A DNA stretch of 62,500 nt from Komagataeibacter sp. FNDCF1 (lineage in GTDB: Bacteria > Pseudomonadota > Alphaproteobacteria > Acetobacterales > Acetobacteraceae): NCBI RefSeq assembly GCF_021295335.1, contig NZ_JAIWOT010000001.1, forward strand, positions 1 to 62,500, given 5' to 3'. Under the pieces are notes generated by a model that was not told the DNA's origin, did not search any database, and saw only the letters and a list, made by a program, of their open reading frames with translations. A program made the position numbers and the translations under genes. Positions 1 through 62,500 of this stretch are shown one piece after another (within the stretch, counting starts at the first letter, position 1; every line of letters starts with the position of its first letter).

Positions 1-1467
1 ATGACGGGTGGACTGGGAGGCTATGACGCTGTGGCGGAAGCCAATGCGCAGAAAAGTGTGCTCGCCATTCACTGGTCGCGCATTTGCGAACGGCTGAAGG
101 TCGAGGTGGGGGAAGTCGAATACCGTACGTGGCTGCGCCAGATCACGGTTGGCCCGGTGGAGGAGGACGAGATCACCCTCTACCTGCCCACCCGCTTCCT
201 GCGTGACTGGGTGCGCGGGCAGTATGGCGACCGGCTGGGCACGCTGTGGAACGCGGAAGTGCCCGCCATCCGCCGTGTGGAACTGCAGGTTGCCCGTCCC
301 GCCGCCGATGCGGCCCCGGCAACCGTGCCGGAAGATGCGTCCGCTGCCGCACCCGCCCGTGGCGCAATGGAAACCGCTGCCGCCCGTCCGGCCACGCCTG
401 CCCCCGTGGCGGAGGAGCCGCGTCCCGCCGAAGTCCGCACCGACCTGGCCGCCCCGCTGGACCAGCGCTTCACCTTTGACACCTTCGTTGTGGGCAAGCC
501 CAACGAGTTCGCCTATGCCTGCGCCCGGCGCGTGGCCGAACAGCCCTCCAGCCCCGGCTTCAACCCGCTGTTCCTGTATGGCGGTGTAGGACTTGGCAAG
601 ACGCATCTCATGCATTCCATCGGTGCCGAACTGGTGCGGGAGGGACGGGTGTCGGTGGCCTACATGTCGGCCGAGAAGTTCATGTACCGCTTCATCGCCG
701 CCATCCGCTCCCAGTCCACCATGGAATTCAAGGAACAGCTGCGTTCCGTTGACGTGCTGATGATCGATGACCTGCAGTTCCTGATTGGCAAGGACAATAC
801 GCAGGAAGAATTCTTCCATACCTTCAATGCGCTGGTGGATGCGGGGCGGCAGATCGTGGTCTCTGCCGACAAGTCGCCCTCCGACCTGTCGGGGCTGGAG
901 GACAGGCTGCGTACCCGCCTGGGCTGCGGCATGGTGGCGGATATCCATGCCACCACGTTCGAACTGCGTATCTCCATTCTTGAAGCCAAGGCCACGGCAT
1001 CCGGCGTGGTGGTGCCCGCCAAGGTGCTGGAATTCCTGGCGCACAAGATCACATCCAACGTGCGTGAGCTTGAGGGCGCGCTCAACCGCCTGATCGCGCA
1101 TGCCAACCTGTTCGGCCGCCCGGTCACGCTGGAAGCCACGCAGGATGTGCTGCACGACATCCTCAAGGCGCATGACCGCCGCGTAACCATTGAGGAAATC
1201 CAGCGCAAGGTGGCGGAGCACTGGAACATTCGGCTGACCGACATGTCATCCGCCCGCCGCGCGCGCGCGGTGGCCCGGCCCCGGCAGGTGGCGATGTACC
1301 TGGCCAAGCAGTTGACCAGTCGCTCCCTGCCCGAGATCGGGCGCAAGTTCGGCAACCGCGACCATACCACCGTCATCCACGCCGTATCGCGCGTGACGGG
1401 CCTGATGGCGGAAGACCCGGCCTTTGCCGAGGACGTGGAACTGCTGCGCCGCATGCTGGAAAGCTGA
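1..1467 (+). CDS. dnaA: chromosomal replication initiator protein DnaA
   Basis: DnaA (488 aa) binds DnaA boxes at oriC, melts the origin and loads the replicative helicase. An N-terminal domain I (about residues 20-90) is followed by a low-complexity Ala/Pro linker (about 95-145). The AAA+ domain has a Walker A GGVGLGKT at about 194-201 and a Walker B ending in ..LMIDDLQF near 253-260. The C-terminal DNA-binding domain carries the DnaA signature around RDHTTVIHAV. Length is normal. The frame opens at the first base of the window, so the upstream region and any RBS are not visible. It heads the classical dnaA-dnaN-recF-gyrB order. Identity is secure; only the start cannot be checked here. Confidence 0.98.
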   Translation: MTGGLGGYDAVAEANAQKSVLAIHWSRICERLKVEVGEVEYRTWLRQITVGPVEEDEITLYLPTRFLRDWVRGQYGDRLGTLWNAEVPAIRRVELQVARPAADAAPATVPEDASAAAPARGAMETAAARPATPAPVAEEPRPAEVRTDLAAPLDQRFTFDTFVVGKPNEFAYACARRVAEQPSSPGFNPLFLYGGVGLGKTHLMHSIGAELVREGRVSVAYMSAEKFMYRFIAAIRSQSTMEFKEQLRSVDVLMIDDLQFLIGKDNTQEEFFHTFNALVDAGRQIVVSADKSPSDLSGLEDRLRTRLGCGMVADIHATTFELRISILEAKATASGVVVPAKVLEFLAHKITSNVRELEGALNRLIAHANLFGRPVTLEATQDVLHDILKAHDRRVTIEEIQRKVAEHWNIRLTDMSSARRARAVARPRQVAMYLAKQLTSRSLPEIGRKFGNRDHTTVIHAVSRVTGLMAEDPAFAEDVELLRRMLES

Positions 1468-1481
1468 GCCCGTCGCGTTGC

Positions 1482-1499
1482 GGGCGGCTACGCCCTTTA
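1482..1499 (+). terminator. weak terminator-like hairpin after dnaA
   Basis: Fifteen bases after the dnaA stop, GGGCG (1482-1486) pairs with CGCCC (1491-1495) across a GCTA loop, followed by TTTA. The stem is only 5 bp and the T tract short, so this may be an attenuator or chance. The rest of the dnaA-dnaN gap shows no DnaA box. Confidence 0.3.
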
Positions 1500-1582
1500 C
1501 CCGGGTCGGGCGCGCCTGCTAGACATGTCAGCCCCGTCATGGCGTTGCGTGAACGTGGTGGGGTGTGGAGGATATCTTACCG

Positions 1583-2707
1583 ATGAAGTTGAAGGCCGAC
1601 CGCGTAACGCTGCTCAAGGCACTGGCCCACATCCAGAGCGTTGCCGAGAAGCGCAATACCATCCCCATCCTGGCCAATGTGCTGATCAATGTCGTCGATG
1701 GCGCGATGACGCTGACCGCAACCGACATGGAAATTGCGGTGGTGGAAGGCATTGCGGCCGAAACACAGCGCGATGGCGCGGTTACGGCGCCAGCGGCCGT
1801 ACTGTATGAAATCGTGCGCAAGCTGCCCGATGGCGCGCAGGTGGAGCTTGACCACGCAGGCGGCGATGCGCCGCTGGGCCTGCGGGCCGGACGGTTCGCC
1901 ACCAGCCTGAACGTGCTGGACGTGGATGACTTCCCCTCCATGATGGCAGGCGCGCTGCCGCATGAATTCAGCATGCCCGCGCAGGTGCTGCGTGGCCTGA
2001 TCGACCGGACGCGCTTCGCCATCTCCACGGAGGAGACGCGCTACTACCTCAACGGCATCTTCGTGCATGTGGCGGAAGGCGGGGCGGGCCCCGTCCTGCG
2101 CGCGGTCGCGACTGACGGCCACCGTCTGGCCCGGGTCGAGACCGAACTGCCCGCCGGCAGTGCCGGCATGCCCGGCGTGATCGTGCCGCGCAAGACGGTG
2201 GGCGAACTGCGCAAGCTGCTGGATGAGGGGCCGGAGCAGGTGGCGGTGGCACTGTCCGACACACGCATCCAGTTCTCGATCGGCAACATCACGCTGACCT
2301 CCAAGCTGATTGACGGCACCTTTCCCGAATACGAGCGCGTGATCCCGCATGGTAACGACAGGATCCTGCGCGTGGGCAAGAAGATCTTTTCCGATGCCGT
2401 CTCCCGCGTGGCCGCGATCAGCCAGGAGCGGTCGCGCCCGGTCAAGCTGAGCATGGCGCACAACCTGCTCACCCTGTCCGCCGCCAGTCAGGACCAGGGC
2501 ACGGCAACCGAGGAACTGGACGAGAACCACGTCTCCTACGATGCGGCACCCATCGAGATCGGTTTCCAGGCCCGCTACCTGAATGATATTACTGACCAGG
2601 TGGAGCGTGAGGTCGAATTCGCCTTTTCCGACAGTTCGGCCCCCACCATCGTGCGCGATGTCGACAGTCCTTCCGCGCTGTATGTGCTCATGCCGATGCG
2701 CGTCTAG
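1583..2707 (+). CDS. dnaN: DNA polymerase III subunit beta (sliding clamp)
   Basis: The beta clamp (374 aa) forms the ring dimer that tethers DNA polymerase III and other polymerases to DNA. The protein starts MKLKADR, has the family hallmark KRNTIPILANV near residues 23-33 and ends with the typical ..LYVLMPMRV tail that packs in the third clamp domain. Length is normal. A GTG six codons upstream (1565) is in frame, but a GGAGGA at 1567-1572 sits about 10 bases before the ATG at 1583 and supports the shorter start. It lies 115 bases after dnaA and 23 bases before recF. Confidence 0.97.
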   Translation: MKLKADRVTLLKALAHIQSVAEKRNTIPILANVLINVVDGAMTLTATDMEIAVVEGIAAETQRDGAVTAPAAVLYEIVRKLPDGAQVELDHAGGDAPLGLRAGRFATSLNVLDVDDFPSMMAGALPHEFSMPAQVLRGLIDRTRFAISTEETRYYLNGIFVHVAEGGAGPVLRAVATDGHRLARVETELPAGSAGMPGVIVPRKTVGELRKLLDEGPEQVAVALSDTRIQFSIGNITLTSKLIDGTFPEYERVIPHGNDRILRVGKKIFSDAVSRVAAISQERSRPVKLSMAHNLLTLSAASQDQGTATEELDENHVSYDAAPIEIGFQARYLNDITDQVEREVEFAFSDSSAPTIVRDVDSPSALYVLMPMRV

Positions 2708-2730
2708 GCGCGCGCGGCCCGCGGGGGCGC

Positions 2731-3855
2731 ATGGCCTTCATCAACCGGCTGGTCCTGACGGATTTCCGGAATTACCGGCATCTTTCGTGGCAGCCCCGCC
2801 TGCCTGTCACGGTCATTGCCGGGCCGAATGGCAGCGGCAAGACCAACCTGCTTGAAGCGGTTTCCCTGCTGGTGCCCGGCAGGGGACTGCGCGGGGCGCG
2901 CATGGATGAACTGCCCCGGCACGGCACGACCCTGTGGGGCGTGGTGGCGCAGGTGGCCGACAGGCCGGGGGATGAAGCCCTGTCCATGCAGCTTGCCACC
3001 GGGGCGGACCCGCTCCGGCCTGATCGCCGGGCATTCCGGGTGGATGGCCAGACCCTGCGCAACCGTGATTCCGTTTCCGAATATTTTTCCGCCGTATGGC
3101 TGACCCCGCAGATGGACCGCCTGTTCCAGGAGGGGGCGGGGGGACGCCGCCGCTTTCTGGACCGGCTGGTGCTGGCGCTGGAACCGGGACATGCCCGGGA
3201 GGTAGCGGCGCATGACCGTGCTATGGTGCAGCGTAACCGCCTGCTGGCCCAATCTGGCGCGGACCCGGACTGGCTGGCCGCGCTGGAACGGACCATGGCC
3301 CGCCACGCGGTGGCGGCCACGGCCGCACGCATGGACATGATTGCCCGCCTGAACACGGATGAACAGGCGGTGCTTGATGGCTTTCCCGCCGCCCGGCTTG
3401 CGCTGGAGTGCGTGATTGCCGACCGGCTGGCGCAGGAACCGGCACTTGCGGTGGAGGACTGGCTGGCTGAACGCATTGCCAGCACGCGGGCCGTGGACCG
3501 TCAGCGTGGCGGCAGCCGCTTTGGCGCCCATCGGGCGGACATGCGCATGGCGGACCGGCTGACAGGCCGCCCGGCCAGCCAGTCCAGCACCGGCCAGCAG
3601 AAGGCCCTGCTGGTGGGCACAGTGCTGTCCCACGCCCGGATCCTGACGGCGTGCCGGGGGCAGGCGCCGATGCTGCTGCTGGATGAACCGCTGGTGCATC
3701 TGGATGCGGCGCGGCGTGACAGCCTGTTCCATGCCCTGCGTCGCCTGCGGACCGGCGTGCTGCTGACGGGCACGGACGCCGAACAGTTCGCCCCGCTGCG
3801 CGAAGGCGCCGAATTCGTGACCCCGGGTGAAGGTAATCTTGTCCAGCACGCATGA
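2731..3855 (+). CDS. recF: DNA replication/repair protein RecF
   Basis: RecF (374 aa) is an SMC-like ATPase that, with RecO and RecR, loads RecA at gaps in single-stranded DNA. Visible motifs are Walker A GPNGSGKT at residues 31-38, the ABC-type signature around STGQQKALL and Walker B LLLDEP followed by the D-loop HLD. The DFRNY motif near residue 11 is typical of RecF N termini. It follows dnaN by 23 bases and is probably cotranscribed with it. A separate promoter appears to serve gyrB downstream. Confidence 0.96.
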   Translation: MAFINRLVLTDFRNYRHLSWQPRLPVTVIAGPNGSGKTNLLEAVSLLVPGRGLRGARMDELPRHGTTLWGVVAQVADRPGDEALSMQLATGADPLRPDRRAFRVDGQTLRNRDSVSEYFSAVWLTPQMDRLFQEGAGGRRRFLDRLVLALEPGHAREVAAHDRAMVQRNRLLAQSGADPDWLAALERTMARHAVAATAARMDMIARLNTDEQAVLDGFPAARLALECVIADRLAQEPALAVEDWLAERIASTRAVDRQRGGSRFGAHRADMRMADRLTGRPASQSSTGQQKALLVGTVLSHARILTACRGQAPMLLLDEPLVHLDAARRDSLFHALRRLRTGVLLTGTDAEQFAPLREGAEFVTPGEGNLVQHA

Positions 3856-3864
3856 TTTCGATGA

Positions 3865-6414
<2,550 letters not shown>

Positions 6415-6419
6415 CGCGT

Positions 6420-7097
6420 TCAGGCGGGTATGATTTCGCCTGCCAGATGCGTGACTTCGGTAATGGAATCGGCGCCAACCGTGGCACCCGCTTCCATTTC
6501 CGGCCGTCCGTACCCCCAGCGGGCGAAAATGGCGGGCACATGCGCGCCGATTGCGGCGGCCATGTCGTTATGATGGTCGCCTGTCATGATCGCGCGGCGC
6601 GGGTCACCCCCGGCCAGTGCAATGGTGTCCAGCAGGTGGCGCGGATCAGGCTTGCGGGTGTCGAAGCTGTCCCCGCCACCCACGGCCACAAACCATTTTT
6701 CCAGATCAAGAACGCGCAGGATGTGGCGCGCGGCGGCAACGGGTTTGTTGGTGCATACGGCCATGCGCCATCCATCCGCCCGCAGGCCCGCCAGCATGGT
6801 TTCCGTACCGGGAAAGGGGCGGGACAGGTCGGTGGAATGGGGCGTATAGTCGGCCATGTAGCGGGTCGTGGCTTCGGCCGGGTCAATCGCCGCGGCAGCG
6901 GGGCCGGCATGGGCAAGCAGGCGCCGGACCAGCACCGCCACACCATCGCCAATCATGGGGCGCACTAGGTCGGGGGTAATGGGGGGCAGGCTGTAATGCA
7001 CCAGCAGCCTGCTGGCGCAGGCGGCAAGGTCGGGCAGGCTGTCGATCAGTGTGCCATCCATGTCAAAAACGGCCAGGCGGGGCAGGGAGGCTGTCAT
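6420..7097 (-). CDS. gph: HAD-family phosphoglycolate phosphatase
   Basis: A haloacid-dehalogenase phosphatase (225 aa), most likely hydrolysing 2-phosphoglycolate, a by-product of oxidative DNA damage repair. HAD motif I is FDMDGT at residues 11-16; CTNKP (motif II), a KPDP motif III and TGDHHND (motif IV) follow in order, with a helical cap between I and II. The minus strand carries AAGGAG six bases before the ATG at 7097; the adjacent ATG at 7100 would have only 3-base spacing. It is convergent with gyrB and divergent from glmU. Substrate is inferred from the family; related HAD phosphatases can look alike. Confidence 0.85.
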   Translation of the reverse strand: MTASLPRLAVFDMDGTLIDSLPDLAACASRLLVHYSLPPITPDLVRPMIGDGVAVLVRRLLAHAGPAAAAIDPAEATTRYMADYTPHSTDLSRPFPGTETMLAGLRADGWRMAVCTNKPVAAARHILRVLDLEKWFVAVGGGDSFDTRKPDPRHLLDTIALAGGDPRRAIMTGDHHNDMAAAIGAHVPAIFARWGYGRPEMEAGATVGADSITEVTHLAGEIIPA

Positions 7098-7217
7098 CAT
7101 GAACTCCTTGAATGACGGTGCGGGTGGAGAAGTAGCAATCGGAAATTCTAAGTGATGGTATCGCGCATGCATAAGGGTTTGACAGGGTGCGCGGGTGCGG
7201 AGTACCCGCACACTGCC

Positions 7218-8585
7218 ATGAATACCAAGACCGATACCGCAGTATCCGCCCCCGCTTCCCCGCTGTCGACCGCCGTCATCCTTGCGGCCGGGCGTGGCAC
7301 CCGCATGAAGTCGGAGCGGCCCAAGGTCATGCATCCGCTGGCGGGGCAGCCCATGCTGCGCTACCTGCTGGATAACGCGGCGCAGGTGTTTGACCGGGTG
7401 GTGGTGGTGATCGGTCCCGGCATGGATGACGTGGCGGCCCTTGCCGCCCCGCATGCGGTGGTGGTGCAGCATGACCGCCTTGGCACCGGCCATGCCGCCC
7501 GCCAGGCGGAGGCGGCGTTTGGCGGCGGCGATGTGGCGGTCCTGTATGGTGACAACCCGCTGATCACGCCGGGTACCATGCGTGCGCTGCTGGCGCAGCG
7601 GTGTCGCGATGATACGGACCTTGCCCTGCTGGCCATGGAACCGGCGGACCCGGCGAAGTATGGTCGCGTGGTAACGCGGAACGGGCAGGTCGAGCGCATT
7701 GTGGAATGGGCGGACGCGACCCCGGCCGAGCGTGAAATCGGGTTGTGCAACGCCGGGGTGCTGTGCGCCGATGCTGCCGATTTCCGCCGCTGGCTGGATG
7801 AAATCAACAACGACAATGCGCAGGGCGAATACTATCTGGGCGATGTGGTGGCCCGTGCCGTGGCCGATGGGCGCATCGTGCGCGCGGTCGTGGCACCCGA
7901 GGATGAACTGCGCGGCATCAATTCGCGTGCCGAACTGGCACAGGCCGAAGCCTGTGTGCAGGTGCGCCTGCGGCAGGCGGCCATGGCAGGCGGCGCCACG
8001 CTGGTTGCCCCCGATACGGTGTTTCTGTGTGCCGATACCGTGCTGGAGCCCGACACGGTGGTGCATCCGCATGTGGTGTTCGGTCCGGGCGTGCATGTAC
8101 GGCGCGGCACGGAAATCCATGCCTTCTCGCATGTGGAAGGGGCCATGGTCGGACCCGATGCCCAGATCGGCCCGTACGCCCGCCTGCGTCCCGGCACGGA
8201 TGTGGGGGCAAAGGCGCGGGTGGGCAACTTCGTCGAACTCAAGGCCACCACGCTGGGCGCCGGGGCCAAGGCCAATCACCTGACCTATCTGGGAAATGCC
8301 ACGGTAGGCAGCCGGGCCAATATCGGCGCGGGTACCATTACGTGCAATTATGATGGCGTGTTCAAGCATGTGACCGAAATCGGGGCGGACAGCTTCATCG
8401 GTTCGGATTCGGTGCTTGTGGCGCCAGTGCGGGTGGGTGACGGGACCATCACCGCCGCAGGCAGCGTGATCACCCATGATGTGCCCGACGGCGCCCTGGC
8501 CGTGGGGCGCGCCCGACAGGCCAACAAGGCGGGCCATGCCACGATGTTTCGTGACCGGCTGAAGAAAAGGAAGGAACAGGGCTGA
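7218..8585 (+). CDS. glmU: bifunctional UDP-GlcNAc pyrophosphorylase / GlcN-1-P acetyltransferase
   Basis: GlmU (455 aa) acetylates glucosamine-1-phosphate and couples the product to UTP, giving UDP-GlcNAc for peptidoglycan and lipid A. The N-terminal Rossmann pyrophosphorylase domain has LAAGRGTRM at residues 22-30. The C-terminal half is a left-handed beta-helix of hexapeptide repeats, with the acetyltransferase region around NFVELK and NYDG. Codons further upstream (from 7152) are open, but the ATG at 7218 gives normal length. The RBS is poor. The stop overlaps the glmS start by one base (TGATG), so the pair is translationally coupled. Confidence 0.96.
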   Translation: MNTKTDTAVSAPASPLSTAVILAAGRGTRMKSERPKVMHPLAGQPMLRYLLDNAAQVFDRVVVVIGPGMDDVAALAAPHAVVVQHDRLGTGHAARQAEAAFGGGDVAVLYGDNPLITPGTMRALLAQRCRDDTDLALLAMEPADPAKYGRVVTRNGQVERIVEWADATPAEREIGLCNAGVLCADAADFRRWLDEINNDNAQGEYYLGDVVARAVADGRIVRAVVAPEDELRGINSRAELAQAEACVQVRLRQAAMAGGATLVAPDTVFLCADTVLEPDTVVHPHVVFGPGVHVRRGTEIHAFSHVEGAMVGPDAQIGPYARLRPGTDVGAKARVGNFVELKATTLGAGAKANHLTYLGNATVGSRANIGAGTITCNYDGVFKHVTEIGADSFIGSDSVLVAPVRVGDGTITAAGSVITHDVPDGALAVGRARQANKAGHATMFRDRLKKRKEQG

Positions 8586-10408
8586 TGTGTGGCATTGTAG
8601 GGGTTGTCGGCAGCAATCAGGCCACGCCGGTCATTCTGGATGCCCTGCGCAGGCTGGAATATCGCGGGTACGATTCCGCCGGCATCGCAACGCTGGAGCA
8701 CGGGCAGGTGGAACGCCGCCGCGCGGCGGGCAAGCTGGACCATCTGGCGACCCTGCTGGCGCGCATGCCGCTGCCGGGTGTGACCGGCATCGGCCATACC
8801 CGCTGGGCCACCCATGGTGCGCCAACCGAAAACAACGCCCACCCCCATGGCACGGAGCGGGTATCGGTCGTGCATAACGGCATTATCGAGAACTTCGAGG
8901 AACTGCGCCACGAACTGGAGGCGGCGGGCCAGGTCTTTTCCACCGATACGGATAGCGAGACGATCGCCCAACTGGTGGATTATCACCTCCAGCGCGGCCT
9001 TTCGCCACGGGATGCGGCGCATGAATGCCTGAAGCGGCTGGAAGGGGCCTACGCGCTGGCCATGATCTTCGCGGGGCATGATGGCATGGTCATCGGCGCC
9101 CGCCATGGCGCACCGCTGGTGGTGGGGTTCGGGGATAACGAGATGTTCCTCGGTTCCGACAGCCTGGCACTTGCCCCGCTCACGCGCCGCATCGCCTATC
9201 TGGATGACGGGGACTGGGTCGTGGTCACCCCGGCTGGCGCCACTTTCTTCGACATGGCTGGCAACGCGGTCGAGCGCCCGGTCCGGCTGACCGCGCTGAT
9301 CGCGGCCTCGGTCGGCAAGGATGGCTACCGGCACTATATGGAAAAGGAACTGCACGAGCACCCGGTAGTGATCGGCCAGACCCTGCAGCGCCTGATCGAC
9401 CCCGCCATCCGCCGCGTGGTGATGCCGGAACTGCCATTCGACCTGGGCCAGGTGCCGCGTGCGGTGATCACGGCCTGCGGGTCGGCTTTTTACGCGGGCA
9501 TGATCGGGCGCTACTGGATCGAGCAGTATGCACGGCTGCCGGTTGATATCGATGTGGCGAGCGAGATGCGTTACCGCAATCCGCCACTGGCGCAGGGCGG
9601 GCTTGGGCTGCTCATCTCCCAGTCGGGGGAGACGGCGGATACGCTGGCCGCCCTGCGGGGCATGCGCGCTGCGGGGCAGCACATCGTCTCGGTGCTCAAT
9701 GTCGAGCAGAGCACCATGGCGCGCGAGAGCGATGCCGTGCTGGGTACCGTGGCGGGGCCGGAAATATCCGTTGCCAGCACCAAGGCATTTACCGCCCAGC
9801 TTTCGGTGCTGGCATGCCTGACCATTGCCCTTGGCCGTGCGCGTGGCCTGCTGGACGCCACAACCGAGGAGCAGATGGTCACGGCACTGCTCGACCTGCC
9901 CAGCAAGGCGGCGGAAGTCTTCGAGCGGCATGACGAGATCCGCCGCATGGCCACCATCGTGGCGGAAGCGCGCGACGTGCTCTATCTGGGGCGCGGGGCC
10001 ATGTTCCCCGTTGCGCTGGAAGGTGCGCTCAAGCTCAAGGAAATCACCTATATCCATGCCGAGGCCTATGCGGCGGGGGAAATGAAGCATGGGCCGATCT
10101 CGCTGATTGACAGCACCGTGCCGGTGGTGGCCACCGTGCCGTCCGGGCCCCTGTTTGAAAAAACCCTGTCCAACCTGCAGGAAGCCAAGGCGCGCGGCGG
10201 CCGGCTGCTGGTGTTTACCGATATGGCGGGTGCGCCAAGGCTGCGCGAGATTGCCGAATGCGTGGTGGCGATTCCGACGGTGGCGGAATTCGTAGCCCCG
10301 ATCCTGCAGACCATACCGGTGCAGATTCTGGCCTACGAGGTAGCGCTGCTCAAGGGGACGGATGTGGACCAGCCGCGCAACCTCGCCAAGTCCGTTACTG
10401 TTGAATAG
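8585..10408 (+). CDS. glmS: glutamine--fructose-6-phosphate aminotransferase (isomerizing)
   Basis: GlmS (607 aa) makes glucosamine-6-phosphate from fructose-6-phosphate and glutamine, the first committed step to UDP-GlcNAc. The N-terminal glutaminase domain begins MCGIVG, so Cys2 becomes the nucleophile after Met removal. GHTRWATHG and the NGIIEN motif follow. Two SIS domains fill the second half (SQSGETADT; EGALKLKEITYIHAE), ending in the conserved LAKSVTVE. It overlaps glmU by one base and works on the same pathway. No glmS ribozyme is expected or seen. Confidence 0.97.
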   Translation: MCGIVGVVGSNQATPVILDALRRLEYRGYDSAGIATLEHGQVERRRAAGKLDHLATLLARMPLPGVTGIGHTRWATHGAPTENNAHPHGTERVSVVHNGIIENFEELRHELEAAGQVFSTDTDSETIAQLVDYHLQRGLSPRDAAHECLKRLEGAYALAMIFAGHDGMVIGARHGAPLVVGFGDNEMFLGSDSLALAPLTRRIAYLDDGDWVVVTPAGATFFDMAGNAVERPVRLTALIAASVGKDGYRHYMEKELHEHPVVIGQTLQRLIDPAIRRVVMPELPFDLGQVPRAVITACGSAFYAGMIGRYWIEQYARLPVDIDVASEMRYRNPPLAQGGLGLLISQSGETADTLAALRGMRAAGQHIVSVLNVEQSTMARESDAVLGTVAGPEISVASTKAFTAQLSVLACLTIALGRARGLLDATTEEQMVTALLDLPSKAAEVFERHDEIRRMATIVAEARDVLYLGRGAMFPVALEGALKLKEITYIHAEAYAAGEMKHGPISLIDSTVPVVATVPSGPLFEKTLSNLQEAKARGGRLLVFTDMAGAPRLREIAECVVAIPTVAEFVAPILQTIPVQILAYEVALLKGTDVDQPRNLAKSVTVE

Positions 10409-10476
10409 ACAGACGGGAGCCGCTCGGCACAATCATCGCCAGCAGGAACGATAACAGCAGCAGGGACACGGAGCGC

Positions 10477-11469
10477 ATGGCAGAACAAACGGCATCATCC
10501 CCCGGTGCGGGGCCGTCTGTCCTTGTGCGCGGCGCTGGTGTTTCGGGGCTGACCGCTGCCGTGACCCTGGCCGAGCGGGGGGCGCGGGTCCGTGTGCATG
10601 AAAGCGGGCCACGGGTCGGCTGGGGGGCATCATGGAAGGCGGGGGGCATGCTGGCCCCGTGGTGCGAGGCGGAATCCGCAACGCCGGAGGTTACGGCGCA
10701 GTCCCTGTCCTCACTGGACTGGTGGGATGCCCATGTGCCCGGTGTCATACGCAATGGCACCCTTGTGCTCGCCCCCGCGCGCGACGTGCGCGAAATCGCG
10801 CGCTTTGGCCGCCGGACATCACATTTCACCACCATAGGCGAGGGCGAGATCGCAGATCTCGAGCCCGACCTGGCGGACCGTTTTTCCCGCGCCCTGCTGT
10901 TTGCGGGGGAAGGCCATGTCGACCCGCGCGCGGCACTGGCGTCACTTGCCAGCCGGGTGGTGGAACTGGGGGGAAGCCTGCATTTCGGTGTGCCGCCCGA
11001 CGCGGATATGACGGGGTATGACTGGGTCGTGGACTGCACCGGCATTGCCGCGCGTGAGCAGATGGCGGACATGCGCGGCGTGCGGGGTGAAATGCTGCTG
11101 CTGCGCTGCCCGGATGTCGGCCTGCACCGTCCCGTGCGCATGCTGCACCCGCGCATACCCATTTACATCGTGCCGCGCGCCGACCATGTGTACATGGTGG
11201 GCGCCACCATGATAGAAAGTGAAAACGCAGGCCCCATGACCCTGCGCTCCATGGCGGAGATGCTGGGCGCGGTCTATGCCCTGCACCCCGCCTTCGGGGA
11301 GGCCGAGATACTCGAGACCGGGACCGGGCTGCGCCCGTCCTACCCCGACAACATGCCTGCCGTCCGGCGCAATGGGCGGCATATCCACATCAATGGCATG
11401 TACCGCCATGGCTTCCTGCTCTCGCCCGTGCGGGCGGGGGAGGCGGCCGATATCGTGTTTGGCGCGTGA
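10477..11469 (+). CDS. thiO: FAD-dependent glycine oxidase ThiO
   Basis: A DAO-family flavoenzyme (330 aa) expected to oxidise glycine to iminoglycine for ThiG. The FAD dinucleotide-binding motif GAGVSG is at residues 19-24, followed by the basic/acidic end of the Rossmann fold (VHESGPR). The C-terminal GLRPSYPDNMP region is typical of this family. It starts after a GGAG 4-5 bases upstream of ATG 10477. It overlaps the next frame and leads thiS-thiG-thiE, which supports ThiO rather than a generic amino-acid oxidase. The 68-base leader has no recognisable TPP riboswitch. Confidence 0.9.
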   Translation: MAEQTASSPGAGPSVLVRGAGVSGLTAAVTLAERGARVRVHESGPRVGWGASWKAGGMLAPWCEAESATPEVTAQSLSSLDWWDAHVPGVIRNGTLVLAPARDVREIARFGRRTSHFTTIGEGEIADLEPDLADRFSRALLFAGEGHVDPRAALASLASRVVELGGSLHFGVPPDADMTGYDWVVDCTGIAAREQMADMRGVRGEMLLLRCPDVGLHRPVRMLHPRIPIYIVPRADHVYMVGATMIESENAGPMTLRSMAEMLGAVYALHPAFGEAEILETGTGLRPSYPDNMPAVRRNGRHIHINGMYRHGFLLSPVRAGEAADIVFGA

Positions 11470-11501
11470 AGCACGCACCCTCCCCCGCACAGGAGATGGA
11501 C

Positions 11502-11702
11502 ATGCAGATTATGGTGAATGACACCCGTCACGACGTAAGGGCCACCACGCTTGCGGCCCTGCTTGAAGAACTGGGCTATGACGGGAATGCGCGCATCGCC
11601 ACGGCAGTGGAAGGCAGTTTCGTGCCCAGGGGCCAGCGTATGTCCATGGTGCTGCGCGAAGGCGCGCGGGTGGAAATTCTGGCCCCGATGCAGGGAGGAT
11701 GA
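11502..11702 (+). CDS. thiS: sulfur carrier protein ThiS
   Basis: A ubiquitin-fold sulfur carrier (66 aa) ending in Gly-Gly (..MQGG), the site that is adenylated and then thiocarboxylated to deliver sulfur to ThiG. AGGAG at 11491-11495 is six bases before the ATG at 11502, which fits better than the ATG at 11496 or an upstream codon at 11466. The stop overlaps the region of thiG: an ATG at 11699 overlaps by 4 bases, though thiG probably starts at 11708. Size and tail are exactly as expected for the family. Confidence 0.92.
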
Positions 11703-11707
11703 CGGCA

Positions 11708-12478
11708 ATGACACTTTTCTATGGCACGGCGCTGACATCGCGCCTGATGCTGGGTACTGCCCAGTATCCATCACCTGAAATCCTGAGTGACGCGGTACGC
11801 CGCGCGGGTGCGGGTGTGGTGACCGTATCACTGCGGCGCGAGGCTGCGGGTTCACGCGCGGGGGAGACGTTCTGGAACCTGATCCGTGGGCTGGACGTGC
11901 CCGTGCTGCCCAATACCGCGGGCTGCCATACCGTGCGCGAAGCGGTGACCACGGCGCAGATGGCGCGTGAGGTTTTTGGCACCGACTGGATCAAGCTGGA
12001 GGTGATTGGCGAATCCGACACCCTCCAGCCCGACATGTTCGCGCTGGTCGAGGCCGCGCGGATCCTGATTGACGATGGCTTCAAGGTCTTTCCCTACATG
12101 ACGGAGGACCTGGTCGGCGCCGAACGCCTGCTGCGCGCGGGGTGCGAGGTACTGATGCCATGGGGCGCGCCGATCGGGTCGGGCAAGGGGCTGAACAACC
12201 TGTTTGGCCTGCGCGCGCTGCGTGCCCATTTTCCCGATGTGCCGATGGTGGTGGATGCCGGCATTGGCGTGCCGTCGCACGCGGCGCAGGCGATGGAACT
12301 GGGTTATGACGCGGTGCTGATCAACACGGCGGTGGCCAAGGCGGGCAACCCGGCGGAAATGGCGCGTGCCTTCGCCATGGCGGTCGAGGCCGGGCGCATG
12401 GCCTATGTGGCCGACCCGATGGAGGTCCGTGACATGGCCGTGCCCTCGACCCCCGTTATCGGGCAGGCAGTGCTGTGA
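11708..12478 (+). CDS. thiG: thiazole synthase
   Basis: ThiG (256 aa) builds the thiazole phosphate of thiamine from deoxyxylulose-5-phosphate, iminoglycine and ThiS-thiocarboxylate. It is a TIM barrel; the Schiff-base lysine is K96 in WIKLEV, and the phosphate-binding segments PIGSG and DAGIG are present. AGGGAGG at 11692-11698 is nine bases from the ATG at 11708; the ATG at 11699 directly abuts that sequence and is less likely. The last codons overlap the GTG start of thiE by 4 bases. Confidence 0.95.
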
Positions 12479-13095
12479 GCGCGGCCCTGCCATCACGCAT
12501 CTACCCTGTTGTCGATGCCGCCCACTGGGTTGCCCGGCTGGGGCAGGCGGGCGCAGGACTGATCCAGCTGCGGCTCAAGGACATGGCGCCGGATGCCCTG
12601 CGCCATGAAATCTGTGAGGGGATCCGCCTGGCGCGCGCGCATGACGTGACGCTCGTGCTGAATGATTACTGGCAGATCGCGATAGAGGAAGGGGTGGATT
12701 ACATCCATCTGGGGCAGGAGGATCTGGATACGGCGGATATTGCGGCCATTCGCGCGGCAGGCATCCGCCTTGGGGTCAGTACCCACAGCGATTCGGAACT
12801 GGAGCGTGCCCTGTCCGTCACACCCGATTACGTGGCGCTTGGCCCGGTCTGGCCGACCACGCTCAAGAAAATGCCGTGGGGCCCGCAGGGCACCGCCAGG
12901 CTGACGGCATGGAAGCAGCGGATTGGCGGCATACCGCTGGTTGCCATCGGCGGCATCACGCGTGAACGTGCGCCGCTGTGTCTTGCCGCCGGGGCGGACT
13001 GTGTCTCCGCTGTGTCGGATTTCATTCGCATGCCCGACCCGGAAGCACAGGTAAGGGCGTGGCTGGCCGCGACCGCAGGCCCCGTTACGGTATGA
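12475..13095 (+). CDS. thiE: thiamine phosphate synthase
   Basis: ThiE (206 aa) joins hydroxymethylpyrimidine diphosphate with thiazole phosphate to give thiamine phosphate. The TIM-barrel shows QLRLKD near residues 31-36, LNDYW, HLGQEDL (the family DVHLGQ-type segment), [10 protein letters not shown] for diphosphate binding and AIGGI. Start is GTG overlapping the thiG stop (GTGA). The pyrimidine gene thiC is not in the window, so this operon covers only the thiazole and coupling half of the pathway. Confidence 0.93.
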
Positions 13096-13117
13096 CAGGA
13101 CGGGGCTGTGAAGCACT

Positions 13118-13134
13118 GGAACATAATGTGATCC
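13118..13134. promoter_or_regulatory. imperfect dyad sharing a core with the promoter dyad at 13259
   Basis: GGAACA-TAATG-TGATCC lies just after thiE. It shares the nine bases GAACATAAT and the same 5-base spacer layout with the perfect dyad at 13259-13277, 142 bases downstream. It may be a second operator of the same regulator; this is inference from sequence symmetry only. Confidence 0.3.
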
Positions 13135-13254
13135 AGCCTGTGTTGTTCCTGCAACGGGTATGTGGCATTATTGATACTCGGTGCGGGGGTATGTGAAGCA
13201 ACGTCTTTCGCGGCCGGATACCGACCGTGTAAGTCCCGTTTCGCTGATCCGTAA

Positions 13255-13277
13255 TATAATGAACATAATCTGTTCAT
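13255..13277 (+). promoter_or_regulatory. -10 element overlapped by a perfect dyad, upstream of the antiporter gene
   Basis: TATAAT at 13255-13260 is overlapped by a perfect dyad ATGAACA-TAATC-TGTTCAT (13259-13277). The arms are 7 bases and the spacer 5. A protein bound there would cover the start-site side of the promoter, which suggests repression of the antiporter gene about 60 bases downstream. No good -35 is seen at 17 bases. The arms are inverted, unlike the direct-repeat SOS box of Alphaproteobacteria. Confidence 0.45.
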
Positions 13278-13334
13278 GGTCGGTCGCTAGGATTGGGCTA
13301 TGATCGCCATATGGCCGTGAATCGGGGATTTTGA

Positions 13335-15959
13335 ATGGAGATAGCGGGTCTGGCAGCAATCCTGATGGCAATTGCCGTGCTGCTTGTCGTGGTCAGCGGG
13401 GTGCAGCCGCTTGCCCGCCGCCTGGAACTGTCCGAGACCGTGCTGCTGGCCATCGTGGGCATCGTCATCGGCGGGGCGGCCGATCTTGTGCTGCGCAATT
13501 CCCATCTGGAAATATTCAATGGCGCGGCACAGACGCTGCTGGATTTCCCGCTCAACAGCGAAGCGTTCCTGCTGATCTTCCTGCCCATACTGGTGTTCCA
13601 GGGGGCTCTGGGCATTGACGTGCGCAGGCTGGCGCATGAAACCGCGACCGTGCTGCTGCTGGCGGTGGTGGCGGTTGCGGTATCCACCGCCGCGATCGGC
13701 TTCGCGCTCTATCCCTTTGCGGGCATGCCGCTGGCGGTCTGCCTGCTGCTTGGCTCCATCGTGGCCACGACCGATCCGTCGGCCGTTGCGGGCATATTCA
13801 AGGAAATCGGCGCCGCAAGCCGCCTGACCCGGCTGGTGGAAGGCGAGGCGCTGCTCAATGACGCCGCTGCCATTTCCATCTTCACTATCCTGCTGGGTTC
13901 CATCACCTCGCATCACAAGATCATGCTTGGTGGCGCGATGCTGGAGTTCCTGGTCTCCTTTGTCGGGGCGCTCATCATCGGCGTGGTGTTCGGGCGGCTT
14001 ACGCTCATGGTCATTCCGGCACTGGGGGTGGCACCCGCGGCGGAGGTCACGCTGACCGTGGCGCTGCCCTACCTTTCCTATATCGTATGCGATGAATTCT
14101 TGGGCTTTTCCGGTGTGGTGGCCACGGCGGCGTCCGGGCTGACCATTTCCATCTATGGCCCGTCCACCTTCCGGCCACAGACATGGCGATTCCTGAACGA
14201 GCTGTGGCAGCAGCTTGTATTCTGGGCGGGGTCGCTGGTGTTCGTGCTGGCGTCCATGCTGGTGCCACGCCTGCTGGTGGGCATGACGAAATGGGACTGC
14301 GTGCTGATCCTGCTGGCCGCGGGCGCCGGGCTTCTGGCCCGTGGGGCGGTGGTGTTCGGCATGCTGCCCGTCCTTGCCGCGACCAAGCTTTCCCCGCCGG
14401 TACCCACACCGTTCAAGGTGACGATGGTATGGGGTGGGCTGCGGGGCGCGATCACGCTGGCGCTGGCGCTGGCGGTGACCGAGAACGAGCATGTTTCGAG
14501 TGGCATCGCCCACTTCATCGGCATCATCGCCACCGGCTTCGTGCTGATCACGCTGTTCGTCAATGGTCTTTCACTGCGCTACCTCGTGCTGTTCCTCAAG
14601 CTGGACCAGCTGCCGCTGATCGATCAGGCGCTGCGCCACCAGATCCTGGCCATCGGTCTGGGGGAAGTCCGTGACCAGACGCGCGAAGTGGCGGGTGAGC
14701 TTGGTTTTTCCCGCAATGTCACCAATACCGTGGTCGAAGTGCTGGACCGCCGCGTCCATTCGGAGGAACAGGCCAACACCTTTGACACGGCCCTGGGTGA
14801 CCGCCAGCGCGTGACGCTGGCGCTGATCGTCATTGCCAACCGCGAGCGTTCCATCCTGCTGGACCTGTTCCGCATACAGGGACTGTCGCGCCGGGTGATG
14901 GAAACGCTGCTGCGTTCGGCCGAGGCCATGGTCGATGGCGCACGGCTGGAGGGGCGCTTTGGCTATGTACGCGCCCTGCGGCGCAGGCTCCGGCCTTCGC
15001 TGCGTTTCCGCGTGGCGCAGGTCATCCATCATCGGTTCAATTTCGATACACCGCTGATGTACTGCATGATGGAGCGCTTCGAAATGCTGATGATCGGCTA
15101 TTTCGTCTCGCTGTCGCTCACGCGGTTCATGCGCCAGCGCATGGAGCCCACGCTTGGCACCCGTATCAGTGAAATCGTGGGGGAGGTGCTGGGCCGCCAG
15201 TGCAAGCTGCTGGATGAAGCGCTCCAGACCCTGCGGCTGCATTACCATGGCTATTCCGAAGCGCTGGAAAACCGGATGCTGCGCCAGATCGCACTCAGGC
15301 TGGAGGAGGAAAAATATGATACCCTCATGGCCGATTCGCTGCTTAGCGAGGAACTGCACCGGGAATTGCACAAGGATGTGGAGCATCGGCGCGAACAGCT
15401 TGATTTCAGGCTGAAATTCAACATCCGTGCCGGGATCGAAAGCCGTATCCACAACTTCCCGCTGTTTGAGGGGGTGCCTGATGGCGTACTCCATGACGTG
15501 GCGATGAAGATGTCCATCCACTTCTCGTCCCCCGGTGAGCGGCTGTACCGCAAGGGGCAGAAGGTGCGGACGGTCTACTTCATCAGCGCCGGGCTGGCGG
15601 AAACCCATTACCCCAAGCATGATGTCCGGTTTGGCGCGGGTGCCGTGCTGGGGGCGGAGGAAGCCCTGAAGGACGAACGTGTGACCGTAACCAGCTGCTC
15701 GTTGCAGTTCGGTCACTTCATGACCATGAGCGCACGGCATTTCCGCGCGTTGGTGGAAGAGCATCCCCGCATTGGCGAGAACCTTGAGCGCCTGGTGAAA
15801 GCCCGCAGCAAGGGTGAACTGCCCGATGCCCAGCTTCTGCCACAGGACGGAAAAGACACGCCCGAAAGCCCGCCATCCTATGACGCCATTGACCTGGCCA
15901 TGGCCCCCGTCAACCGCGTCATCCCGATAAAGCATGACAATGAAGCGACCGATGCCTGA
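13335..15959 (+). CDS. CPA1-type cation/proton antiporter with C-terminal cyclic-nucleotide-binding-like domain
   Basis: An 874-residue membrane protein. About 400 N-terminal residues form a dozen hydrophobic segments of the NhaP/CPA1 antiporter type, with the acidic transport motif TDPSA near 151-155 and GLRGAITLALAL. A long cytoplasmic helical region follows, then a domain around FPLFEGVPDGVL .. YRKGQKVRTVYFISAGLAE that resembles a cNMP-binding fold. The phosphate-binding cassette looks degenerate (FGAGAVLGAEEAL instead of FGExAL). The role is probably Na+ or K+ extrusion and pH homeostasis, plausible in an acid-producing cell. It stands alone behind its own promoter region. Ion and ligand specificity are unknown. 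Confidence 0.85.
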   Translation: MEIAGLAAILMAIAVLLVVVSGVQPLARRLELSETVLLAIVGIVIGGAADLVLRNSHLEIFNGAAQTLLDFPLNSEAFLLIFLPILVFQGALGIDVRRLAHETATVLLLAVVAVAVSTAAIGFALYPFAGMPLAVCLLLGSIVATTDPSAVAGIFKEIGAASRLTRLVEGEALLNDAAAISIFTILLGSITSHHKIMLGGAMLEFLVSFVGALIIGVVFGRLTLMVIPALGVAPAAEVTLTVALPYLSYIVCDEFLGFSGVVATAASGLTISIYGPSTFRPQTWRFLNELWQQLVFWAGSLVFVLASMLVPRLLVGMTKWDCVLILLAAGAGLLARGAVVFGMLPVLAATKLSPPVPTPFKVTMVWGGLRGAITLALALAVTENEHVSSGIAHFIGIIATGFVLITLFVNGLSLRYLVLFLKLDQLPLIDQALRHQILAIGLGEVRDQTREVAGELGFSRNVTNTVVEVLDRRVHSEEQANTFDTALGDRQRVTLALIVIANRERSILLDLFRIQGLSRRVMETLLRSAEAMVDGARLEGRFGYVRALRRRLRPSLRFRVAQVIHHRFNFDTPLMYCMMERFEMLMIGYFVSLSLTRFMRQRMEPTLGTRISEIVGEVLGRQCKLLDEALQTLRLHYHGYSEALENRMLRQIALRLEEEKYDTLMADSLLSEELHRELHKDVEHRREQLDFRLKFNIRAGIESRIHNFPLFEGVPDGVLHDVAMKMSIHFSSPGERLYRKGQKVRTVYFISAGLAETHYPKHDVRFGAGAVLGAEEALKDERVTVTSCSLQFGHFMTMSARHFRALVEEHPRIGENLERLVKARSKGELPDAQLLPQDGKDTPESPPSYDAIDLAMAPVNRVIPIKHDNEATDA

Positions 15960-16109
15960 AACCCGCGCCATCCCCTGAACGCCCGCGGGCTTTTGATTCG
16001 CCCGTTGGTCGTGTCGCTGGCGACGGGTGTCAGATCGCACGCATGGACGGGAAGGATGCGCCGGGCGGCGGAGGTCAATCTGATGATAAAGGCTGGCAAA
16101 AACCACCAG

Positions 16110-17156
16110 CTAACGTGATACGACCGTATAATCGGGTGATCTGGCACCCGGGTCCGACATCACCGTAATGATATCATGCATGATACGGTCCGCTGTCATC
16201 AGTCGGTAATGGATGGGATCCCAGAACAGGTCACGGTCATCAGTAATGGGGCCAGGTATGTCGAAATCCAGTACCAGCGTGTGGGGAGCGGTGGCGGCAA
16301 CGGATGCCACGTAGCGGTGGCATGCTTCGAACATGCTGTCATACATTGATCCCCGCGGGTTATGTCGGGTTGCCTGTACCGGCGGAAACCACAGGATACG
16401 GACCGTCGTATCCGGTACGGCGTCAAGGATGGCGGGAAGGTACGTCCGCATGGCCGGTGCCGCTTCAATCGGTGTGGGCGGCGGGCGCATGGGGTCAGGC
16501 CCCCATGCGGCAAAGACCCGGTTGGCGCGTGCGCGGGTATAGAGACTGTCGGCCGCTACGAAGTTCGTGTACCCGTCCTCGCCATAATGGTCGTGACGCA
16601 GGCCAAGCTGCAGCATGAATTCGTTGGCGGCTTCCTGCAATGCGTACAGGTTGGCCATGTGCAGGTAACCCAGCCATGATGACCCCTGATAGATCCAGTC
16701 GGGCCAGGGCTCATTATTCAGTGGAACCTGCTTGGGGCCATACAGGCACCATGATCGATCCAGGTCCACCATCAGAAACCTGGGGCTGGGATGATGGCGC
16801 AGGAACTCGCGCAGCAGTCGGTACTGCTCATGGGGCCGGGCATTGTTCATGGCCATGTTGAGGAAATGCGCGCCAAGCGGGCCATCCAGTATTTCAGGCC
16901 GCATCAGGCGTGCAGTCGATGTGCCGAGCATGACCGAATCAAACCTGTTTTTCCGGGCCAGCATCGGCATGGTAAAGCGCGCATTGCTGGTAACGGGCAC
17001 CCGATGCAGTGGAAGGGAGAGCGGCAATGCCCCCCATGGGTCAATCAGGATTATAAAAAGGTAAAGGCTGCCACCAACCGCCAGTATCGATGCCAGGAAC
17101 AGTATGCAGCACCGCTGCCATGGGTCTTTCCTGACTGTCTGCAAGGCTCCGTACAC
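16110..17156 (-). CDS. membrane-anchored SGNH-hydrolase-like protein of unknown function
   Basis: 348 residues with one N-terminal membrane anchor (about residues 17-39) and a periplasmic domain. I do not recognise a named family, but MLGTSTARL (candidate nucleophile Ser80) and a late DPIH pair (D313, H316) have the spacing of an SGNH/GDSL-type catalytic set, as in cell-surface polysaccharide O-acyl-transfer proteins. The start is a GTG with a poor RBS, so the exact N terminus is uncertain. It sits alone on the minus strand between the antiporter and the DUF4175 gene. A cell-surface acyltransferase or esterase role is only an inference. Confidence 0.6.
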   Translation of the reverse strand: MYGALQTVRKDPWQRCCILFLASILAVGGSLYLFIILIDPWGALPLSLPLHRVPVTSNARFTMPMLARKNRFDSVMLGTSTARLMRPEILDGPLGAHFLNMAMNNARPHEQYRLLREFLRHHPSPRFLMVDLDRSWCLYGPKQVPLNNEPWPDWIYQGSSWLGYLHMANLYALQEAANEFMLQLGLRHDHYGEDGYTNFVAADSLYTRARANRVFAAWGPDPMRPPPTPIEAAPAMRTYLPAILDAVPDTTVRILWFPPVQATRHNPRGSMYDSMFEACHRYVASVAATAPHTLVLDFDIPGPITDDRDLFWDPIHYRLMTADRIMHDIITVMSDPGARSPDYTVVSR

Positions 17157-17325
17157 TCCAAATACCGGGAGTGATAGGGTATTTTATTTCCGTCGCAAAG
17201 GTCATTGCCGTTTTTTCCACTGAATACCGGCGCCTGCATCATAGCTCCGGTGTCATGACCAGCCCGCAGCCGGGAGGCACGGCCACCCGGCCATGCCGGA
17301 TTACGGCACGTCGTGATCCCGGCAG

Positions 17326-20064
17326 TCAGAAGGCGCGGAGCAACCGGTCGAGATATTCCAGTTCCTCTGGCGGGCGGGTGCGGTCGGCATCGCGGCGGCG
17401 CAGTTCCTGTTCGATCTCGCGCGCACGTTCGCGGCTGGCCTGATCGGGCAGGTGCGTATCGTTATCCATTCCCGCATGGGTGCCCCCGGTCTTGCGGCCC
17501 AGCGGGTCACGGTCGCCGCTGCCTTCGGCCTGCTGGTCCGTATCGTCCTCGTCATCCTCGCTGGCGGGATGGTTGCCGCCGGTGCCATGGCTGCCCTTGC
17601 CGTTCTCCTGCGACAGCATGGGCAGGAAAACGGTCATGCCCCCATGGGCAGTCTGGCTGCGCATGGACTGGCGCATCTGCTGGTCGCCCTGCTGAAGGTC
17701 GGCCAGCACCTTTTTCTCGGCGGCGGCGGCGTCGGGGTCCTTGCCCGCACCCAGTGCGGCGCGCACGGCTTTCATGTCCGTCTGCGCCTTGTCCAGTGCT
17801 GGCATGTCCTTGCCAACGGCCTGCCTGAACTCGCGCTGCAGTTCATGCACGGCGCGGGCAAGGGCATGCTGCACCGCACGGTCGGCATGCTGCTGGGCGG
17901 TGCGGGCTTCGGGCGTCTCGCTGGTTGGGGGCGGTGCGCCGGCTTGCGGCCGGGGGGGCGTGGCATCGGGCGGGGTAATGCCCAGCTGGCGCAACAGGTC
18001 ACCCGTGGACATGGAAGACAGGTCCGCCCCGTCCTCATCCATGTCGGTCTGGCGGCCTGCGGCCTCGCGCTCGGCCTGACGCTGGTCCTGATCCATGCGT
18101 GACTGGGCGTGATCAAGCAGCTGTGACTGGCGACTGACCAGATCACGCAGGGCGCGGCGCAGTTCCTTTGCCTGCTGGCGGGCCTGCAGCTGCCGGGCAA
18201 GCTGCACCATGTCCTGCGGGGTGGCGTTGCGCATACCCTCGGCCATGTCCTCCATCTGCTGGAGTTTGCGCATGGCGTCGGCGTTGTGGCCACCCGCCGC
18301 GTCCTCCTGCAGTTGCTGCATCATCTGTTCCAGATTCTGCTCGCCGCGCGATGTCATTTCGGGAATGGCCGGCATGGCGGAATGATCGCGCATGGCCTGC
18401 TGGGCCAGCGCCTGCATCTTGCGTGAGATCGCATCCCTGAGCGCCTGCATCCGGTGCTGGAGTTCGGCCTGCTGGTCCGGCCCCTGTCCCTTCGCACCCA
18501 TTTCGCGCATGTGTTCAAGCTGCTGGCGCACTGCCTCCTGTGCCGCCTGCACGCCAAAATCGGCCTGTTCGTCATCCAGGTCATGACGGTCATGCTCGAT
18601 ATCCAGCGCCAGGAACCACAGCCGCCCGGTGGCCTGACTTATGGCGTAGTCATCCGTTACGTCCCCGCTGCCCAGCACGGCGGCAACACTGGTCAGCGCC
18701 ACCAGCAGGCCGACACGGCGGGTCAGCATGGTATCGGCCTGCCCCAGGGCAAGCAGTTCCCGCCCGGCCTGCACACGGTTTTCACGATGCAGGGCAACGC
18801 GTTTGCGTATGTCCAGTATGGCCTTGGCCAGCGGGTTGGTGAACGGCCGCGCCCCGATGCGCAGATGCACGGGGGCAGAGGTGGCGCTGACCCCGCTGCT
18901 GCTGGTGGCGACCAGCCGGGCGGTCACGTCCTCTCCCGCCCATGGGTTCTGTGACAGGTCGGGTGTCGCGACATCATCGACCATGCGCGGATGGCCATTG
19001 AGCGGAATGGGCACGTCCAGCACATCATGCGGGCTGTCGGGCATGACCAGTTCGGCATGGATGGAGGCGATGCCGTAGGGCTGGGCGGCATGGTAGGGCA
19101 GTCGGGTGCGCCATTCCCCCTCCTGGCTGCCGGGATTTTTACCCCATGCAATGTCCGGGGCGGGATTGGGGGTGACGTGCAGATTCCATTGCGCCAGGGT
19201 GCGACCCCGGCCACGCAGGGTCACGCGGCCGGAGGCAAGCAGGGTGGCCTGCGTATTCCAGCTTCCATGGCCCAGCGCGTGGAATCCGTGCGGTCCCATG
19301 CCCGGCTGCCCGGCTGCGTGCATGCGCAGGGCGGGCTGACCGTTCAGTCCGTTCAGCGTAACACTCAGCTGCGCGCCTGCGGGAATGGTGGCGCTGTCAT
19401 GCGTGGCGTCCAGGAAGACCGGCGCACCGGGGGCGTAGTCGGGCAGGGTGATCCATGCATTGATCTGCGGGGCGGGTGTATCGGCATCATCCATGCCGGG
19501 CACGAAGGCCGCCATGATCCGGCCGGGCGCATGCGCACCGCTCCATGCCATGCCCCCGGCCAGCAGCGCGGCCAGAAGCGGGGTGGCCGTCCACCATCGC
19601 CCCGGTGGTGGACGCAGGCGGGGCCACCCGCCGCGCAGGTGCCCCAGGGCGAGCATGGTGCGACGCAGATGCAGCTGCCACAGATAGGCTGTCTGCGGCG
19701 TGGGGGGGCTGGCGGGGCGGTCGTGCAGGGTGCGCAGGGGCTGGCCAACCAGTCCGGATGCCTGTTCTACCCGCCGGTCCGTCTCTGCCGCGGTGGGAGT
19801 ACGTACTCCGCGCCACTGCCGCCGTGTGGCGTAGATGGCCACCGTGGCACAGCCGGCCAGCGCCAGCGCGTGCATGCTGTCAGGCAGGCTCTGGGGCAGG
19901 CGTGTCAGGCCCAGCAGGGCCACACCCATGACCGTATCGGCCACGGGCAGCATGAGCGGCCATAGCCGTTCCGCCCACAGGGCGCACCGGGCCTGCCGGC
20001 GGGCACGGGCCAGGCGTTGCGGCAGGCCGCCGCTGGGCTGTGGGCTGTGTTGCCCGGCTGTCAT
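17326..20064 (-). CDS. DUF4175 / TIGR02302-family membrane protein
   Basis: A 912-residue protein of the alphaproteobacterial TIGR02302 (DUF4175) family, function unknown. It has membrane segments near residues 30-80 and around 155-175, a periplasmic beta-rich domain, another hydrophobic segment near 445, then a long Gln/Met/Arg-rich helical region (about 500-800) with coiled-coil character. The C terminus is charged. The start overlaps the lysA stop by 4 bases, the usual neighbour of this family, so it is translated as part of the lysA transcript. The call rests on architecture and on the argH-lptM-lysA context; no enzymatic motif is visible. Confidence 0.8.
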   Translation of the reverse strand: MTAGQHSPQPSGGLPQRLARARRQARCALWAERLWPLMLPVADTVMGVALLGLTRLPQSLPDSMHALALAGCATVAIYATRRQWRGVRTPTAAETDRRVEQASGLVGQPLRTLHDRPASPPTPQTAYLWQLHLRRTMLALGHLRGGWPRLRPPPGRWWTATPLLAALLAGGMAWSGAHAPGRIMAAFVPGMDDADTPAPQINAWITLPDYAPGAPVFLDATHDSATIPAGAQLSVTLNGLNGQPALRMHAAGQPGMGPHGFHALGHGSWNTQATLLASGRVTLRGRGRTLAQWNLHVTPNPAPDIAWGKNPGSQEGEWRTRLPYHAAQPYGIASIHAELVMPDSPHDVLDVPIPLNGHPRMVDDVATPDLSQNPWAGEDVTARLVATSSSGVSATSAPVHLRIGARPFTNPLAKAILDIRKRVALHRENRVQAGRELLALGQADTMLTRRVGLLVALTSVAAVLGSGDVTDDYAISQATGRLWFLALDIEHDRHDLDDEQADFGVQAAQEAVRQQLEHMREMGAKGQGPDQQAELQHRMQALRDAISRKMQALAQQAMRDHSAMPAIPEMTSRGEQNLEQMMQQLQEDAAGGHNADAMRKLQQMEDMAEGMRNATPQDMVQLARQLQARQQAKELRRALRDLVSRQSQLLDHAQSRMDQDQRQAEREAAGRQTDMDEDGADLSSMSTGDLLRQLGITPPDATPPRPQAGAPPPTSETPEARTAQQHADRAVQHALARAVHELQREFRQAVGKDMPALDKAQTDMKAVRAALGAGKDPDAAAAEKKVLADLQQGDQQMRQSMRSQTAHGGMTVFLPMLSQENGKGSHGTGGNHPASEDDEDDTDQQAEGSGDRDPLGRKTGGTHAGMDNDTHLPDQASRERAREIEQELRRRDADRTRPPEELEYLDRLLRAF

Positions 20065-21431
20065 AGGCCTCCGCCAGATGGGAGAAGGGTTTCATCCACC
20101 CATTGGGGAATGCTGTCGGCGGCCCAGAGTTCCTCAACCGCCTGCCGTTCGCGGATCACGGCCCAGCGGCTGCCATCAACCATGACCTGTGCCGCCAGCG
20201 GGCGGGCGTTGTAGGTGGAACTCATCACCATGCCGTAAGCGCCGCAGTCCAGCAGGGCAAGGCGCGATCCGGCCTCCATGTGCGGCAGGGTGCGGTCATG
20301 GCCGAACGTATCGCCGCTTTCACAGACCGGTCCCACCACGTGTACCCGCTCGTCTGCTGCGACGGCAGTGGCGGCGGACAGCGGTATGATGCCATGCCAC
20401 GCATCGTACAGGCTGGGGCGCATCAGGTCGTTCATGGCGGCGTCCAGCACCAGAAAGGGCGGCATGCCGTCATAACCGTGCTTGCGCAGGATGACGGTGC
20501 TCAGCAGTACCCCGGCGGGACCGGCCAGCCAGCGCCCCGGCTCGATGGCCAGACGGGCGCCCAGCCCGCCCAGTTCGGCATGGATCGCTGCCGCCAGCGC
20601 CTCGGGCGCGCCTTCGGTTTCATCACGATAGGAAATGCCCAGTCCCCCGCCGCAGTCCAGTACCGCAACCGTCAGTCCGCGCGCGCGGATGGCATGGACC
20701 AGTGCGGCCAGCCGGGCATAGGCCGTGCGGTAGGGCTGCATGCGCACGATCTGGCTGCCGATATGCATGGCCAGCCCCACGGGGCGGATACCGGGCAGGG
20801 TGGCGGCATGGGCATAGAGTTCAACCGCGCGATCATAGGGAATGCCGAATTTGTTGGTGGCAAGTCCGGTTGTTATCTTGGCATGGGTGCCGGCATCCAC
20901 ATCGGGGTTGATGCGCAGGGCAACCGGGGCTTCCACCCCTTCAGCCCGCGCCACGGTGGAGAGGAGTTCAAGCTCCTCGGCGCTTTCCACGTTGATCTGG
21001 GCGATCCCCGCGCGCAGCGCAAGCTGCATCTCGGCCACGGTCTTGCCCACGCCGGAGAAGACGATCCGGTCCGCCGCGATTCCCGCCATCATGGCCCTGC
21101 GCAGTTCGCCGCCGCTGACCACGTCCGCCCCCGCGCCCTGTGCCGCCAGCACGCGCAGGACGGCCAGATGGTCGTTGGCCTTGACGGCGAAGTGAATGGA
21201 AACCGGCAGCCCCGTGGCCCCGAATGCGGCGGCAAGGCGCCGGTAGCGCGCGCGCAGCGTGCCCGCGCTCATGACCCAGGTGGGCGTGCCCAGCGCATCG
21301 GCAATGGCGTTCAGGGGCACGTCTTCCAGTACAAGCCCGTCCATGGCATGCATGGACAGCGCCGGACGGACGGCCAGGAGTTCGGCAATGGTGGGATCCT
21401 GTCCGTGACAGGTGGGGGGAGCTTCAGCCAT
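20061..21431 (-). CDS. lysA: diaminopimelate decarboxylase
   Basis: LysA (456 aa) decarboxylates meso-diaminopimelate to L-lysine, the last step of lysine synthesis. It is a PLP fold-III enzyme: the PLP lysine is K84 in FAVKAN. The glycine-rich phosphate-binding segment LDCGGGLGI and the ECES-type motif (here GPVCESGD) are present. The frame is open further upstream, so the ATG at 21431 is chosen for family length; the RBS is weak. It overlaps the DUF4175 gene by 4 bases. Upstream, where argH and lptM would normally be contiguous, lies cdd on the opposite strand. Confidence 0.95.
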   Translation of the reverse strand: MAEAPPTCHGQDPTIAELLAVRPALSMHAMDGLVLEDVPLNAIADALGTPTWVMSAGTLRARYRRLAAAFGATGLPVSIHFAVKANDHLAVLRVLAAQGAGADVVSGGELRRAMMAGIAADRIVFSGVGKTVAEMQLALRAGIAQINVESAEELELLSTVARAEGVEAPVALRINPDVDAGTHAKITTGLATNKFGIPYDRAVELYAHAATLPGIRPVGLAMHIGSQIVRMQPYRTAYARLAALVHAIRARGLTVAVLDCGGGLGISYRDETEGAPEALAAAIHAELGGLGARLAIEPGRWLAGPAGVLLSTVILRKHGYDGMPPFLVLDAAMNDLMRPSLYDAWHGIIPLSAATAVAADERVHVVGPVCESGDTFGHDRTLPHMEAGSRLALLDCGAYGMVMSSTYNARPLAAQVMVDGSRWAVIRERQAVEELWAADSIPQWVDETLLPSGGGL

Positions 21432-21510
21432 GATGGAACGCACGATACCGCCTTGCCCCGTCCCTTCCAAGGTGCCTGATGCAGGAAAGAACGAGAAGGA
21501 CAGGCCGGTC

Positions 21511-21909
21511 ATGGACAATAGCGCCCTGGTCAAGGCGGCGGTTGACGTACGCGCACGGGCTTATGCGCCGTATTCCCGCTTTATGGTGGGGGCGGCGGTC
21601 GAGACGGATGATGGCCGCATATTTGCCGGATGCAACGTTGAAAACGCGGCCTACCCCGAAGGAACCTGTGCCGAAGCCGGCGCGCTTGCGGCCATGGTGG
21701 CGGCGGGCGGGCGGCAGGTGCGCCATGTGGTGGTGTGTGGCGGGGGGAACGCCGCCTGCACGCCATGCGGTGGGTGCAGGCAGAAAATCCGTGAATTCGC
21801 GCGCCCCGATACCCCGGTTACCATGGTTTCGGACAGCGGGCGGGTGCTGATGGTGCGTACGCTGGCCCAATTGCTGCCCGACAGCTTCGGGCCGGACAGC
21901 CTGGCCTGA
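21511..21909 (+). CDS. cdd: cytidine deaminase
   Basis: A small homotetrameric-type cytidine deaminase (132 aa) for pyrimidine salvage. Zinc site: C53-A-E55 (the CAE motif, E55 proton shuttle) and PCGGC with C86 and C89. YSRFMVGAAV near 21-30 and GCNVENAAYPE at 40-50 bind substrate. AAGGA at 21496-21500 precedes the ATG by 10 bases; in-frame codons upstream to 21412 are less likely. It is divergent from lysA, leaving only 79 bases for both start regions, and convergent with the LptM-like gene with a 9-base gap. It therefore interrupts the usual argH-lptM-lysA order from the opposite strand. Confidence 0.94.
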   Translation: MDNSALVKAAVDVRARAYAPYSRFMVGAAVETDDGRIFAGCNVENAAYPEGTCAEAGALAAMVAAGGRQVRHVVVCGGGNAACTPCGGCRQKIREFARPDTPVTMVSDSGRVLMVRTLAQLLPDSFGPDSLA

Positions 21910-21918
21910 CGCGGTGGC

Positions 21919-22086
21919 CTAGCGGTCCCGGCTGGGATAGGTCCGGTAGTAGTCGTGCGAAGTGCTGGGCTGGTGTGGCGGTCCGATGCGCCCGCAGGCC
22001 CCGAGCGTTGTGGCCACGGCCAGCAGCCCCGCAGCCACCAGCATGAGAGAGCGCAGGCGTGCGCGCAGTGTGGTCCGCATGTTCAT
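21919..22086 (-). CDS. lptM: small LptM-like (YifL-type) lipoprotein
   Basis: A 55-residue lipoprotein: an Arg-rich n-region, a hydrophobic stretch and a lipobox ending TLGAC, with lipidated Cys31, followed directly by GRIGPP. That Cys-Gly-x-x-Gly-Pro-x pattern matches LptM, which stabilises the LptDE translocon in enterobacteria. Its ATG overlaps the argH stop by 4 bases (ATGA), so it is coupled to argH. The position between argH and lysA is the family's common location in Proteobacteria. The gene is short and easily missed. Function is by family; nothing else in the window confirms it. Confidence 0.75.
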
Positions 22087-23528
22087 TGTGCCGCCCCCGG
22101 TTTTTCCGCCCCCAGTGTGTCGAGCCAGCGCGTGGCCTGCGCGCGCACGTTCTGCGCCGCCGTGCCGCCATGGCTGGTGCGTGAGGCGATGGAGGAATCG
22201 ACTGTCAGCACCGAGAAGATATCGGCGGTGATGCCCGGCTCCTCCGCCTGCATCTCCTCCAGCGTCAGGTCGGCCAGGCCAACCCCCCTGGCTTCCGCCC
22301 TGCCCACAAGCCGCCCGGTCACATGGTGCGCGGTGCGGAAGGGAACCTTGAGTACACGCACCAGCCAGTCGGCCAGGTCGGTGGCGGTGGAGAAACCGGA
22401 CCCGGCATAGGCGCGCATCTGGTCCGCGTTCACGCCCAGATCCCGGATCATGCCATCCATCGCGGCAAGACTGAGGCTTGCCGCGTCGGTTGCGGCGAAG
22501 ACGGGTTCCTTGTCTTCCTGCATGTCCTTGGCATAGGCCAGCGGCAGCCCCTTCATGACCGTAAGCAGGCCCACCAGCGCGCCGGTAATGCGCCCGCCCT
22601 TGGCGCGCACCAGTTCGGCCGCATCCGGATTGCGCTTCTGTGGCATGATGGAGGAGCCGGTGGTGAAGGCATCGGACAGGCGGATGAAGGAGAAGGGGGC
22701 CGAGCACCAGATCACGATTTCTTCCGCCAGCCGTGACAGGTGCATCGCCATGATGGACAGGGCGGAAAGGTATTCCAGCGCGAAATCCCGGTCGGACACG
22801 GCATCGAGCGAATTGGCGGTAGGGCGGTCGAAGCCCAGTGCCCTTGCCGTCATCTCCCGGTCGATGGGAAAGGAGGTGCCCGCGAGCGCCGCCGAACCCA
22901 GCGGCGATTCATTGAGCCTGCGCCGCGCATCGGCCAGTCTACCCCGGTCACGCGCCAGCATTTCCACATAGGCCATCAGGTGATGGCCGAAGGTAACGGG
23001 CTGGGCGGTCTGCAGGTGGGTGAAGCCGGGCATGGGGGTGGCCGCGTGTTCCAGCGCGCGCCGCGCCAGCGCGCGCTGCAGCGAGGCCGCCTGCTGCTCC
23101 AGCCCGTCAATCGCATCACGGACCCACAGGCGGAAATCGGTGGCCACCTGGTCATTGCGCGAGCGCGCCGTGTGCAGGCGCTTGCCCGCCTCGCCGATCC
23201 GCTCGGACAGGCGGGCTTCGATATTCATGTGAATATCTTCCAGCGCCGTGCTGAACGTGAATGTACCGGCCGCGATCTCGCCGCCGATCTGCTCCAGCCC
23301 TGCGGTAATGGCCGCGGCATCCGCCTGCGAAATGATGCCGGTCTTTGCCAGCATGGCGGCATGGGCTTTCGAGCCCGCGATGTCCTGCCGCCACAGGGCC
23401 CTGTCAAAGCCGATGGAGGCGTTGATGTCCTGCATGATGGCCGCAGGCCCGCCGGCAAACCGCCCGCCCCACTGTGCATTGGCCTTGTGCGCGTCCTGAT
23501 CCGTCGGCGTTTTTGCGTTCCCCGGCAT
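22083..23528 (-). CDS. argH: argininosuccinate lyase
   Basis: ArgH (481 aa) splits argininosuccinate into arginine and fumarate. It belongs to the fumarase/aspartase superfamily: the signature [12 protein letters not shown] with the catalytic serine loop is intact, as are the [10 protein letters not shown] and [10 protein letters not shown] regions. N-terminal WGGRF is typical. It starts at the ATG ending at 23528 and overlaps the following lptM by 4 bases. It is divergent from the amidohydrolase gene across a 216-base gap. Confidence 0.97.
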
Positions 23529-23744
23529 CCTGTCTTCCAGCTACCCTGAAGTGTGAAAAATGATCGTGTCGTGTCCATCGTGGCGTGTTGCCATCGCGTG
23601 CCGCACCCTACCGGGCCGGCGCGCCGGATACAATCGCTCCCGCCATCATCGTGACGGCGGGTTGTGGCAGGGGGTCTTTTACTCGCGCGGCGGGGCCTGT
23701 AGGGTTCAGTCCGAACCCGCCATGGCAGAGGACGCCCCGCTACA

Positions 23745-24563
23745 ATGCAACATGCAGCCCTTGCGCAAGAACCGTCACGCCTGCTGGCGCATGCCGACCC
23801 CGCCCCTGTCATCCAGTTCGGCACATCGGCGATGGAGGGGCCGCTTCCGCCGCCCGGCCTGCCTTTCGTGCTGGTCAGCGATCATGCCGGTCGCGCCATT
23901 CCCACCGCCCTGGGGGACATGGGGGTCAGTGCGCAGGACCGTGCGCGCCATATCGCATGTGATCTTGGCATGGCCGAGACGGGGCGCCTGTTGGCCGGGC
24001 ATCTGGACTGCGTGCTGTTCGAACAGGCCTATTCCCGTCTTGTGATCGACTGCAACCGCGCGCCGGGGCACCCCACCTCCATCGTGCGGCGCAGCGATGG
24101 TACCGTCGTACCCGCCAACACCGACATCACCGCGGCGGAGGAAGGCTGCCGGGTGGAGGAGATATTCCTGCCCTACCACAACCGGATCAGCAGCGAGATA
24201 TCGACCCGCCTCGAAGCGGGATTGCCGGTGGTGCTGGTCTCGCTGCACAGTTTTACCGACAGCATGAACGGCATGGACCGCCCGTGGCATACCGGCGTGC
24301 TGCACAACCGCAATCCCGCCTTTGGCCTGCGGGTGCGCGACCTGCTTGCAGCGGAGGACGGGCTGGTGGTGGGCAGTAACGAACCCTATGCCCTGACCGA
24401 CGTCAGTGACTATACCGTGCCGGTGCATGCCGAAGGGCGGGGCCTGCCCTATCTGGAAATCGAGATACGCCAGGACCTGATCGCCACGGCGGATGGACAG
24501 GCCGAATGGGCGCAGCGGCTTGCCCGCATCCTGCCGCAGGCATGGCACGAGTTCAGCCACTAG
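23745..24563 (+). CDS. N-formylglutamate amidohydrolase family protein
   Basis: A 272-residue protein of the FGase family, which hydrolyses N-formyl-L-glutamate to formate and glutamate in histidine breakdown. Family features are LVSDHAGR near residues 43-50, the LVIDCNRAP segment and VSLHSFTD, which supply metal and substrate contacts. No hut genes are nearby, so the true substrate could be another N-acyl amino acid. The ATG at 23745 has a GAGGA about 13 bases upstream, which is rather far, and a downstream start is possible. The upstream gap holds a dyad GGGTTC-AGTCC-GAACCC (23702-23718) and TACAAT at 23629-23634 as a possible -10. Confidence 0.8.
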   Translation: MQHAALAQEPSRLLAHADPAPVIQFGTSAMEGPLPPPGLPFVLVSDHAGRAIPTALGDMGVSAQDRARHIACDLGMAETGRLLAGHLDCVLFEQAYSRLVIDCNRAPGHPTSIVRRSDGTVVPANTDITAAEEGCRVEEIFLPYHNRISSEISTRLEAGLPVVLVSLHSFTDSMNGMDRPWHTGVLHNRNPAFGLRVRDLLAAEDGLVVGSNEPYALTDVSDYTVPVHAEGRGLPYLEIEIRQDLIATADGQAEWAQRLARILPQAWHEFSH

Positions 24564-24592
24564 GCTCCGTGCATGTACAAGGGGAAACCGTG

Positions 24593-25480
24593 ATGGAAAA
24601 GGCAGGAAAAGGCAGGCGAGGGATTGACGGGCATACGCTTCTGGCCGGGGTGATCGGCTGGCCGGTGGCCCATTCCCGTTCGCCGCTCATGCATAACTGG
24701 TGGCTGGAACAGTACGGGATCAATGGCGCCTATGTGCCGCTGCCCGTGGCGCCGGGGCAGTTCGACACGGCGGTGCGCGGCCTGCAGGCAGCAGGCTTCC
24801 GGGGGGCGAATGTCACCATCCCGCACAAGGAAGCCGCTTGCCGGATCGTGGACCGGCTGCATCGTTCCGCCCAGCGTTCGGGCTCGGTCAACACGCTGGT
24901 CTTTGCCAGCGATGGAAAGATCGAAGGATATTCCACCGATGGTGACGGCTTTGTCGCCAATGTGGAGGCGCATGGCGTGAGCGTGAAAGGGGGCCGCGCC
25001 CTGCTGCTGGGGGCCGGCGGTGCCGCGCGCGCCATAGCCGCCAGCCTGCTGGACCGGGGTGTCGCGGTGGTGATGGCCAACCGCACCCGTGCGCGTGCCG
25101 ACGCCCTTGCGGCGATGCTGGAGGGGATAACCGTTGTCGACTGGGAGCAGGCGGGGGATATCCTGCCGTCATGCACCATGCTGGTCAATACCACCTCCAT
25201 CGGCATGGAGGGCGCGGCCCGGGCGCGCTTCCCGCTTGATCTGGCGCAGGCCGATCCGGCGCTTGTGGTGTGCGATATCGTTTATGTTCCCCGGCAGACC
25301 GCCCTGCTGGAATGGGCTGCGACCCACGGGCTGCGCACGGTTGACGGGCTGGGCATGCTGATCCACCAGGCCGGGCTGGGGTTTGAAAAATGGTTCGGCG
25401 TGACCCCGGTTGTCGGGCCGGAGGTCGAGGCGCTGCTGGATGCCGACCTGCACCACCCGGCGGCCGATGGCGCGGGCTGA
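24593..25480 (+). CDS. aroE: shikimate dehydrogenase
   Basis: AroE (295 aa) reduces 3-dehydroshikimate to shikimate with NADPH. Substrate-binding SRSPLMHN near the N terminus and NVTIPHKE with the catalytic lysine are present. The NADP-binding loop is LLGAGGAARA, followed by ANRTRAR. C-terminal DGLGMLIHQA is conserved. AAGGGG eight bases before the ATG at 24593 sets the start; the frame is open further upstream inside the previous gene. coaE begins two bases after its stop, giving the common alphaproteobacterial aroE-coaE-dnaQ order. Confidence 0.95.
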   Translation: MEKAGKGRRGIDGHTLLAGVIGWPVAHSRSPLMHNWWLEQYGINGAYVPLPVAPGQFDTAVRGLQAAGFRGANVTIPHKEAACRIVDRLHRSAQRSGSVNTLVFASDGKIEGYSTDGDGFVANVEAHGVSVKGGRALLLGAGGAARAIAASLLDRGVAVVMANRTRARADALAAMLEGITVVDWEQAGDILPSCTMLVNTTSIGMEGAARARFPLDLAQADPALVVCDIVYVPRQTALLEWAATHGLRTVDGLGMLIHQAGLGFEKWFGVTPVVGPEVEALLDADLHHPAADGAG

Positions 25481-25482
25481 GC

Positions 25483-26112
25483 ATGCGCGTACTGGGGCTG
25501 ACGGGCGGCATCGGCATGGGCAAGTCCACCACGGCGCGGCTGCTGGTGCAGGCGGGGATAAGGCTGTTTGACGCCGATGCCACGGTGCGTGCCCTGCAGG
25601 GCCCCGGTGGCGCGGCGCTGCCCGCCATTGCCCGGCTGGTGCCCGGCTGCGTGCGGGACGGGGTGCTGGACCGGGCGGCGCTGCGGGCCGCGGCCCTGGC
25701 CGACCCCGCGGTCATGCGCGGGCTGGAGGTGATCATCCACCCGCTGGTGCGCAGGGCGCGCCAGCGTTTTCTCGCGCGTGCGCGGCGTGACGGGTGCCGC
25801 TGGGTGGTTCTTGATATTCCGCTCCTGTTCGAGACGGGGGCCGAGCGCCTGTGCAACCGCGTGGTCGTGGTCAGCGCGCCTGCCGCCATCCAGCGTGCGC
25901 GCGTCCTGCGCCGTGGCACCATGACGCCGGGGCAGATCGATGCCGTGCTGGCCCGGCAGATGCCGGATGCCACGCGTCGGCGCAGGGCGGACATGGTGAT
26001 TGAAACCGGCCTGTCGCGACACGAAACGGTGCGGCAGGTCAGGCGTTTGCTGCATGCAATGCGTGAGGGAAGTCCCGCCGCGTGGGCAGCAGCGGGGGGG
26101 AAGCCAGCATGA
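25483..26112 (+). CDS. coaE: dephospho-CoA kinase
   Basis: CoaE (209 aa) phosphorylates dephospho-CoA at the 3' hydroxyl of the ribose, the last step of CoA synthesis. The P-loop is GGIGMGKST at residues 8-16; the ADADATV segment (usual D-x-D) follows, and the lid region contains the RGTMTPGQ stretch. It starts two bases after aroE and overlaps dnaQ by 4 bases, so the three are one transcript. Confidence 0.95.
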   Translation: MRVLGLTGGIGMGKSTTARLLVQAGIRLFDADATVRALQGPGGAALPAIARLVPGCVRDGVLDRAALRAAALADPAVMRGLEVIIHPLVRRARQRFLARARRDGCRWVVLDIPLLFETGAERLCNRVVVVSAPAAIQRARVLRRGTMTPGQIDAVLARQMPDATRRRRADMVIETGLSRHETVRQVRRLLHAMREGSPAAWAAAGGKPA

Positions 26113-26789
26113 AACGGACCATCCTGTTCGATACCGAGACAACCGGGCTTGATCCGCTCAGGGGGGACCGGGTGATCGAGATCGCGGCGCTGGAACTGAT
26201 GGGGGACCTACCCACGGGTCGCAACTTCCATGTGCTGATCGACCCCGAGCGCGACGTGCCGGAAGAAGCGTCCCGCGTGCATGGCTTTACCCGTGCCGAC
26301 CTGGAGGGAAAGCCGAAATTTGCCGAGGTGGCATCCGGCTTCCTGGAATTCGTGGGGAATGATCCGCTGATCGCGCATAATGCGCGCTTTGACTTCGGCT
26401 TCCTGAACGCGGAACTGTCGCGCGCGGGCCGGCCGGAACTGGATATGGCGCGCATGGTCGATACGCTGGACATGGCGCGCGAGCGCTTTCCGGGCATGCC
26501 GAACAGTCTCGATGCGCTGTGCCGCCGCTTTTCAATCGACCTGTCGGAACGTACCACCCATAATGTCCTGCTGGACTGCAGGCTGCTGGCCGCGGTCTAT
26601 CTGGAACTGACCGGTGGCCGCCAGCGTGGACTGGGCCTGGCGGTGGAGGATGGCGGCGGCGGCATCGCCACCTATGACTATGTCCGCCCGGCGGGGCGTG
26701 TGGGCGTGCGGGTGCAGCCTGATACGGCTGAAATCGCGGCCCATCAGGCCTTTGTCTCCCGTCTGTCCAGCCCGCTCTGGACGGGCTGA
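26109..26789 (+). CDS. dnaQ: DNA polymerase III subunit epsilon (3'-5' exonuclease)
   Basis: DnaQ (226 aa) is the proofreading exonuclease of the replicase. The DEDDh motifs are in order: Exo I FDTETTG (D7, E9), Exo II HNARFDFGFL and Exo III HNVLLDCRLLA, where the His and Asp are retained although the usual HGA is HNV. A short C-terminal tail would contact the alpha subunit. ATGA overlap with coaE. The following operon starts about 100 bases downstream. Confidence 0.92.
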   Translation: MKRTILFDTETTGLDPLRGDRVIEIAALELMGDLPTGRNFHVLIDPERDVPEEASRVHGFTRADLEGKPKFAEVASGFLEFVGNDPLIAHNARFDFGFLNAELSRAGRPELDMARMVDTLDMARERFPGMPNSLDALCRRFSIDLSERTTHNVLLDCRLLAAVYLELTGGRQRGLGLAVEDGGGGIATYDYVRPAGRVGVRVQPDTAEIAAHQAFVSRLSSPLWTG

Positions 26790-26885
26790 ATGGGCGCTAT
26801 GTAACAAAGACGGTGGTCGCCCCGGTCCATCTGGGGTACATTGGCGCCATTACGCGTAACGGATGTCTTGAACAGGAAGAGAGCA

Positions 26886-29228
26886 TTGTCCACGGACGAG
26901 ATTGTCGATCCCACGATTGCCCCTTCTGACCAGGCCAGGCGTTTCCTGTTCCATATCGGCATCCCGGTGGCCGGGGTGGTGTCGGCCATAGCCATCATCG
27001 CCGGCGTGGGGTGGCATTCCTACCGCACCGTGCGCACCGGTGCCCTGACCCTGACGCACGACCTGCTGGTCAGTCAGCAGGACTATATTGCCAAGGAAGT
27101 CAGCTCCTTCCTCATGCCGGCCTCATCCGGGGCCATTGTCGCGCGTGACATGCTCGAACATGGCGCGCCGGAGGTCGAGCAGAAGATATTCACCGGCTAC
27201 AGCAGCACCATGCTGCGCAACGTGCAGCAGATCCAGTCCTTCTACATTGCTGACAGTGACGGCAATTTCAGCACGCTTGAACATGGTGACAACAGTCAGG
27301 ATGTCACCATAACCACCCTGCACGACGTGGGCACGCCCAAGGCGATGTTCACCCACGAACTGCGCGACCCCAATGGCAAGGTGCTCAAGCAGTGGCAGAC
27401 GGCGGCGGGAAGCTACGACCCGCGTGGCCACGCCTGGTTTGCCGATACGGTCAAGGCCGGGCAACTGGCATGGACCCACCCCTATGTGGTGGAGGTGACC
27501 AAGCAGATCACCATTACCGCCGCCGTGCCGTACAAGGGGCTGAATGACAAGACGTATGTCTATGCCATCAACATGTCCCTCAACCACCTGAACAATTTCC
27601 TGAACTCGCTCCGCATCGGTGAAAGCGGCACCGCGATCCTGCTGGACCAGAACGGGCATGTCGTGGCCGGGCATGGCATGGCCGAAACGCAGGCCAGGGC
27701 GCATGGTGATTCGGACAAGATGACCCTTGACCCGGCCAATTTCCCGGTCATGACCAAGGCATTCGACCAGTATCGCGTGCATGGATACGGTGCGCGCACG
27801 GTTACGGTAAAGGACAGGAAATACGTCACCATTACCGCCCAGCTGCCGGTGGGCAAGGATAGCTGGGTCCTGCTGCTGGTGGCCCCGGAGGACGATTTTT
27901 CCCGCTTTGCCATGGCGGATGGGCGGCAGAACCTGCTGTTCTTCGTACTGGTCGTGATGATGGCATCAGGATTCGGGCTGCTTCTGTTCCTGCAGGCCCG
28001 GCGTGCCGATCGCATGCGGGGCCAGATCACGCAGGCCCGTGCGGTAGCCAGTTACGAGAGCCATGCCCTGCAGTCCGTTGCAAGCTATCCCGACCTGTTC
28101 AATCCCGAGGACAATGCCCTTGTCCTGACCGAGACGCTGGCCGACCAGTCCCAGGCGCGCCGTGCCGCGGTATGGCGCATCCTGCATGACGGGCATACCC
28201 TGATGTGCATCGATTCGTATGACCGCCAGCAGGACGTGCATTCCGGTGGTTTCGAAATGTCGACCACCGATCTCAAGAGCTTTTTCGACTCCGTCTCCCA
28301 TGGCGATGCGCTGGTTACGACCGATGCCGCGAAGGATGAGCGGACCGTGGCGTTCTACCGCGTGTACATGCGCAGCTTTGGCAGTTCCGCGCTGTTCTGC
28401 AACCCGATTCTGGGCAGCAGCGGCCCTGTGGGCGTGATAACGCTGGAAGATGCGCCGCGTGCGTCCATGGTCTCGCATTTCGTGGACATGATCGCGGGGG
28501 TTGCCGCCGCGCGTTTCTCCGCCCAGCATTACAGCGCCGTTGCCGCGGCGAAGGAGGAGCTGGATTCCGAGCCCGCAGCGGATGAAGTGCAGCGTGACCC
28601 CAGCCAGGGCTTTCTGCTCACCCCCGGCGCGCTGGCCATGCACGGGGCATCCGGCACGTCCGACCCTACGTCGACGGAAGGATTCTATCCCGCCGTCGCC
28701 ATCATGGTCATCAGCCTGTCCGATGTGGTTATGACGGCCCAGAACGATCCGGCGGCCAATATCAAGCTGCTCGATTCAATGGCGATCATGCTGCAGGACA
28801 TCGCCCATCAGTGCGGCCTGTTTTCCATCCGCATGCTCGGTCACCGTGTGGTGTGCGTGGCCGGGTGTTCGCGCACGCCAGACAAGGGCGCGGTCTACCG
28901 TATCGCCAATGCGGCGCTCATGATGCGCGAGAGCACGCTGGCAGCACTTTCACAGGCGGACCTGGACCCGGTCTCCCGTATCGGCATTGACGTGGGACCG
29001 GTCTATGGCGGCATGCTGGGCAAGGAACCGCAGGCCTTCAACCTGTGGGGCGACGCCATGGGCATGGCGGAAATGATGGCCCAGGGCGCACCGGACGTGG
29101 GCACGATCCAGGTGTCGGAGGATGTCTATCTCAACCTGCGGCAGAATTTCCTGTTCCGTGAACGCGGGCGCTTCTTCATACCCGGTGCGGGGCTGACCCG
29201 GACCTACGTGCTGGCCGGGCGGCGATGA
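26886..29228 (+). CDS. membrane sensor with Cache-like, GAF-like and degenerate class III cyclase domains
   Basis: About 780 residues: a TM helix (22-43), a periplasmic double-Cache-like domain (about 50-340), a second TM (about 350-370), a GAF-like region (about 385-540) and a C-terminal class III nucleotidyl-cyclase fold (about 600-775). The cyclase metal ligands are missing: the first DI pair is replaced by S612-D613 out of register and the GD motif by G652-H653; the NxxxR transition-state residues are also lost (MGMAEMM). It is probably a pseudo-cyclase that senses a periplasmic ligand and signals by conformation. Start TTG 26886 has AGGAAG upstream; TTG at 26841 is the alternative. It overlaps the next gene by 4 bases. 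Confidence 0.7.
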   Translation: MSTDEIVDPTIAPSDQARRFLFHIGIPVAGVVSAIAIIAGVGWHSYRTVRTGALTLTHDLLVSQQDYIAKEVSSFLMPASSGAIVARDMLEHGAPEVEQKIFTGYSSTMLRNVQQIQSFYIADSDGNFSTLEHGDNSQDVTITTLHDVGTPKAMFTHELRDPNGKVLKQWQTAAGSYDPRGHAWFADTVKAGQLAWTHPYVVEVTKQITITAAVPYKGLNDKTYVYAINMSLNHLNNFLNSLRIGESGTAILLDQNGHVVAGHGMAETQARAHGDSDKMTLDPANFPVMTKAFDQYRVHGYGARTVTVKDRKYVTITAQLPVGKDSWVLLLVAPEDDFSRFAMADGRQNLLFFVLVVMMASGFGLLLFLQARRADRMRGQITQARAVASYESHALQSVASYPDLFNPEDNALVLTETLADQSQARRAAVWRILHDGHTLMCIDSYDRQQDVHSGGFEMSTTDLKSFFDSVSHGDALVTTDAAKDERTVAFYRVYMRSFGSSALFCNPILGSSGPVGVITLEDAPRASMVSHFVDMIAGVAAARFSAQHYSAVAAAKEELDSEPAADEVQRDPSQGFLLTPGALAMHGASGTSDPTSTEGFYPAVAIMVISLSDVVMTAQNDPAANIKLLDSMAIMLQDIAHQCGLFSIRMLGHRVVCVAGCSRTPDKGAVYRIANAALMMRESTLAALSQADLDPVSRIGIDVGPVYGGMLGKEPQAFNLWGDAMGMAEMMAQGAPDVGTIQVSEDVYLNLRQNFLFRERGRFFIPGAGLTRTYVLAGRR

Positions 29229-30127
29229 CCGATACCCCGACCAACACGGCAGGGGGGGACGCGGCCCTGCCCGGTGGCATGACACCCCCCCCGCCGCAGG
29301 CCGCACCCGACAGTGCGGGGCGGATGGTCCTGCTGCTGCGGCGTTTTGCGCCATGGCTTGCGGCCATAGGCCGGCTGACGCGCCACCAGGTCCGTTTCAC
29401 GCTGCTGCTGATCGGGGCGGGGTGGGGCACGCTGCGCGAAAGCATGCGCCCCAATTCATGGCGCAGGCCGGTTGTGTACGAATTCCGTGCCACCCTGCGG
29501 CAGGTGGTCAGCGGCGGGTTCCTCAGCATCGTGATCACCGCCACGCTGACAGGGCTCATGGTGGTGTCACAGGCGGCGTACTGGCTGGGTTATGCCGGCA
29601 TGGCGCAGATGACCGGGTCCATCCTGGTCTCGGTGCTGGTGCGTGAAATCTCGCCCATCCTTGTGGGGATCATCCTCATGGGGCGCAGCGGCATGCTGTC
29701 CCTGACCGAAATCGGGATGATGGTGCTGGGGGGGGAAGTGCGGGGCCTGCAGGCCCGGGGCATCGACCCGTTCCTGGCACTGGTCATGCCACGTACCTTC
29801 GCCTTCACGCTGGGGGGCTTCACGCTGGGCATGATCTTTGCCGTGGTCTCGCTGCTGATGGGGTTCGTGGTGGCGCATGCCAACGGGGCCATCACGTCCT
29901 CGGTATGGACCTTCTTCTTCAACGTCCTTGCGGCCATGACCACCTGGGATTACCTGATCATCCCGCTCAAATTCGTGCTGGTTGGCTTCTTTGTCGGGCT
30001 GGGGGCCTGTATCTCGGGCCTGACTGTCAGCACCAGTGACACGATGGCCACCATCATGCCGCGCGGCTTCGCGCGCGGGATCATGCTGGTGCTGGTGGTC
30101 AATATCCTCTTCATGCTGGATTTCTGA
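29225..30127 (+). CDS. MlaE-family ABC permease
   Basis: A 300-residue inner-membrane permease of the MlaE/YrbE family, which moves lipids between the inner membrane and the periplasm. The N terminus is soluble and Pro-rich; five or six hydrophobic segments follow from about residue 90. The family segments LVREISPILVGIILMGRSG and the FALALVMPRTFAF-type coupling helix region are recognisable. ATGA overlap with the sensor gene upstream and two bases before the ATPase-like gene, so it is one operon with both. Direction of transport cannot be told. Confidence 0.88.
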   Translation: MTDTPTNTAGGDAALPGGMTPPPPQAAPDSAGRMVLLLRRFAPWLAAIGRLTRHQVRFTLLLIGAGWGTLRESMRPNSWRRPVVYEFRATLRQVVSGGFLSIVITATLTGLMVVSQAAYWLGYAGMAQMTGSILVSVLVREISPILVGIILMGRSGMLSLTEIGMMVLGGEVRGLQARGIDPFLALVMPRTFAFTLGGFTLGMIFAVVSLLMGFVVAHANGAITSSVWTFFFNVLAAMTTWDYLIIPLKFVLVGFFVGLGACISGLTVSTSDTMATIMPRGFARGIMLVLVVNILFMLDF

Positions 30128-30129
30128 CC

Positions 30130-30825
30130 ATGACAGCAAACGCCCCCCTGCTGGAACTGCGTGATGTCATGCCCTCGTTCGAGGAAAGCGGCCTCATGCC
30201 CGCGCCGTACAATCTGCGCATCATGCCCGGTGAATGTGCGGTCATAGACTGCCGCGATGTAGAGCGCGCGGCTATGTTTGCCGACCTGTGCACGGGCATG
30301 GTCTCGCTTACGCAGGGCAGCATCAAGTTCATGGGGCTGGACTGGAGCACGCTGCGTGACCGGCAGCTCAATGCGCTGCGCGGGCGTATCGGCCGCATTT
30401 CGCGCCATGGCGGCTGGCTGGACATGTTCGGCACGCATCTCAACATCATGCTGCCGCATCTGTACCATACCACGGACCCGTTCGATAACGTGGTCCGCCA
30501 CGCAACAGAACTGGGGTACAGGTTTGGCCTGCCCGGCCTGCCCATTTCGGCACCGGACCGGCTTTCGGGCGCGGATCTGGCGCGGGCGGCGTGTGTGCGT
30601 GCCTTCATGGGGCGGCCGGAACTGCTGGTGCTGGAGGACATATCCGACATGTTGCCCGAAGAGACGGCGCTGCCGTTCCTTGAAATGCTGACCGCCGCGC
30701 GCGACCGGGGGTGTGGCGTGCTATGGCTTGTCCGCTCGGCAGCGGCATGGCGTGAATATCGCAAGGCGGTGAATATCCACATGCGCCTTCTCGACGAAGG
30801 TCTTTTTTCCATGCGGGTGGTGTAA
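30130..30825 (+). CDS. MlaF-like ABC ATPase homologue lacking all catalytic motifs
   Basis: 231 residues, aligned along its length with MlaF-type ATPases (PGE at 33-35, RQLNALRGRIGRI near 78-90, HGGWLD near 93-98). The nucleotide site is gone: residues 40-48 read DCRDVERAA where a P-loop should be, so the Lys and Ser/Thr are absent. The Q-loop Gln is Arg92, the signature is LSGAD (145-149), Walker B ends in E169-D170 in swapped order, and the switch His is Arg202. Base composition and frame are like its neighbours, and it sits between intact permease and MCE genes, so it is maintained but very likely cannot hydrolyse ATP. It overlaps the next gene by one base. Confidence 0.8.
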   Translation: MTANAPLLELRDVMPSFEESGLMPAPYNLRIMPGECAVIDCRDVERAAMFADLCTGMVSLTQGSIKFMGLDWSTLRDRQLNALRGRIGRISRHGGWLDMFGTHLNIMLPHLYHTTDPFDNVVRHATELGYRFGLPGLPISAPDRLSGADLARAACVRAFMGRPELLVLEDISDMLPEETALPFLEMLTAARDRGCGVLWLVRSAAAWREYRKAVNIHMRLLDEGLFSMRVV

Positions 30826-31775
30826 TGGTCCAGAAACAGCAGTCAGACGGTATCCGGCAACTCGTGCGGGTCCGTTACACCGACGAATGGGTGGGGATTC
30901 TTGTCCTTGTGGCCCTTGTCATCCTGCTGGGCGCGGTAATCGAGGCCGGTGTGCTCCGCGACTGGCTTACGCCTGCGGGCAGGCTGAGGATCGTGCTGCC
31001 CGAAGATGGGGTCAGCGGCCTTTCGGTCGGTGATGACCTGGAGGTAATGGGCATCCATGCGGGCACCGTGCGCCGGGTGCGGATCAATCCTGCCGGCGGC
31101 ATGTACGCCATTGCCGAGATCGACCCGGATATCGAGCCCTATATCCGCCGTGACAGCACCGCCATCATCCGCAAGCGCTTCGTCGTGGCCGGGGCGAGCT
31201 ATATCGACGTGTCACGCGGGGTGGGTGACAAGCTGGACTGGAGCTATGCCGTGCTCAGCGCCACCAATGCCCCCAACCCGGCGGATACCATTACCCAGAC
31301 ATTCAGCGATATCCGCGACCGGGTCATCCCGGTCCTGGACAATGCCCAGCACATGATGGCAACGCTTGATGCCACCATTACGGACATGCATGCGGGCAAG
31401 GGGTCCATCGGGCGGCTCATGACCAATGATGACCTGATCCGCCAGGCCGAGCAGATGATCACCAGCCTGAACGCCACGATCAGCCAGCTTACGCCGATTG
31501 AAAAGCAGCTTGGCACCGTGATGGACCGGGCCAATGCCAGCATGGCCAACGTGCAGAAGGCGACGGGCGACCTGAGCAATGCGACACCGGGCATTACCCG
31601 GAACCTGACGGATGCCAGCCAGCAGCTTCCCGTGCTTCTGGTGCAGGCACAGACAACCGTAAGCAGCCTGCAGAAGCTGGTCGACCAGATGCGTGGCCTG
31701 TGGATACTGGGTGGAAGCGGCAACAAGGCAAAGACAGGACATGCCCGCCTGTCGCCGCAGAAGGTGCAGCCATGA
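30825..31775 (+). CDS. MlaD-family MCE-domain lipid-transport protein
   Basis: A 316-residue protein with an N-terminal membrane anchor (about residues 22-42) and one MCE domain (about 48-130; GLSVGDDLEVMGIHAGTV is the typical core). A long helical tail with repeated amphipathic segments follows (160-295). MCE proteins form hexameric rings that carry phospholipids across the periplasm with MlaE/MlaF complexes. Start ATG overlaps the upstream stop by one base (TAATG) and its stop overlaps the following lipoprotein by 4 bases. It looks intact, which makes the degenerate ATPase next to it more striking. Confidence 0.88.
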   Translation: MVQKQQSDGIRQLVRVRYTDEWVGILVLVALVILLGAVIEAGVLRDWLTPAGRLRIVLPEDGVSGLSVGDDLEVMGIHAGTVRRVRINPAGGMYAIAEIDPDIEPYIRRDSTAIIRKRFVVAGASYIDVSRGVGDKLDWSYAVLSATNAPNPADTITQTFSDIRDRVIPVLDNAQHMMATLDATITDMHAGKGSIGRLMTNDDLIRQAEQMITSLNATISQLTPIEKQLGTVMDRANASMANVQKATGDLSNATPGITRNLTDASQQLPVLLVQAQTTVSSLQKLVDQMRGLWILGGSGNKAKTGHARLSPQKVQP

Positions 31776-32659
31776 AGATGAAGAAAGAATGCCTGGCGCT
31801 GGGTCTTGTCCTTGCCCTGGCCGGATGTGGCGGCGGGGGCGGGCAGGCCGGTTCCCCCACGGATACGACCCTGTCGCAGGACATGGATACCGGGCGTGAT
31901 GCCGTGGGGCTGGAGCGTCTGGCCGTGGCGGAACAGCAGTACCGCGCGGCGGGCAAGCGTGCCCTGGCCCGTGATGACGTGACCGCCATAGGCGATGCCG
32001 GCTACAACCTTGCCACCGTCCAGCTTAACGAGAACAAACCCGCTGACGCGCTGACCACCATCACGGCCACCCGCTCCGCGCTGGCCGTGCGTGGGCAGAC
32101 AGCGGATGATGCCGGGCTGGATCTGGTGCAGGCGGGTGCACTTCACCGTCTTGGGCGGGAGAGCGAAGCCGCTGCCGCCGCTGCCCGCGCCGCCGCCGGG
32201 CAGGATACGGACGTTACGGAAAAGGCACAGCTTATGCGTGGCCTGATTGCAGATGATAGCGGGGACCATGCAACCCTGGCCTCTGTCGCGGCTTATTTTG
32301 CCACCCTGACGGGCAAGATACCCGAGAGCTGGACGGCTGATGCCAGGGAGATCGAGGCCCGCAACCTGCTGGCGACTGCTGGCAGCAGCCAGACGGCATG
32401 GCAGGACGCCATGCAGGCCGCAACCATCCGGCAGTCACAGGTGAACTATCGTGACATGGCGCGCGCGCTGGGGGTGGCCGCCCGTGCGGCTGACCGTTCG
32501 GGTAACGCACAGGCGGCGGCCCAGCTTTATGCCCGCGCCAGCCAGAGTGCCCGGCAGGCCGGTGACACGGTTGCGGCGGATCGCTGGGCAAAGCAGGCGG
32601 GTTCGGCCGCGGCGGTTGACCCCTTTGTCGAACCTGCGGTCCCCGCACGCAAGAAGTAG
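31772..32659 (+). CDS. lipoprotein with Ala-rich TPR-like helices
   Basis: A 295-residue predicted lipoprotein. The signal peptide ends in the lipobox LALAGC (Cys19), followed by a Gly-rich linker. The rest is Ala-rich helical sequence with paired helices that resemble TPR repeats (for example around GDAGYNLATVQL and AAQLYARASQSARQ). It is the last gene of the Mla-like operon, with a 4-base overlap, and takes the place of an MlaA- or MlaC-type partner, to which I see no similarity. It probably tethers or docks the system at a membrane. Specific family unknown. Confidence 0.75.
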   Translation: MKMKKECLALGLVLALAGCGGGGGQAGSPTDTTLSQDMDTGRDAVGLERLAVAEQQYRAAGKRALARDDVTAIGDAGYNLATVQLNENKPADALTTITATRSALAVRGQTADDAGLDLVQAGALHRLGRESEAAAAAARAAAGQDTDVTEKAQLMRGLIADDSGDHATLASVAAYFATLTGKIPESWTADAREIEARNLLATAGSSQTAWQDAMQAATIRQSQVNYRDMARALGVAARAADRSGNAQAAAQLYARASQSARQAGDTVAADRWAKQAGSAAAVDPFVEPAVPARKK

Positions 32660-32710
32660 GGGGAGTGCCCGAAAGGCCTCCCGCTACAGCGCGCTGTAAA
32701 TCGAAAAGAG

Positions 32711-32779
32711 GTTTTTGGTGAAGCTTATTTCAAAAAGCTTCAGGGAACGCCGCCTCTCCAGAAAGGCGACGCCCGCAAA
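32711..32779. repeat. two-hairpin intergenic dyad element
   Basis: In the 168-base gap between two convergent genes. Hairpin 1: TGAAGCTT (32719-32726) pairs perfectly with AAGCTTCA (32735-32742). Hairpin 2: CGCCGCCT (32749-32756) pairs with AGGCGACG (32764-32771) with one mismatch. The layout resembles a dispersed repeat I recall from Komagataeibacter genomes; only one copy is seen here. It could also act as a two-way terminator. Confidence 0.5.
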
Positions 32780-32827
32780 TCTTCATTTATTGCCAATGGT
32801 CGTTTATCAGCCCCCTGACCGCAGGCG

Positions 32828-34288
32828 TCAGGCCAGGTTCTTCAGACCCGTGTGCCGGCTGAGCAGCGTGCTGGTGGCCGTGTTCAGGCCGACCAGATTG
32901 ACCTGCATGCCCTGTGTCTTCATCTTTCCCACCAGTTCTTCCAGCATGCCGGCCGCCGTCATGTCCCACAGATGGGCGTGGGTCAGGTCGATCGTGATGT
33001 GACGGGCCGTATCGTGCAGGTCGAAGGCATCGGCAAAGCTGTCGGATGAGGCAAAGAAGACCTGCCCGTTCACGACATAGGTACGGGCCGTGCCATCGGC
33101 GGAAAGTGTATTGCTGACCGAAAGCATGCCGGACACCTGAAAGGCAAAGAACAGCCCGTTGAGCAGCACGCCTACCGCCACGCCTGCCGCCAGGTCATGC
33201 GTGCCGACAACCACCGCAACCGTGGCCAGCATGATGATGCTGGTCGTGCGTGGATGATGCGCCAGGTCCCGTAGCGACGACCATGAGAACGTGCTGGCCG
33301 AGACCATGATCATGATCGCCACCAGCGCTGCCACCGGCACCTGTGCCACCCATGGCCGCAGCACGACCATCAGCAGCAGCAGGAAGGCCCCTGCCACAAA
33401 GGTGGAAAGCCGCCCCCGCCCGCCATAGCGCAGGTTGCCCACCGTCTGGCCGATCATGCCGCAGCCCGCGATGCCACCAAACAGGCCGACCGCGATGTTG
33501 GCCACGCCAAGCCCCATGCATTCCTGCCGCTTGCTGCTGTGGGTTTCGGTCAGGTCATCCACCACGCGGGCGGTCATCATGGATTCCAGCACCCCCACGC
33601 TGGCCATGGCCAGCGCGTAAGGGGCGATGATGTGGAGTGTCGCGAGTGAGAAGGGCACGTCAGGCCAGACCAGATGCGGCAGGCTGTCGGGCAGGCGGCC
33701 AAGATCAGCCACCGTGTGCAGCGGCATGGGGCACAGGATGGACACCACCGTCAGCACCAGGATGCAGATCAGCGGTGAGGGAATGGCCGAAAAGAAGCGC
33801 GGCACGGAATAGATGATCGCAAGCCCCAGCGCAATCATGGCATAGGTATGCCACGTTACATGCAGCATATGCGGCACCTGGGCTGAAAAGATCAGGATGG
33901 CCAGTGCATTGACGAAGCCCGTGCGCACCGGGCGCGAGACATAGCGCATGAGCACATGCAGCCGCAGGATGCCGAACATCACCTGCAGCAGCCCGCACAG
34001 CAGGGTTGCCGCCAGCAGGTACTGCACGCCATGGGCGCGCACCAGGGCGGCTGCCACCAGGGCGACCGACCCTGCCGCCCCCGATATCATGCCCGGCCTG
34101 CCGCCGGTCAGCGCGATGACCACACTTATGACAAAGGATGCGTAAAGCCCGACCGCCGGGTCGACCCCCGCCACGAAGGAGAACGCGATCACTTCGGGAA
34201 TCAGCGCGAATGTCCCGACCATGCCGGCCAATGTGTCGCGCGTGATGTTGCCGAACCATTCCTGGCGGTAACGGGTAAGGGCTGACAT
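32828..34288 (-). CDS. SulP-family anion transporter with STAS domain
   Basis: A 486-residue SLC26/SulP transporter. About 390 residues form 12-14 membrane segments, including the family segment AFSFVAGVDPAVGLYASF near the start. A shortened C-terminal STAS domain follows (about 400-486; DLTHAHLWD is the phosphorylatable-site region). Substrates in this family include sulfate, bicarbonate and dicarboxylates; nothing here decides which. It follows queD by 31 bases on the same strand and may be on the same transcript, although the link to queuosine is not obvious. Confidence 0.88.
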   Translation of the reverse strand: MSALTRYRQEWFGNITRDTLAGMVGTFALIPEVIAFSFVAGVDPAVGLYASFVISVVIALTGGRPGMISGAAGSVALVAAALVRAHGVQYLLAATLLCGLLQVMFGILRLHVLMRYVSRPVRTGFVNALAILIFSAQVPHMLHVTWHTYAMIALGLAIIYSVPRFFSAIPSPLICILVLTVVSILCPMPLHTVADLGRLPDSLPHLVWPDVPFSLATLHIIAPYALAMASVGVLESMMTARVVDDLTETHSSKRQECMGLGVANIAVGLFGGIAGCGMIGQTVGNLRYGGRGRLSTFVAGAFLLLLMVVLRPWVAQVPVAALVAIMIMVSASTFSWSSLRDLAHHPRTTSIIMLATVAVVVGTHDLAAGVAVGVLLNGLFFAFQVSGMLSVSNTLSADGTARTYVVNGQVFFASSDSFADAFDLHDTARHITIDLTHAHLWDMTAAGMLEELVGKMKTQGMQVNLVGLNTATSTLLSRHTGLKNLA

Positions 34289-34319
34289 GGGTGAGGCGGA
34301 ACCTTTCAGGACTGGATAT

Positions 34320-34847
34320 TCAGGTATCGGCGATGGTCATGTCCGCGCGGCGCCACCAGCATTGCGGCGCGGGCCGCGGCTGCGGCAGGACCACAAGCGG
34401 GTCGCCACTGTAGCGGACGGTGTTGGTGGGCGTTTCGTCAATTTCCAGGGTGGCGCAGGTCAGCAAACCGCCATCGGCGGCAAGGAAGGCGTTGAGCTTG
34501 GACATGAGCAGGCAGGCCAGCAGTTCCGTCGTGGGGTCGCCCGGTGTGACCAGTATGCGCCGGGCGCGGCAGGGTTCATGCTGGCGGAACCAGCCCAGCA
34601 GCGGGTCGTCCTGCGCCAGTTGCAGGGCATGATCAACATGGTTGTCAATGAACCGGTGCCACACGCCCTTCGCACGATGGAAGGGCAGGACCATGTTCAT
34701 GCGCCCATCCAGCGGGGCGGGTGCCGTGGCATGCAGGCTGGCACGGATATATTCATTATGGCCATGGGGCAGGGCGCAGCGTTCGCTCTCGCCGGCCAGC
34801 AGGCGGTGCGCCATGGAAAAACGCCGTGTGAAGACCAGTTCAAACAT
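34320..34847 (-). CDS. queD: 6-carboxy-5,6,7,8-tetrahydropterin synthase
   Basis: QueD (175 aa) converts dihydroneopterin triphosphate to 6-carboxytetrahydropterin in the preQ0/queuosine pathway. Zinc ligands are His14 (SMAHRL), His28 and His30 (PHGHNE), with catalytic Cys24 just before them; the C-terminal ..EIDETPTN segment carries the pterin-binding Glu. It is somewhat longer than the shortest QueD proteins. It overlaps queC by 8 bases and lies in the run queE-queC-queD. Confidence 0.92.
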
Positions 34848-35577
34848 GGGAGCGTTCCTTCACGAAGCGCTCCCAGCCAGCCTTGCGCAACTGGCAGGCA
34901 GGGCAGGTGCCGCAGCCATGGCCCCATGCATGCGGCGTGCCGCGCGTGCCCAGGTAGCAGCTGTGGCTCTCACGGTTGATCAGCCCGACCAGCGCGTCGC
35001 CACCCAGAGTGCGGGCCAGGTCCCATGTTTGCGCCTTGTCCAGCCACATGAGCGGCGTGTGCAGCACGTAATGGCTGGCCATGCCCAGATTGAGGGTGAC
35101 CTGCAGGGACTTGATCGTATCATCCCGGCAGTCGGGATAGCCCGAGTAATCCGTCTCGCACACGCCGGTGATGATGTGGCGGATATTGCGCCGGGCCGCC
35201 AGGGCCGCGGCAAAGGTCAGGAATATGAGGTTACGGCCGGGGACGAAGGTGTTGGGCAGGCCATTCCCGTTCATCGTGATCTCGGCCTCACGCGTCAGCG
35301 CGGTGTCCGATACATGGCCAAGGGCCGCAAGGTCCAGTGTATGGTCCATCCCCAGACGCTGCGCCCATTGCGGGTTTTCGGCCGCCATGCCCCTGCGCAG
35401 GGTGTCGCGGCATTCCAGTTCCACCGCATGGCGCTGCCCGTAATCGAAACCCAGCGTTTCCACCCGGCCAAACCGCGCCAGCGCCCATGCCAGGCAGGTG
35501 GCTGAATCCTGCCCGCCGGAGAACAGGACCAGTGCGGCTTCCCGCGCGGGAATGGAGGGGGGAGGGGAGACGCTCAT
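34840..35577 (-). CDS. queC: 7-cyano-7-deazaguanine (preQ0) synthase
   Basis: QueC (245 aa) uses ATP and ammonia to make preQ0 from 7-carboxy-7-deazaguanine. The PP-loop SGGQDSATC is near residues 20-28. The C-terminal zinc site is formed by the Cys cluster [11 protein letters not shown] and an upstream Cys near SHSCYLG. It begins one base after the queE stop and overlaps queD by 8 bases. Confidence 0.95.
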
Positions 35578-35578
35578 G

Positions 35579-36214
35579 TCAGGGTATCCCGATCAGCTTG
35601 TGGGTCTGCAATGACAGACGCCATTGCGGATGATGCAGGCAATAGTCAACCGCCGCGCCGGTATTGTGATCGCGGCTGGCATCATCCATTGGCTGTAGCC
35701 AGAACTGGTGGAAGTCCAGCCCCGCCACCTGTTCGGGCAGCAGGTCCGGCTGGGGGTAGACCAGCTTGAGTTCATGGCCATGTGTCTGCACCAGTGGCGC
35801 GCCCGCCTTGGGGCTGACACAGATCCAGTCGATTCCGGCGGGGGCGGCCAGCGTACCGTTGGTTTCCACCGCAATCTCGAAACCGCGCGCATGCACGGCC
35901 GCCACCAGCGCATCATCAAGCTGGAGCAGGGGTTCGCCACCCGTAAACACCACGAAGGCACGCCGCCTGTCCGGTGCGGGCCACCGGGCGGCAATGGCGT
36001 CGGCCAGCAGGTCGGCGGTGGCAAACCGCCCGCCGCCGGGACCATCCGTGCCGATGAAATCCGTATCGCAGAACCGGCACGCCGCCCCGGCCCGGTCACG
36101 CTCCAGCCCCGACCACAGGTTGCACCCGGCAAACCGGCAGAACACCGCCGCACGGCCAGCCTGCGCGCCTTCACCCTGCAGGGTGGGGAATATTTCCTTT
36201 ACGGTGTAGGACAT
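35579..36214 (-). CDS. queE: 7-carboxy-7-deazaguanine synthase
   Basis: QueE (211 aa) is the radical-SAM enzyme that contracts carboxytetrahydropterin to 7-carboxy-7-deazaguanine. The cluster cysteines are in CRFAGCNLW with a long insertion before CRFCDTDF, the usual extended QueE form in Alphaproteobacteria. GGEPLLQ follows for SAM binding. It starts 84 bases downstream of bioB and is directly followed by queC. No preQ1 riboswitch is recognisable in that spacer. Confidence 0.94.
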
Positions 36215-36255
36215 GTTCCGGATTTCATGCTGCGCGCGGCCAGCACGGGTCAGCG

Positions 36256-36290
36256 TGGGAAAATGTCCCAGCCGGTCCCGCGCCCGGCTG
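36256..36290 (-). promoter_or_regulatory. two overlapping hairpins between bioB and queE
   Basis: On the minus strand, CAGCCGG/CCGGCTG (36284-36290 with 36269-36275, 8-base loop) and TGGGA/TCCCA (36266-36270 with 36256-36260) share bases 36269-36270, so they exclude each other. This arrangement could end bioB transcripts or switch queE expression. No protein-binding motif is recognised. Confidence 0.3.
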
Positions 36291-36298
36291 CGTCGGGT

Positions 36299-37315
36299 TC
36301 AGCCCTGCTTGTGGGATGTATGCATGCCCAGCCGGTCCAGCAACTGCCGGTCGCGCAGGGCGGCGGGATTCGGGGTGGTCAGCAGGCGTTCGCCATAGAA
36401 AATGGAATTGGCGCCCGCCAGGAAGCACAGCGTCTGTGCCTCGTCCGTCATGTCCTCGCGGCCTGCCGCCAGGCGTACGCGGCTTGTGGGCATGGTGATG
36501 CGGGCAGCGGCGATGGTACGGACGAATTCGATCGGGTCGACCGTCTCGTCCGTCCTGTCCGCCAGGGGGGTGCCTTCCACACGCACGAGCATGTTGATCG
36601 GCACGCTCTCGGGGTGGCGGGGCAGGCTGGCCAGCGTCGCGATCATGCCCGCGCGGTCGGTGCTGTCCTCTCCCATGCCGACAATGCCGCCACAGCAGAC
36701 ATTGATGCCCGCGTCCCGCACGTTTTCCAGCGTATCCAGCCGGTCCTGAAAGGTGCGCGTGGAGATGATGTCGCCATAATATTCGGGCGAGGTATCGATG
36801 TTGTGGTTGTAGTAGTCCAGCCCGGCCGATTTCAGCCTGTGGGCCTGCGTATTGTCCAGCATGCCCAGCGTTACGCAGCTTTCCAGCCCCAGTGCCTTTA
36901 CGCCCTCGACCATGGCGCACACGGTTTCCAGATCATGGTCCTTGGGGCTGCGCCAGGCGGCCCCCATGCAGAAGCGCGCGGCCCCGGCGGCCTTTGCCGC
37001 ACGGGCTTCCTTCAGCACTTCCTCCACCGCCATCAGGCGGCTGGCCTTCACGCCGCCATCCTCGTGCATCGCGCTTTGCGGGCAGTAGGCGCAGTCCTCG
37101 GGGCAGCCGCCGGTCTTGATGGACAGCAGGGTGGAAATCTGCATTTCCGTGGGGTCGAAGCGCGCGCGGTGGACCGTCTGCGCCCGGTAGATCAGGTCGG
37201 GAAAGGGCAGGGCCATGAGGGCCGCGACTTCATCGCGCGTCCAGTCCGTCCTGACGGCAGGCAGGCTGGTGGGGCCGACATGCGGCAGGGTGTCCGGGCT
37301 GCTCCCATCGGGCAT
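36299..37315 (-). CDS. bioB: biotin synthase
   Basis: BioB (338 aa) is a radical-SAM enzyme that inserts sulfur into dethiobiotin. The [4Fe-4S] motif is [11 protein letters not shown] (C-x3-C-x2-C). The second, [2Fe-2S] sulfur-donor cluster region (RFCMGAAWR; later [18 protein letters not shown] with the Arg ligand) is complete. An ATG at 37369 would add 18 residues, but AGGAG eight bases before 37315 supports the shorter form. It stands apart from other bio genes, behind the sucCD terminator. Confidence 0.95.
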
Positions 37316-37352
37316 CGGTCTGGCTCCTGTGGCGGTGATGAAGGTGGAAAAC

Positions 37353-37367
37353 GGCACAGGCTGTGCC
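37353..37367 (-). promoter_or_regulatory. hairpin in the bioB leader
   Basis: GGCACA (37353-37358) pairs with TGTGCC (37362-37367) across three bases. On the minus strand it is followed by GTTTTCC, giving a second terminator-like element just upstream of the bioB RBS. It may act as an attenuator or as a back-up terminator for sucCD. Confidence 0.35.
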
Positions 37368-37371
37368 ATAG

Positions 37372-37417
37372 AAAACCGGCAATGACTACATTTTTATCAT
37401 TATGGAGCCATTGCCGG
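37372..37417 (-). terminator. rho-independent-type terminator of sucCD with an AT-rich loop
   Basis: On the minus strand CCGGCAATG (37409-37417) pairs perfectly with CATTGCCGG (37376-37384), followed by TTTTC. The loop is 24 bases, long for a terminator, and holds ATAATGATAA (37394-37403), a partial match to the BioR box TTATMKATAA. The same segment may therefore end sucCD and regulate bioB. Confidence 0.55.
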
Positions 37418-37427
37418 GACAGGGGTT

Positions 37428-38300
37428 TCAGCCCAGCACGCGGGCAAGCGTGGTGCCCAGTTCCGCGGGGCTGCGGGAGATGTGGATGCCCGCCTCCCGC
37501 ATGGCCTCGATCTTGGCGCTGGCGGTTTCGTGCCCGCCGGTAATCACGGCGCCGGCATGGCCCATGCGGCGGCCCGGCGGCGCGGTGGCACCGGCAATGA
37601 AGCCCACCACCGGCTTGCGCGTGCCGCTGGCGCGGATCAGTTCGGCGCCCTCGATTTCGGACGTGCCGCCGATCTCCCCGATCATGACGATGGAATGCGT
37701 GTCCGGGTCCGCGATCATGCGTTCGAGCACATCGGTGAAATCCATGCCCTTGACCGGATCGCCGCCAATGCCGACGCAGGTGCTCTGCCCCTGCCCGATG
37801 GCGGAAGTCTGGGCCACGGCCTCATAGGTCAGGGTGCCCGAGCGCGAGACGATGCCCACATGGCCACGGCGGTGGATGGGGCCGGGCATGATGCCGATCT
37901 TGCATTCATCGGGGGTGATGATGCCGGGGCAGTTCGGGCCGATCAGCAGGCTGCCGGACTGCTCCAGTGCTGCGCGCACGCGCACCATGTCCTGCACCGG
38001 GATGCCTTCGGTAATGCAGACAATCAGGGGAATTCCGGCGGCAATCGCCTCCAGTATGGCATCGGCGGCCCCGGCAGGCGGCACGTAGATGACGGAAGCC
38101 TCGGCCCCCGTGGCCTCACGCGCCTGGTTTACCGTGTCGAACACGGGCAGGCCCAGATGCGTGCTGCCGCCCTTGCCCGGGGTTACGCCACCGACCATGT
38201 GGGTGCCATAGGCCAGTGCCTGTTCGGTATGGAAGGTACCCTGCGCGCCGGTAAAGCCCTGGGTAATGACCTTGGTGGACTTGTTGACAAGAATGGACAT
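37428..38300 (-). CDS. sucD: succinate--CoA ligase subunit alpha
   Basis: SucD (290 aa) with SucC interconverts succinyl-CoA and succinate with nucleotide phosphorylation in the TCA cycle. The CoA-binding Rossmann segment [16 protein letters not shown] is near residues 13-28, IGPNCPG binds the ligase core, and the phosphorylated His is in [10 protein letters not shown]. It starts 4 bases after sucC. Many acetic acid bacteria instead use the CoA transferase AarC; an intact sucCD pair here is a useful taxonomic marker. A malate-CoA ligase activity cannot be excluded by sequence alone. Confidence 0.93.
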
Positions 38301-38304
38301 TCAA

Positions 38305-39504
38305 TCAGGCTCCCGCATTACGGACGGCGGATACGATCTTGCGGGCGGCATCGCCCAGGTCATCGGCGGGGATGATGGTCAGGCCGGATTCCGCCAGCAG
38401 CGCCTTGCCGCGTTCGACATTCGTGCCCGCCAGCCGCACCACCAGCGGCACGTTCAGCCCGGTTTCGTGCGATGCGGCGATGATGGCCTCCGCAATCACG
38501 TCGCAGCGCATGATGCCACCGAAAATGTTGACCAGGATGCCGCGTACCTTCGGGTCACCGATCAGGATGCGGAAGGCCGCCGCCACGCGCTCCTTTGATG
38601 CGCCACCACCGACATCGAGGAAGTTGGCCGGCTCCTCGCCTTCCATCTTGATGATGTCCATCGTCGCCATGGCCAGACCCGCACCGTTGACCATGCATCC
38701 GATGTTGCCGTCCAGCCCCACATAGGCCAGCCCGTAGCCTGCGGCTTCGCGCTCACGCGGGTCTTCCTCGTGCTCGTCACGCAGTTCTGCCAGTTCGGGG
38801 TGGCGGAACAGGGCATTTTCATCGAACGACATCTTGGCGTCCAGCGCCAGCAGGTCACCGCTGCCCGTCACCACCAGCGGATTGATTTCCACAATGGCGG
38901 CATCCAGGCCGGTAAAGGCGTCATAGGCGGAACGCACGACGTTCTGGAACGCTCTGATCTCACGCCCCGTCAGGCCAAGGCGTACGGCGAGGCCACGCGA
39001 CTGGTAATCGCACAGGCCCCTGGCCGGGTCGACATATTCCTTGAGGATGCGTTCGGGTGTGCGGGCGGCGACTTCCTCGATCTCCATCCCGCCATCGGGG
39101 GAGGCAACAATCACGATGCGGCCGCTCACCCGGTCCACCAGCATGGAGAAATACAGTTCACGTGCGATGTCACAGCCGGACTCGACATACAGCGTGCGTA
39201 CCTTCCGGCCCGCGGGCCCGGTCTGTTTCGTGACCAGCACTTCATCCAGCATGGCATGGGCCGCACTGTCCACATCGTCCATGCTGCGGGCCAGCCGGAC
39301 GCCGCCGCCGCCATCGGGCCGGCCTGCAAAATGCCCGGCACCGCGTCCACCGGCATGGATCTGTGCCTTGACCACGGTCACGCGGGTGGCAAGGCTGCGG
39401 GCTGCTTCCACGGCTTCCGCAACGGTGGTGGCGGCACGTCCGTCGGGTACGGGCATGCCGTATGAGCGCAGCAGCGCCTTTGCCTGATATTCGTGAATAT
39501 TCAT
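38305..39504 (-). CDS. sucC: ADP-forming succinate--CoA ligase subunit beta
   Basis: SucC (399 aa) carries the ATP-grasp nucleotide site and, with SucD, forms succinyl-CoA ligase. MNIHEYQAK is the typical N terminus; [14 protein letters not shown] is the nucleotide-binding loop; EINPLVV and the [13 protein letters not shown] segment complete the active site. The ATG at 39504 is chosen by family alignment over longer in-frame codons. The 2-oxoglutarate dehydrogenase genes that often accompany sucCD are not present here. It is divergent from the ferritin-like gene. Confidence 0.94.
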
Positions 39505-39701
39505 TTGGCGACCCAATCTGTCGTTCTTATTGGCGGTGTCGGGCAACGGCACTAGCACGATTTGACCGCGCAATGACAGGGGTGGGGTTGAAGGCAGGAT
39601 TGGCGTAAAGATGAAACATGTGTCATGTCCTCCCCATGCAATGGCACGCGTGGCGCGCCGTCATGGAGAAAACGCAGAAGAAACGCAGAAGACAGGTTGA
39701 G

Positions 39702-40526
39702 ATGAAACACTGGCGCATTGAACAGATGAACTGGAAGGATTTCGACCCGCGACGGGTGGATCCCGACATTGTCCCGTTGGTCAAGGCCGCATCGGTGGTG
39801 GAACGTAACGGCCTTGATTATGCCCGGTACCTCAAGAACGTCTTTGCCGATGACCCTGACTTCCGCCAGGCGGCGGACAACTGGGCGCAGGAGGAAGTCC
39901 AGCATGGTGACGCGCTGGGCCGATGGGCCATGCTGGCCGATCCCACGTGGAACTACATGGAAGCCTTTGCCCGCTACCGGCAGTCCTACCGGCTGGAACT
40001 GGATGTGGATGCCTCCATCCGCGGTTCGCGCACCGGGGAACTGATCGCGCGCTGCATGGTGGAAACCGGCACGTCATCCTTCTACACCGCGCTGGGCGAT
40101 GCGACGGACGAGCCGGTGCTTAAGGCGATATGCAGGCAGATCGCGGGGGATGAATACCGGCATTTCAAGCTGTTCTATGATCATATGAACCGCTACCTGC
40201 ACCGCGAACGGCTGGGTGTATGGCAGCGCGCCCGCATAGCGCTGGGACGTGTGACGGAAAGCGAGGACGATGAACTCGCATCCGCCTACCACACCACCAA
40301 CGATCCCGCTGGCCTGCCCTATGACCACGGGCGCTGCATCGCGGCCTACATGTCGCGTGCACTGCGCTTTTACAGGCCACGGCATGCGACAAGGGTGATG
40401 GGCATGATCCTCAAGACCATAGGCTGGACACCCCATGGCCGCCTGCATGCGCTGCTGGCGCGCGGGCTGTACCGGCTGCTCATGATGCGTCAGCGCAAAT
40501 TCGCCCGCATCATGGCCGCGACATGA
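39702..40526 (+). CDS. ferritin-like diiron protein, possible oxidase or desaturase
   Basis: A 274-residue helical protein with a complete-looking carboxylate-bridged diiron set: Glu34, Glu65 with His68 (EEVQHGD), Glu121 (VETGTSSFY) and Glu151 with His154 (DEYRHF). The E-x2-H spacing and helix order are like acyl-ACP desaturases and other ferritin-like oxidases, but the substrate is unknown. AGGTTGAG precedes the ATG at 39702; the ATG at 39663 would add a Lys-rich stretch without an RBS. It is the first of five same-strand accessory genes. No signal peptide, so it is probably cytoplasmic. Confidence 0.65.
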   Translation: MKHWRIEQMNWKDFDPRRVDPDIVPLVKAASVVERNGLDYARYLKNVFADDPDFRQAADNWAQEEVQHGDALGRWAMLADPTWNYMEAFARYRQSYRLELDVDASIRGSRTGELIARCMVETGTSSFYTALGDATDEPVLKAICRQIAGDEYRHFKLFYDHMNRYLHRERLGVWQRARIALGRVTESEDDELASAYHTTNDPAGLPYDHGRCIAAYMSRALRFYRPRHATRVMGMILKTIGWTPHGRLHALLARGLYRLLMMRQRKFARIMAAT

Positions 40527-40569
40527 CCCGCCCCTTATGAACACACGACAGGATTGAAGACACACGGCA

Positions 40570-41205
40570 ATGATGGTTGTTCAGGACATGAAAACGTGGT
40601 GCACCCCCCTTCTGGCCGCAGGCTGCCTGTTGCTAGCCGGTGCCGCGCGGGCGGATGCCCCGGCCACTTCCGCCCCCACCACGGCGGATTCATCGCCTGA
40701 GACCCAGGTCAGTGACGCCACGCGCGCGGAGCGGCTGCTGGCATCACAGATCGGGCTGCGCACCTTTACCTCCGCCGGGTTCCATCCCGGCATGGTGCGC
40801 CATATCGTCATGTTCCGTTTCCTGCCCACCATTACCGACGCGCAGCGCGCCGAGGTAGTGCGACGCTTCATGGCGCTGGGACAGGTTTCGCGCCGCGAGG
40901 ATGGTTCCCCCGTCATTTCCGCCATCGAGACCGGGGCGCAGATCAGTGGCGAAGGCGTTGATGAGGGGCTGCAGCAGGCCTTTCTCGTCACCTTCCGCTC
41001 CGAAGGGGACCGCAACTACTATGTCGGCCGCCCGGTGGTGACCGATCCCGCCTATTTTGACCCGGCGCATGAAGCATTCAAGAAATTCGCGGCCCCCTAT
41101 ATCGTATCGGTGGTCGTGTTTGACTATGCCCTTCCCACCACCCATCCCCAGCGTTCGGCGCCGGTCCGGACCGGCCGCGCGCAGGTTCCCCAGCAGCAGG
41201 GCTGA
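40570..41205 (+). CDS. exported Dabb-family (stress-responsive A/B barrel) protein
   Basis: 211 residues: a signal peptide to about residue 29 (..LLLAGAARADA), a Ser/Thr/Ala-rich linker, and a Dabb domain from about 75 to 185 (MVRHIVMFRFLPTIT at its start and YIVSVVVFDY at its end). Dabb domains are small ferredoxin-like dimers found in stress proteins and some cyclases; the function here is unknown. The position after the diiron protein with a 43-base gap suggests a shared transcript. The start could be 40570 or the next ATG. Confidence 0.75.
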   Translation: MMVVQDMKTWCTPLLAAGCLLLAGAARADAPATSAPTTADSSPETQVSDATRAERLLASQIGLRTFTSAGFHPGMVRHIVMFRFLPTITDAQRAEVVRRFMALGQVSRREDGSPVISAIETGAQISGEGVDEGLQQAFLVTFRSEGDRNYYVGRPVVTDPAYFDPAHEAFKKFAAPYIVSVVVFDYALPTTHPQRSAPVRTGRAQVPQQQG

Positions 41206-41242
41206 CGGGCCGGATATCCCCATCAAGGAGTGACACCATATC

Positions 41243-42001
41243 ATGACAACCGTGACCCTCGGGCATCTGGACAGCACCGTGCAGCAGGCGGGTGCCGCAG
41301 CGGTGGCGCGCGTGCTTGAAGCCTATGACCTTGAAATCGAATATGTCGTTGCCGCCCGTGCGGAGATGGTGGAGCACATGCGCCAGGGCGATGTGGACCT
41401 GTTCGTCTCGGCCTGGCTGCCTGATATCGATGCGGGCTTCATGGCGCCCGGACTGGGCATGGAGCCGTTCGGTCAGCTTTACCGCCCCGCCTTTGGCTGG
41501 TGCGTGCCCGAAGCCGCGGCCACCGGCATGACCTCCATTGCCGCACTGGCGGCGGAATCCTGCCCTGTCGGGCGTGAAATCGTGGCGCCCGCATCGGCCA
41601 TAGACCTGGTGCGTCAGGTCGTGGCCGCCTATAACCTGACCGAAGCCGGATACACCATCGCCACCCGTCCGGATGAACAGGCCGCGGACCATGCGGCGCA
41701 TGTGCTGGAAAACAGCCTGCCCGAGATCATTCCCGTCTGGCAGCCTTCCTTCGTGCATTACGGCCAGCGTGTGGTCCAGCTGGAAGACCCCAAGGGCGCC
41801 TGTGGACCCGAACAGGACGCCCGTATCCTGATCCGCTCCGCCATCCGTGCGGACATGGACCAGGACCTGCTGGATGAACTGGACGAACTGACGCTGGGCA
41901 ACAAGGTCGTCAGCGCGCTTGACCATGCCATGCGCACCGAAGGCATGAGTGCCGAGGACGCGGCGGAAGCCTGGCAGCGCGGCAAGCTGCTGCCCCGCTG
42001 A
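41243..42001 (+). CDS. orphan glycine-betaine-type substrate-binding-like protein without signal peptide
   Basis: 252 residues with the OpuAC-type periplasmic binding-protein fold (GHLDSTVQQAGAAAVARVL; VDLFVSAWLPD; PVWQPSFVHY supplies aromatic residues of a betaine-like pocket). There is no signal peptide or lipobox, and no permease or ATPase gene beside it, so it is unlikely to act in import in the usual way. It may be a cytoplasmic ligand sensor or scavenger. It follows the Dabb gene by 37 bases and precedes the methyltransferase by 10 bases. Confidence 0.7.
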   Translation: MTTVTLGHLDSTVQQAGAAAVARVLEAYDLEIEYVVAARAEMVEHMRQGDVDLFVSAWLPDIDAGFMAPGLGMEPFGQLYRPAFGWCVPEAAATGMTSIAALAAESCPVGREIVAPASAIDLVRQVVAAYNLTEAGYTIATRPDEQAADHAAHVLENSLPEIIPVWQPSFVHYGQRVVQLEDPKGACGPEQDARILIRSAIRADMDQDLLDELDELTLGNKVVSALDHAMRTEGMSAEDAAEAWQRGKLLPR

Positions 42002-42011
42002 GGCCTGTGCC

Positions 42012-43286
42012 ATGACCATGCATGACGGTGACACGCCCCCCGGCCATGACGCGCGCGACGCCGGCCTGCGGGCCCAGTACGAGCATTACCCCTATCCCGC
42101 CCGCGACCCGCGGGAGGAAAAAAGCAGGCTGCTGATCGGCAGCCCCAGCCACCTGCGGGAAATCGACTACTGGGTATTTGGCGCCACCCGCCCGCAATCC
42201 ACCCCGCTGCGGGTGCTGGTGGCCGGGTGCGGCACGGGCGATGGCGCGATCATGCTGGCCACCCACATGGCACGTGCGGGACGGGTGGGTGAGGTGCTGT
42301 GCCTTGACCGCTCTCCCGCCGCACTGGATACGGCCCGGGCCCGCGCGGCGGTGCGCGGGCTGGAAAACATGCGTTTCGTGCAGGGCGACCTGACCGATCT
42401 TGCCACGGTCGCGCCCGGCCCGTTCGACTACATCGACTGCTGCGGCGTGCTGCATCACCTGCCGGACCCCGATGCCGGGCTGGCGGCGCTGGAGGGCGTG
42501 CTGGCCCCCGGCGGGGGCATGGGGCTCATGGTTTATGCCCCTTACGGGCGCACCGGTGTGTACATGCTGCAGGACGCGCTGGAACGTCTGGCGCCGGTGG
42601 CGGATGCGCCCCGGCAGCGGCTGGACGTGGCGCGCCGGGTCATGCGCCACCTGCCCGCCACGGCATGGCTGCGGCAGAACACCAATTTTGGCGACCATCT
42701 GAGCGGTGGCGACGCGGGACTGTATGACCTGCTGCTCAACCCGCGGGACCGGGCGTATGACATCACCGCCTTCCATGCGCTGCTGGAGCGCGCGGGACTG
42801 GCTGCGGCCTGTCTTATGGAACCCGCCCGTTACGATCCCGCCCTGCTGCTGCCCGACCCGCGCCTGCGTGAACGTATCGCGGCCCTGCCCGAACGTGCGC
42901 GCCAGGCGGTGGCGGAGGATGTGGCGGGCAACATGGCGACCCATGTCGCCTATGTCCGCCGTGTAAGTGAACCGGTGGCGCGCGCGGATGCGCTGGCACC
43001 CGGCGCCGTGCCGGTCATGCGCGAGATTCCGGGTCTGGAACTGGCCCGCATGATGGGGCCGGACGATCGCCTGCCCTTTGCCTTTGGCACCCTGCAGGTT
43101 GCCATTTCGCTTCCGCCACAGGCGCGCGGCATCCTGCCGCTGATTGATGGCGAGCGCACGCTGGCCGATATCGCGGCGATAATGGAAACGCGCGGCCTGT
43201 CCGCCACACGTTTCGCCCGGGTGTGGGAACAGATGTTCACCACGCTGGAATCGCTCAACCGGGTGCTGCTGCGCGCACCACGCTGA
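42012..43286 (+). CDS. class I SAM-dependent methyltransferase with C-terminal extension
   Basis: A 424-residue protein. The Rossmann methyltransferase core (about 60-210) has motif I LVAGCGTGDG at 69-78, the acidic end of strand 2 in CLDRS, and GVLHHLPDP. A further 200 residues follow; the last 75 (ILPLIDGERTLADIAAIM) resemble a PqqD-like winged helix. Such fused enzymes often methylate peptides or small molecules; substrate unknown. GAGG at 42000-42003 supports the ATG at 42012 rather than an upstream codon at 41949 inside the previous gene. The neighbour upstream is a betaine-binding-like protein, which may hint at methylamine or methyl-donor metabolism. Confidence 0.8.
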   Translation: MTMHDGDTPPGHDARDAGLRAQYEHYPYPARDPREEKSRLLIGSPSHLREIDYWVFGATRPQSTPLRVLVAGCGTGDGAIMLATHMARAGRVGEVLCLDRSPAALDTARARAAVRGLENMRFVQGDLTDLATVAPGPFDYIDCCGVLHHLPDPDAGLAALEGVLAPGGGMGLMVYAPYGRTGVYMLQDALERLAPVADAPRQRLDVARRVMRHLPATAWLRQNTNFGDHLSGGDAGLYDLLLNPRDRAYDITAFHALLERAGLAAACLMEPARYDPALLLPDPRLRERIAALPERARQAVAEDVAGNMATHVAYVRRVSEPVARADALAPGAVPVMREIPGLELARMMGPDDRLPFAFGTLQVAISLPPQARGILPLIDGERTLADIAAIMETRGLSATRFARVWEQMFTTLESLNRVLLRAPR

Positions 43287-43291
43287 CGGGC

Positions 43292-43831
43292 ATGGAACCG
43301 CCGGCCGTCCCCATGCTGCCAGTCGTCATATTCGGCGCGAAGCTGCGGCCCGACGGCACGGCAGGCCGCACGCTGCTGCACAGGGTGGAGGCGGCCTGCG
43401 CCTTTGGCCGCGCGCGGAAGCGGGTTGTCTATGTGCCCACCGGTGGTCCGTGCCCGCCTTCCGGCGTGACGGAGGGGCATGTGATGGCCCGCCTGCTCCA
43501 TGATGCCGGTGTGGCGTCCGGGCATGTGCTGGTGGATGAGACAGCGCCGGACACGCTGGCGTCCGTCATCGCCTGCACGCGGCTTTTGCGTGCGGCGGGC
43601 CATATGGGGCCGGTGGCCGTGGCCTCCAGCGCCTATCACCTGCCACGCTGTATCGTGCTCATGCGGATGATGGGGTGGGACCGTGTGATCCGGGTGCCGC
43701 CACCGCCCGTGCCCGCCGCGCGGGGGTGGCGCAAACGCTGGTTCTGGCGCCTGCGCGAAGGGGCAGCCCTGCCATGGGACGTACTGCTGCTGGCCATATG
43801 GCGGCTGCGGGGCGGGCATGATGGTGATTGA
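43292..43831 (+). CDS. YdcF/DUF218-family protein
   Basis: 179 residues with the DUF218 (YdcF/SanA-like) fold: VVIFGAKL at the start, YVPTGG, VLVDETAPDTLASV with the conserved Glu/Thr and ASSAYHLPR. DUF218 proteins act in envelope integrity or bind nucleotide-like ligands; the exact role is unknown. The start at 43292 has only a weak RBS; 43313 is an alternative. It follows the methyltransferase by 5 bases, so it is probably cotranscribed, and precedes fabD by 65 bases. Confidence 0.75.
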   Translation: MEPPAVPMLPVVIFGAKLRPDGTAGRTLLHRVEAACAFGRARKRVVYVPTGGPCPPSGVTEGHVMARLLHDAGVASGHVLVDETAPDTLASVIACTRLLRAAGHMGPVAVASSAYHLPRCIVLMRMMGWDRVIRVPPPPVPAARGWRKRWFWRLREGAALPWDVLLLAIWRLRGGHDGD

Positions 43832-43896
43832 CACTGCCTGCCCAAGCCCGCATCACGCGGGTGATGCGAAAAACAACATGAGTGTGGATGGAAGTC

Positions 43897-44874
43897 ATGC
43901 CTGTGCAAGCCTTTGTTTTTCCCGGTCAGGGAAGCCAGTCAGTGGGAATGGGCCGTGACCTGGCCGAAGCCTTCGCCCCCGCGCGCGAAGTGTTTCAGGA
44001 AGTCGATGATGCACTGGGCCAGCATCTCTCCACGCTCATGTTCGAAGGGCCGATGGAGGAACTGACCCGCACCGACAATGCCCAGCCTGCCCTGATGGCC
44101 GTCTCGCTTGCCGTGCTGCGGGTGCTGGAGCGCGAAGGTGGTGTTGATCTGAAGCGGGACGTGGCGCTGGTCGCGGGGCATTCGCTGGGGGAATATTCCG
44201 CCCTTGCCGCCGCCGGTGCGCTGGGTATTGCCCAGACCGCGCGCCTGCTGCGCCTGCGCGGTAATGCCATGCAGGAAGCCGTCCCCCCCGGAGAGGGCGG
44301 GATGGCGGCGCTGATCGGTGCGGACATGGACATGGCGCGCGCCGCCGGCCTGTGCGCCGAAGCCGCGACCTTTACCGATGACACCGGCAAAACCCGCACG
44401 GAGGTGCTGGAAGTCGCCAACGACAATGGTGGCGGCCAGGTGGTCGTGGCGGGGCAGATGGCGGCGATTGACCGCGTGATCGCCCTGGCCAGGGAGCAGG
44501 GTGTCAAGCGCGCGCTCAGGCTGCCGGTCTCGGCCCCCTTCCACTGCTCCATGATGGCACCGGCGGCGGCGGCGATGCGCGCGGCCCTGGCCGATACGGA
44601 CATCGCGGCCCCCGTCGTGCCCGTGGTGGCGAATGTCACGGCGGCCAAGGTCACGGACCCTGCCGCCATCCGTGACCTGCTGGTCCGTCAGGTGACCGGC
44701 ACCGTGCGCTGGCGCGAAAGTGTCGATGCCATGGTGGGCATGGGTGTCGACAGCTTTGTCGAGATCGGGGCGGGCAAGGTGCTGGCCGGGCTGGTGCGGC
44801 GCATAAACGGCGATGTGGCGACCCGTTCGGTCGGCACCCCCGCCGATATCGAGGCCTATCTGGCCGCACGCTGA
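43897..44874 (+). CDS. fabD: malonyl-CoA--ACP transacylase
   Basis: FabD (325 aa) loads malonyl groups on ACP for fatty acid synthesis. FPGQGSQ at residues 8-14 and the nucleophile elbow GHSLGEYSALAA with Ser96 are intact; the catalytic His is in SAPFHCSMM. Candidate starts are GTG 43882, ATG 43888 and ATG 43897; the last fits the family N terminus. It heads fabD-fabG-acpP-fabF-mltG. The gap to fabG holds an imperfect GC-rich hairpin (about 44884-44915) without a T tract. Confidence 0.95.
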   Translation: MPVQAFVFPGQGSQSVGMGRDLAEAFAPAREVFQEVDDALGQHLSTLMFEGPMEELTRTDNAQPALMAVSLAVLRVLEREGGVDLKRDVALVAGHSLGEYSALAAAGALGIAQTARLLRLRGNAMQEAVPPGEGGMAALIGADMDMARAAGLCAEAATFTDDTGKTRTEVLEVANDNGGGQVVVAGQMAAIDRVIALAREQGVKRALRLPVSAPFHCSMMAPAAAAMRAALADTDIAAPVVPVVANVTAAKVTDPAAIRDLLVRQVTGTVRWRESVDAMVGMGVDSFVEIGAGKVLAGLVRRINGDVATRSVGTPADIEAYLAAR

Positions 44875-44947
44875 AAAAACCACGCGCCCGTGGCACCGGA
44901 CCCCGGGCGTGTCTGATTGATGGATACCAAAGGGGAACGGACAGGTC

Positions 44948-45703
44948 ATGTTCAGGCTGGACGGAAAAGTCGCGCTGGTTACCGGCGCATCGGGTGGAAT
45001 CGGGCGCGAGATTGCCCGCGCATTGCATGCGCAGGGGGCTGCTGTCGTGCTGTCCGGCACCCGCCAGGGCGTGCTGGATGACGTGGCGGCCGAAATCGGC
45101 GCGCAGGGCGGGGCGGAGCGGGTGCATGTCTGTGCCGCCGACCTGTCAGACCCGGCGGCGGCGGATGCGCTGGTGGCGGGCGCCGAGGAAAAGGCAGGTG
45201 CCCCGCTGGCCATTCTGGTCAACAACGCGGGCCTGACACGCGACACGCTTGCGATTCGCATGAAGGACGAGGACTGGAACCGCGTGCTGGACGTGGACCT
45301 TGCCGCCCCCTTCCGCCTGTGCCGTGCGGCACTGAAGGGCATGCTGCGGCGCCGGGCAGGGCGGATCGTCAGCATCGCCTCCGTCGTGGGGGTGACGGGC
45401 AATGCGGGACAGGCCAATTATGCCGCAGCCAAGGCCGGGATGATCGGCATGGGCAAGTCGCTGGCGCAGGAAGCAGGCAGCCGTGGGGTGACCGTGAACA
45501 CGGTGGCCCCGGGCTTTGTCCAGACCGCGATGACCGACGTCCTGCCTGATGCGCAGAAGGAAAAGCTGGTGGGTGCCATTCCGCTTGGCCGCATGGGCCA
45601 GCCACAGGATATCGCTCCCGCCGTGGTCTATCTTGCCTCTGACGAGGCAGGCTGGATCACGGGGGCCACGATTCATGTCAATGGCGGCATGGCGATGCCC
45701 TGA
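44948..45703 (+). CDS. fabG: 3-oxoacyl-ACP reductase
   Basis: FabG (251 aa) is the NADPH-dependent short-chain dehydrogenase that reduces 3-oxoacyl-ACP. The cofactor loop is TGASGGIG at 12-19, NNAGLTRD follows, and the catalytic Tyr158 and Lys162 lie in YAAAK. The C-terminal ..GATIHVNGGMAM is typical. The start has ACAGG close to the ATG. acpP follows after a 258-base leader. Confidence 0.95.
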   Translation: MFRLDGKVALVTGASGGIGREIARALHAQGAAVVLSGTRQGVLDDVAAEIGAQGGAERVHVCAADLSDPAAADALVAGAEEKAGAPLAILVNNAGLTRDTLAIRMKDEDWNRVLDVDLAAPFRLCRAALKGMLRRRAGRIVSIASVVGVTGNAGQANYAAAKAGMIGMGKSLAQEAGSRGVTVNTVAPGFVQTAMTDVLPDAQKEKLVGAIPLGRMGQPQDIAPAVVYLASDEAGWITGATIHVNGGMAMP

Positions 45704-45816
45704 GGGATGTGATATTCTGCTGGACAGCCGTGTTGCAGGTGACACAAAAAAGGGTCCTGACAGCCCGGGCTGTCCCTGAATTGCGGGGCATGCGGACAGG
45801 AAATGCAATCACTGCC

Positions 45817-45870
45817 TTGGCGATTGTACCAAAACCGTGCTAATCGCCCGCAGCTTCGTCCGAAGCGGGC
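45817..45870 (+). promoter_or_regulatory. candidate acpP promoter and leader hairpin
   Basis: In the 258-base fabG-acpP gap, TTGGCG (45817-45822) and GCTAAT (45839-45844) are 16 bases apart and could form a promoter. Directly after it, GCTTCG (45853-45858) pairs with CGAAGC (45861-45866), and GCCCGC (45846-45851) can pair with GCGGGC (45865-45870). Further upstream GACAGCCC/GGGCTGTC (45759-45774) is a perfect 16-base palindrome. A separate strong promoter with a structured leader fits the high expression of acpP. Confidence 0.4.
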
Positions 45871-45961
45871 CGGTACGCAACACCGGTTTGCAGGGACGTA
45901 ACAGGATGACCACGTTTCGAACCGCCCGTTTCTTTCAGGGGCAGACAGGAAGCAGAGACAG

Positions 45962-46201
45962 ATGAGCGAAATCGCTGATAAGGTTAAGAAGATCGTAGTC
46001 GAGCACCTCGGTGTGGACGAAAGCAAGGTCACCCCCGATGCATCGTTCATCGACGATCTGGGTGCGGACAGCCTCGACACGGTTGAGCTGGTCATGGCTT
46101 TCGAAGAAGCGTTCAGCGTCGAAATCCCCGAGGATGCGGCTGAAAAGATCACGACCGTGAAGGACGCGATCGACTACATCGAGAAGCAGAAGGCTGCCTG
46201 A
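45962..46201 (+). CDS. acpP: acyl carrier protein
   Basis: A 79-residue acidic ACP for fatty acid synthesis. The 4'-phosphopantetheine site is Ser37 in [10 protein letters not shown]. The helix pattern and the C-terminal [14 protein letters not shown] are typical. AGGAAG lies about a dozen bases before the ATG. It is the housekeeping ACP; a second, more divergent ACP sits in the sphingolipid locus at 59041-59292. Confidence 0.97.
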
Positions 46202-46270
46202 TCGGTTTTTTCCGGTCACGTTTTTACGAATTCAGTCAGGTATCGTTACTTTCAGGAGCAGGACGGGTTG

Positions 46271-47554
46271 ATGCAGTCTACCGGATTGACGTCTGGACAG
46301 CGGCGCGTTGTCGTAACCGGTATGGGTATTGTCAGCCCGCTTGGACTGGGGGTTGAACGCAACTGGTCACGCCTGCTGGCCGGGGAAAACGGTTTTGGCC
46401 GTATTTCTGCGTTTGATGCGTCCGACCTGCCGGCACAGGTGGCGGGCGAAGTGCCCGCCGGCCCCACGGGAAGTGGCGGCCTGACCCTTTCGGACTGGGT
46501 GCCGGTCAAGGACCAGAAGAAGATGGACCGCTTCATCCATCTTGGCCTTGTCGCGGCAACCGAGGCGGTCGAGGATTCGGGCTGGAAGCCGGAATCGGAG
46601 GAAGACCGCTGCCGCACCGGCGTCATGATCGGTGCCGGCATCGGCGGCCTGCAGACCATCTACGAGGCATCGGTGACGGTAAAGGAAGGACGGGCCCGCA
46701 GGCTCTCGCCTTTCTTCATTCCGTCCGCCCTGATCAATCTGGTCTCGGGGCATGTCTCGATCAAATACGGATTCAAGGGACCGAACCATTCGGTCGTGAC
46801 AGCGTGCGCCACCGGCGTACATGCCATCGGCGACGCCGCCCGCATGATCATGCTGGGCGATGCCGACGTGATGGTGGCCGGTGGGGCGGAAGCCGCCGTA
46901 TGCCCGCTGGGCATTGCGGGCTTCTGCTCGGCCAAGGCGCTGTCCACCCATTTCAATGACACGCCGGAAAAGGCATCCCGCCCATGGGACCGCGATCGCG
47001 ACGGTTTCGTGATGGGTGAGGGATCGGGCATTGTCGTGCTGGAAGAATACGAGCATGCCAAGGCCCGTGGCGCCAAGATCTATGCCGAAGTGATCGGCTA
47101 TGGCATGTCCGGTGACGCGCATCACATCACCGCACCCGCACCGGGGCATGAAGGTGCTTTCCGCGCCATGCAGAATGCCGTGCGCAGCGCGGGCCTGACC
47201 ACGGCAGACATCCAGTATGTCAACGCCCATGGCACATCCACCATGGCCGATGACCTGGAACTGGAAGCCGTGGAGCGCCTGTTTGGCGATGATGCGCGCA
47301 GGCTGGCCATGTCTTCCACCAAATCGGCCACGGGCCACCTGCTGGGGGCCGCCGGCGCCGTGGAAGCGATCTATTCCATCCTGGCCATTCGCGACAACGT
47401 CGCGCCCCCTACGCTCAACCTGGACAATCCATCTCGGGAAAGCGTGATTGACCGCGTGGCCCATACGGCACAGGAGCGGAAGATCGATACCATCCTGTCC
47501 AACAGCTTCGGCTTTGGCGGGACCAATGCCAGCGTGATCCTGCGCGGCGTATGA
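46271..47554 (+). CDS. fabF: 3-oxoacyl-ACP synthase II
   Basis: FabF (427 aa) condenses malonyl-ACP with acyl-ACP in chain elongation. The nucleophile is Cys179 in TACATGVHA; the two catalytic histidines are in NAHGTST and KSATGHLLGA, and the C-terminal NSFGFGGTNAS loop is intact. A TTG at 46268 directly precedes the chosen ATG. It is followed by a GC hairpin, then mltG. Confidence 0.96.
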   Translation: MQSTGLTSGQRRVVVTGMGIVSPLGLGVERNWSRLLAGENGFGRISAFDASDLPAQVAGEVPAGPTGSGGLTLSDWVPVKDQKKMDRFIHLGLVAATEAVEDSGWKPESEEDRCRTGVMIGAGIGGLQTIYEASVTVKEGRARRLSPFFIPSALINLVSGHVSIKYGFKGPNHSVVTACATGVHAIGDAARMIMLGDADVMVAGGAEAAVCPLGIAGFCSAKALSTHFNDTPEKASRPWDRDRDGFVMGEGSGIVVLEEYEHAKARGAKIYAEVIGYGMSGDAHHITAPAPGHEGAFRAMQNAVRSAGLTTADIQYVNAHGTSTMADDLELEAVERLFGDDARRLAMSSTKSATGHLLGAAGAVEAIYSILAIRDNVAPPTLNLDNPSRESVIDRVAHTAQERKIDTILSNSFGFGGTNASVILRGV

Positions 47555-47559
47555 GACCG

Positions 47560-47580
47560 GGGCGCCTGCGGGCGCCCTTT
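47560..47580 (+). terminator. GC hairpin after fabF
   Basis: GGGCGCC (47560-47566) pairs perfectly with GGCGCCC (47571-47577) across TGCG, followed by TTT. It begins six bases after the fabF stop. The T run is short, so termination may be partial and mltG may still be read from upstream. Confidence 0.55.
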
Positions 47581-47614
47581 CCATTTCCAGCAATATAATG
47601 GGTAAGGAGACGGT

Positions 47615-48613
47615 GTGCGCAGGATTCTGGCGGCATTGGGGCTGGTATTCCTTCTGCTGGTCCTGTCAGGTCTTGGCATCGGCTTCCTGGGCATAAGGCA
47701 TTACGATGCACCCGGACCGCTGGCGGAACAGCGTGCGGTTGTCATCCCGCATGGGGGGACGGCGCAGGTGCTGGCCACGCTGCAGGATGCCGGCGTGCTG
47801 CAGCGCGACTGGTCCACGCAGCAGGTGTTCACGGCCGCAACGGCCCTGACGCGGGTGGACGGGGCCTTCCATGCGGCTGAACTGGTGTTTCCCGCGCATG
47901 GGTCCATCCATCAGGTACTGCTGGTGCTCCGGCACGGCAGGCCGGTCATACACAGGCTGACCATCCCCGAAGGCCTGTCCGCCATCCAGATTGCGGCCCT
48001 GCTGGAACAGGCACCCTACATGGATGGCAGTTTCCCGTTCCCTGCCGAAGGGTCGGTCATGCCGCTGACCTATGATTATGAATGGGGCATGTCACGCGCG
48101 CAGATGCTGGCCCGCATGCAGCATGCCATGGACCGCGCTCTTGATCACGCATGGGAAGGGCGCGAGACTGATCCTGCCATCATGGACCGCCATGCCCTGC
48201 TGGTACTGGCTTCCATGATCGAACGCGAGACGGGCAGCGCGGATGAACGCCCACTGGTGGCGCGCGTGTTCCTCAACCGGCTTCATCAGGGCATGCGGCT
48301 CCAGTCGGACCCGACGGTGGTCTATGGCCTGAACCACGGGGTGGGGCCATTGGGCCACGCCCTGTCCCATGCCGACCTGCTGCAGCCGACACCGTACAAT
48401 ACATATGTCATTACCGGCCTGCCGCCGGAGCCGATCTGTTCGCCGGGCATGGCATCGCTTGAGGCGGCTGCCCATCCGGCACAGGGGGGGGCGCTCTATT
48501 TTGTAGCCAATGGCCATGGTGGCCACGATTTCGCGGCCACGCTGGGGGACCATAACCGCAATGTCTCGGCTTTCCGGGCTGCAAGGCGGGGCCAGGTCCC
48601 TGCCGGAAAATAG
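47615..48613 (+). CDS. mltG: endolytic murein transglycosylase MltG
   Basis: MltG (332 aa, YceG family) cleaves nascent glycan strands in peptidoglycan and sets their length. A single N-terminal membrane helix (about 5-25) is followed by a LysM-like region and the YceG domain; the catalytic Glu lies in MIERETGS (Glu203/Glu205), with RVFLNRLHQGMRLQSDPTV next. AAGGAG six bases before GTG 47615 sets the start. Location after fabF is common in Alphaproteobacteria. It is convergent with the SYLF gene, 17 bases away. Confidence 0.93.
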   Translation: MRRILAALGLVFLLLVLSGLGIGFLGIRHYDAPGPLAEQRAVVIPHGGTAQVLATLQDAGVLQRDWSTQQVFTAATALTRVDGAFHAAELVFPAHGSIHQVLLVLRHGRPVIHRLTIPEGLSAIQIAALLEQAPYMDGSFPFPAEGSVMPLTYDYEWGMSRAQMLARMQHAMDRALDHAWEGRETDPAIMDRHALLVLASMIERETGSADERPLVARVFLNRLHQGMRLQSDPTVVYGLNHGVGPLGHALSHADLLQPTPYNTYVITGLPPEPICSPGMASLEAAAHPAQGGALYFVANGHGGHDFAATLGDHNRNVSAFRAARRGQVPAGK

Positions 48614-48630
48614 GGGCCGCCCGCGCAGGT

Positions 48631-49452
48631 TTACTGCGGTGGCAGGCTCTGGCTGCTGACCGAACCCGATGGAGCCGTTGCCATGGGCTGCTGGGCAGCC
48701 GGGCTGGCTGTTGTGGTGTTCGTGGTGGTCTGTCCATTTTTGTCCGGTCGGCTCTGGGCGGTGCTGAGCACCTCGCTCAGGGCGGAACGCAGCGGGTCGG
48801 CGCCAGAGTTGTTGACGCGCATGGAGACGACGATGTCCTCCGGCCCGACGATCTGATTGTAATAGGCACGGTTGGCGGCGCTGTTTACCCGCATCTTGGA
48901 GCCACCCAGGGCGGCCCCGGCGAACAGCCCCTTGGATTTCTGCACGCCCTTGATGCTGGTATTATGCTCGCCTGCCGTTCCGCTTTCCAGCCCTGAACCG
49001 GATGAGGCAAACGACGTGCCTACATCCGCGCTCAGCTTGAACTGGCTGTCCAGCAGCGACTGCACGCCATCGTCCGTCATGACGAACAGCATGACCTCCA
49101 CATCCTGCATGCCAAGCTGCAGCCCGAAATTGGCCGAGGACATGCGGTAGAACGCAGGATCGGACCATGAGCCATGGGCGTCGCGCGTCAGGAACACGCA
49201 GCCCCCGCCGCCGCCACCAAAGGCGATGGACATGCGGAAGACGGACGGGCAGACAATCACGCCGCGTGCCGCGGCAAGGTAACGGGTGACCTTGCTGTTC
49301 GCCGTGGCGGTGGAGAACATGTCCCTTACGGTCAGGGTGGCACGGTCCACCAGGCTCTGTTCTTCCTCCATGCTTGCTGCAAGGGCGGTATGGAGCGGCA
49401 TCATCAGGGCCATGGTGGCAAGTGATGTCCTGATGAAATGAGATGTGCGCAA
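48631..49452 (-). CDS. exported SYLF-domain (YSC84-like) lipid-binding protein
   Basis: 273 residues with a signal peptide (cleavage near ALAA-S, residue 26) and a SYLF domain (about 30-215), recognised by ARGVIVCPSVFRMSIAFGGGGGGCVF and DVEVMLFVMTDDGVQSLL. SYLF domains bind phosphoinositides in eukaryotes; the bacterial role at the envelope is unclear. A Thr/Pro/Ser-rich tail follows (about 230-273). It is on the minus strand downstream of the inositol-phosphatase-like gene, and between them lies a direct repeat TCATGGCC (49523-49530, 49534-49541). Confidence 0.82.
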   Translation of the reverse strand: MRTSHFIRTSLATMALMMPLHTALAASMEEEQSLVDRATLTVRDMFSTATANSKVTRYLAAARGVIVCPSVFRMSIAFGGGGGGCVFLTRDAHGSWSDPAFYRMSSANFGLQLGMQDVEVMLFVMTDDGVQSLLDSQFKLSADVGTSFASSGSGLESGTAGEHNTSIKGVQKSKGLFAGAALGGSKMRVNSAANRAYYNQIVGPEDIVVSMRVNNSGADPLRSALSEVLSTAQSRPDKNGQTTTNTTTASPAAQQPMATAPSGSVSSQSLPPQ

Positions 49453-49584
49453 AACCGTGCTCCCTTTCCGATTCGTAACGGCAGATCCACCAAAACGGCC
49501 CGTGCCATGGAGTGGTCTGTTTTCATGGCCGAATCATGGCCCGGAAGGCAAGCCCATCGGGCCGGCTGCCGCCATATATTGCCG

Positions 49585-50373
49585 TTATTTAAGGGATACC
49601 CCGACCGCCTGCGAAAACGCATCGGCAATGCCGGGGGCGGCGGCAAGGATGCTGATGCCATCCGTCAGTCCACCATCGCGCAGGAAGGGGGAAACGCATG
49701 CGCCCGCTTCCTCCAGCAGTACCAGGGCGGCGGCGACATCCCACAGGTTGATGCGGATTTCCAGATAACCATCCTGCCGCCCGCAGGCGACCTCGGCCAG
49801 GGCGATCGCGCCCGAACCGCCCGAACGTGGCATGGCGCCAAGGTTCAGGATCGCATCGATCTTCTGCTGGAACACGCCGGGCGGCACGCGATTGCTCCAT
49901 CCCATCTCGATCAGGGAGGATGCCGTATCGGTCACGGGTGAAGCCTTGATGCGCTGGCCGTTGAGAAAGGCGCCATGCCCACGCACCGCCGTATAGGTCT
50001 CGCCCAGGGCGGGCGCCTCGATAATGCCCGCGACAGGGGTATCCCCGTCCAGCAGGCCGAGTGAGACACACCAGCGGTTGCGGCCGCGTGCGTAGTTGGA
50101 CGTACCATCAATGGGGTCCACCACCCAGCGCAGGGCGCCGGTGCGGGTGCGGCCTTCCTCCTCACCCTGAAAGCCATCTTCGGGGAACAGCGTGCCGATT
50201 CGCTCTGAAATGAAGGATTCCACCGCGCCATCAGCTTCCGTCAGCCAGTCCTGCGCGCTTTTCAGGGTGCCTTTGGGCCCACCGGGGGCGGGGCGCATCT
50301 TCATGGCAAGGGCGGCCGCGTCGCGCACGATGGAGCGCGCGGCCTCAAAACGGGTCAGGATGGCTTGGGTCAT
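49585..50373 (-). CDS. inositol-monophosphatase-family phosphatase
   Basis: 262 residues of the IMPase/SuhB family. Metal and catalytic motifs are in order: EEEG (about residue 70), WVVDPIDGTSNY and the C-terminal INLWDVAAALVLLEEAG. Substrates in this family range from inositol phosphate to histidinol phosphate and 3'-phosphoadenosine phosphate, and the sequence alone does not choose. It is the last of the tightly spaced minus-strand genes of the lipid locus, 28 bases after mmcB, and could act on a phosphorylated headgroup precursor, but this is inference. Confidence 0.85.
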   Translation of the reverse strand: MTQAILTRFEAARSIVRDAAALAMKMRPAPGGPKGTLKSAQDWLTEADGAVESFISERIGTLFPEDGFQGEEEGRTRTGALRWVVDPIDGTSNYARGRNRWCVSLGLLDGDTPVAGIIEAPALGETYTAVRGHGAFLNGQRIKASPVTDTASSLIEMGWSNRVPPGVFQQKIDAILNLGAMPRSGGSGAIALAEVACGRQDGYLEIRINLWDVAAALVLLEEAGACVSPFLRDGGLTDGISILAAAPGIADAFSQAVGVSLK

Positions 50374-50401
50374 GGCAAAATCCTTTCAGCTATCGGGAAT
50401 G

Positions 50402-50905
50402 TCATTCCACGCGCAGTGCCGTCTTTACCGCGCGGTCCAGTTGCGGCATTTCCGCCCGGCCCAGCCGTTCGGCGGCCTGCATGGCAAACTGCAGGGTAAG
50501 CCGCCGCCTGCGCGCGGGCGCCAGGGCCATGCGTGGCGGGTGGCGGATGATGGCGCAGTCCTGGCAGGTCGGCATGCCATCTGCCCCGTTGCCGGTCGCG
50601 GCAATGATCAGGCCGGTGGTATCGGGCAGCACGGCGTGGGGAAAATCCTGGTTGACCGCAAAATACATCTGGTCACACCACGGCAGGTAATCGGGCCATT
50701 TATGGTCGGCCCGGAAATCGGGCAGTCCGGACTTGATCTCGATGCAGATCAGATCACCTTTTGCGGTCAGCGCCATGATATCGGCACGCCTGCGGTCGGG
50801 CAGGGTGAATTCATGCAGGACCGCCCATCCATGCAGCCTGCATATCCGGCTTGCACCCGTGCGTATGGCCATCTGGATATGGGGGGCAGGCAGGGGGCAG
50901 GGCAT
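50402..50905 (-). CDS. mmcB: MmcB-family DNA repair protein
   Basis: 167 residues of the alphaproteobacterial MmcB (DUF6478-like) family, linked to DNA repair in Caulobacter. It has a PD-(D/E)xK nuclease-like core: RRADIMALTAKGDLICIEIKSG supplies D and the E-x-K pair. Downstream CDQMYFAVNQDFP is typical. The ATG at 50905 gives family length; the frame is open further upstream in the neighbouring gene. Its place behind the nucleotidyltransferase gene (19-base gap) looks accidental with respect to lipids. Confidence 0.8.
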   Translation of the reverse strand: MPCPLPAPHIQMAIRTGASRICRLHGWAVLHEFTLPDRRRADIMALTAKGDLICIEIKSGLPDFRADHKWPDYLPWCDQMYFAVNQDFPHAVLPDTTGLIIAATGNGADGMPTCQDCAIIRHPPRMALAPARRRRLTLQFAMQAAERLGRAEMPQLDRAVKTALRVE

Positions 50906-50924
50906 CGGGAGATGGCGAATCGGA

Positions 50925-51698
50925 TCAGGTGGCAGCGGCAGTGGAAAGCAGGTGGGTGACCAGTTCAAGATCGGCCGGCTTGTCCACGTCCACCGCTGCC
51001 CGGCCATCGGGTAGCGGGACCAGGGCCACGCGGGCGTGGGAAAGCTGGCCGATGCGGCGGCAGACATCCGCGCGCGTCAGGCGCCTGAAGACAAAGCGCA
51101 GCAGGATGCCGATACCCAGGATACGGGCCATTTTAAGCGGTTTCTTACGATCTGCCTCCAGCTTCTGCCACAGCCGGATCACCCCCCTGGCCGCGGGCGT
51201 GCGGAACAGGAACATGTTGCAGCCGGAAAATGCGCCATCGGCCAGCCGGATCATGGTGCGCTTCGTGCCCGGTACATCGCGCAGGATGGCCTGTTCCATG
51301 GCAATGCCCGCGGCGACATCGCACCCGCTTTCCTGCGCGGCCTGCACGAAGCGGCGCACCCAGCCCGGTTGCAGCAGGGCATGATCGGCGGTGGTGACCA
51401 GCAGTGGCGTGCCCAGCATGTCCAGCGCCTGCATCACGCTGGCGCTGGGACCGGCGGCCGGCGGGATGAAGGTCACGTCATCGGGTACGATGCCCGCCAG
51501 CACGTCCGGGCGCTCGATGCATATGGCGATCCTGCCGACTGTCTCCACCGACCGCAGCGCGGTGATGACCCGGCTGATCATGGGGGTGCCACAGACGGGC
51601 AGCAGCGCCTTGTGCGAAATGCCGGCGGCCTGCGCCATCGGGTCAACCCGGCCGGCCCTGCTCCCGGCCAGCACAAGGACATTCAGCCCTGTTTTCAT
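50925..51698 (-). CDS. MobA-like NTP transferase in the lipid locus
   Basis: 257 residues with a nucleotidyltransferase Rossmann fold: VLVLAGSRAGR near residues 8-18 in place of LAGGxGTR, HKALLPVCGTPMI, a TTADHALL metal-binding segment and the C-terminal VDVDKPADLEL. It resembles the small NTP transferases that make CDP- or UDP-activated headgroup donors. From memory, an NTP transferase gene is also required for ceramide phosphoglycerate in Caulobacter; this could be the counterpart. It overlaps the hydroxylase gene by 4 bases. Substrate unknown. Confidence 0.75.
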   Translation of the reverse strand: MKTGLNVLVLAGSRAGRVDPMAQAAGISHKALLPVCGTPMISRVITALRSVETVGRIAICIERPDVLAGIVPDDVTFIPPAAGPSASVMQALDMLGTPLLVTTADHALLQPGWVRRFVQAAQESGCDVAAGIAMEQAILRDVPGTKRTMIRLADGAFSGCNMFLFRTPAARGVIRLWQKLEADRKKPLKMARILGIGILLRFVFRRLTRADVCRRIGQLSHARVALVPLPDGRAAVDVDKPADLELVTHLLSTAAAT

Positions 51699-52477
51699 GC
51701 CGCGTTACGTGTCGTGTTGGCGCCATCGGGGCGGTCGCGCGGGGGGGAGCCGGTCTCCTCCATCACCCACGGATACTGCTGGGCTTCCTTCACGTCGTAA
51801 CCGAGGTTGAACACCGTCGGGCTGCGCGGGCAGCCGCGTGCGTCGCGGTAATAGCTGCGGAACAGGCGGTCGGCAACAAAGCTGGTGATGCCGTAATTGC
51901 CGTTTTCATTATGGAAATGATGCAGGACGTGACGCTGCTTCATGCGCTGGATCCAGCCCATGCGGGGCTTGTAGTTCAGGTGCTGGATGCAGTGGAAGAA
52001 TTCATAGATGCAGGTGATGGTCAGCCCGGCGCCGAAGGCGGCCCCCGCCGCCGACATGCCGCCAATCGCGTAACCAATGGGAATGGTCACGATGGCAATG
52101 GTGGGAATGGTGTTCAGCGGTGAGCCGAACAGCACGTCAAGCAGGTGGGGGTCCTGATGGTGGTCGAAATGGATCCGCTTCCACAGCGATGCGCTCCATT
52201 TCATGCGGTACAGGAAGCGCCCGTGAAGAATGAAGCGGTGGATGGCATACCATACCAGCGGGTAGACCAGGATGACCGCCGCGATGCTGATCACCACCGG
52301 GGTCACGGCGGTACAGGTGCATGCCATCACGGCAAAGCTGCCCAGTGCCAGCGCGAAATACAGCAGGATGGTGGGATAGGTCAGGTAGGCAATCCAGAGC
52401 TGGGACAGGTTCATCTTGCCCAGATCAAAGCTTCGGCCCGTGCGGATTGAACTGTTCTTCAGGGTATTGGTAATCAT
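51695..52477 (-). CDS. fatty-acid-2-hydroxylase-like membrane diiron enzyme
   Basis: 260 residues of the sterol desaturase/fatty acid hydroxylase superfamily with four membrane helices. Histidine boxes are H80..H85 (IHRFILH), H103..H107 (HFDHH), H162..H166 (HCIQH) and H183..H189 (HVLHHFH), followed by NYGITSFVADRLF. The last block is closest to FA2H/Scs7, which 2-hydroxylates ceramide acyl chains (there ..FGISTKLWD). Acetic acid bacteria are known to contain ceramides with 2-hydroxy acyl groups, so this is a natural candidate. It overlaps lptG and the NTP transferase gene by 4 bases on each side. A sphinganine C4-hydroxylase is the main alternative. Confidence 0.78.
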   Translation of the reverse strand: MITNTLKNSSIRTGRSFDLGKMNLSQLWIAYLTYPTILLYFALALGSFAVMACTCTAVTPVVISIAAVILVYPLVWYAIHRFILHGRFLYRMKWSASLWKRIHFDHHQDPHLLDVLFGSPLNTIPTIAIVTIPIGYAIGGMSAAGAAFGAGLTITCIYEFFHCIQHLNYKPRMGWIQRMKQRHVLHHFHNENGNYGITSFVADRLFRSYYRDARGCPRSPTVFNLGYDVKEAQQYPWVMEETGSPPRDRPDGANTTRNAA

Positions 52478-53583
52478 CGCTCTTCGATCCTCAGTAGCAC
52501 GGTGATGACGCCAAGGATGAAAATAAGGATCCCGACGAATATCGCCATAAGCGAGGGCAGCGTTCCCGCGTTTCCCAGTGCGCGCAGCAGCCCCTGGAAT
52601 ACGACAAACAGCAGGCCGGCGCCCAGGCACCATACCGGCAGCCAGCTGCGGATGCCAGCCCGTGGGGGGATATAGACCACAGGCACGGCCAGTAACAGCA
52701 TTACCGTAAAGGTCACGGGTAACATGATGCGTCCCAGTATTTCCGTAAGGAAAAAGGACGGGGACTGGCTGGAGGGCAGGCTGCCATTCTGTTCGGCCAG
52801 CATCGTGCCGGTGGACTGGGTGAAACTTATGGTCAGCTGCGTGATGTAGCCCGGCGTCATCGTGTCGGGCCAGTCAAGCCGCACGCTCTGGCCGGGGGGG
52901 GTGTCAAGCAGGTCGATACGGGTGGGATTGACAACGCTGAGCATGCGTGAGGGCGTACCGTACCAGCGCCCATGCACGTAGCGTACCGTGTCCAGCGTGG
53001 TGACCTTCTTCAGCAGGTCCTGGTGGTCCCGGTGATAGATGGTCACATCCCTGAGGAAACTGCCCCCGCCCGCAAGGTGGTGGATGCTGATCAGGTCATG
53101 GCCCGAGCGGATCCAGTAATTGTGCCATTCGGCAATCATGCCCGGCGTGGTCGCGTTCCACCACTGGGCCAGCGCCTGCTCGCTGCGCGGGGTGATCTGG
53201 TCATTCACAAAGCCGCACAATATGCCCAGCACGATGGTCGATGGCAGGAACAGCTTGATCAGTCCCGGCGTGGACAGGCCCGCCGCGCGCATGATCGCGA
53301 TCTCGTTGGACGTGGTCAGCTGCACCAGTGCCAGCAGGGCGCCAATCAGCACGGCAATCGGCATGGCGTTGCAGAACAGCAGCGGCAGGCGCATCACGGC
53401 GTAATACAGCACCCCGCTCATGCCCATGTGGCGGTGCATGATCTCCGTCACCTGCTCCAGCAGTGCCAGGATTTCCATGAGCGACACCACGATGATGGCG
53501 GTGGCGAACACCTTGCTCATCATCTCGCGCGTAAGATAGCCCAGCAGGACCGTGCCACTGGCCAGGCGCAGCCGCAGCTTCAT
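52474..53583 (-). CDS. lptG: LptG/LptF-type permease (second of the pair)
   Basis: 369 residues of the YjgP/YjgQ family: six membrane helices in a 3+3 arrangement around a periplasmic beta-jellyroll domain (about 140-275). MRLPLLFCNAMPIAVLIGALL and NEIAIMRAAGLS are family hallmarks. Normally LptF and LptG with LptB extract LPS from the inner membrane. Here the pair is translationally coupled (4-base overlaps) to lipid-modification genes, so it may instead export sphingolipid. The window does not show whether another LptFG pair exists elsewhere. Confidence 0.88.
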   Translation of the reverse strand: MKLRLRLASGTVLLGYLTREMMSKVFATAIIVVSLMEILALLEQVTEIMHRHMGMSGVLYYAVMRLPLLFCNAMPIAVLIGALLALVQLTTSNEIAIMRAAGLSTPGLIKLFLPSTIVLGILCGFVNDQITPRSEQALAQWWNATTPGMIAEWHNYWIRSGHDLISIHHLAGGGSFLRDVTIYHRDHQDLLKKVTTLDTVRYVHGRWYGTPSRMLSVVNPTRIDLLDTPPGQSVRLDWPDTMTPGYITQLTISFTQSTGTMLAEQNGSLPSSQSPSFFLTEILGRIMLPVTFTVMLLLAVPVVYIPPRAGIRSWLPVWCLGAGLLFVVFQGLLRALGNAGTLPSLMAIFVGILIFILGVITVLLRIEER

Positions 53584-54812
53584 GCCTGGTGTTCCATCAT
53601 GTGGCGGGGCAGGCCATCGGCGGAAAGCTGGCGCGGGGGCATGGCCGGCCCCCGTGTCAGCAGGATGCGCAGGCCGCCGGCCTGCCGGATCAGCGCGCCA
53701 ACGCAGATGAGGCTGAACACGAGGGTCGGCAGCCAGATCACCAGCAGCGGCGATATATGCATGTTGGCGACAAAACTCATGCCCATCTGCAGCGTATGGT
53801 CGAATCCGACCAGCGTTATGGCGGCAATGGCCAGGCCGGGGTTGTTTTTCTGCCGCTTGCGCACACCCGCCAGCGCGCAGGCCAGAATGGGGATGAAGGG
53901 AATGGCCGCCGTGCGCGCAAGACGGAAGTTCAGTTCGGCGATCATGTAAGAATGGCTGATGGCGGGATTGCCGTGCTTTATGCCGTAGTACAGTTCCGGC
54001 ACCGTCAGTTCGCGCTCGGTTTCACCCCGCGTGCGGTAGGCCTCGGTGTCCAGCTTGCTTTTTGACGTGATCATGCGCGTGGTCCGGCTGAAGCCGGTAA
54101 TGCTGGGCGCCTTGTCCAGGCTGTCGGTCACGATGGTGCCGTTGACCAGATCGAGGCGCACTTCCGAACCATCCGCCGGGTTGAAGATGTATCCCTTCTC
54201 CGCCGAGATGAAGCGGACATGCGCCTTGTCCGTCCCGTCACGGATGAAGACATTCCACATGCGCGAACCGGCATGGTCGACGTTTTCCGCCGTCAGCACG
54301 ATATCGTCCGATATGGCGAACATCTTGGACTGCAGATGGGGCGTCCAGCCTGCGTGGCTGGCAAAATAGAATGCCGAGCGGTAATCGTAGCGGGCATAGG
54401 GCTGTATGAACCCGTAAAGCGAAAAGGCCAGGAAGCCGAATACCGCACCCGTCACCACAAAGGGCTGGCAGATGCGGAAGATCGAGACCCCGCTTGCCAT
54501 CAGCGCATCGATCTCGTGGTTGGCGCTCATGCGGCGGATGACGGAAAACACGCTTACGCACATCGCCGCCGGCAGCGCCAGGCCAAGGTAATGGGGGATC
54601 AGGTCACTGAGCAGCGCGAAGAAGGTTTTCATCGAACTGCCATTGGCGGCCAGCAGGTTGAACAGGACCAGCAGCCGTTCCAGCAGCAGTGCCGCCATGA
54701 CAACGCCCAGCGCGATTGAAAACGGCGGCACGACCTGGCGCAGCAGGTAGCGGTCCATGGTGCCTGGAGCAGCCCTCTCCCATATCCGGTGCAGAAACGA
54801 CGTGCGGTTCAT
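53580..54812 (-). CDS. lptF: LptF-type permease (first of the pair)
   Basis: 410 residues, YjgP/YjgQ family, with six membrane helices and a periplasmic jellyroll (about 155-285). MDRYLLRQVVPPF near residue 19 is a typical LptF N terminus; the membrane half ends with SPLLVIWLP. It is preceded by the metallophosphoesterase gene (4-base overlap) and followed by lptG (4-base overlap). The ATPase partner LptB is not in the window. Confidence 0.9.
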   Translation of the reverse strand: MNRTSFLHRIWERAAPGTMDRYLLRQVVPPFSIALGVVMAALLLERLLVLFNLLAANGSSMKTFFALLSDLIPHYLGLALPAAMCVSVFSVIRRMSANHEIDALMASGVSIFRICQPFVVTGAVFGFLAFSLYGFIQPYARYDYRSAFYFASHAGWTPHLQSKMFAISDDIVLTAENVDHAGSRMWNVFIRDGTDKAHVRFISAEKGYIFNPADGSEVRLDLVNGTIVTDSLDKAPSITGFSRTTRMITSKSKLDTEAYRTRGETERELTVPELYYGIKHGNPAISHSYMIAELNFRLARTAAIPFIPILACALAGVRKRQKNNPGLAIAAITLVGFDHTLQMGMSFVANMHISPLLVIWLPTLVFSLICVGALIRQAGGLRILLTRGPAMPPRQLSADGLPRHMMEHQA

Positions 54813-55726
54813 GGGGGCGTGCTTATACCGGGAAAGGTGCGGGAAGATGGAAGCGGTTCAAAAATGGTTTCCTGACTGGTACCGGCCTGCGCATCATCAG
54901 GGAAGAAACGTCTTGTAACACCCAGTGCATAACCTGTCTCGCACGCGCTGACCGTAATACGATTCCACCCCGCCGCGCGCAGTGGATCACGCGACCGCGC
55001 CGAAGCCGAGGCTATCCCCAGTACCGGCACGGCCCCCCGTGGCCCCGGGAGGGAGGACACGGTAGAGGTATGGATATGCCCGTGCAGTACCATCTCCGCC
55101 CCTTCGCGCGCAATACAGGTGGCAAAATTATCCGGATCGGTAAGCGCCTTGCGGGTAATGGCAAGCCCGGGTACCGGCGGGTGATGGATCATGACGATCC
55201 GGCACAGCCCCTGGCGGCCGGTTTCGTGCAGCAGCGCGCGTAGCCTTGCCGCCTGCCGCGCGCCCATGGTGCCGGTGGCCCGGAACCAGGGTGTCGGCAC
55301 CGCCGAACTGACCCCGATCAGGGCGACAGGCCCCACACGGCGCACGAAGGGAAAGGGGAGGCGACCCATCCATGGCTGCCACAACCCGACGGTCCGCTGC
55401 CAGTTATCATGCACAAGGGTGTCATGATTGCCGGGTATGACTGTACATGGTGCGGGCATCTGTTCCAGCCAGCGCAGCGCGTTGCGGCATTCCCCCGGCA
55501 GGCCCATGTTGGTCAGGTCGCCCGTCAGCGCGATCATGCTGACATGACTGGCGGCAATATCCGCCATGACGCGGGCCAGAACCTCGGGGCGGTGCACGAA
55601 ACGGCGGTGCCGCCGCCATGACAGGTAGCTGAACATGCGCTTGTTAAGGCGTTCCGCAAGGCGGGGAGGCGTCATTTCCGTAGGGAGATGGGGGTCCGAC
55701 AGATGTGCAATGGTGATGGGATTCAC
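54809..55726 (-). CDS. calcineurin-like metallophosphoesterase
   Basis: 305 residues with all five metallophosphoesterase motifs: D11-x-H13 (LSDPHL), TGDLTN, GNHD, MIHHPP and GHIHT. There is no signal peptide, so it acts in the cytoplasm or at the inner face of the membrane. Start is GTG 55726 with AGAGG five bases upstream; upstream codons to 55807 are less likely. It leads unit A of the lipid locus and is divergent from the lipid kinase gene. LpxH-like phosphatases of this fold act on lipid A precursors, so a lipid phosphate or nucleotide-lipid substrate is plausible but unproven. Confidence 0.82.
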   Translation of the reverse strand: MNPITIAHLSDPHLPTEMTPPRLAERLNKRMFSYLSWRRHRRFVHRPEVLARVMADIAASHVSMIALTGDLTNMGLPGECRNALRWLEQMPAPCTVIPGNHDTLVHDNWQRTVGLWQPWMGRLPFPFVRRVGPVALIGVSSAVPTPWFRATGTMGARQAARLRALLHETGRQGLCRIVMIHHPPVPGLAITRKALTDPDNFATCIAREGAEMVLHGHIHTSTVSSLPGPRGAVPVLGIASASARSRDPLRAAGWNRITVSACETGYALGVTRRFFPDDAQAGTSQETIFEPLPSSRTFPGISTPP

Positions 55727-55873
55727 GCTCGCCTCTTTCCTTGCATCATGCCCGCGCGTATGGACACGGACATCTGTTGTGCCAGACCGCACGGGGGCGG
55801 ACGCCATCTTTTCGTGCCTTGCAATAGGAGGCAGATGGTTGCTTATGGCCTGTAAGTCAAATTTCAGACAGGG

Positions 55874-56866
55874 ATGGAATCATCAGTGACCGGATGTTTT
55901 GCGCTTGTTTATAACCCGCGCAGCCGGCGGAACATGGGCGATACGAGTGGATATGCTCAGGCCGCCCGTGACCTGCTGGGAAACAATTTCATTGATCCGG
56001 CTGACCGTTCCCGTCTGGATGCCCACATCGCGGCACTGGCCGCACGTGGCATGGACTGCATTGTCATTGACGGTGGCGATGGCACGGTCAGTGATGTGCT
56101 GAGCGCCATACACCGCCATTATGCGCCTGAACGCCTGCCAGCGGTTGCCGTGCTGCCTTCGGGTAATACCAATCTCATTGCAGGGGATGTCGGGTTTGGG
56201 CTGCGTGGTACCCCCGCACTGGAGCGGCTGCGGCAGCTTGCGGCAGCCGGCCGGTTGCGGCGCAGCGTGCGCAGGCGGTGCGGGCTGGTGGTGCAGTGGC
56301 CAGACAGCGAGAACCGGCTTCCTGTCGTTGGCATGTTTCACGGGGCGGCAGCCTTCACGCGTGGGATCGAGCTGGCCCACCAGCCAGCGATCCTGAACAA
56401 TTATTCGCATGAGATGGCGGTGATCGTTTCCTTCCTGTCATCCGTGGGCCGGCTGCTGACGCGCCGTTCCCGGCAGGAATGGATGCAGGGCGACCCGATG
56501 ACGGTTCTGGCAGGGGACAAGACACGGCTGGAAGGGAACTGCTTCCTGTTCCTTTCCACCACGCTCCAGCGTCTGCCCTATCGTATCTGGCCGTTCTGGA
56601 CAGCACGCGGCGTGCGTGACGCGCCCATCAATTTCCTGCATGTGGGGGGGCATCCCTCCCGTCTGGCGGCGGCGGCGTGGGCGCTGCTGCGCGGGCGGCA
56701 GCCAGCCTGGCTGCGGCAGGACCGTGACTATCACAGCGGGTGCGAGACGCGGATTGAAATGGCGCTGCAATCGGACTTCGTTCTGGATGGGGAGGTCTTC
56801 TCCCCCGGTGCATCAGGGCGGATCGTGCTCTCCGCCACGGCTCCCATCGACTTCATCCATGCCTGA
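55874..56866 (+). CDS. DAGK-catalytic-fold lipid kinase, candidate ceramide kinase
   Basis: 330 residues with the diacylglycerol/sphingosine kinase fold: NPRSRRN at 14-20, the nucleotide-binding GGDGT at 67-71 and PSGNTN at 95-100. The C-terminal half is beta-rich (..DFVLDGEVF is the family D-G-E). It phosphorylates a lipid hydroxyl with ATP. Next to serine palmitoyltransferase genes, ceramide is the likeliest substrate; a bacterial ceramide kinase of this fold is known from the Caulobacter sphingolipid locus (from memory). It is followed at 13 bases by the Tam41-like gene. Diacylglycerol remains an alternative substrate. Confidence 0.8.
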   Translation: MESSVTGCFALVYNPRSRRNMGDTSGYAQAARDLLGNNFIDPADRSRLDAHIAALAARGMDCIVIDGGDGTVSDVLSAIHRHYAPERLPAVAVLPSGNTNLIAGDVGFGLRGTPALERLRQLAAAGRLRRSVRRRCGLVVQWPDSENRLPVVGMFHGAAAFTRGIELAHQPAILNNYSHEMAVIVSFLSSVGRLLTRRSRQEWMQGDPMTVLAGDKTRLEGNCFLFLSTTLQRLPYRIWPFWTARGVRDAPINFLHVGGHPSRLAAAAWALLRGRQPAWLRQDRDYHSGCETRIEMALQSDFVLDGEVFSPGASGRIVLSATAPIDFIHA

Positions 56867-56879
56867 AGGAGCGATGACC

Positions 56880-57848
56880 ATGTCCCAGCCCGGCCCGACC
56901 GACCGTGTTGCCGCAGCAGGCCGGATCGCCCATCTGCTTGCCGATGAACTGGTCCAGCCGGTCGCGCCGTTCGTCACGGCATTCGTCACGCGGCTTGTCG
57001 GCCGGGCGCGGCCTCTGGGTGTGATCTTCTACGGTTCGGTCCTGCGCGCGCCAGATCCCGATGGCATCCTGGATTTCTACGTGATTGTCGAACATCTGGA
57101 AGACTGGGCATCGGGCCATCTGGCGCGTGAAGCCAACCGGATCCTGCCGCCCAATGTCGAATATCACGAAATTCCGGTGGAAGGCCGTATCATCCATGCC
57201 AAGGTTGCGATCCTGTCCATGGCGCAGTTCCGGCGCATGACAGGGCGCGCGACGCTTGATACCACGGTCTGGGCGCGTTTCTGCCAGCCCGTACGGCTGG
57301 TATGGGTGCGCGGGCCGGAAGCGGCGGATGCCATTCTGGCCTGTATCATCCGTGCGGTCGCGCAGGCGGGCCGCTGGGCTGCCGCACTGGGGCCGGAATC
57401 CGGCACGGCGGATGATTTCTGGCTGGCCCTGTTCGCCCACACCTATGGCGCGGAACTGCGCGTGGAGAACGGACGCAGGCCCAGGACCCTGCTTGACGGG
57501 CGTGAACAGCGCTACAGGGACCTGCTGCCCGACATCTGGCTTGCCGATGGCCTGCCCTTCGGTCGCAACGGGGCCGTGCTGTCACCCCGCCTTACGCCCC
57601 GCCTGCGGCACACCATGCGCGAAGGCTGGTGGCTGCGCGGGCGGCTGGGGCGCGTGCTGAATGTGAGCAGGCTGGTCAAGGGCGCATTCACGTTTGAAGG
57701 GGGCGCGCGCTATATCGCCTGGAAAATACAGCGCCATTCCGGCATTGAACTGCCTTTGGGGCCATTTTCCGAACGACACCCGCTGATCTGCCTGCCGTAT
57801 CTCCTGTGGAAGCTGCGGCAGGCAGGATTCTTCAGGCGGCGCGGCTGA
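56880..57848 (+). CDS. Tam41-like CTP:lipid-phosphate cytidylyltransferase
   Basis: 322 residues. It matches the mitochondrial CDP-DAG synthase Tam41 by pattern: FYGSV at 50-54, LDFYVIVEHLEDW at 64-76 (Tam41 has ..DFVFAVDDPVAW), a central GRIIHAKVAILS, DDFWLALFAHTYGAELR at 178-194 and the signature KGAFTFEGGARYIAWK at 267-282 (Tam41 KGI.TAG..KS..Y...K). It would transfer CMP from CTP to a lipid phosphate. AAGGAG eight bases before ATG 56880 sets the start. It is coupled to the lipid kinase upstream, and its 3' end overlaps convergent SPT by 17 bases. Recognition is by eye and needs a profile search. Confidence 0.68.
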   Translation: MSQPGPTDRVAAAGRIAHLLADELVQPVAPFVTAFVTRLVGRARPLGVIFYGSVLRAPDPDGILDFYVIVEHLEDWASGHLAREANRILPPNVEYHEIPVEGRIIHAKVAILSMAQFRRMTGRATLDTTVWARFCQPVRLVWVRGPEAADAILACIIRAVAQAGRWAAALGPESGTADDFWLALFAHTYGAELRVENGRRPRTLLDGREQRYRDLLPDIWLADGLPFGRNGAVLSPRLTPRLRHTMREGWWLRGRLGRVLNVSRLVKGAFTFEGGARYIAWKIQRHSGIELPLGPFSERHPLICLPYLLWKLRQAGFFRRRG

Positions 57849-59034
57849 TCCCCATCTCATTCGCGACGGTGGCGAATATTTCCACCGCCCTGTCGACCTG
57901 CTCCGGTGTATGCGTTGCCATGACGGAGGTACGCAGCAGGGGATGCTGGTCAGGCGTTGCGGGCGGCAGGCTGAGATTGACATAAACCCCAAGGTCAAGC
58001 AGCCGGTTCCAGAATGCCACCGCCATGGGAACTTCATCCAGAATGACGGAGACAACCGGGCTGGCCTGCGGTCCGGTGCGCAGGCCGGCGGCCTGAAGGC
58101 CCGCATGCAGTCTGCGTGCGTTGTCCATCAGGCGCACGCGCAGTTCCGGGTGTTTCTCCAGTTCATCCAGCGCCGCCATGGTCGCGGCAATCACTTCCGG
58201 CGGCAGGGAGGCGGTGAACATGTAGGGACGCGAACACAGGCGGATCAGGTCCAGCCCCGCATGGTTGGACACACAGTAGCCGCCAACGGTGCCAAGGCTC
58301 TTGGAAAAGGTGCCGACCACAAAGTCCACATCATCTTCCACGCCATCGGCTTCCGCCACGCCACGGCCATACTCGCCCATCACGCCCACCGAATGGGCTT
58401 CATCGGCCAGCAGCCAGGCCCCGGTCTCGCGCTTGACGGCAGCGAATTCCGCCATGGGCACCACATCGCCCATCATGGAATAGATGCCTTCCACGACCAC
58501 CAGCTTCGCCCCCGGCGTGCCGTCCAGGCGGCGCAGGCGCTTGTGCAGGTCATCGGCGTCATTATGGCGGAAACGGATGACTTGCGCATGGCCAAGACGG
58601 CTGCCATCATAGATGCTGGCATGGCTGTCCGCATCAAGCAGAAGATAGTCATCCTTGCCCGCCAGCGCCGAAATCGTGCCGAGATTGGCCTGGTAGCCAG
58701 TGGAAAACACCATGCAGTGCTGACGGCGGAAGAACGCGCACAGCCGTTCCTCCAACTGCCGGTGCAGTCCCTGCGTGCCATTGGCGATGCGCGAACCCGT
58801 GGTGCCCACGCCATAGGCCCTGGCTGCCTGCACCGCGGCATCGATTGCCGCCGGGGACTGGCTCAGGCCAAGATAGTTGTTGGTGCCGAACAGCAGCGTC
58901 TCGCGCCCTTCGATCACCCCGACCGTGGATGAGACCGGTTTTTCGATCACCACGTTGAAGGGGTTGCGCCCGCCGCCAGCGGTCACGCTTGCCAGAGCGG
59001 TGGCCAGGCCTTCGTATTTGGAGAAAATTGACAT
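57832..59034 (-). CDS. spt: serine palmitoyltransferase (alpha-oxoamine synthase family)
   Basis: 400 residues, PLP-dependent fold-I alpha-oxoamine synthase. It condenses serine with palmitoyl-CoA or -ACP to give 3-ketosphinganine. PLP-binding features: GYQAN near 113-117, His138 stacking on the ring, D211 in DEAHS and the Schiff-base Lys245 in GTFSKSLG. Length is normal. KBL, BioF and ALAS are close relatives; the adjacent ACP and acyl-AMP ligase, and the lipid kinase nearby, make SPT the best call. The ACP gene ends seven bases before it. There is no membrane segment, as in other bacterial SPTs. Confidence 0.86.
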   Translation of the reverse strand: MSIFSKYEGLATALASVTAGGGRNPFNVVIEKPVSSTVGVIEGRETLLFGTNNYLGLSQSPAAIDAAVQAARAYGVGTTGSRIANGTQGLHRQLEERLCAFFRRQHCMVFSTGYQANLGTISALAGKDDYLLLDADSHASIYDGSRLGHAQVIRFRHNDADDLHKRLRRLDGTPGAKLVVVEGIYSMMGDVVPMAEFAAVKRETGAWLLADEAHSVGVMGEYGRGVAEADGVEDDVDFVVGTFSKSLGTVGGYCVSNHAGLDLIRLCSRPYMFTASLPPEVIAATMAALDELEKHPELRVRLMDNARRLHAGLQAAGLRTGPQASPVVSVILDEVPMAVAFWNRLLDLGVYVNLSLPPATPDQHPLLRTSVMATHTPEQVDRAVEIFATVANEMGISRAA

Positions 59035-59040
59035 GATGCG

Positions 59041-59292
59041 TCAGGATGCCTGCTTGAGGGAGACGATGCAGGCAGCCAGATCATCAATGGTGCGGATATC
59101 AGCCAGCCGGTCAAGCGGCACGGAAACGTCGAGCGTATCCTCGATTTCCATGACAAAATTCATGACGGCCAGTGAATCAAAGGCCAGATCTTCCACGATC
59201 TTGCTGCTGCCATTGATATCACGGGGAACCTTGGGGTTCGCCAGCAGCGTCTTCACGATCAGCGCGGAGACACTCGCTACCGTTTCACTCAT
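59041..59292 (-). CDS. dedicated acyl carrier protein of the sphingolipid locus
   Basis: 83 residues; phosphopantetheine site Ser40 in LAFDSLAVMNF instead of the GADSL of the housekeeping ACP. It is acidic and helical as expected. It lies between the acyl-AMP ligase and SPT genes, 7 bases from SPT, which suggests that the ligase loads fatty acid on this ACP and SPT uses the acyl-ACP. The ATG at 59292 gives normal ACP length; in-frame codons upstream are less likely. Confidence 0.85.
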   Translation of the reverse strand: MSETVASVSALIVKTLLANPKVPRDINGSSKIVEDLAFDSLAVMNFVMEIEDTLDVSVPLDRLADIRTIDDLAACIVSLKQAS

Positions 59293-59353
59293 TCCTACAT
59301 CCTTATGGCATGTCCTGCCTGCCATGGGCAGGGGATCAGCATGAATGGCCTGC

Positions 59354-59397
59354 CCCCGGTCATCCAATGGACCGGGGCGGGGACTGTACATGTCCCC
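59354..59397. other. two tandem hairpins between acyl-AMP ligase and ACP genes
   Basis: CCCCGGTC (59354-59361) pairs with GACCGGGG (59370-59377), then GGGGAC (59379-59384) with GTCCCC (59392-59397), one base apart. No T tract follows on either strand, so a processing or stability element is more likely than a terminator. The whole gap (59293-59482) is otherwise featureless. Confidence 0.4.
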
Positions 59398-59482
59398 TGA
59401 TCGGAAGTCTTATGGGCGAAAAACAGGTTTTTGACCAGTCCTGCTTTGCGCGTGTGGCGCGCGGCCCGATGTTGCCGTGCTG

Positions 59483-61279
59483 TCAGACAACCGAAACGGA
59501 TGACGTTTCCAGCGGCTGGAAAGCACCTGAAAGCAGCATGGCCTTGGCCCGCGCCCGCGTCAGTTTGCCCGATGATGTCTGGGGCAGGGTATGGGGGGGG
59601 ACCAGAATGATGGACACATCCACCCCGTGCTGCCGCCGGAACAGGTTCGCGGCCTCGGTCTTCAGCGTTTCCCGTGCTTCGGGGGAAGAGGCGCGGCACT
59701 GAACAAGGGCCACGATCTTTTCGCCTTCGTTCTCATCGACCGAGAATACGGCCACGTCCCGGCTGCGCAGGGTGCTGATTTCCGTTTCGGCGGACCATTC
59801 CAGGTCCTGCGGCCAGATATTGCGGCCGTTAATGATGATCAGGTCCTTGGCGCGCCCGGTCACGACAACCTGCCCGTCCAGCATGTAACCCAGATCCCCG
59901 GTATTGAGCCAGCCATCCGCATCCACCACGCGAGCGGTTTCCTGCGGGCGGCGGAAATAACCCTGCATCAGGCTTGGCCCCCGCACGAACACGGTGCCGA
60001 CTTTGCGGTCAGTCAGCACGCGGCCGTTGCTGTCGCGGACTTCAAGCTCGTGGCGGGGCAGCACTTCACCACAGATGACAAACGTGCGCAGTGCGCGTGC
60101 GGGGTCGTTGGAGGGAACCGCCTCGCCACGCGTTTCAAGGGTGCGCAGGTCGATCGTATCGGTACGGATGCCCGAGCCAAGCGGCGCGAAGCTTATGGCA
60201 AGGGTCGCCTCGGCCATGCCGTAGCTTGCGGTAAAGGCCCGGCTGTCAAAGCCGGCGGAGGCAAAGCGCTGTGCGAAATCTTCGAGGATATGATAGCGGA
60301 TCATGTCCCCGCCAATACCCGCGACCCGCCAGGACGAGAGATCCAGTTCGATCGATGTGGCGCGCCGGGCACACAGTTCGTAGCCAAAGGACGGGCTGTA
60401 CGAAATCGTGCCGCGGTTGCGGCTGATCAGGTCCAGCCATACATGGGGGCGCCGTGCGAATTCACGCGTGGGCAGCATGTCCACGCTCAGTTGGCACGTC
60501 ATGGGGGTCAGGAAGAACCCTACGAGTCCCATGTCATGATAGAGCGGCAGCCAGGAGACGCAGCGGTCTCCCGTCTCGCGTACTTTCAACCCGTTCAGGG
60601 CGATGGCATGGGCATTGGCCATGCCGGAGCGCTGCGTGACGGCGATGCCCATCGGGAACCGTGTGCTGCCGGAGGAGAACTGCAGGTAAGACAGGTCATC
60701 CGGCCGGACGGTGGGCAGGCTGTCAACGGTAACCGGTGTTTCAAGCAGCCGGGCGGGCGTGCCAGAGAATTTCAGCTCAAGCCCATCCGTGATTTCATCT
60801 GTCCAGCCGGCAATGATGTCGGCAATGACCACGGCGGACGCCGCGGCACCCGCGATCATGCCCCGCAACGTTGCGACATAGCCTTCACGCCCGCCAAAGG
60901 CCACGGGCAGGGGCAGGGGAGCCGGTACCAGGCCGGCATACTGGCAGCCGAAGAAGATACGGGCGAAATCACCATCACTTTCGGCCACGATCGCCACCCG
61001 GTCCCCGGGTTCAAGGCCAAGGGAGAGAAGGCGTCTGCCTGTCTCGATCGCCTGCTCGCGCAATGTGCTGTACGGCAGCGCCTCAAGCAGGACACCCTTG
61101 CCCGAGTATATGTTGAAACCGCTCTTGCCCTGGGCGGCATAATCCAGTGCTGCCGGGAACGTCGGAAAATTGCCGTAACGACGGGGCAGACCAGAATCGG
61201 AGGGGGTCGGGAGGCTTATCATTTCCGGTAATGTGACTTCCACAGACGTAACTTGAAACGGCGAATGGGCGGTGTTCAA
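59483..61279 (-). CDS. fatty acyl-AMP ligase (acyl-ACP synthetase type)
   Basis: A 598-residue ANL-superfamily adenylating enzyme. Motif A3 is FSSGSTRFPMG, where the usual Lys is not present; YGMAEAT, GWLNTGDLGY and the C-terminal SSGKLTRARAK with the catalytic Lys follow. The overall form is that of FAAL enzymes, which activate fatty acids and pass them to an ACP rather than to CoA. The neighbouring dedicated ACP fits this. Its start overlaps the glycerophosphotransferase-like gene by 4 bases. It probably supplies acyl-ACP for SPT and/or the N-acyl chain. Confidence 0.87.
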   Translation of the reverse strand: MNTAHSPFQVTSVEVTLPEMISLPTPSDSGLPRRYGNFPTFPAALDYAAQGKSGFNIYSGKGVLLEALPYSTLREQAIETGRRLLSLGLEPGDRVAIVAESDGDFARIFFGCQYAGLVPAPLPLPVAFGGREGYVATLRGMIAGAAASAVVIADIIAGWTDEITDGLELKFSGTPARLLETPVTVDSLPTVRPDDLSYLQFSSGSTRFPMGIAVTQRSGMANAHAIALNGLKVRETGDRCVSWLPLYHDMGLVGFFLTPMTCQLSVDMLPTREFARRPHVWLDLISRNRGTISYSPSFGYELCARRATSIELDLSSWRVAGIGGDMIRYHILEDFAQRFASAGFDSRAFTASYGMAEATLAISFAPLGSGIRTDTIDLRTLETRGEAVPSNDPARALRTFVICGEVLPRHELEVRDSNGRVLTDRKVGTVFVRGPSLMQGYFRRPQETARVVDADGWLNTGDLGYMLDGQVVVTGRAKDLIIINGRNIWPQDLEWSAETEISTLRSRDVAVFSVDENEGEKIVALVQCRASSPEARETLKTEAANLFRRQHGVDVSIILVPPHTLPQTSSGKLTRARAKAMLLSGAFQPLETSSVSVV

Positions 61280-62409
61280 CCAATTACCCTCAAAAAGTCA
61301 ATGATCGATTTCGCGCCTTTGGCTGCCGTATCCTGCGGTGCCGCAAACCCGAAGGTCTCCCATATATACTCTTTTTGTCGATCAAGGAAATTTGCATGCG
61401 TCAGGAAAGCACTGTCAAGGGCCATACCCAGGTTGTCCACGCCTTCCATTACTTCGCCCAGCGTCCAGCTCTGGTAATTGGGGTCCCCCTGCCAGTGCGT
61501 TCCGTGTGCGTTAAGGAACAGGCAGGGTCTGGGTTTTATAAGGAACTCACTGACCTGGCTGCTGACATCGCCAAGGTAGAGATCAGACCCCAGGGTATAG
61601 GTCATATCCACGCTTCTGTCGCTGCCCAGGTCAATGATCATGTGGGGCAGGTTGGTAAAAGATGCCAGCATTTTCATGCCTTTGGCGCGGTTGGTATCAA
61701 ACAGCCGGTAATGCGGGGCAAAGATCAGGTTGTACTGTGTCTGCCTGGCAAAATACGTCAGGATATCAATCCCGAACCGCGACCATGAGGAAAGGTTCTG
61801 GCTGAAATGCGGATTGTAAAGAATGGTCGGTCGGCCGTTTGAGAACAGTGGTGCGTTACTGGCATGTATCCGTCTAACCATGTCGAATTTCGCATATATG
61901 CCGGATGTATAACGTCCGTGACGCAAGGCGCCGCTTTGGAGCAGTCGCGCCTCGACCTTATGGCCGGCCATAAGGATATAGTCGAATTTGCAGGCATCCC
62001 GTGCAAATCCTATGGCCCTGTCCCCCGCACCATGACGGGTCCAGACAAGCCGCGGATGCCTGACGCCCAGCCTGCGCAGGAAGAGGGATGTACGCTCGGG
62101 AACCACGATGGCCTGAAATCTGTTGAAATAATTTCTGTTCAGAAAAAGCAGGGCGATCTTGCTTACAGGGGTGGGGCCATGGCGCTGGATATGGCGACGG
62201 AGCCAGTCCGGCATCTTCAGGATATCAAAAACAACACGTGCGTCAGGATAGAATTCCGACAGGCTCCGGATACGGGAATCGCGCTCGGCGGTCAGGCTTG
62301 CAATATGAATCGTCAGTTCGGGATAAAGTCGGGCCATTTCCAGCGCGATCGGTAGCGAATGGAATTCCTGATGCGGCTGGGCAAGGTAAGGGAACAGGAT
62401 ATGGGGCAC
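61276..62409 (-). CDS. CDP-glycerol glycerophosphotransferase-like protein
   Basis: 377 residues with a two-domain GT-B-like fold of the TagB/TagF (CDP-glycerol glycerophosphotransferase) type: ILYNPHFSQNLSSW, IFAPHYRLF and the donor-binding end DLYLGDVSSQVSEFLIKPRPC, then FLNAHGTHW. Such enzymes transfer glycerol phosphate from CDP-glycerol. It could add a glycerophosphate or phosphoglycerate group to ceramide; acceptor unknown. GTG at 62409 is the best visible start: upstream codons remain open to about 62494 without an ATG, and the RBS is poor. It heads unit C. Confidence 0.72.
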   Translation of the reverse strand: MPHILFPYLAQPHQEFHSLPIALEMARLYPELTIHIASLTAERDSRIRSLSEFYPDARVVFDILKMPDWLRRHIQRHGPTPVSKIALLFLNRNYFNRFQAIVVPERTSLFLRRLGVRHPRLVWTRHGAGDRAIGFARDACKFDYILMAGHKVEARLLQSGALRHGRYTSGIYAKFDMVRRIHASNAPLFSNGRPTILYNPHFSQNLSSWSRFGIDILTYFARQTQYNLIFAPHYRLFDTNRAKGMKMLASFTNLPHMIIDLGSDRSVDMTYTLGSDLYLGDVSSQVSEFLIKPRPCLFLNAHGTHWQGDPNYQSWTLGEVMEGVDNLGMALDSAFLTHANFLDRQKEYIWETFGFAAPQDTAAKGAKSIIDFLRVIG

Positions 62410-62500
62410 GTAGATAATAAACCTGACATAAAGCCTACAGAAGCGGAGGCCGCGACCGCAGCCTAGCTCGAATGATTTTATGTAATGAACGAATTAAAAG
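62410..62500. other. right edge, no gene seen
   Basis: 91 bases upstream of the unit C start. On the minus strand TAAAAT (around 62474-62480) could be a -10 element whose -35 would touch the window edge. No coding start or RNA gene is supported. Confidence 0.3.

Follow-up and report, generated by a model that had tools for sequence, protein, structure and literature searches.

The locus at positions 50925-62409 of the window, by which we mean the whole 62,500-nucleotide stretch that was analysed and that belongs to a Komagataeibacter-like genome, is with a probability of roughly three in four the form that the alphaproteobacterial phosphosphingolipid cluster takes in acetic acid bacteria, with an SDR in place of CerR and with LptF2/LptG2 as exporter. 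Its product would probably be a hydroxylated, phosphate-headed sphingolipid that is moved toward the outer membrane. All genes named in the initial annotation were found at the locus with open reading frames (Table 1), and they are arranged in three units. Unit A on the (-) strand consists of the NTP transferase (NTP_transf_3), the PF04116 hydroxylase, LptG, LptF and the metallophosphoesterase, with a 4-base overlap at each of the four gene junctions; an alternative start of the metallophosphoesterase at 55726 would give 305 aa. Unit B on the (+) strand holds the DAGK-type lipid kinase and the Tam41-like gene, and unit C, again on the (-) strand, the SPT, which exceeds the cut-off of its equivalog model, the ACP, the fatty acyl-AMP ligase and the GT-B transferase.

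Table 1. Genes of the predicted sphingolipid locus, in window coordinates.
Feature	Position	Strand	Evidence
MobA-like NTP transferase (NTP_transf_3)	50925-51698	(-)	PF12804, 67.5 bits
PF04116 fatty-acid/ceramide hydroxylase	51695-52477	(-)	PF04116, 74 bits
LptG paralogue (LptG2)	52474-53583	(-)	PF03739, 179 bits
LptF paralogue (LptF2)	53580-54812	(-)	PF03739, 185 bits
Calcineurin-like metallophosphoesterase, CC_1158-like	54809-55807	(-)	PF00149, 44.5 bits
DAGK-type lipid kinase, CpgB/CC_1160-like	55874-56866	(+)	PF00781, 44.9 bits
Tam41-fold nucleotidyltransferase, CpgC/CC_1161-like	56874-57848	(+)	predicted fold
Serine palmitoyltransferase (SPT)	57832-59034	(-)	NF047599 equivalog, 639 bits vs cut-off 500
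Dedicated acyl carrier protein (AcpR)	59041-59292	(-)	PF00550, 39.9 bits
Fatty acyl-AMP ligase, likely acyl-ACP synthetase (AasR)	59483-61279	(-)	NF006624, 903 bits vs cut-off 600
GT-B-fold transferase, distantly TagF-like	61276-62409	(-)	PF04464 E 0.065; predicted fold

In the neighbourhood comparison across Acetobacteraceae, all ten core genes have identical order and orientation in 34 of the 44 genomes with the same reductase type, and this arrangement is therefore more than chance. Near SPT, the ACP and the fatty acyl-AMP ligase are each present in 43 of these 44 SDR-type loci, the kinase and the Tam41-like gene in 39 each, and the metallophosphoesterase in 37, while the GT-B transferase occurs in 27, in one of these elsewhere in the cluster. 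Five of the 44 loci, one of them on a 12-kb contig, have none of the unit A or unit B genes near SPT, and the loci of genomes G116 and G029 lack the phosphoesterase and LptF/LptG. Together with the family co-occurrence described below, the locus comparison bears out the proposal that units A and B accompany SPT in related genomes. The MmcB-like gene at 50402-50905 probably lies outside the system; MmcB-like and inositol-monophosphatase-like neighbours, found at 19/44 and 26/44 SDR-type loci and at 0/19 CerR-type loci, were dropped from it, with the qualification that many of the stretches behind these neighbour counts end at contig edges.

The locus has headgroup genes like those of the Caulobacter phosphosphingolipid region, as had been annotated. 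The DAGK-type kinase is likely a ceramide kinase, by analogy with Caulobacter CpgB, whose ceramide kinase activity is known (PMC12275187). The Tam41-like protein has no Pfam match, but its AlphaFold model (pLDDT 78) matches Tam41 (7ecd, E 1.6e-8; also 6ig4/6ig2), and the top five PDB matches are all Tam41 chains, so that the original designation stands; the protein likely activates or modifies ceramide 1-phosphate. The NTP transferase has TTHA0179 (2dpw, E 1.2e-21) as its sole PDB relative at E 0.001 and adjoins CerS in L064-L066, L070, L147, L156 and L161. By this place next to CerS elsewhere it is CC_1153-like, and it probably activates the headgroup, its presumed substrate, as a nucleotide donor. 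The GT-B protein had been called CDP-glycerol glycerophosphotransferase-like, and this assignment had to be downgraded: the PF04464 match is below threshold (E 0.065, 12.6 bits vs a gathering score of 22.1), the predicted fold (AlphaFold pLDDT 80.7) is GT-B, and Foldseek ranks a UDP-GlcNAc 2-epimerase first and lists GT4 enzymes near the top, with TagF (3l7l, E 3.5e-9) following at rank 15. It is a possible headgroup transferase and an optional part of the system. Neither a CpgA-like PF01066 transferase nor a LicC-like, possibly CpgD-like cytidylyltransferase is encoded near SPT at this locus or at any of the 44 loci of its type, and a CPG2-type headgroup thus cannot be assumed; going by the papers' descriptions, we infer that the PF01066 and LicC-like clusters are CpgA and CpgD, both of which are needed for CPG2. 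The headgroup chemistry is uncertain.

It could be argued that the end product is a hydroxyceramide that is neutral or bears a sugar, and that the kinase and the Tam41-like gene serve some other lipid. Free ceramides are known from acetic acid bacteria, several further loci of acetic acid bacteria encode a GT4 glycosyltransferase and a GINT1_N-type protein next to the NTP transferase, and the nearest folds of the GT-B protein include sugar-nucleotide enzymes. However, the kinase and the Tam41-like gene stay near SPT in most loci of this type, as counted above, and their Caulobacter counterparts are required for CPG (PMC11324152, PMC12275187), which makes this alternative unlikely.

The fatty-acid-hydroxylase-like enzyme is SCS7-like, as annotated: its best PDB match is yeast SCS7 (4zr1, E 1.3e-4), and in addition to PF04116 it has the conserved histidine clusters of the FA2H/SCS7 type, with His 80, 85, 103, 106, 107, 162, 166, 183, 186 and 187 conserved without exception wherever the 61 aligned cluster copies are ungapped (59-61 copies per site). 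It is thus predicted to be, and likely is, a 2-hydroxylase of the amide-linked acyl chain. Family-wide PF04116 counts were useless for co-occurrence, with matches in 194/200 genomes, and in their place we relied on local synteny and on the conserved histidines.

The claim that the locus is a near-complete route is not supported, as it has neither a ceramide synthase nor CerR. CerR and CerS are likewise absent from all 44 loci of the same reductase type, and the locus thus differs from a Caulobacter-type region, where the spt operon includes CerR and CerS lies nearby. A CerS homologue lies on the same contig away from the locus (C1:3377262-3378419, near C1:3.378 Mb), and it adjoins a classical SDR (G000:C1:3378576-3379370) that in this genome is unlinked to SPT. 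Among 200 genomes, those with type-A CerS and those with the SDR are the same set (47 = 47), and the SDR adjoins CerS in 29 of 30 fetched loci. Strong CerR matches (at least 212 bits) occur in 19 of the 64 SPT-bearing genomes, the SDR (at least 188 bits) in none of these 19, and no genome among the 64 has both. In L198, L199 and L200 the SDR sits between an alpha-oxoamine synthase and CerS, and in one genome that lacks the usual SPT, a single cluster unites the SDR and CerS with a different alpha-oxoamine synthase and with the export and headgroup genes. The coinciding genome sets, the mutual exclusivity of SDR and CerR, and this cluster suggest that the SDR is likely the 3-ketosphinganine reductase. 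In agreement with its family, it has GxxxGxG and S-Y-K, with G19, G23, G25, N121, S149, Y162 and K166 unchanged across 33 copies (no more than two gapped rows permitted). On the SPT tree, the reductase type switched at least three times, a count based on a large clade plus two individual genomes. There are irregular cases: with 127 bits, the SDR of G021 does not outscore those of SPT-free genomes (up to 146), and was counted by place only; SDR and CerS of G123 are on separate contigs; and three genomes (G059, G075, G198) have a strong CerR despite having no SPT.

A different explanation would be that the locus is a plain member of the Caulobacter CPG/CPG2 type, with a weak NDUFA9-like epimerase elsewhere in the genome as CerR and with the SDR employed otherwise. 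The kinase, the Tam41-like gene, the phosphoesterase, LptF/G and the NTP transferase indeed agree with the Caulobacter set, two weak CerR matches (67.6 and 38.5 bits) exist in the window's genome, and PMC9386255 gives Gluconobacter oxydans an 'epi' gene, GOX1849. Yet CerR-like matches at E 0.001 are found in 200/200 genomes, with or without SPT, and the strong matches are separated from the rest, with no score between 103 and 212 bits; in ten SPT-bearing genomes (e.g. G032, G046, G066, G116), the best CerR match is E 7e-13 or weaker. As the SDR moreover coincides with CerS and accompanies the synthase in L198-L200, and as no CpgA- or LicC-like gene is near SPT in loci of this type, we regard this explanation as distinctly improbable. 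The epimerase match at C1:3231870 was set aside as CerR, as weak matches occur in all 200 genomes and its neighbours read as LptC/LptA-type and glutamate-synthase-type genes. A second weak epimerase match is located at C1:2469023 (L167).

The LptF2/LptG2 proteins are permease halves and, from their phylogeny and distribution, a probable candidate for the sphingolipid exporter. The window's genome has two LptF/LptG pairs, one of which is that of the locus. At least four LptF/LptG genes are present in 63/64 SPT-bearing vs 2/136 SPT-free genomes of the family (PF03739 search of 200 genomes, a gene count that is blind to the substrate), so the expected co-occurrence with SPT is found, and both SPT-free exceptions hold other sphingolipid-type clusters (L200, L110). 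As read from the SPT search results, eight genera are mixed for SPT, and seven of them obey the LptF/LptG pattern; in the eighth, g57, the SPT-free members are these two exceptions. SPT-linked LptF (37 rows) and SPT-linked LptG (38 rows) each form a clade (SH-aLRT 99 and 96), and the 24 ordinary copies of either protein group separately from it (SH-aLRT 99 for LptF and 100 for LptG). The locus proteins fall into the SPT-linked clades and do not group with ordinary LptF/LptG, which supports the annotation of a sphingolipid locus with an LptF/LptG pair of its own. Scored for the locus pair alone, they remain below the curated NCBIfam cut-offs of TIGR04407 (LptF, 174.6/230 bits) and TIGR04408 (LptG, 184.8/240 bits). 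In 12 alphaproteobacterial genomes, the SPT-linked pair is the sole pair. Outside the family, the number of LptF/LptG genes does not simply track SPT: among 36 SPT-bearing genomes, 20 have two, 11 have four, one has three, one has five, two have none, including the one-contig genome G264, and one is unlisted. At this class level, NF047603 is a poor yardstick for SPT (3/289 over the cut-off), and the natural gap in bit scores was used instead.

Members of PF03739 are known from LPS export, and the pair might thus ship another lipid or an LPS variant and owe its place in the locus to history; this is consistent with G021, which has SPT but only two LptF/LptG genes, both ordinary, and with the mixed class-level numbers, but the tracking with SPT in the family, the separate clades, the 12 genomes with the SPT-linked pair alone, and the report that a glycosphingolipid replaces LPS in Sphingomonas (PMC11087976) make it an improbable reading. 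LptF2/LptG2 have already been put forward as exporters in Caulobacter by a study that termed the sphingolipid route to the outer membrane unknown (PMC11324152). Export demands more than LptF/LptG.

In the favored phosphosphingolipid pathway, the ligase would charge the ACP with a fatty acid, which SPT would join with serine to 3-ketosphinganine. The SDR would then reduce this intermediate, thereby taking the role that the periplasmic, NDUFA9-like CerR has in Caulobacter, and the CerS homologue would acylate the reduced sphingoid product, to whose acyl chain the PF04116 hydroxylase would add a hydroxyl group. After phosphorylation of the ceramide by the DAGK-type kinase, the Tam41-fold protein, the NTP transferase and the phosphoesterase, in this genus possibly together with the GT-B transferase, may attach a small phosphate-linked polar headgroup. 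Finally, LptF2/LptG2, presumably with the help of LptB and further Lpt components, would draw the completed lipid out of the inner membrane and toward the outer membrane.

New here are the tracking of LptF/LptG with SPT, the separate SPT-linked clades, and the SDR/CerR pattern. A broader scenario, to which we would give even odds, is that acetic acid bacteria dropped the periplasmic CerR in favor of a eukaryote-like order, in which a probably cytosolic SDR reduces 3-ketosphinganine before acylation; that CerR and SDR were swapped at least three times in Acetobacteraceae; that an old LptF/LptG duplication gave rise to a dedicated sphingolipid permease, the sole pair in some Alphaproteobacteria; and that a third LptF/LptG clade serves inositol-type clusters. 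Whether bacteria reduce or acylate first in ceramide synthesis is disputed in the literature (PMC11087976), and a lineage in which an SDR was swapped in for the periplasmic CerR would, if true, be a natural test of this order. With an LptF/LptG clade that follows sphingolipid genes and in some genomes is the only one present, the question of the exporter can be put to a direct test. The making of vinegar, kombucha and bacterial cellulose widely relies on Komagataeibacter and relatives, and an envelope lipid that may accompany LPS in these bacteria is therefore of practical interest.

Most parts of the system are published for Caulobacter crescentus, whose phosphosphingolipid region CC_1168-CC_1152 includes LptF2/LptG2 (PMC11324152), and the locus is therefore a variant rather than a new system, and less novel than initially held. 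Both have SPT, AcpR, AasR, the ceramide-kinase-like and Tam41-like proteins, the phosphoesterase, LptF2/LptG2 and the NTP transferase, with AasR-AcpR-Spt adjacent and the kinase and Tam41-like genes alongside at the locus, whereas CerR, CerS, CpgA-like PF01066 and LicC-like cytidylyltransferase genes are missing near SPT and the GT-B transferase is extra. Hydroxylation in Caulobacter was reported for the DesA-type gene CC_0202, and the locus instead carries a PF04116 hydroxylase; this difference may not be real, as PF04116 genes are present in 14 of the 20 class-level SPT loci read and a control search matched somewhere in Caulobacter vibrioides. Compared with yeast SCS7/FA2H, this hydroxylase shares PF04116 and the histidine clusters, but the match is weak (24.6 bits) and it has no second Pfam domain. 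The LPS transporter LptB2FG likewise has PF03739 permeases as an adjacent pair, but differs from the locus pair, which belongs to the separate SPT-linked clades and scores under the NCBIfam cut-offs. In Gluconobacter oxydans 621H (GOX2056-2058, GOX1849 and GOX2417; PMC9386255), aasR-acpR-spt are together and the acyltransferase (aca) is distant, as in the window's genome. A published figure in the same paper assigns a CerR, 'epi', to this species, whereas, judged against that description, no strong CerR was found in the sampled acetic-acid-bacterial genomes, in which the data favor the SDR that adjoins CerS. By description, this SDR resembles Bacteroides thetaiotaomicron BT_0972 in family, in GxxxGxG and S-Y-K, and in the proposed substrate 3-ketosphinganine; BT_0972 homologs are reported from Bacteroides, Prevotella, Bdellovibrio and Myxococcus (PMC9278070).

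The locus is real, conserved and specialised, and it is largely of a known kind. Serine palmitoyltransferase (SPT) was found in 64 of 200 Acetobacteraceae genomes (63 above the NF047599 cut-off, plus a 470-bit fragment in genome G126, the next score being 304), and the DNA around it was read for all 64, as 63 fetched loci and the window. By reductase, 44 of them, the broken G126 counted, are of the window's kind with a short-chain-dehydrogenase-type candidate (SDR), 19 have CerR, the NAD-epimerase-type ceramide reductase of Caulobacter, and G021 stands apart. Ten core genes (NTP transferase, hydroxylase, LptG, LptF, phosphoesterase, kinase, Tam41-like, SPT, ACP and ligase) are identically ordered and oriented in 34 of the 44 loci of the window's type, and the expectation of the initial annotation that units A and B track with SPT is thereby borne out. 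Elsewhere among the 44, units A and B are wholly absent near SPT in G117 (on a contig of just 12 kb), G054, G180, G131 and G066; the phosphoesterase, LptF and LptG were not found at the SPT locus of G116 and G029, nor the NTP transferase, hydroxylase and ligase in the stretch read of G001, nor the NTP transferase in that of G009, which reaches the contig end; in G126 the locus is broken and the ACP was not seen. This 2.0-Mb genome seems to have SPT, the ceramide synthase CerS, the SDR and other cluster genes in broken or fragmentary form (L107, L204), and its sphingolipid pathway appears to be in decay.

Features discussed; coordinates refer to the window unless contig C1 or a fetched locus (L) is named
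Feature	Position	Strand	Genes or description
Locus	50925-62409
Unit A		minus	phosphoesterase, LptF, LptG, PF04116 hydroxylase, NTP transferase; junction overlaps by 4 bases
Unit B		plus	kinase, Tam41-like gene; gap of 7 bases
Unit C		minus	GT-B transferase, acyl-AMP ligase, ACP, SPT
MmcB-like gene	50402-50905
CerS homologue	C1:3377262-3378419		36% identity to L060 CerS
Second LptF/LptG pair	C1:1386069-1388269
Alpha-oxoamine synthase of G056	L200:8138-9346		34% like SPT
Alpha-oxoamine synthase of G010	L198:6938-8167
Alpha-oxoamine synthase of G105	L199:3-1166
GINT1_N-type protein and GT4 glycosyltransferase (c16, c13)	L074:121-1275, L054:1856-2941

The genome comprises 3.74 Mb in five contigs, the window being the first 62.5 kb of C1, and its SPT shares 97% identity with the Komagataeibacter rhaeticus protein and 93-95% with those of other Komagataeibacter among the matches listed, which puts the genome in that genus or very near it. 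Judged by gene spacing, units A to C would be transcription units; B and C converge at the SPT end and overlap by 17 bases. Beyond the locus lies a masked stretch followed by 23S, 5S and tRNA-Met genes (L043), and it is probably because of this rRNA operon that many related contigs stop 3-5 kb past SPT. Thirty named acetic-acid-bacterial loci come from Komagataeibacter, Novacetimonas, Gluconacetobacter and Nguyenibacter, a 31st being an unrelated MAG with 42% identity. The order GT-B-ligase-ACP-SPT, Tam41-kinase, phosphoesterase-LptF-LptG-hydroxylase recurs in all 30, and the NTP transferase in 29 (L237 is an 11-kb contig). As PF04116 hydroxylase genes also occur in 14 of 20 SPT loci read across Alphaproteobacteria, they are not confined to acetic acid bacteria. 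The initial annotation let the system begin with the MmcB-like gene, which lies near SPT in 19/44 loci of the window's type and 0/19 CerR-type loci and is probably no part of it; the inositol-monophosphatase-like gene beyond (26/44 and 0/19) is probably a bystander as well.

The initial reading of the locus as a near-complete route has to be revised, as CerR was not found there, and a CerS homologue, so named for the conserved position of its family within SPT clusters, and an SDR lie 3.3 Mb away along C1 (about 0.2 Mb if C1 is circular). This classical SDR of 265 aa is divergent from the CerS homologue at a distance of 156 bases, and no signal peptide is evident when its N-terminus is read by eye. 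Cluster c11 (PF01370, NAD-epimerase-type), which from its place and family would be Caulobacter's CerR, lies near SPT in 18/20 class loci and, within the fetched stretch, in 13/19 CerR-type family loci. Among the 200 family genomes, 22 have c11 at 212 bits or more (the next score is 103 bits), namely 19 of the 64 with SPT and three without (G059, G075, G198); the best matches in the window's genome reach just 67.6 and 38.5 bits. The SDR occurs at 188 bits or more in 47 of the 200 genomes (next score 146), and these are the identical 47 that have CerS type A at 325 bits or more, to which the broken G126 adds one copy; CerS type B (207-272 bits) occurs in 20 genomes, all with SPT, and weaker CerS matches (at most 182 bits) in some others. 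No SPT-bearing genome combines this SDR with CerR, and 44 of the 45 SPT-bearing genomes without CerR have it, the G126 copy being a fragment. In G021, the 45th, an SDR with 43-44% identity to that SDR lies 3.4 kb from SPT, but its 127 bits do not exceed the scores of the best SDRs from SPT-free genomes, and it therefore counts by place only. The SDR adjoins CerS in 29 of 30 fetched loci (in G123 it is on a different contig), and the residues TGxxxGxG, N, S, Y and K are kept in 33 copies from the 34 loci searched. This apparent exchange between CerR and SDR is new and lies outside the span initially annotated.

The SDR/CerS-A pair also occurs in four genomes without the usual SPT (G010, G056, G105, G132), and the G056 locus L200 is the strongest single locus for the SDR link. 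It reads NTP transferase, hydroxylase, LptG, LptF, phosphoesterase, kinase, Tam41-like gene, alpha-oxoamine synthase, SDR and divergent CerS type A, with no match for ACP or ligase in the stretch read. In G010 and G105, synthase, SDR and CerS lie together, and other cluster genes are not nearby. The synthases of these three genomes, 34-35% like SPT and with no ACP or ligase nearby, are possibly a different serine palmitoyltransferase. In L205-L208 (G016, G162, G088, G075), another alpha-oxoamine synthase adjoins a distant CerS-like acyltransferase (34-36%), and the usual SPT is absent. The reductase type changes at least three times across an 83-row SPT tree that excludes G126: in the acetic-acid-bacterial clade, G001 and G021. 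This amounts to one event spanning 42 rows and two single genomes, and the tree is silent on which state came first.

Does the LptF/LptG pair of the locus belong to the pathway? The window's genome has two such pairs, and at least four LptF/LptG genes are present in 63 of 64 SPT-bearing family genomes (G021 is the exception) versus 2 of 136 without SPT, which upholds the proposed co-occurrence; the Fisher p of 1.7e-48 ignores relatedness and hence is not a probability. Both SPT-free exceptions hold sphingolipid-type clusters, namely L200 in G056 and L110 (hydroxylase, MIPS, LptF/LptG) in G132, and both belong to g57, the eighth of the SPT-mixed genera found. In the other seven (g4, g37, g50, g54, g58, g63, g98) the gene number follows SPT, an SPT-free g98 member, 67% complete, having three. 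A tree was built from 133 of the 178 sequences found, with acetic-acid-bacterial loci thinned to 14 and ordinary copies labelled by place. Within each half the SPT-linked copies group together, as a clade of 37 rows among the LptF (SH-aLRT 99) and one of 38 rows among the LptG (SH-aLRT 96), separate from 24 ordinary LptF and 24 ordinary LptG copies (SH-aLRT 99 and 100). Against the exporter reading count the mixed numbers elsewhere in the class: of 36 genomes with SPT that lie outside Acetobacteraceae, 20 have two genes, four genes occur in 11, three in one, five in one and none in two, and one genome is not listed; one-contig G264 (5.4 Mb) has SPT, and a PF03739 search gave zero LptF/LptG. 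In 12 of the 20 two-gene genomes both genes were placed in the tree, and there both lie beside SPT and in the SPT-linked clades; among the remaining eight, G459 has both genes less than 8 kb from SPT and G471 has one SPT-linked LptG. The tracking and clade tests are new for this putative exporter.

A third clade of five LptF and five LptG copies (SH-aLRT 100 and 100) comes from inositol-type clusters. Seven sphingolipid-type clusters (L046, L048, L049, L060, L061, L110, L213) contain myo-inositol-phosphate synthase, NTP transferase and CDP-alcohol transferase, with Pfam run on L060 only; five carry third-clade LptF/LptG, and a ceramide phosphoinositol route is possible. Outside acetic acid bacteria, the loci repeatedly contain protein family c17 (17 loci, e.g. 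L057, L064-L066, L144-L146), which is DUF2141 in both members tested (L060, L146) and frequently sits with LptF2 on one side and the phosphoesterase or kinase on the other. In three genera the phosphoesterase ORF has a long N-terminal extension (L065, L066, L070 with 677 aa, L072 with 622 aa, L068 with 630 aa); that of L066 has no Pfam match, and the called start may be too early.

The Tam41-like protein has no match in a Pfam search, and its predicted fold (AlphaFold, pLDDT 78, 16 sequences) is nevertheless closest to solved Tam41 structures (7ecd first, E 1.6e-8; also 6ig4 and 6ig2), which favours the initial label. The label of a CDP-glycerol glycerophosphotransferase-like protein is weakened, as PF04464 scores 12.6 bits, below the 22.1-bit cut-off, and the model (pLDDT 81, 17 sequences) has a GT-B fold that ranks UDP-GlcNAc 2-epimerase first, GT4 enzymes among the top rows and CDP-glycerol-bound TagF 15th. 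Present in just 27 of 44 loci of the window's type, and elsewhere in the cluster in one (G001), the GT-B gene is an optional part. Many acetic-acid-bacterial loci, though not that of the window, have the GINT1_N-type and GT4 genes next to their NTP transferase; a role in sugar decoration is possible.

Neither the replacement of CerR by an SDR in acetic acid bacteria nor an LptF/LptG clade test turned up among the best matches in the open-licence PMC literature. Related papers state that the core enzymes occur in every sphingolipid-making bacterium (PMC11087976), list Gluconobacter oxydans sphingolipid genes including 'epi' GOX1849 and 'aca' GOX2417 (PMC9386255), describe BT_0972 as an SDR (PMC9278070), and raise the possibility that non-homologous proteins replace bCerS and CerR in Cloacimonadota (PMC11334938).

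Most likely, the ligase and ACP would supply SPT, and the 3-keto base would be reduced by the SDR and then acylated by CerS, i.e. in the eukaryotic order; Caulobacter CerR is described as periplasmic and believed to act following acylation (PMC11087976). The hydroxylase has yeast SCS7 as its closest solved structure (4zr1, E 1.3e-4), and the cluster copies of the enzyme retain its histidines. On the headgroup side, the kinase, Tam41-fold protein, NTP transferase and phosphoesterase would be the counterparts of Caulobacter CC_1160, CC_1161, CC_1153 and CC_1158, as matched by family, fold or place only. As none of the 44 loci of the window's type has a CpgA-like PF01066 gene or a LicC-like cytidylyltransferase close to SPT, one small headgroup such as phosphoglycerate, or another, is expected rather than that of the Caulobacter phosphosphingolipid CPG2; CpgD has been shown to produce CDP-glycerate (PMC12275187). 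LptF2/LptG2 would finally export the finished lipid, and in Caulobacter eleven genes serve CPG2, with LptC2, LptF2 and LptG2 put forward as a proposal for its transport (PMC11324152).
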